NCBI GenBank assembly: GCA_017559615.1 | Contig: JAFYRB010000096.1 | Span: forward strand, 1 to 16,707 | Source: Alistipes sp. | Lineage (GTDB): Bacteria > Bacteroidota > Bacteroidia > Bacteroidales > Rikenellaceae | Length of the DNA stretch: 16,707 bases | Direction: 5' to 3' | Shown here: piece after piece, positions 1 through 16,707 of the stretch | Layout: each line of letters starts with the position of its first letter | Numbering within the stretch: the stretch's first letter is position 1 | Notes under the pieces: model-generated | Database searches by the model: none | Told to the model about the DNA's origin: nothing | The model's input: the letters and a program-made list of their open reading frames with translations, nothing else | Position numbers and translations under genes: made by a program

Positions 1-1
1 A

Positions 2-718
2 CTCCTCAATAAGATCCGCATAAGCCAGAAGAGGGATATAGAGCTTGACCTTCGTTCGTGGCTCTTTGCCGAGCGCTATCTGCCACAGGAGATACGAAGT
101 GGTGGTCGTTATGCCTTTGCGGTGTCAGCCTCGTTGGGTATTGCCTATCGTTTCAATCAGCGAGATTGGTCGCCTGCCTACTCACAGCTCGAGGTAGATG
201 GATATCTCGCAGCAATCTTCAACCTCGAGGAGCGTCTTGCGGTGCGTGACTTGGAGTTGGTGGAGGTTGTAAAGGAACTTGATGATGCCGAGAGTAGGAA
301 TAAGGAGCTTGAGGCGGAGCTTGCCAAGAGCAGTAGTCCTGCGGTGGCATCACATCCATCACATCCGTCGCAACCATCTCACCCTATGATGGCGTGTGTA
401 GCACCAGAGTGCGTGGCATTTTTCACTATCGGCGAGGCGCAGATTTCGGACTATGCACGTGCAACGCTTGAGACCTACGTCGAGCAGATTCGTGATATGG
501 CGATGCCTATAACCGTTACGGGATATGCCGATAAGGAGACTGGTAGCCAGCAGCGTAACGAGCAACTATCGCAGCAGCGTGCCGAGAGTGTCGCAGCGTG
601 GCTTGTGGAGGCGGGTATAGACTCGTCGCGCATAACAGCGCAGTGGGTGGGTGACTCGGAGGAGGCCTTCGCAACACCTGATACGCCTATCGTAAATCGT
701 TGTGTGATAATTAAGTAG
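2..718 (+). CDS. OmpA-family outer-membrane protein, C-terminal part (5' end outside window)
   Basis: The reading frame is open to the left edge, so the start and signal peptide lie outside; 238 residues are visible. The ATG at 122 is internal, because the frame continues upstream with compatible sequence. The order of parts is: the end of a beta-barrel (a strand like GIAYRFNQ near 122-175), a charged coiled-coil segment (about nt 220-330), a short Ser-His-Pro linker (SHPSHPSQPSHP, nt 350-385), then an OmpA C-terminal peptidoglycan-binding domain. That domain is recognised by GYADKETGSQQRNEQLSQQRA and by ITAQWVGDSEEAF followed by a VNR motif near the end, a pattern familiar from Bacteroidetes OmpA proteins. 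Such proteins anchor the outer membrane to peptidoglycan. A Cys pair (CVAPEC) just before the domain may form a disulfide. The gene stops 22 bases before a hairpin terminator. Family is sure; specific function is not. Confidence 0.92.
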   Translation, partial: LLNKIRISQKRDIELDLRSWLFAERYLPQEIRSGGRYAFAVSASLGIAYRFNQRDWSPAYSQLEVDGYLAAIFNLEERLAVRDLELVEVVKELDDAESRNKELEAELAKSSSPAVASHPSHPSQPSHPMMACVAPECVAFFTIGEAQISDYARATLETYVEQIRDMAMPITVTGYADKETGSQQRNEQLSQQRAESVAAWLVEAGIDSSRITAQWVGDSEEAFATPDTPIVNRCVIIK

Positions 719-740
719 AGGCTTGTAGTGTGAAAAAATA

Positions 741-767
741 GGAGGATGTCGTCATCAGACATCCTCC
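741..767. terminator. bidirectional intrinsic terminator between ompA-like gene and radical SAM gene
   Basis: A perfect 10-bp stem (GGAGGATGTC / GACATCCTCC) with a 7-nt loop. TTTTG follows on the plus strand and TATTTTTTC follows on the minus strand. It sits between two convergent genes and can end both transcripts. Confidence 0.87.
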
Positions 768-772
768 TTTTG

Positions 773-1849
773 TTATTTAAGCATATTGTAGTGGCAGTAC
801 ATCAGCTTGCCCTCATCGTCACGTAAGTGCATACCTCCACCACGACAGAACTCCCATACCTTACACTCGGCGCACTCATCGCACTTGGTCCATTCGCGGT
901 TGCGGAACTGCGTGAAGCGGTTTTGCCATACATCCCAGAAGCTATCGCGGTAGATATTTCCCTGGGTGTAGTTTGCGCGTACGCTCGTACATCCCGAGAT
1001 GTCGCCATTAACGCGAATCGACGCTACATTCACACCCGCGTTACACATATAGAAGTGGTCACGCACCTCGCTCTCGTAGCCCCCCAAGAAGCCCTCGCAG
1101 GCGTAGTTGAGGTTTATGCGTCCCTCCTTGCGTGTGGCACGGATAAACTCCATAAGTCTGCGGAACTGCTCCTGGTTGAGGTGCAACCCCTCATCGCGCT
1201 TGGCACGTCCCGCGGGGAAGATTGAGAATATACGCCAGCGGGTGATGCCCTCCGAGATAAGGAACTCCTTCCACTCCTCGAGGCGGTCAATCATCGCGGG
1301 TGTCACGCAGGTGATAACATCGTAGGTAAGTCCCTCCACCTCACGGATATAGCCTATGGCGCTACGAGCGCGTGTGAAGCTCTCCTTATTCTGGCGGATA
1401 TCGTTGTGAACCTCCTCAAAGCCATCGAAACTCACCGAGACGCTACGTAGACCGGCATCTACCAGCGAGTGCAGACGCTCACGCGTAAGGCTCTGACCAT
1501 TAGTCACCATACCCCACATATATCCTCGCTTTGTAACCTCGCGTCCCGCCTCCTCAAGGTCGCGGCGCACAAGCACCTCACCACCCGAGAAGATAATCAA
1601 CACATCACGTGGATTTACGTTTGGCGTTACCTCCCTATCCAACACCGCGAGGAAATCCTCCAAAGGCATATCCTCTTCGGCAACATCCGTACGGCAGTCG
1701 CTACCGCAGTGACGGCAATGGAGATTACAACGAAGCGTACACTCCCAGAAGAGTGTACGCAACTTATGACGCTCCACAATGCCATCGTAGATGCCCTTAA
1801 ATAGCTTTAGTCCGATGCGCTTGCGGAGTCCTAAACGTTTTCCTTTCAC
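773..1849 (-). CDS. radical SAM/SPASM enzyme of the rSAM/lipoprotein system
   Basis: A 358-residue protein. The radical SAM cluster motif is C41-NLH-C45-RH-C48, flanked by extra cysteines C37 and C52, and a GGE motif (SGGEVL) lies at 88-93. The C-terminal SPASM region carries C269, C287, C323, C326, C329, C335 and C352, which would hold auxiliary iron-sulfur clusters. SPASM enzymes mostly modify peptides or proteins. The N-terminal pattern (TLFWECTLRCNLHCRHCGSDCR region) and the adjacent small lipoprotein match, from memory, the TIGR04133 (rSAM_w_lipo) family of Bacteroidetes, whose product is unknown. The start is a GTG 12 nt after the lipoprotein stop; the two frames coincide and are separated by TAA, so no earlier start is possible. 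It is very likely co-transcribed with the lipoprotein. The lipoprotein as substrate is an inference. It ends just before the 741-767 terminator. Confidence 0.93.
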   Translation of the reverse strand: MKGKRLGLRKRIGLKLFKGIYDGIVERHKLRTLFWECTLRCNLHCRHCGSDCRTDVAEEDMPLEDFLAVLDREVTPNVNPRDVLIIFSGGEVLVRRDLEEAGREVTKRGYMWGMVTNGQSLTRERLHSLVDAGLRSVSVSFDGFEEVHNDIRQNKESFTRARSAIGYIREVEGLTYDVITCVTPAMIDRLEEWKEFLISEGITRWRIFSIFPAGRAKRDEGLHLNQEQFRRLMEFIRATRKEGRINLNYACEGFLGGYESEVRDHFYMCNAGVNVASIRVNGDISGCTSVRANYTQGNIYRDSFWDVWQNRFTQFRNREWTKCDECAECKVWEFCRGGGMHLRDDEGKLMYCHYNMLK

Positions 1850-1861
1850 CGTACGATTGTT

Positions 1862-2206
1862 TTACTCCTGTGCAGCCTCCTCCTGTGCGCGAGCCTCCTT
1901 CTCAGCACGAATAGCATCAAGAGCCTTCTGTGCATCCTCGTCGGTCACAGGCTTTGCCACGCCACCATCAGGGAACTCCACAGCCTGGTCATCCTGGATA
2001 GGATTGCCATTCTCGTCAATAGGACGTGCGACAGCGCCGTCAGGTGTAGGAACACCATACATAAGCATAATGCGTGGGTCCTCCTGCTCGGTCACGATGT
2101 CCTGATTCTTCTTATCCTCGCTCTTCGAAGCCTTCTTGGTGCTGCAGCAAGCCGCAGTAGAGAAGCCCAAAAGTGTCAAAAGAGCAATCTTCCACTTCAT
2201 ATTCAT
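1862..2206 (-). CDS. putative lipoprotein partner of the radical SAM enzyme
   Basis: A 114-residue protein with a short basic N-terminus, a hydrophobic stretch and a cysteine pair C20-C21. C20 is the probable lipidation site, although the lipobox (S-T-A-A-C) is weak, lacking the usual Leu at -3. A Lys/Ser-rich spacer follows, then a conserved-looking MLMYGVPTPDG segment (47-57). MYG-P motifs are, as I recall, the hallmark of the TIGR04134 partner lipoproteins. The core holds two copies of PDGxVAxP (55-62 and 79-86), and the tail (about 89-114) is an Ala/Glu-rich likely helix. It is the first gene of a two-gene operon with the radical SAM enzyme and has a clear promoter upstream. A second ATG two codons in could be the real start. 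Its function is unknown; being the enzyme's substrate is inferred from pairing only. Confidence 0.82.
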   Translation of the reverse strand: MNMKWKIALLTLLGFSTAACCSTKKASKSEDKKNQDIVTEQEDPRIMLMYGVPTPDGAVARPIDENGNPIQDDQAVEFPDGGVAKPVTDEDAQKALDAIRAEKEARAQEEAAQE

Positions 2207-2244
2207 AGTAAATAGTTTTATAGGATATTCTAAAAAATTATTGA

Positions 2245-2276
2245 CAAATATAGGATTTTTTATCCTATTCTACAAA
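2245..2276 (-). promoter_or_regulatory. promoter of the lipoprotein/radical SAM operon
   Basis: On the minus strand, TTTG (2273-2276) is followed after 20 nt by TATATTTG (2245-2252), an exact fit to the Bacteroidetes -33/-7 consensus. The start codon lies 38 nt further on. The spacer contains an inverted repeat TAGGAT-N5-ATCCTA (2251-2267) that overlaps the -7 box and could be an operator. Confidence 0.72.
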
Positions 2277-2304
2277 TATAACGTAAAAAAGTAGCTCTGT
2301 GGTA

Positions 2305-2334
2305 TTGCATCAAATAATAAAATTTGTAACTTTG
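2305..2334 (+). promoter_or_regulatory. promoter of the cold-shock-domain gene
   Basis: TTG (2305-2307), a 19-nt spacer, then TAACTTTG (2327-2334), fitting the Bacteroidetes consensus. Transcription would start near 2340, giving a leader of about 20 nt. This excludes the in-frame upstream start at 2299 and supports the ATG at 2359. It is divergent from the lipoprotein promoter, about 30 nt away. Confidence 0.7.
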
Positions 2335-2358
2335 AACTACGAAATAAAGCATAGCACT

Positions 2359-2562
2359 ATGGAAGGACGTGTCAAGTGGTTCGATGATAAGCGAGGTTAC
2401 GGCTTCATCACAGGTGATGATGGCGTGGAGACTTATGTCCACTATACGGCTATTGCAAAGGATGGCTATCGCACGTTGAAGCATAATTGGCGTGTTACCT
2501 ACGAGGTGGTGGAGACGAAGGATGGCCATAAGGAGGCACGCAATGTTATTGTGATGCGTTAG
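2359..2562 (+). CDS. cold-shock-domain (CspA-like) nucleic-acid-binding protein
   Basis: A 67-residue single-domain protein, the usual length for the family. It begins MEGRVKWFDDKRGYGFI, with RNP1 at about 11-17 (KRGYGFI) and RNP2 at about 25-32 (TYVHYTAI). The normal RNP2 is V-F-V-H-[FY]; here the first two positions are T-Y. The family binds single-stranded RNA or DNA and often acts as an RNA chaperone or transcription antiterminator; whether this one is cold-induced cannot be told. The start was chosen because the domain begins exactly there and because a promoter -7 box (2327-2334) lies just upstream. It is monocistronic as far as visible: the next promoter begins 27 nt after its stop, and no strong terminator is seen. 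Confidence 0.93.
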   Translation: MEGRVKWFDDKRGYGFITGDDGVETYVHYTAIAKDGYRTLKHNWRVTYEVVETKDGHKEARNVIVMR

Positions 2563-2589
2563 CCAGAGAGAGAAGGTGGGGTAGCGAGA

Positions 2590-2620
2590 TTTGTTTTATG
2601 AAAATTTTTTGCTACCTTTG
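2590..2620 (+). promoter_or_regulatory. promoter of the met leader-metY-metX-hom operon
   Basis: TTTG (2590-2593), a 19-nt spacer, then TACCTTTG (2613-2620), an excellent Bacteroidetes promoter. Transcription should begin near 2627, about 14 nt before the leader-peptide ATG and about 220 nt before metY. A 6-bp inverted repeat GGTAGC (2580-2585) / GCTACC (2611-2616) flanks the -33 and overlaps the -7 box. It could be a weak csp terminator or an operator. Confidence 0.75.
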
Positions 2621-2626
2621 TATAAC

Positions 2627-2846
2627 CTACTGATAGGACGATGATAAATTTTGAGCATAGATACAACTTTGGAATGGCTATTTTTGCAATGGCCACTATC
2701 ACTATGTCTATGCGAATGTGCCGTTAGGCACTCTCTTTTATATATGTGGTTACGTACCACATTCCTCTCCGACTGATAAATATTTTGCTCGCCATTTACG
2801 ATGGCGATATTGTATGTGTATATAACCTACTTAAGATACTACAACT
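2627..2846 (+). promoter_or_regulatory. structured leader RNA of the metY operon (candidate attenuator)
   Basis: About 220 nt of leader lie between promoter and metY. Visible elements are: a long-range pairing GCATAGATA (2655-2663) with TGTCTATGC (2705-2713), nine pairs including one G-U; hairpin A, GTGCC/GGCAC (2718-2731), followed by TCTCTTTTATATAT; hairpin B, ATGTGGT/ACCACAT (2744-2762, 5-nt loop); and hairpin C, TCGCCAT/ATGGCGA (2789-2807, 5-nt loop). Two AATGGC copies inside the leader frame (2673-2678, 2688-2693) can pair with GCCATT (2791-2796) of hairpin C, offering an alternative fold. The 11-mer TATAACCTACT occurs at 2621 and again at 2821. None of the three hairpins has a strong poly-U tract, so whether control acts on termination or on translation is open. 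No SAM riboswitch class is recognised. Confidence 0.55.
2641..2727 (+). CDS. Met-rich leader peptide (28 aa), probable methionine attenuator
   Basis: An ATG about 14 nt after the predicted transcription start opens a 28-codon frame ending in TAG. Six of 28 residues are Met (positions 1, 12, 17, 22, 24, 26), and three fall in the last seven residues, MSMRMCR. Met normally makes up only about 2-3% of protein. The frame lies directly between a strong promoter and an operon for homocysteine synthesis, and its stop codon sits in the loop of a small hairpin (2718-2731). This is the arrangement of amino-acid leader peptides such as the Thr and His leaders, in which ribosome stalling at the scarce amino acid's codons controls downstream expression. 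The peptide itself probably has no function. Coding status is inferred from placement and composition; I do not recognise it as a described peptide. Confidence 0.66.
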   Translation: MINFEHRYNFGMAIFAMATITMSMRMCR

Positions 2847-4130
2847 ATGAGCGATAGAAAACTACATTTCGAAACCTTGCAGATTCACGGCGGTTATCAC
2901 GTCGATGAGTCCAATGCGCGAGGTATTGCTATACACCCTACGGCAGCCTACCACTTCCCTACGTGTGATTATGCCGCTAACCTCTTCACGCTCAGCGAGC
3001 CAGGATATATCTACACTCGCTTGCATAACCCTACAACTTCGGCCTATGAGGAGCGTATCGCAGCACTCTATGGTGGTGTGGGGGCCTTGGCAACAGCATC
3101 GGGAATGTCGGCTATATTGTTGACTGTTACGGCGTTGGCAAAGGCGGGTGAGAATATCGTAGCCTCGCCATATCTCTACGGCGGTACGCACAACCAGTTT
3201 GTTATCTCGTTGCGTAACTTGGGCGTGGAGTGTCGCTTGGCAAAGAGCGATGCGAAGGAGGATATTGCCGAGATGATTGATGATAATACCCGCGCTATAT
3301 TTGTTGAGTCGATGGGTAATCCAACTTGTCGTGTGGCAGATATCGAGGCTTTGGCGGAGGTGGCACATAGCAACAACATTCCGCTTATCGTGGATAATAC
3401 CTTCGGTGCGGGAGGATACTTGTGTAACCCATTTGAGTGGGGCGCGGATATCATCACCGACTCGGCTACAAAGTGGATAAATGGTCACGGCACTGCAATG
3501 GGAGGTATCATCGTCGACAGCGGTAAGTTCGATTGGCGTGCTTCGGGCAAGTTCCCACAGATTGATGGCCCGTCGGAGGGTTACCACGGCCTTAACCTTT
3601 GCGATGCCTTTGGCTCACAGGCCTTTATCGTGAAGTGTAGGGTAGATGGTATGCGTGATTTCGGTTGCTGCCCTTCGTCGTTCGATGCCTATCTGATGTT
3701 GCTCGGCTTGGAGACCTTGTCGTTGCGCGTTAAGCACGAGGTGGAGTCTACCTATAAGTTGGCGGAGTTCTGCCGTCAGCACCCAAAGGTAGAGCGTGTT
3801 AGCTTCGTAGGCTTTGAGGACCACCCATCCTATGCCTTGGCACAGAAGTACTATCGTTATGGCGCCTCGGCGGTGTTGACTATCGAGCTTAAGGGCGACC
3901 TCGACTCTACTGTAAAGTTTGTTGAGAGTCTCAAGCTTTCGGCAAATATGACTATGATTGGTGTCTCTATTTCGGTTGTTACGCACCCAGCGTCAACCAC
4001 ACATAAGCAGCTCTCGGAGGAGGCGAAGCGTGCTGCGGGCATCACACCTACGTTGCTTCGTATCTCTCTCGGCTTGGAGAACGTAGAGGATATCATTGCG
4101 GATTACGAGCAGGCGTTATCTAACATCTAA
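2847..4130 (+). CDS. metY: O-acetylhomoserine sulfhydrylase (O-acetylhomoserine aminocarboxypropyltransferase)
   Basis: A 427-residue cytoplasmic PLP enzyme of the Cys/Met-metabolism (gamma-family) fold, full length for MetY. It makes homocysteine from O-acetylhomoserine and sulfide. Visible signatures are YTRLHNPTT (56-64, phosphate/PLP contact from the neighbouring subunit), ATASGMSA (82-89), ESMGNPTC (154-161), VDNTFGAGG (182-190) and the Schiff-base Lys K209 in DSATKWINGHG. Length and the GYHGL region favour MetY over the shorter cystathionine gamma-synthase. It is first in the operon, 22 nt before metX; with MetX it forms the acetylation/direct-sulfhydrylation route. Expression is probably governed by the Met-rich leader upstream. 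The last codons and stop form the first copy of a 12-nt tandem duplication. Confidence 0.95.
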   Translation: MSDRKLHFETLQIHGGYHVDESNARGIAIHPTAAYHFPTCDYAANLFTLSEPGYIYTRLHNPTTSAYEERIAALYGGVGALATASGMSAILLTVTALAKAGENIVASPYLYGGTHNQFVISLRNLGVECRLAKSDAKEDIAEMIDDNTRAIFVESMGNPTCRVADIEALAEVAHSNNIPLIVDNTFGAGGYLCNPFEWGADIITDSATKWINGHGTAMGGIIVDSGKFDWRASGKFPQIDGPSEGYHGLNLCDAFGSQAFIVKCRVDGMRDFGCCPSSFDAYLMLLGLETLSLRVKHEVESTYKLAEFCRQHPKVERVSFVGFEDHPSYALAQKYYRYGASAVLTIELKGDLDSTVKFVESLKLSANMTMIGVSISVVTHPASTTHKQLSEEAKRAAGITPTLLRISLGLENVEDIIADYEQALSNI

Positions 4131-4142
4131 TCTAACATCTAA
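4119..4142 (+). repeat. 12-bp tandem duplication across the metY stop codon
   Basis: TCTAACATCTAA occurs twice in immediate succession. The first copy encodes the last three metY residues (S-N-I) and TAA; the second forms half of the 22-nt metY-metX spacer and gives a second in-frame TAA. It is probably a recent slippage event. Confidence 0.9.
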
Positions 4143-4152
4143 ACGTTCGGAT

Positions 4153-5175
4153 ATGAGTTACGTCTATCATTGTAGTGAGCCTCTGGTGTTGGAGTCGGGT
4201 GCGGTGCTTTCGGAAGTCGATATCACCTACGATACCTTTGGTACGCTCAACGAGGCGAAGGATAACGTGATATGGGTGTGCCACGCTCTTACGGCAAACT
4301 CTGATGTTGCCGATTGGTGGCCTCATACCGTTGAGCAGGGGCGCTTCCTCGATCCTACGCGCTACTTTATCGTCTGCGCCAACTTCCTCGGCTCGCATTA
4401 TGGCACAACCTCGCCGCTCTCGGTAAACCCTCTTACGGGCGAGAAGTATTACTACGATTTTCCGCAGATTACGGTGCGTGATATGGTGCGTTGTCATCAG
4501 CTCCTTGCTCGCCACTTGGGCGTCGAGCGTGTTAAGATGCTGATTGGTAGCTCTATTGGTGGTTTCCAATGTATGGAGTGGGCGATTATGGAGCCTCACT
4601 TTATGGAGAATCTCGCGCTTATAGCAACCACAACTTGTTCGGAGCCGTGGGCTGCAGCCTTTAACGAGTCGCAGCGTATGGCAATCCGTCTGGATAAGAC
4701 GTGGGGCGAACGTAGGGATGATGCGGGAATAGATGGTATGGCCGTTGCACGCTCCATAGCCCTTATCAGTTATCGCGGAGGTGCGGCATATAACGCTACG
4801 CAGCAGGAGCAGCAGGAACTTAACGAGGTGTCGTTCTCGCGCCGTGCGCATACCTATCAGCAGTATCAGGGCGAGAAGCTACGCCGTAGGTTTAACGCTC
4901 TCTCCTATTACCGCCTATCGGAGGCTGTCGACTCGCATAACATAGCGCGTGGCAGGGAGAGCATCGCCAAGGCGTTGCAGAGCATCGAGGCCCGCACGTT
5001 GGTGGTTGCCATATCGTCCGATATCCTCTTTCCGCCCGAGGCACATACGCCACTTAGGGAGCATATCCGCGATGTGGAGTATCATCTCATAGAGTCGGAG
5101 TTTGGTCACGATGGCTTCCTTGTGGAACATGAGAAATTAAATAGAATTATTGATAACTTTATAAATCACAGATAG
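4153..5175 (+). CDS. metX: homoserine O-acetyltransferase
   Basis: A 340-residue alpha/beta-hydrolase-fold enzyme that transfers acetyl from acetyl-CoA to homoserine, giving the substrate of MetY. The catalytic triad is visible: nucleophile S134 in GSSIGG, D290 in SSDILFPPE, H319 in EFGHDGF. Other family marks are WVCHALTANSDVADWW (41-56), CANFLGSHYGTTSP (75-88) and GFQCMEWA. The start at MSYVYHC was chosen because an upstream in-frame ATG (4096) would overlap metY and add sequence unlike the family; the chosen ATG lies 22 nt after the metY stop. It ends 2 nt before hom, so translation is probably coupled. The length fits the short MetX class. Serine rather than homoserine as acceptor cannot be excluded from sequence alone, but the neighbours argue for homoserine. 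Confidence 0.94.
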   Translation: MSYVYHCSEPLVLESGAVLSEVDITYDTFGTLNEAKDNVIWVCHALTANSDVADWWPHTVEQGRFLDPTRYFIVCANFLGSHYGTTSPLSVNPLTGEKYYYDFPQITVRDMVRCHQLLARHLGVERVKMLIGSSIGGFQCMEWAIMEPHFMENLALIATTTCSEPWAAAFNESQRMAIRLDKTWGERRDDAGIDGMAVARSIALISYRGGAAYNATQQEQQELNEVSFSRRAHTYQQYQGEKLRRRFNALSYYRLSEAVDSHNIARGRESIAKALQSIEARTLVVAISSDILFPPEAHTPLREHIRDVEYHLIESEFGHDGFLVEHEKLNRIIDNFINHR

Positions 5176-5177
5176 TT

Positions 5178-6359
5178 ATGAAAAATATTAACATAGGCCT
5201 TTTTGGATTTGGTAATGTAGGTCGTGGCCTTTATGACGTGTTGCAGCGTATCGACTCGAAGAGTGTGCATATCAAACGTATCTGCGTTCGTGACTTGGAG
5301 AAGGAGCGTGGCGTGAAGGCGGAGTTTACAAACCGCGCTGACGATATCTTCGCAGATAAGGATATCAACCTTATTGTTGAGGTTATCGACGATGCCGAGG
5401 CTGCTTATGATATTGTTAAGCGTGCGTTGAAGGCTCGCATCCCCGTAGTTTCGGGAAATAAGAAGATGCTCGGCCACCATATCTTGGAGCTTATTGACCT
5501 TCAGGAGCAGTACAATACTCCGCTGTTGTACGATGCATCGGCGTGTGGCTCTATCCCTGTTATCCGTAACCTCGAGGAGTACTACGATAACGACCTTCTC
5601 ACGTCGGTTAAGGGTATCCTCAATGGCTCGTCAAACTTCATCCTCTCGAAGATTTTCAACGAGCATATGAGCTACGAGGCTGCGTTGAAACTTGCTCAGG
5701 ATTTGGGCTTCGCGGAGAGCAACCCTACGCTCGATATTGATGGTTGGGATTCGTTGTATAAGCTTATCATCATCACTGTTCACGCCTTTGGTGTTTACGT
5801 TGCACCAGAGAATATCCTCACCTATGGTATCTCTACGATGAACGATGCCGATATCCGCTTCGCGCAGGAGAAGGACCGCCGTATAAAGCTCGTTGCTCAC
5901 GTTGAGAAGATTGACAACCGCCTTATTATGTGCGTGTTGCCACAGCTTATCTCGCGCAATAAGTATATATATAGCGTTGAGGATGAGTTCAATGGCGTGG
6001 TTATCAAGGGCTTGTTCTACGACAAGCAGTTTATGTTCGGCCGTGGTGCTGGTGGCCATCCTACTGGCTCTGCAGTGTTGAGCGATATCACGGCGTGTGG
6101 CTATAACTACCGCTATGAGTATAAGAAGCGTAACGATTCGGTGTTGCCACAGTACACTACCGACCACACCTTCCGCGTCTACTTCCGTTATAAGAGTGCC
6201 GAGCAGCGTAACTTGCTTAATTTCACGAAGATTCGCGAGCAGTATACATCCGATACCTATAACTATATCGTAGGTGATGTTACGGTTTCGAACCTCAAGG
6301 CACATCAGGAGGAGCTTCGCGTTGCAGATTGCTTCGTAGCGGCTTATCCATTGGACTAA
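5178..6359 (+). CDS. hom: homoserine dehydrogenase (monofunctional)
   Basis: 393 residues; reduces aspartate semialdehyde to homoserine with NAD(P)H, feeding MetX. The N-terminal Rossmann fold has GLFGFGNVGRG (7-17). The catalytic domain shows NGSSNFIL (149-156, usually NGT.NYIL), NPTLDIDGWDSLYK (182-195) with the substrate-site acids and Lys, and GRGAGGHPTGSAVLSD (288-303). No aspartokinase domain is fused. About 90 residues follow the catalytic domain and may be a small divergent regulatory module; no ACT motif is clear. Some canonical spots differ (EVIDD for E-[LI]-[IM]-G-G, SGNKKM for TANKAL), perhaps a Bacteroidetes variant. The start lies 2 nt after the metX stop. It is last in the met operon, before a strong terminator. 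It might also supply homoserine for threonine. Confidence 0.93.
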   Translation: MKNINIGLFGFGNVGRGLYDVLQRIDSKSVHIKRICVRDLEKERGVKAEFTNRADDIFADKDINLIVEVIDDAEAAYDIVKRALKARIPVVSGNKKMLGHHILELIDLQEQYNTPLLYDASACGSIPVIRNLEEYYDNDLLTSVKGILNGSSNFILSKIFNEHMSYEAALKLAQDLGFAESNPTLDIDGWDSLYKLIIITVHAFGVYVAPENILTYGISTMNDADIRFAQEKDRRIKLVAHVEKIDNRLIMCVLPQLISRNKYIYSVEDEFNGVVIKGLFYDKQFMFGRGAGGHPTGSAVLSDITACGYNYRYEYKKRNDSVLPQYTTDHTFRVYFRYKSAEQRNLLNFTKIREQYTSDTYNYIVGDVTVSNLKAHQEELRVADCFVAAYPLD

Positions 6360-6377
6360 CCTGCTGTTGCAACCAAG

Positions 6378-6413
6378 AAAAAGGCTACTTGAAGATTCCA
6401 AGTAGCCTTTTTT
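6378..6413. terminator. bidirectional intrinsic terminator between hom and rnhB
   Basis: A 9-bp core stem GGCTACTTG / CAAGTAGCC (6383-6391, 6399-6407) with a 7-nt loop, extended by A:T pairs because an A-run precedes it and TTTTTT follows. T-rich tails exist on both strands. It separates the convergent hom and rnhB genes. Confidence 0.9.
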
Positions 6414-6416
6414 ATT

Positions 6417-7013
6417 TTAGAATAGCTCCAGCTGCTCGGGGCTGCTGTTGAACGATAGACGGTGGTAGGGTGTGAGGCCATACTCACGTATGGCAAGACG
6501 ATGCTCACGTGTTGGGTATCCCTTGTTCTTCGCCCAGCCATACATCGGGAACTCCTCGGCAAGACGCATCATATACTCATCGCGGTGAGTCTTGGCAAGC
6601 ACCGATGCCGCAGCGATATTAGCATACTTACCATCGCCCTTAACTATTGTGCGCCAAGGTATTGTGAGGTCGGTGTGGAAGCGATTTCCATCTATGACGG
6701 CAAACTCTGGCGTGGTCGAAAGGCTCTTCAGCGAGATATTCATACCCTCGATTGAGGCGTTGAGGATATTTATTTGGTCGATACGTTCGGGGCTTACCTC
6801 GGCAACGTGCCACGCCACAGCCTCTCGCTCGATAATCTTGCGTAGCTCCTCGCGGCGACGCTCGGTCATCTGCTTCGAGTCGTTAAGATAGGGGTGGTGA
6901 AAGTCGGCGGGGAGTATTACCGCAGCGGCAAATACCGAGCCTGCAAGACATCCACGTCCCGCCTCGTCGCATCCTGCCTCTATAAGTTCGTGTTGAAAGC
7001 AATTCTCAAGCAT
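6417..7013 (-). CDS. rnhB: ribonuclease HII
   Basis: 198 residues from the chosen ATG, normal for the family. It cleaves the RNA strand of RNA-DNA hybrids and removes misincorporated ribonucleotides. Visible motifs are CDEAGRGCLAGSV (D16, E17), LNDSKQM (43-49), AVIDGN (D108) and KGDGKYANIAAASVLAKTHRD (D145); D16, E17, D108 and D145 would make the metal-binding set. A GTG at 7052 in the same frame would overlap the upstream gene by 28 nt and add 13 residues without family character, so the ATG 11 nt after that gene's stop is preferred. It is downstream of the 5'-nucleotidase-like gene and probably co-transcribed with it; no functional link between the two is evident. Confidence 0.95.
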   Translation of the reverse strand: MLENCFQHELIEAGCDEAGRGCLAGSVFAAAVILPADFHHPYLNDSKQMTERRREELRKIIEREAVAWHVAEVSPERIDQINILNASIEGMNISLKSLSTTPEFAVIDGNRFHTDLTIPWRTIVKGDGKYANIAAASVLAKTHRDEYMMRLAEEFPMYGWAKNKGYPTREHRLAIREYGLTPYHRLSFNSSPEQLELF

Positions 7014-7024
7014 ACTCTTTAGTT

Positions 7025-8491
7025 TTAGTGTTTTACCTCCTGCTGACGGCACTCGTTATTTGGCGTATAACCCGTAGCGTTGAAGGTGCGGATATGACGT
7101 AGCATAGCCTCGCGGACGGTGATGTTCGTAGGGCGAAGCTGACGTGCTACGATGGTGCTATCTATGTAGTTTTCAGCAATGTAGTTGCACAAAGCAACAC
7201 GATGCTCACCCTCCTCGATGTCGAACTCTATGGCTACGGCATCGGGCTTTGTTTGTGGCTCCTCGCCAAGGATTATGCGGTACGAAGCATCGCTACGGAA
7301 GTAGGGGTAGTGCGACTCCTTATCGGGGCTTTCTGGGCTACCGCTATTGTACTTGCGAAGTATGAAGTCGCGCATCTGCGCAGTGGTAAGGGTGCCGATG
7401 TAAATTGTTGAGTTGAAGGGGTCGTTGTTGAGAATCTCGGCACGAATAATATCTCCCTCCGCGAAGCCATCAAGACGGATGCCGCCATAGTGGTAGAAGG
7501 TCACCTCGGGCGTGAAGCCACCCTCGTAGGGGTATGTTGCAAGAGACTCAATTGTGAAGTTCGCAACACCCTCTTTCGTGGCAGCCTCCGTAGCATAACC
7601 CTCTATGGTATTTAGCTCTGGGTCGCTCGCCTTAAGGGCCTCGATATGTGAGCTAAAGGTGCTATCAGCCGCCACCTCGCTCATATTTATCTGCGAGTAT
7701 TCAACGCCTAAAATCTCTCCATCAGCAACACTGATATCTGCTACGGTTACATATCGTAAGTTCTTGTTGTTCTGCGATATATACGTATTATTAATGCTCT
7801 TTCCAACAAGGTCGTGGCTATGGCCTCCCGCTATCCAATCATACGACTCCTCGCGCTCGGCAAGGCGCATATCATTCTGAAGTCCCATATGCGAGAGAAG
7901 CACCACAAAATCACACTCCTTCCCAATCTCTTTAAGCGCCTCGTAGGCAGTCTCAATATCCGATGTAAAGGCGTAATCTACGTATGCACTTTTACCTCCC
8001 AGAGGGTAGCCATAGTTGTCGGTATCGACCACACCCACAAAGCCAATCTCCACACCATTTACTTCACGTATTGTGTAGCGCAGAGGCTCGAGGGCGTTGT
8101 TCTTTGCCGTAACGTTTGCGCACACCACATCAAACTCTGCGGCCTTGAGCATCTCGTTTAGCACCTCGGAGCCTTTGTCAAACTCGTGGTTGCCCAGCGT
8201 CGCAACGTCGTAGCCAAGTGCGTTCATAAGCTCGATAAGAGGTACTCCAGGGTGTGCCGAGTCGTCGACATAAGCATTACCCGATACTCTGTCACCAGAG
8301 TCGATAAGTAGCACCTCGCCACGCTGCTCATACTCCGCAACAAGTTGAGCAAGTTGTGGTATGGCATCTATCGTGGCGTGAATATCGTTTGTCGAGAGGA
8401 TGTAGATATGGCTCTTCTCTGCACTCTTGGGCATACAAGATATGAGCGTCAGGAGAAGGAGTATTGTAGAAAAAAATAGATGTTTTCGCAT
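7025..8491 (-). CDS. 5'-nucleotidase/2',3'-cyclic phosphodiesterase-family lipoprotein
   Basis: A 488-residue two-domain metallophosphoesterase of the UshA type. The signal peptide has lipobox L16-I-S-C19, so it should be attached to a membrane on the periplasmic side. The N-terminal calcineurin-like domain shows STNDIHA (D36, H38), DSGDRVSG (D67), GNHEFD (N101, H102), LLSHMG and AGGHSHD, the full set of di-metal ligands. The C-terminal 5'-nucleotidase domain is marked by YHYGGIRLDGF (usually N-x-GGIR), FNSTIYIGTLTTAQM and the YPYFRSDASYRI region, which resembles the substrate-stacking segment. It likely releases phosphate from nucleotides or related phosphoesters for salvage; the exact substrate is not readable. 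It is first gene of an operon with rnhB. The promoter region is shared with the divergent nucleoside kinase, which fits a nucleotide-salvage theme but is only suggestive. Confidence 0.9.
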   Translation of the reverse strand: MRKHLFFSTILLLLTLISCMPKSAEKSHIYILSTNDIHATIDAIPQLAQLVAEYEQRGEVLLIDSGDRVSGNAYVDDSAHPGVPLIELMNALGYDVATLGNHEFDKGSEVLNEMLKAAEFDVVCANVTAKNNALEPLRYTIREVNGVEIGFVGVVDTDNYGYPLGGKSAYVDYAFTSDIETAYEALKEIGKECDFVVLLSHMGLQNDMRLAEREESYDWIAGGHSHDLVGKSINNTYISQNNKNLRYVTVADISVADGEILGVEYSQINMSEVAADSTFSSHIEALKASDPELNTIEGYATEAATKEGVANFTIESLATYPYEGGFTPEVTFYHYGGIRLDGFAEGDIIRAEILNNDPFNSTIYIGTLTTAQMRDFILRKYNSGSPESPDKESHYPYFRSDASYRIILGEEPQTKPDAVAIEFDIEEGEHRVALCNYIAENYIDSTIVARQLRPTNITVREAMLRHIRTFNATGYTPNNECRQQEVKH

Positions 8492-8512
8492 AAGTTGTTA
8501 TATTTATCGTTA

Positions 8513-8520
8513 CAAATTTA
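8513..8520 (-). promoter_or_regulatory. -7 promoter box for the 5'-nucleotidase-like/rnhB operon
   Basis: TAAATTTG on the minus strand, 21 nt before the ATG, fits TAnnTTTG. No good -33 TTTG is present at the expected distance, so the assignment is moderate. Confidence 0.5.
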
Positions 8521-8531
8521 CAAAAAATTAC

Positions 8532-8539
8532 TATCTTTA
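8532..8539 (+). promoter_or_regulatory. possible -7 promoter box for the nucleoside kinase gene
   Basis: TATCTTTA, 29 nt before the ATG, differs from TAnnTTTG only in the last base. The -33 region is poor. It would be divergent from, and overlap the control region of, the minus-strand promoter at 8513-8520. Confidence 0.38.
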
Positions 8540-8568
8540 CACATCATTTATTAAAAATGTAGAGTGAT

Positions 8569-10239
8569 ATGGCACATACGGTGGAACTTCGACTTATCAA
8601 TAACTCATCAACAATAGAGGTTGAGATGGGTACATCGCTTATGGAGGTGGTGCAAAGCATCGCCCTTGAGCAGCCATATCCCATCCTTGCTGCGCGAGTT
8701 AACAATCGCTACAAAGGCTTGGGTTATAGAATCTTTAAGCCTGTTACCGTTGAGTTCTTCGATATGCGCGACTTCGAGGGCTACCGCATCTATCAGCGCA
8801 CACTGTCGTTTGTAATGCAGAAGGCGTCGCTCGAGCTATTCCCCGAGCGCAAGCTCCGCATCCGTCACTCGTTGGGTAATGGCTTCTATGCTGAGTTTGA
8901 GGGTTGTGAACCTATCAGCCACGAAGATGCTACGTTGTTGAAACTCCGTATGGAGGCAATTGTGGCGCAGAATATCCCTATCACACGCCGTAAGCGTCTT
9001 GCGGAGGAGGTGGTTGAGGAGTACCAGAAGTATGGCTTTGATGACCGTATTGATATCCTCGAAACCCGCCCAACGCTCTACCGCACGGTGAACTATTTGG
9101 GTGATATGCCTGGATACTTCTATGGAGTCTTGGCGCCATCATCGGGCTATGTGCCACGTTTTGATGTCGTGCCTTACTGCAATGGCCTATATGTTGCACT
9201 TCCTGCGCGTACCAACCCCGAGCAACTCACAACGGCGATAAACCACGATAAGATGTTCGATATCTTCCACGAGTATCAGCGCTGGATAGATATTATGGGA
9301 GTGCCAACCGTCGGTGACCTTAACCGCAGAGTTATGGAGGGTGATGCGTCGGAGCTTATCAAGATTGCCGAGGCGTTCCACGAGAATAAGATTGCCTCTA
9401 TCGCTCGCGCTATTGCCCAGGCTAACCAGGAGCGTGGTGTGCGTATGGCGCTTATCTCTGGCCCTTCGTCAAGTGGTAAGACAACCTTCTCGAAGCGTCT
9501 TGGTGTGCAACTTCGTGTGTTGGGCCTCGATCCTGTGTTGATTGCCCTCGATGACTACTTCGTAGACCGCGATAAGACTCCTCTTGGTGAGGATGGCAAA
9601 CCCGACTTCGAGGCTTTGGAGGCTATCGACCTTGTGACGTTGAATGACCACTTGCGCCGTCTTACGGCGGGTGAGAGTGTGGAGATTCCGCGCTATGACT
9701 TTATTTCGGGTAAGCGTCAGTGGCACGAGAAGCCACTAAAACTTACCGACCGCTCGATACTTATTATGGAGGGTATTCACGCCCTAAACCCTAACCTTAC
9801 ACCTGGCGTGGCGGATGGTCAGAAGTTCAAGATTTACATCTCGTGCTTCACATCCGTAGCGATGGACAACTTCTCGCGAATCCCTACGACGGACAACCGT
9901 ATGTTGCGCCGCACGATTCGTGACAATGCAACGCGTGGAAACGATGCGCTTAAGACGCTTACGATGTGGCCTGCGGTGCGTCGTGGCGAGGAGAAGCATA
10001 TCTTCCCATATCAGGAGAATGCCAACGTGATGTTCAACTCGTCGCTCTTCTACGAGCTCTCGGTGTTAAGGGCTATTGCCGAGCCTGTGCTTCGTGAGGT
10101 GCCAGATACGGTGCCAGAGTATGCCGAGGCACGCCGCATCCTAAAACTTTTGGATAACTTTGTGCCTATTGCGCCCGAGGAGATTCCACCAACGTCGCTG
10201 CTAAGAGAGTTTATCGGAGGCAGCTCGTTTAAGTACTAA
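8569..10239 (+). CDS. TGS/ThrRS-like domain-uridine kinase fusion (putative nucleoside kinase)
   Basis: 556 residues. Residues 1-65 resemble a TGS domain. About 75-215 resembles the second (editing) domain of threonyl-tRNA synthetase: LGNGFYAEFEGCEPISHED matches the G..GFYYDF...T.ED pattern, and VPYCNGLYVALP sits where the C-x3-H motif is expected. Residues 290-500 are a uridine-kinase/phosphoribulokinase P-loop domain: Walker A GPSSSGKT (298-305), LDDYF (327-331), YDFISGKR (376-383) and LIMEGIHALN (398-407). The family is widespread in Bacteroidetes and annotated as nucleoside (uridine) kinase; what the front half does is not known to me. The editing-site histidines are lost (see findings). 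ATG 8569 fits the beginning of the TGS domain. gcvP follows after 67 nt with no terminator, so read-through is possible. Confidence 0.9.
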   Translation: MAHTVELRLINNSSTIEVEMGTSLMEVVQSIALEQPYPILAARVNNRYKGLGYRIFKPVTVEFFDMRDFEGYRIYQRTLSFVMQKASLELFPERKLRIRHSLGNGFYAEFEGCEPISHEDATLLKLRMEAIVAQNIPITRRKRLAEEVVEEYQKYGFDDRIDILETRPTLYRTVNYLGDMPGYFYGVLAPSSGYVPRFDVVPYCNGLYVALPARTNPEQLTTAINHDKMFDIFHEYQRWIDIMGVPTVGDLNRRVMEGDASELIKIAEAFHENKIASIARAIAQANQERGVRMALISGPSSSGKTTFSKRLGVQLRVLGLDPVLIALDDYFVDRDKTPLGEDGKPDFEALEAIDLVTLNDHLRRLTAGESVEIPRYDFISGKRQWHEKPLKLTDRSILIMEGIHALNPNLTPGVADGQKFKIYISCFTSVAMDNFSRIPTTDNRMLRRTIRDNATRGNDALKTLTMWPAVRRGEEKHIFPYQENANVMFNSSLFYELSVLRAIAEPVLREVPDTVPEYAEARRILKLLDNFVPIAPEEIPPTSLLREFIGGSSFKY

Positions 10240-10306
10240 AACTGCAAATAAAGAGTTATAACCATAACGAAACTAAAACTATAAACTAAATAAACCTTTT
10301 AATCAA

Positions 10307-13147
10307 ATGAAAATCTTTGACAGCTTTGTAGACCGTCACACAGGTCTAAACTCGAAGGAGGATTTGCAGCAGATGCTCGCTACAATTGGCGTTGAGTCTG
10401 TTGAGGAGCTTTTGCAGCAGGTTATCCCACAGAATATTCGCCTTAAGAAGGACCTTGACCTTCCAGAGGCTATGAGCGAGTATGAGTATGCCGCTCACAT
10501 CTCGGCTCTTGCAGCGAAGAATCGCACCTTCCGTTCATTCATCGGTATGGGTTACTATCCTAACGTAGTGCCTGCGGTTGTTTCACGTAACGTTTTCGAG
10601 AACCCAGCGTGGTACACATCATACACTCCATATCAGGCCGAGATTTCGCAGGGCCGTTTGGAGGCGCTTCTTAACTACCAGACAGCAATCCTCTCGCTCA
10701 CAGGTATGGAGGTTGCTAACTGCTCGCTCTTGGACGAGGCTACTGCAACTGCCGAGGCTATGCTTATGATGTTTGCATTGCGCTCACGTGAGGCTGTGAA
10801 GCAGGGCCGTAACCAGCTCTTCGTAGATGAGAATATCTTCCCACAGACCTTCGACGTACTTATCACACGTTCGGAGCCATTTGGTATCGAGATTATCCGC
10901 GACGACTTCTCAACTTATGAGTTCTCGGGTAAGGAGTTTGGTGCTATCCTTCAGTTCCCAGCTGCTAATGGTGAGGTTCGCGACTACGCAGCCTTCGCAG
11001 CAAAGGCAAAGGAGGCTGGCGTATTGGTAACTGCCGTAGCAGACCTTCTCTCGTTGGCACTCTTCAAGTCACCAGCAGAGTGGGGCGCAGATATCGCAGT
11101 AGGTACTACACAGCGTCTTGGTTGCCCTATGGGCTTCGGTGGACCTTCAGCTGGTTATATGGCTACACGCGATGCTTACAAGCGTAATATGCCAGGCCGT
11201 ATCATCGGTGTATCGGTAGACCGATTGGGTAATAAGGCACTTCGTATGTCGCTTCAGATGCGTGAGCAGCATATCAAGCGTGAGCGTGCTACATCGAACA
11301 TCTGTACTGCACAGGCGTTGATGGCCTCGATGGTAGGTTTCTACTGTATTTATAACGGTAAGGAGGGACTCCAGCGTGTAGCAATGGTGGCACATAGCGC
11401 TGCTGTAACCGTTAAGGAGGCTTTGGAGGCTATGGGCTATAAGGTGCGTACACAGGCTCTCTTCGATACTCTTGAGGTTGAGGCCGAGGCATCTGTAATT
11501 CAGGATATCGCTCTTGCACGCGAGATTAATATGTACTACCCAACTGATGACACAGTACGTATGTCATTCGACGAGGTGACTACCGACGAGGAGCTTCAGG
11601 CTATCGTTGAGATTTTTGCCGAGGCACGTGGCAAGAAGGCAAAGGCTGTTAAGCGTGTTGAGGCTGCGGTTATCGCTGCGGAGGTAGAGCGTAAGAGCGA
11701 CTTCTTTACCGAGGATATTTTCAACGCTTACCGCACCGAGACCGAGATGATGCGTTATATCAAGCGCCTTGAGTTGCGCGATATCTCGCTTATGAACTCT
11801 ATGATTTCACTCGGCTCTTGCACAATGAAGCTTAACGCTGCACAGCTTATGCAGCCACTATCGTTGGCAGGCTTCCAGAACGTTCACCCTCTTGCTCCAG
11901 AGGATCAGACCGAGGGTTACCGCGAGCTTATCTCGAACCTCGAGAGCTACCTCGCAACTATCACAGGCTTTGCAGGTTGTACACTTCAGCCTAACTCAGG
12001 TGCTGCGGGTGAGTATGCAGGTTTGCTCATCATTCGTGCTTATCACCAGAGCCGTGGTCAGGGCTATCGTAATATCATCCTTATCCCATCTTCTGCACAC
12101 GGTACTAACCCAGCATCGGCAGCTATGGCGGGTATGAAGATTGTTACTGTGGCGTGTGACCAGAATGGTAATATCGACGTTGAGGACCTTAAGAAGAAGG
12201 CCGAGGAGCACGCATCGGAGTTGTGCGGTTTGATGGTTACTTATCCATCTACCCACGGTGTCTTCGAGAGCCGTATTCGTGATATCGTAGATGCTATCCA
12301 CGATGCTGGTGGTCAGGTATATATGGACGGTGCGAATATGAACGCACAGGTGGGCTTGACTAACCCTGGATATATCGGTGCGGATGTTTGTCATCTTAAC
12401 CTCCACAAGACCTTCGCAATGCCTCACGGCGGTGGTGGCCCTGGTGTAGGTCCTGTATGTGTTGCTGAGCACCTCATTAAGTTCCTCCCAACTCACTCGT
12501 TGATGGAGACTGGTGGCGAGGAGGGTATCACAGCCGTTGCATCATCACCTTGGGGTTCGGCGATGTTGTTGCCTATTACTTATGGCTACATCCGTATGCT
12601 CGGCTTCGAGGGCTTGCGTCGCTCAACAGAGATGGCTATCGTAAATGCTAACTATATGTCTTCGGCGTTGAAGGATGAGTATAAGACCTTCTACTCTGGT
12701 GAGACCGGCCGTGTAGGTCACGAGATGATTCTCGACCTCACTCGCTTCAAGCACGACTACAATATCGACTGTGGTGATATCGCTCACCGTCTTATGGACT
12801 ATGGCTACCACGCTCCTACACTTTCGTTCCCTGTTCACGAGACCTTGATGGTTGAGCCTACAGAGTCGGAGTCAAAGGCTGAGATGGACCGCTTCATCGA
12901 GTCACTTATCCAGATTAAGCGTGAGTGTGAGGCTGCTGCGGCATCGGGTAATGCTGATAACGTAGTTGTAAATGCTCCTCACACAGCATTGGAGCTTGCT
13001 GGCGAGTGGTCACACCCATACTCACGTCAGGAGGCTGCCTTCCCACTTGCTTGGGTTGCTGTGGGTAAGTTCTTCCCATACGTTACAAAGATTGACAATG
13101 GCTACGGCGACCGTAACCTTGTGTGTCGTTGTATGGATTGGAAGTAA
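10307..13147 (+). CDS. gcvP: glycine dehydrogenase (decarboxylating), glycine cleavage P protein
   Basis: A 946-residue single-chain (fused alpha/beta) P protein, full length. It decarboxylates glycine with PLP and passes the aminomethyl group to the lipoyl H protein. Features include the N-terminal FRSFIGMGYYPNVVP and NPAWYTSYTPYQAEISQGRLE stretches, GCPMGFGGPSAGY, ICTAQALMA, the mid-protein SLGSCTMKLNA, and the PLP-binding Lys K701 in NLHKTFAMPHGGGGPG. It is unlinked here to gcvT or gcvH, which is common in Bacteroidetes. No TAnnTTTG box is evident in the 67-nt gap before it, which is A-rich, so either a non-consensus promoter or read-through from the kinase gene drives it. It ends before a strong terminator. 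Confidence 0.97.
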   Translation: MKIFDSFVDRHTGLNSKEDLQQMLATIGVESVEELLQQVIPQNIRLKKDLDLPEAMSEYEYAAHISALAAKNRTFRSFIGMGYYPNVVPAVVSRNVFENPAWYTSYTPYQAEISQGRLEALLNYQTAILSLTGMEVANCSLLDEATATAEAMLMMFALRSREAVKQGRNQLFVDENIFPQTFDVLITRSEPFGIEIIRDDFSTYEFSGKEFGAILQFPAANGEVRDYAAFAAKAKEAGVLVTAVADLLSLALFKSPAEWGADIAVGTTQRLGCPMGFGGPSAGYMATRDAYKRNMPGRIIGVSVDRLGNKALRMSLQMREQHIKRERATSNICTAQALMASMVGFYCIYNGKEGLQRVAMVAHSAAVTVKEALEAMGYKVRTQALFDTLEVEAEASVIQDIALAREINMYYPTDDTVRMSFDEVTTDEELQAIVEIFAEARGKKAKAVKRVEAAVIAAEVERKSDFFTEDIFNAYRTETEMMRYIKRLELRDISLMNSMISLGSCTMKLNAAQLMQPLSLAGFQNVHPLAPEDQTEGYRELISNLESYLATITGFAGCTLQPNSGAAGEYAGLLIIRAYHQSRGQGYRNIILIPSSAHGTNPASAAMAGMKIVTVACDQNGNIDVEDLKKKAEEHASELCGLMVTYPSTHGVFESRIRDIVDAIHDAGGQVYMDGANMNAQVGLTNPGYIGADVCHLNLHKTFAMPHGGGGPGVGPVCVAEHLIKFLPTHSLMETGGEEGITAVASSPWGSAMLLPITYGYIRMLGFEGLRRSTEMAIVNANYMSSALKDEYKTFYSGETGRVGHEMILDLTRFKHDYNIDCGDIAHRLMDYGYHAPTLSFPVHETLMVEPTESESKAEMDRFIESLIQIKRECEAAAASGNADNVVVNAPHTALELAGEWSHPYSRQEAAFPLAWVAVGKFFPYVTKIDNGYGDRNLVCRCMDWK

Positions 13148-13170
13148 TCGCTCGATAGAGTTGCAAAAAG

Positions 13171-13198
13171 AGAACGCTACCCAAACGGGTAGCGTTCT
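13171..13198. terminator. bidirectional intrinsic terminator between gcvP and acyl-CoA synthetase
   Basis: A perfect 12-bp stem AGAACGCTACCC / GGGTAGCGTTCT with an AAAC loop. It is preceded by AAAAAG and followed by TTATTATATATA, so it works for both convergent genes. Confidence 0.92.
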
Positions 13199-13220
13199 TT
13201 ATTATATATATATGTGTGCG

Positions 13221-15134
13221 TTAACCTAAGATGCGCTTTAGAGCCTCGAGGTTACGAGGGTTGTCAATCGCCTTACCCTCTGGAGTATAGGCATTTGCAA
13301 TGGCATCCGCAAAGTGCTTCTCAACCTTGTTGCGTACCACCTTCATTGTGCTATTCACAAGTCCGTTCTGCTCGGTGAATGGCTCGTCGGCAAGGGCTAT
13401 CACCGCAGGTACCCAGCGCTCTGGGAACTCATCGGCATAGGCGCCACCACGACGATACTTCGCAACCTCCTCGCCGATGATTGCCGCAGCACGCTTGTAA
13501 CGCTCCTCGCCCTGAATACCCTCCTCGTCGAGTTTGCGGTTGAGGTTCTCCTTCGAGCCTACGGCAAGCGCAATGGTATAAGGACTCTGGTTGTTGTAGA
13601 CGATAACCTGATCGATGTATGGCGACTTATCAACGATAGCCTCCTCCATACCCTCTGGGCTATACTTCTCGCCATCCGATGAGATAAGTAGGCTCTTGAA
13701 GCGGCCCAAGACGTAGAGAAAGTTATCCTCGCCCATATATCCCATATCGCCCGTATGCAACCAGCCATCGCGTATGGTATCTGCCGTAGATTCTGGGTTT
13801 TTCCAATATCCCGCCATCACGTTCTCACCCTTGATGACAATCTCACCCTTCTGGCCTACAGGCAACTCGCGGCCCTCGTCATCCAAAATCTTGATTTCGA
13901 GAGGCTGCACCAAGCGGCCTGATGAGCCGAAACGGTGGTTGCCCTTCGTTGGTGCATTGGTAGAGATTACTGGCGTAGCCTCCGAGAGACCATAGCCCTG
14001 GAACATCGGGATGCCAATAGCGTAGAAGAAGCGCTGAAGCTCACTGTCGAGCAACGCACCGCCACCAATGAAGAACTGCAACTCGCCACCAAATGCCTCG
14101 CGGACCTTCGAGTAGAGAATCTTGTCGAAGAGCATCACCGCAGGCTTAAGTAGTGCGCGCCAGCCACGTCCCTTTGTGTAGCCATCAGCCTGATAGGCAT
14201 ACGAGGTCTTAAGCGCGAGGTTGAAAAGACGCTCTGTGGTCTTGCCCTTCTTGCGAATTGTGGTCTCGATATTCTTGCGGAAGTTCTTTGCCAAAGCAGG
14301 AACAGAGAGCAAGAAGTGAGGACGTACCTCCTTGATATTGAGAGGGATATTCTTCAAAGTCTCCATAGGTGTGCGACCAACCTCGGTAGTTGCAACCGCC
14401 GCACCACAAGCGATCATAATATAGAATCCTACAACGTGTGCGAAACAATGGTCGAGAGGAAGGATGATAAGCGTGCGCCAATCGGATGGGATAGAGACAA
14501 CCGACAACGACTGCTCGACGTTGGCCGTATAGTTACGATGTGTAAGCACCACGCCCTTTGGGTCTGCGGTAGTACCCGAGGTGTAGGTGATAGTGGCGAT
14601 GTCATCATTCTCCAACGACTTGCCAATAGCCATAAATGCCTCGCGGTTCGCCTCAAGCCACTCCTGACCACGAGCCTCGATATCCTCGAGTGATACCTCA
14701 CCCTCGCGAAGACCTCCATTTACATTGCCCCATACGATAACGTGTTTTAAATCAGGAAGTTCCGCTACGATATTGCGAATCTTATTAAGCTGGTGGTTCG
14801 ATACAAATACCACCTTCGCATCCGAGTGCTTAAGGCGGAAGGTGAGGTCGTTAGCCTCCTCAAGTTTAATCGAGAGAGGTACGCTGATAGCACCCGCATA
14901 GAGGAGTCCCAACTCCGAGATAATCCAGTTGTTACAACCCTCGGCAAGGATAGAGATGCGGTCGCCACGCTCCACGCCCAATGCTGCAAGACCTGCACCA
15001 ATGTTTAGTGCTCGACGTTTTGTTTCGTTATATGTCGTAGGCTCAAATTTGCCGTTGTGCTTTTCAAGAAGAAACTCTTTACTGACATATTTGGCTACCG
15101 ACTCCTCGAAGAGGTCGATGATTGTACGTTTCAT
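13221..15134 (-). CDS. long-chain fatty-acid--CoA ligase (AMP-forming)
   Basis: 637 residues of the ANL (acyl-adenylate-forming) superfamily. It activates a fatty acid through an acyl-AMP and transfers it to CoA. Motifs visible are the P-loop YTSGTTADPKG (184-194), FIGGGALL (355-362), GYGLSEATP (380-388), GWLHTGDMG (457-465) and the hinge/A8 region GRFKSLLISSDGEKYSPEGMEE starting near 477. The length and the large insertion (about 285-350) fit the long-chain eukaryote-like subclass common in Bacteroidetes. The ATG at 15134 was chosen over an in-frame start at 15191, since the extra 19 residues would lie across the promoter -7 box. Substrate chain length is inferred from the family only. It is monocistronic between two terminators. 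Confidence 0.92.
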   Translation of the reverse strand: MKRTIIDLFEESVAKYVSKEFLLEKHNGKFEPTTYNETKRRALNIGAGLAALGVERGDRISILAEGCNNWIISELGLLYAGAISVPLSIKLEEANDLTFRLKHSDAKVVFVSNHQLNKIRNIVAELPDLKHVIVWGNVNGGLREGEVSLEDIEARGQEWLEANREAFMAIGKSLENDDIATITYTSGTTADPKGVVLTHRNYTANVEQSLSVVSIPSDWRTLIILPLDHCFAHVVGFYIMIACGAAVATTEVGRTPMETLKNIPLNIKEVRPHFLLSVPALAKNFRKNIETTIRKKGKTTERLFNLALKTSYAYQADGYTKGRGWRALLKPAVMLFDKILYSKVREAFGGELQFFIGGGALLDSELQRFFYAIGIPMFQGYGLSEATPVISTNAPTKGNHRFGSSGRLVQPLEIKILDDEGRELPVGQKGEIVIKGENVMAGYWKNPESTADTIRDGWLHTGDMGYMGEDNFLYVLGRFKSLLISSDGEKYSPEGMEEAIVDKSPYIDQVIVYNNQSPYTIALAVGSKENLNRKLDEEGIQGEERYKRAAAIIGEEVAKYRRGGAYADEFPERWVPAVIALADEPFTEQNGLVNSTMKVVRNKVEKHFADAIANAYTPEGKAIDNPRNLEALKRILG

Positions 15135-15161
15135 AGTCACATTAATTTGGTTTTCAACAAA

Positions 15162-15169
15162 CAAAGGTA
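15162..15169 (-). promoter_or_regulatory. -7 promoter box for the acyl-CoA synthetase gene
   Basis: TACCTTTG on the minus strand, 27 nt before the ATG, fits TAnnTTTG exactly. TTGTTG lies upstream (15183-15188) but only about 13-16 nt away, shorter than the usual 19-20, so the -33 is uncertain. Confidence 0.52.
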
Positions 15170-15211
15170 ATAATAATTTTCGCAACAACATACTTTTTTA
15201 GGTCCATAAAA

Positions 15212-15243
15212 ATACCCGAGTAGCAGAAATGCCACTCGGGTAT
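15212..15243 (-). terminator. intrinsic terminator of the alpha-glucan phosphorylase gene
   Basis: The 10-bp stem ATACCCGAGT / ACTCGGGTAT continues past one A-C mismatch into GCA/TGC. The apical loop is TTTC on the minus strand (GAAA on the plus strand). TTTTTA follows on the minus strand. It ends the phosphorylase transcript ahead of the acyl-CoA synthetase promoter. Confidence 0.85.
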
Positions 15244-15266
15244 CTTGAGAAATATTGCTAATGTGG

Positions 15267-16706
15267 TTATGCCCACTTAACAAGTGCGAAGTCCATACGG
15301 TGCTCCAAGTTGTCGTTTGAAGGGAATACTCGCAACGCAACGTCGAACATACCTGTATGCTCTGGAGCGTAGTCCAAAGCCAATGTTACGGTGTTCTCAT
15401 CCGAAGCGATAACCTCCAAGCGGCGTGTCTCGATAACGTTTGCAGCCTGACCAGCCTCAATCTGTGTAGCTACAACAAGCTCGGCGCCGATATCCTCCTT
15501 GCTCAAACCTGCAAGACCGATAGTAAGCTCGAAGTGGTACTTCTTACCTACGAACATTGCCTCGTTCTCAATCTCTGCGCGCTTAACGTCGATGATTGAT
15601 ACGTTGTCCCACGCTGCCGAAACCTTACGCTTCCACGCTGCAATCTGACGTGCCAACAAGTAGTTATTATCGAGGATAAGTGACTTACGTGCTGCCAACT
15701 TGTTGTAGAAGCGCTCCTCGTAGTCGATAAGCATACGGTTTGTTGTGAAGTTTGAAGCGATGTCCGCAATACAGCTCTTAACAGAGTTAACCCAGCGATG
15801 TGGAACGCCATCCTCCGAGCGGTCGTAGTACAATGGTACGATCTGCTCCTCGATAGTGTTGTATATCATCTCGGCATCAAGCTCATCCTGGAAACGCTGG
15901 TCAGCGTAAGTGCGCTCCATAGGAAGCATCCAACCAGCACCCTCCTTGTAGCCCTCAACCCACCAACCGTCGAGAACAGAGAACTGCATAACACCATTCA
16001 TAACACACTTCTCGCCTGAAGTACCTGATGCCTCCAAAGGACGTGTAGGTGTGTTGAGCCATACGTCAACACCCTGAACCATACGGCGTGCAAGCTCCAT
16101 ATCGTAGTTCTGCAAGAAGACAATCTTACCTACGAACTCTGGCATTGCTGATACCTCTACGATACGCTTGATAAGGTCCTGACCTGGCTTATCGTTAGGG
16201 TGAGCCTTACCTGCGAAGATGAACTGTACAGGGCGCTCCTTATTGTTTACAAGAGCCGACAAACGCTCAAGGTTTGTGAATAGCAAGTAAGCACGCTTGT
16301 AAGTAGCGAAACGACGTGCAAAACCGATAGTAAGCACATCTGGCTTGATGCTATCAACAACCTGAACCATCTGGCGTGGTGACTGAAGACGTACCTGTGT
16401 AGGATCGCTGTAACGCTTACGGATAGTCTTGATAAGGCGGTTCTTGAGGAACATACGCTCCTGCCACAACTCCTTATCGTCAATCTTATGTACGTTCTGC
16501 CACTCTGGGATGTTGTATGTGTGGCCCTCGAATGCGCTGCCAAAGTACTTAGCATAGAGGCGACGAAGGTTCGATGCTACCCAAGTTGGGAAGTGAACAC
16601 CATTAGTTACGTAGCCAATGTGAAGCTCATTCTAGAAGTAGCCTGGCCACATATTGCCAAGGATATCCTTCGATACCTCACCGTGCAACCACGATACGCC
16701 GTTAAC
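15267..16706 (-). pseudogene. glgP: alpha-glucan (glycogen/maltodextrin) phosphorylase, C-terminal part, with an in-frame amber codon
   Basis: 480 codons are visible; the 5' part lies beyond the right edge. Glycosyltransferase family 35: it releases glucose-1-phosphate from alpha-1,4-glucan. The frame is family-like on both sides of a TAG at 16632-16634. Before it come VNGVSWLHGEVSKDI and MWPGYF; after it come NELHIGYVTNGVHFPTW, FARRFATYKRAYLLF, FAGKAHPNDKPGQDL, and TRPLEASGTSGEK, which carries the PLP-binding Lys. The sequence ends with a normal C-terminus (DFALVKWA) before a terminator. Usually WPG[FY][FY] runs directly into E-x-PIGHVTNGVH, so TAG replaces one ordinary codon. TAG ends other genes here, so recoding is unlikely; a nonsense mutation or a sequencing error is the probable cause. 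A protein restarting downstream would lack the N-terminal half and be inactive. Confidence 0.85.
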
Positions 16707-16707
16707 C

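Follow-up and report, generated by a model that had tools for sequence, protein, structure and literature searches.

A Conserved Methionine-Rich Leader Frame Upstream of metY-metX-hom in Rikenellaceae and Its Probable Role in Sensing Methionine Supply

The locus and its leader frame

The window analyzed here is a stretch of 16,707 nucleotides from a contig of Alistipes sp. (Rikenellaceae; GenBank assembly GCA_017559615.1, contig JAFYRB010000096.1), in which a short open reading frame (ORF) rich in methionine codons is located between a promoter and the genes metY, metX and hom. The features of this region are the following.

2359 to 2562, + strand: cold-shock-like small protein (NCBIfam matches below cut-off)
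2590 to 2620, + strand: promoter read from the sequence, TTTG (2590 to 2593), 19-nt spacer, TACCTTTG (2613 to 2620)
2641 to 2727, + strand: leader ORF of 28 codons with six Met codons, ending MSMRMCR-TAG (sequence; conservation in relatives)
2847 to 4130, + strand: metY, O-acetylhomoserine sulfhydrylase (TIGR01326, E 1.6e-164, above cut-off)
4153 to 5175, + strand: metX, homoserine O-acetyltransferase (best match TIGR01392, E 1e-101, below its cut-off)
5178 to 6359, + strand: hom, homoserine dehydrogenase (NF004976, above cut-off)

Positions 2641 to 2727 translate as MINFEHRYNFGMAIFAMATITMSMRMCR, followed by the stop codon TAG at 2725 to 2727, with Met at residues 1, 12, 17, 22, 24 and 26. An earlier note on this DNA had described a 28-codon frame with six Met codons, and its coordinates, frame and Met count all proved correct. 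The same holds for the promoter that it had placed in front of the short ORF: TTTG, 19 nt and TACCTTTG, which we take to be the Bacteroidetes −33/−7 promoter form, leave 20 nt between the −7 element and the ATG and about 14 nt between the inferred start site and the ATG. Among dissimilar copies of the leader in relatives, a TAnnTTTG element is found 5' of the leader in 55/59 and lies 15 to 30 nt from the ATG in 49/59. The leader stop is separated from the metY start by 119 nt in the window and by at least 94 nt in relatives, and the predicted fold of positions 2626 to 2855 exceeds that of shuffled sequences in stability (z −3.2). Two smaller observations concern the same region: an exact 11-nt repeat, TATAACCTACT, occurs at the inferred transcript start (2621 to 2631) and again 15 nt before metY (2821 to 2831), and 12 of 28 close relatives, the window counted, have ACCTAC after the −7 element.

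Taken alone, the ORF is only moderately unlikely to have arisen by chance. Dinucleotide shuffles of positions 2563 to 2846 yield a + strand ORF of at least 12 amino acids with at least six Met in 13 of 5000 cases, and a single one of the 110 ATG ORFs of 12 to 45 amino acids in the window reaches at least six Met. These statistics are too mild to establish the leader, which is accepted as real because it is conserved across relatives.

Conservation, coding signature and RNA structure

In a genome scan based on metY, five ruminant Alistipes metagenome-assembled genomes (MAGs) with metY 88–91 % identical to that of the window all carried an ORF ending in MRMCR-stop, located 118–131 nt 5' of metY, while two Rikenellaceae MAGs with a 72 % identical metY were without it. 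Next, 268 family genomes were screened with the pattern MRMCR-TAG, allowing up to one mismatch, and with the reversed pattern as control, giving matches in 93/268 genomes and in 15/268 for the control. Of 95 inspected loci, including the window, 78 have metY downstream (74 exact matches and four with one mismatch), one exact match runs off its contig, and the 16 others, all with one mismatch, are without metY; twelve further one-mismatch matches were left out, none of which is recovered by a covariance model at E≤0.01. The covariance model R1 locates 80 copies of the element in 79/268 genomes of the family, and all copies with downstream sequence left lie 5' of metY, including those in the only two genomes that are new compared to the pattern search (G101 and G236). 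metX follows metY in all 46 copies with enough sequence. Comparison thus shows, within this family, an element specific to metY. The conservation check on relatives proposed in the earlier note was run, with the result that the short frame and its terminal Met codons are kept.

MRMCR-stop as a general leader tail of other operons was rejected, as exact and model matches with downstream sequence all precede metY. A spread of the window's leader type through the order was likewise rejected: the three matches in 393 sampled genomes are G003 itself and two sites inside unrelated genes. Five close relatives with a 90–92 % identical metY (L177–L181) are without the leader, and their promoter is found directly 5' of metY. 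One genome bin (G079) has a metY on each of the contigs C48 and C65, and the leader is present at a single one of the two (L118, L179); this bin may be mixed.

Two lines of evidence address the translation of the leader, both taken from the part upstream of the core, where the frame bias is outside what the search pattern selected. In 60 copies of below 80 % similarity to one another, the three frames of the 75 nt before the core contain 202, 0 and 10 ATG codons, and stop codons are distributed 1, 20 and 53 over the three frames of the last 45 nt. Between start and tail, Met accounts for 139 of 1181 variable residues (11.8 %) in 56 of the 60 peptides, the other four being dropped since their first ATG makes them longer than 45 amino acids. 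Met density is highest 7 to 10 residues from the end. In one sub-group (L161–L164) the leaders comprise just 12–13 amino acids, with Met only at the start and in MRM. Comparison among relatives confirms the leader as a real, coding and conserved Met-rich ORF, and it also shows selection on its Met codons as far as can be judged from sequences.

The strongest conservation is found in a hairpin at the stop codon, which was absent from the earlier account. It belongs to a near-invariant core and is followed by a second hairpin.

2710 to 2731, + strand: near-invariant core ATGCGAATGTGCCGNTAGGCAC, MRMCR-stop plus GCAC (alignment of relatives)
2718 to 2731, + strand: hairpin H1, GTGCC-GTTA-GGCAC, with the stop TAG in the loop and the first base of the 3' arm
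2745 to 2761, + strand: hairpin H2, TGTGGT-TACGT-ACCACA (covariation)

The invariance of the core is partly selected, with pattern and covariance model both built on it. Even so, the first Arg codon is CGA and the Cys codon TGC in 78/78 metY-linked copies, though the pattern permitted CGN and TGY, and GCAC 3' of the stop, which is outside the pattern, deviates only by two A-to-G changes among 59 copies. Variation is seen in the final Arg codon of the tail, with CGT in 47, CGA in 17, CGC in nine and CGG in three of the 78 copies and Leu in two. The Arg CGA between the two fixed Met codons (2713 to 2715 in the window) is possibly decoded slowly. Among relatives, no consistent pairing partners were found for core nucleotides 4 to 8.

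H1 is paired in 59/59 copies with a mean ensemble pairing of 0.91–0.96. In the two TAA variants L146 and L156, and likewise in L137, an extra base keeps its stem, and in L245 H1 is kept with the stop lost from the loop. H2 sits 11–14 nt after H1 in relatives and covaries: 84 cells are changed on both sides compared to 28.0±8.6 in shuffles, and the covariation score amounts to 0.319 compared to 0.157, with 0/500 shuffles as high in either case. The number of H2 pairs with a double change is six, which is not above shuffles (156/500). By this comparison both hairpins are shown to be conserved, and the leader is an RNA element as well. A possible pause of RNA polymerase after H1 found no clear support; TG is enriched 11–16 nt past H1, but H2 begins there.

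A second leader type and the output step

Upstream regions of metY without the exact motif were analyzed in 78 cases among the matches listed down to about 66 % identity, two of them clipped; G006 and G007 (L006 and L007) as well as G240, which starts at a contig end, were excluded from these 78. Of the 78, 27 were flagged, comprising 21 with a second type of Met-rich leader, which we call type 2, two variants of the window type (L182, L245) and four that were judged to be chance (L181, L195, L200, L247). Type 2 leaders, exemplified by MDARTTYRMNTGMVSFGTMMMVMCMCSRICRV followed by a stop codon, mostly end in codons such as CGC-CGG-GTG-TAG. Met makes up 134 of 681 residues (about 20 %) in 22 type 2 peptides and is found 8 codons before the stop in 22/22 and 10 codons before it in 21/22. 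A strong intrinsic terminator precedes metY in all 21 type 2 loci, but in only 9/57 of the other upstream regions, and GCCGG at the ORF end is complementary to CCGGC in the 5' arm of this terminator.

Pairing was scored with a ribosome placed on the leader, leaving out three of the 21 type 2 loci. A ribosome on the stop codon lets the terminator form fully in 18/18 scored loci, and with a ribosome on the last Met codon the equilibrium pairing of the putative antiterminator averages 0.26 (n=18). In L213 the last Met codon is directly next to the stop, so that the same state is scored twice and the locus is uninformative; aside from it, the values range from 0 to 0.98 with a mean of about 0.22. 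Type 2 is laid out as a classical textbook attenuator, with intrinsic termination as its very likely last step.

A covariance model of type 2, R2, finds this leader in 27 genomes at E≤1e-8, with none among the 79 window-type genomes. At E≤0.01 it reports 87 genomes, and the loci inspected past the 27 are L294, L295 and L296. In six R2 genomes fetched later, all leaders precede a metY (TIGR01326 above cut-off) 46–47 % identical to the window's. In the sample of 393 genomes three match at E≤1e-6, namely G153 itself, a real case in G406 and a spurious one in G320. L294 (in G145) combines a Met-rich leader and a terminator beside a gene that, by eye, resembles an outer-membrane efflux component, and no metY was seen downstream of it. 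Distant metY genes occur behind both leader types, 50–53 % identical to the window's in L160–L164 and L167 for the window type and 46–47 % in L275, L286, L289 and L291–L293 for type 2, which would fit a replacement of metY behind the leader.

Turning to the output step in the window's own leader type, two features downstream of H2 need to be considered.

2766 to 2815, + strand: stretch after H2, possible Rho loading site (inferred from the excess of C over G in relatives)
2789 to 2807, + strand: hairpin TCGCCAT-TTACG-ATGGCGA with tail TATTGTATGT, 40–58 nt before metY

A search for intrinsic terminators in window-type loci gave a terminator-like site in 7/77, five of which, including that of the window, are H1 itself, followed by a poor tail. 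In a looser scan the window holds two terminator-like sites, H1 and the hairpin at 2789 to 2807, compared to 0.2±0.5 in shuffles, and a hairpin similar to the latter occurs in near relatives. We did not read these two as terminators because their tails, TCTCTTTTAT for H1 and TATTGTATGT for the hairpin at 2789 to 2807, are broken and not conserved, with no run like that of type 2; weak termination may still occur at H1. Seventeen tests for long-range pairing among leader, H1, H2 and metY start found nothing beyond chance in the window type and with it no competing antiterminator, and a stem between the 5' UTR and the stretch after H2 looks convincing in a few relatives only, with z −1.0 over the whole set.

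The stretch located 38–88 nt past the stop contains more C than G in 55/59 window-type loci versus 7/15 type 2 loci and 15/54 upstream regions without a leader, the latter control often falling inside the upstream gene. The window shows no more than a marginal excess, with 10 C to 9 G. The C excess fits Rho-dependent termination and hints at it, but proves nothing. As the last step in the window type, Rho-dependent termination is possible and likelier than any other single option, if only tentatively so. A distinct class of methionine switch, in which a ribosome at MRM, either short of Met or sensing the nascent MRMCR, unfolds H1 and thereby blocks Rho-dependent termination of metY-metX-hom with no intrinsic terminator involved, is conceivable but rather unlikely.

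Other known means of methionine control were searched for in parallel. Rfam covariance models matched neither the window at gathering score nor positions 2560 to 2900 at E≤1, whereby a known Rfam element such as a SAM riboswitch or T-box was rejected as the identity of the leader. A survey of 16 related genomes, 12 with the window type and four with type 2, found no SAM-I and no T-box and three SAM_alpha matches, all below cut-off. SAM-II (RF01726) is present above cut-off in 15 of the 16, each directly before metK (L301–L315), so that these genomes do have SAM sensing, but at another place. In G038, a second and weaker SAM-II copy (L316) precedes another gene.

Probable methionine sensing by the leader and its alternatives

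We consider it probable, with good confidence, that a translated leader peptide makes metY-metX-hom respond to the supply of methionine. The Met-codon-dependent attenuator proposed in the earlier note is supported in this respect, and sensing by Met codons appears to be the best reading because frame, terminal Met codons and promoter are conserved and because an independent Met-rich leader with a terminator, type 2, precedes metY as well. The attenuator layout of type 2, the shared target and the shared Met codons would extend this reading to the window type.

Transcription would start a dozen or so nt 5' of the leader ATG, and the leader would be translated by ribosomes. A shortage of charged tRNA-Met would make these stall on the clustered Met codons, chiefly those of the fixed MRM before the stop, and when Met is sufficient they would finish the leader and leave. 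As the stop codon lies within H1, the position of the ribosome may decide H1 folding and so set metY expression: given the size of a ribosome, one waiting on either fixed Met codon would cover the 5' arm of H1, and a departed one would let H1 fold. What we infer here is that ribosomes stall, which way expression responds and how the final step operates. To our knowledge, methionine is the only amino acid that, when scarce, limits translation initiation as well, and a lack of Met should lower initiation on the leader too. This speaks against a Met-codon sensor, as do the lack of a convincing terminator and of long-range pairing beyond chance in the window type, the relatives that have a 90–92 % identical metY and no leader, and the four leaders of 12–13 amino acids with Met only at the start and in MRM. 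Furthermore, conservation of the core at the nucleotide level, with Arg CGA in every metY-linked copy, is left unexplained by codon starvation.

The same Met-codon sensor might also act without premature termination, by translational or mRNA-stability control through folding near metY or decay. The lack of a convincing terminator in the window type and the hairpin shortly before metY in the window would suit such a mode, but leader and H1 show no conserved pairing with the metY start region and the sister group with type 2 has an intrinsic terminator; this alternative is rather unlikely. Less probable still, in our view improbable, is an arrest peptide whose nascent MRMCR contacts the exit tunnel and senses Met or a derivative directly, much as TnaC senses tryptophan, with the Met codons being no starvation signal. 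Such a peptide would account for a nearly fixed tail behind a free N-terminus, for the R and C of the tail being fixed as well as M, and for the shortest leaders retaining just the tail. However, most synonymous sites of the tail (CGA and TGC) are fixed too, so that at least part of the constraint acts at the RNA level. Tails ending MRMCL-stop (L137, L165) and SQRMCR-stop (L182) exist, one relative (L245) has lost the stop from H1, Met is enriched far 5' of the tail, and type 2 has a different tail yet keeps its Met runs.

An untranslated structured RNA, be it a riboswitch or a protein-binding site with the frame as a by-product, is very improbable: it would fit the nucleotide-level conservation of the core, the conserved H1 and H2 and the scant amino-acid conservation 5' of the tail, but not the extreme ATG and stop frame bias 5' of the core, the stop that stays in frame, be it TAG or TAA, while an extra base maintains the stem, or the Rfam result. 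A chance open frame, for which the few shuffles that equal its Met count could be cited, is rejected with virtually no probability left to it by family-wide conservation in 79 genomes, always 5' of metY where sequence remains, and by the frame bias.

If true, Met-codon sensing conserved in this family of gut bacteria would add methionine to the reach of the attenuation principle, and one family would use the same kind of sensor with two outputs, one with an intrinsic terminator and one without. It would also suggest a division of labor in which SAM acts on metK via SAM-II and Met codons act on Met synthesis. In the literature searched, no Met leader peptide or Met attenuator was found by title or start of abstract, and Lopatovskaya et al. 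(2010) may hold earlier cases. In the available parts of the following sources, strong indications of leader-peptide attenuation are reported ahead of amino-acid operons of Flavobacterium psychrophilum, with no amino acid named there (PMC9723704), small ORFs resembling leader peptides are described in Bacteroides thetaiotaomicron (PMC7366714), and a conserved RNA element was not found upstream of actinobacterial Met operons (PMC1262725); attenuation or a leader was not found in the accessible part of PMC9026213. Within this literature, Met most likely represents a new attenuator specificity, and the window form an unusual architecture.

Among known systems, the metXZ RNA element of beta-proteobacteria is described, in the accessible text, as a candidate control before metX/metZ with terminators and a possible pseudoknot (PMC4239095). 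The description seen there mentions no leader peptide, which sets this element apart from the leader. According to the same partial source, SAM riboswitches control Met genes, including metY in alpha-proteobacteria (PMC4239095). SAM-I and SAM-II share this target with the leader, but the window is without either, and the SAM-II of relatives is located before metK. In E. coli, tnaC and the topAI upstream ORF (uORF) consist of a short ORF followed by an untranslated C-rich leader without an intrinsic terminator. Such Rho-dependent uORF attenuators, the subject of papers on topAI (PMC12121999) and TnaC (PMC8429421), resemble the window type in the short ORF, the terminator-less untranslated leader and the C-rich stretch, with Rho as the putative factor here. 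The attenuators listed in the accessible part of PMC3766115 respond to His, Leu, Thr and Trp, also to Ile/Val and Phe, and Met is not among them. The classical his, thr, leu, trp, ilv and phe attenuators of Proteobacteria are like the leader in having a short ORF near the transcription start before a biosynthetic operon and in the richness of this ORF in end-product codons. Type 2 further shares with them an intrinsic terminator, the 5' arm of which is the complement of the ORF end, whereas the window type differs from them by a near-invariant core and a stop codon inside a hairpin in place of a convincing terminator.
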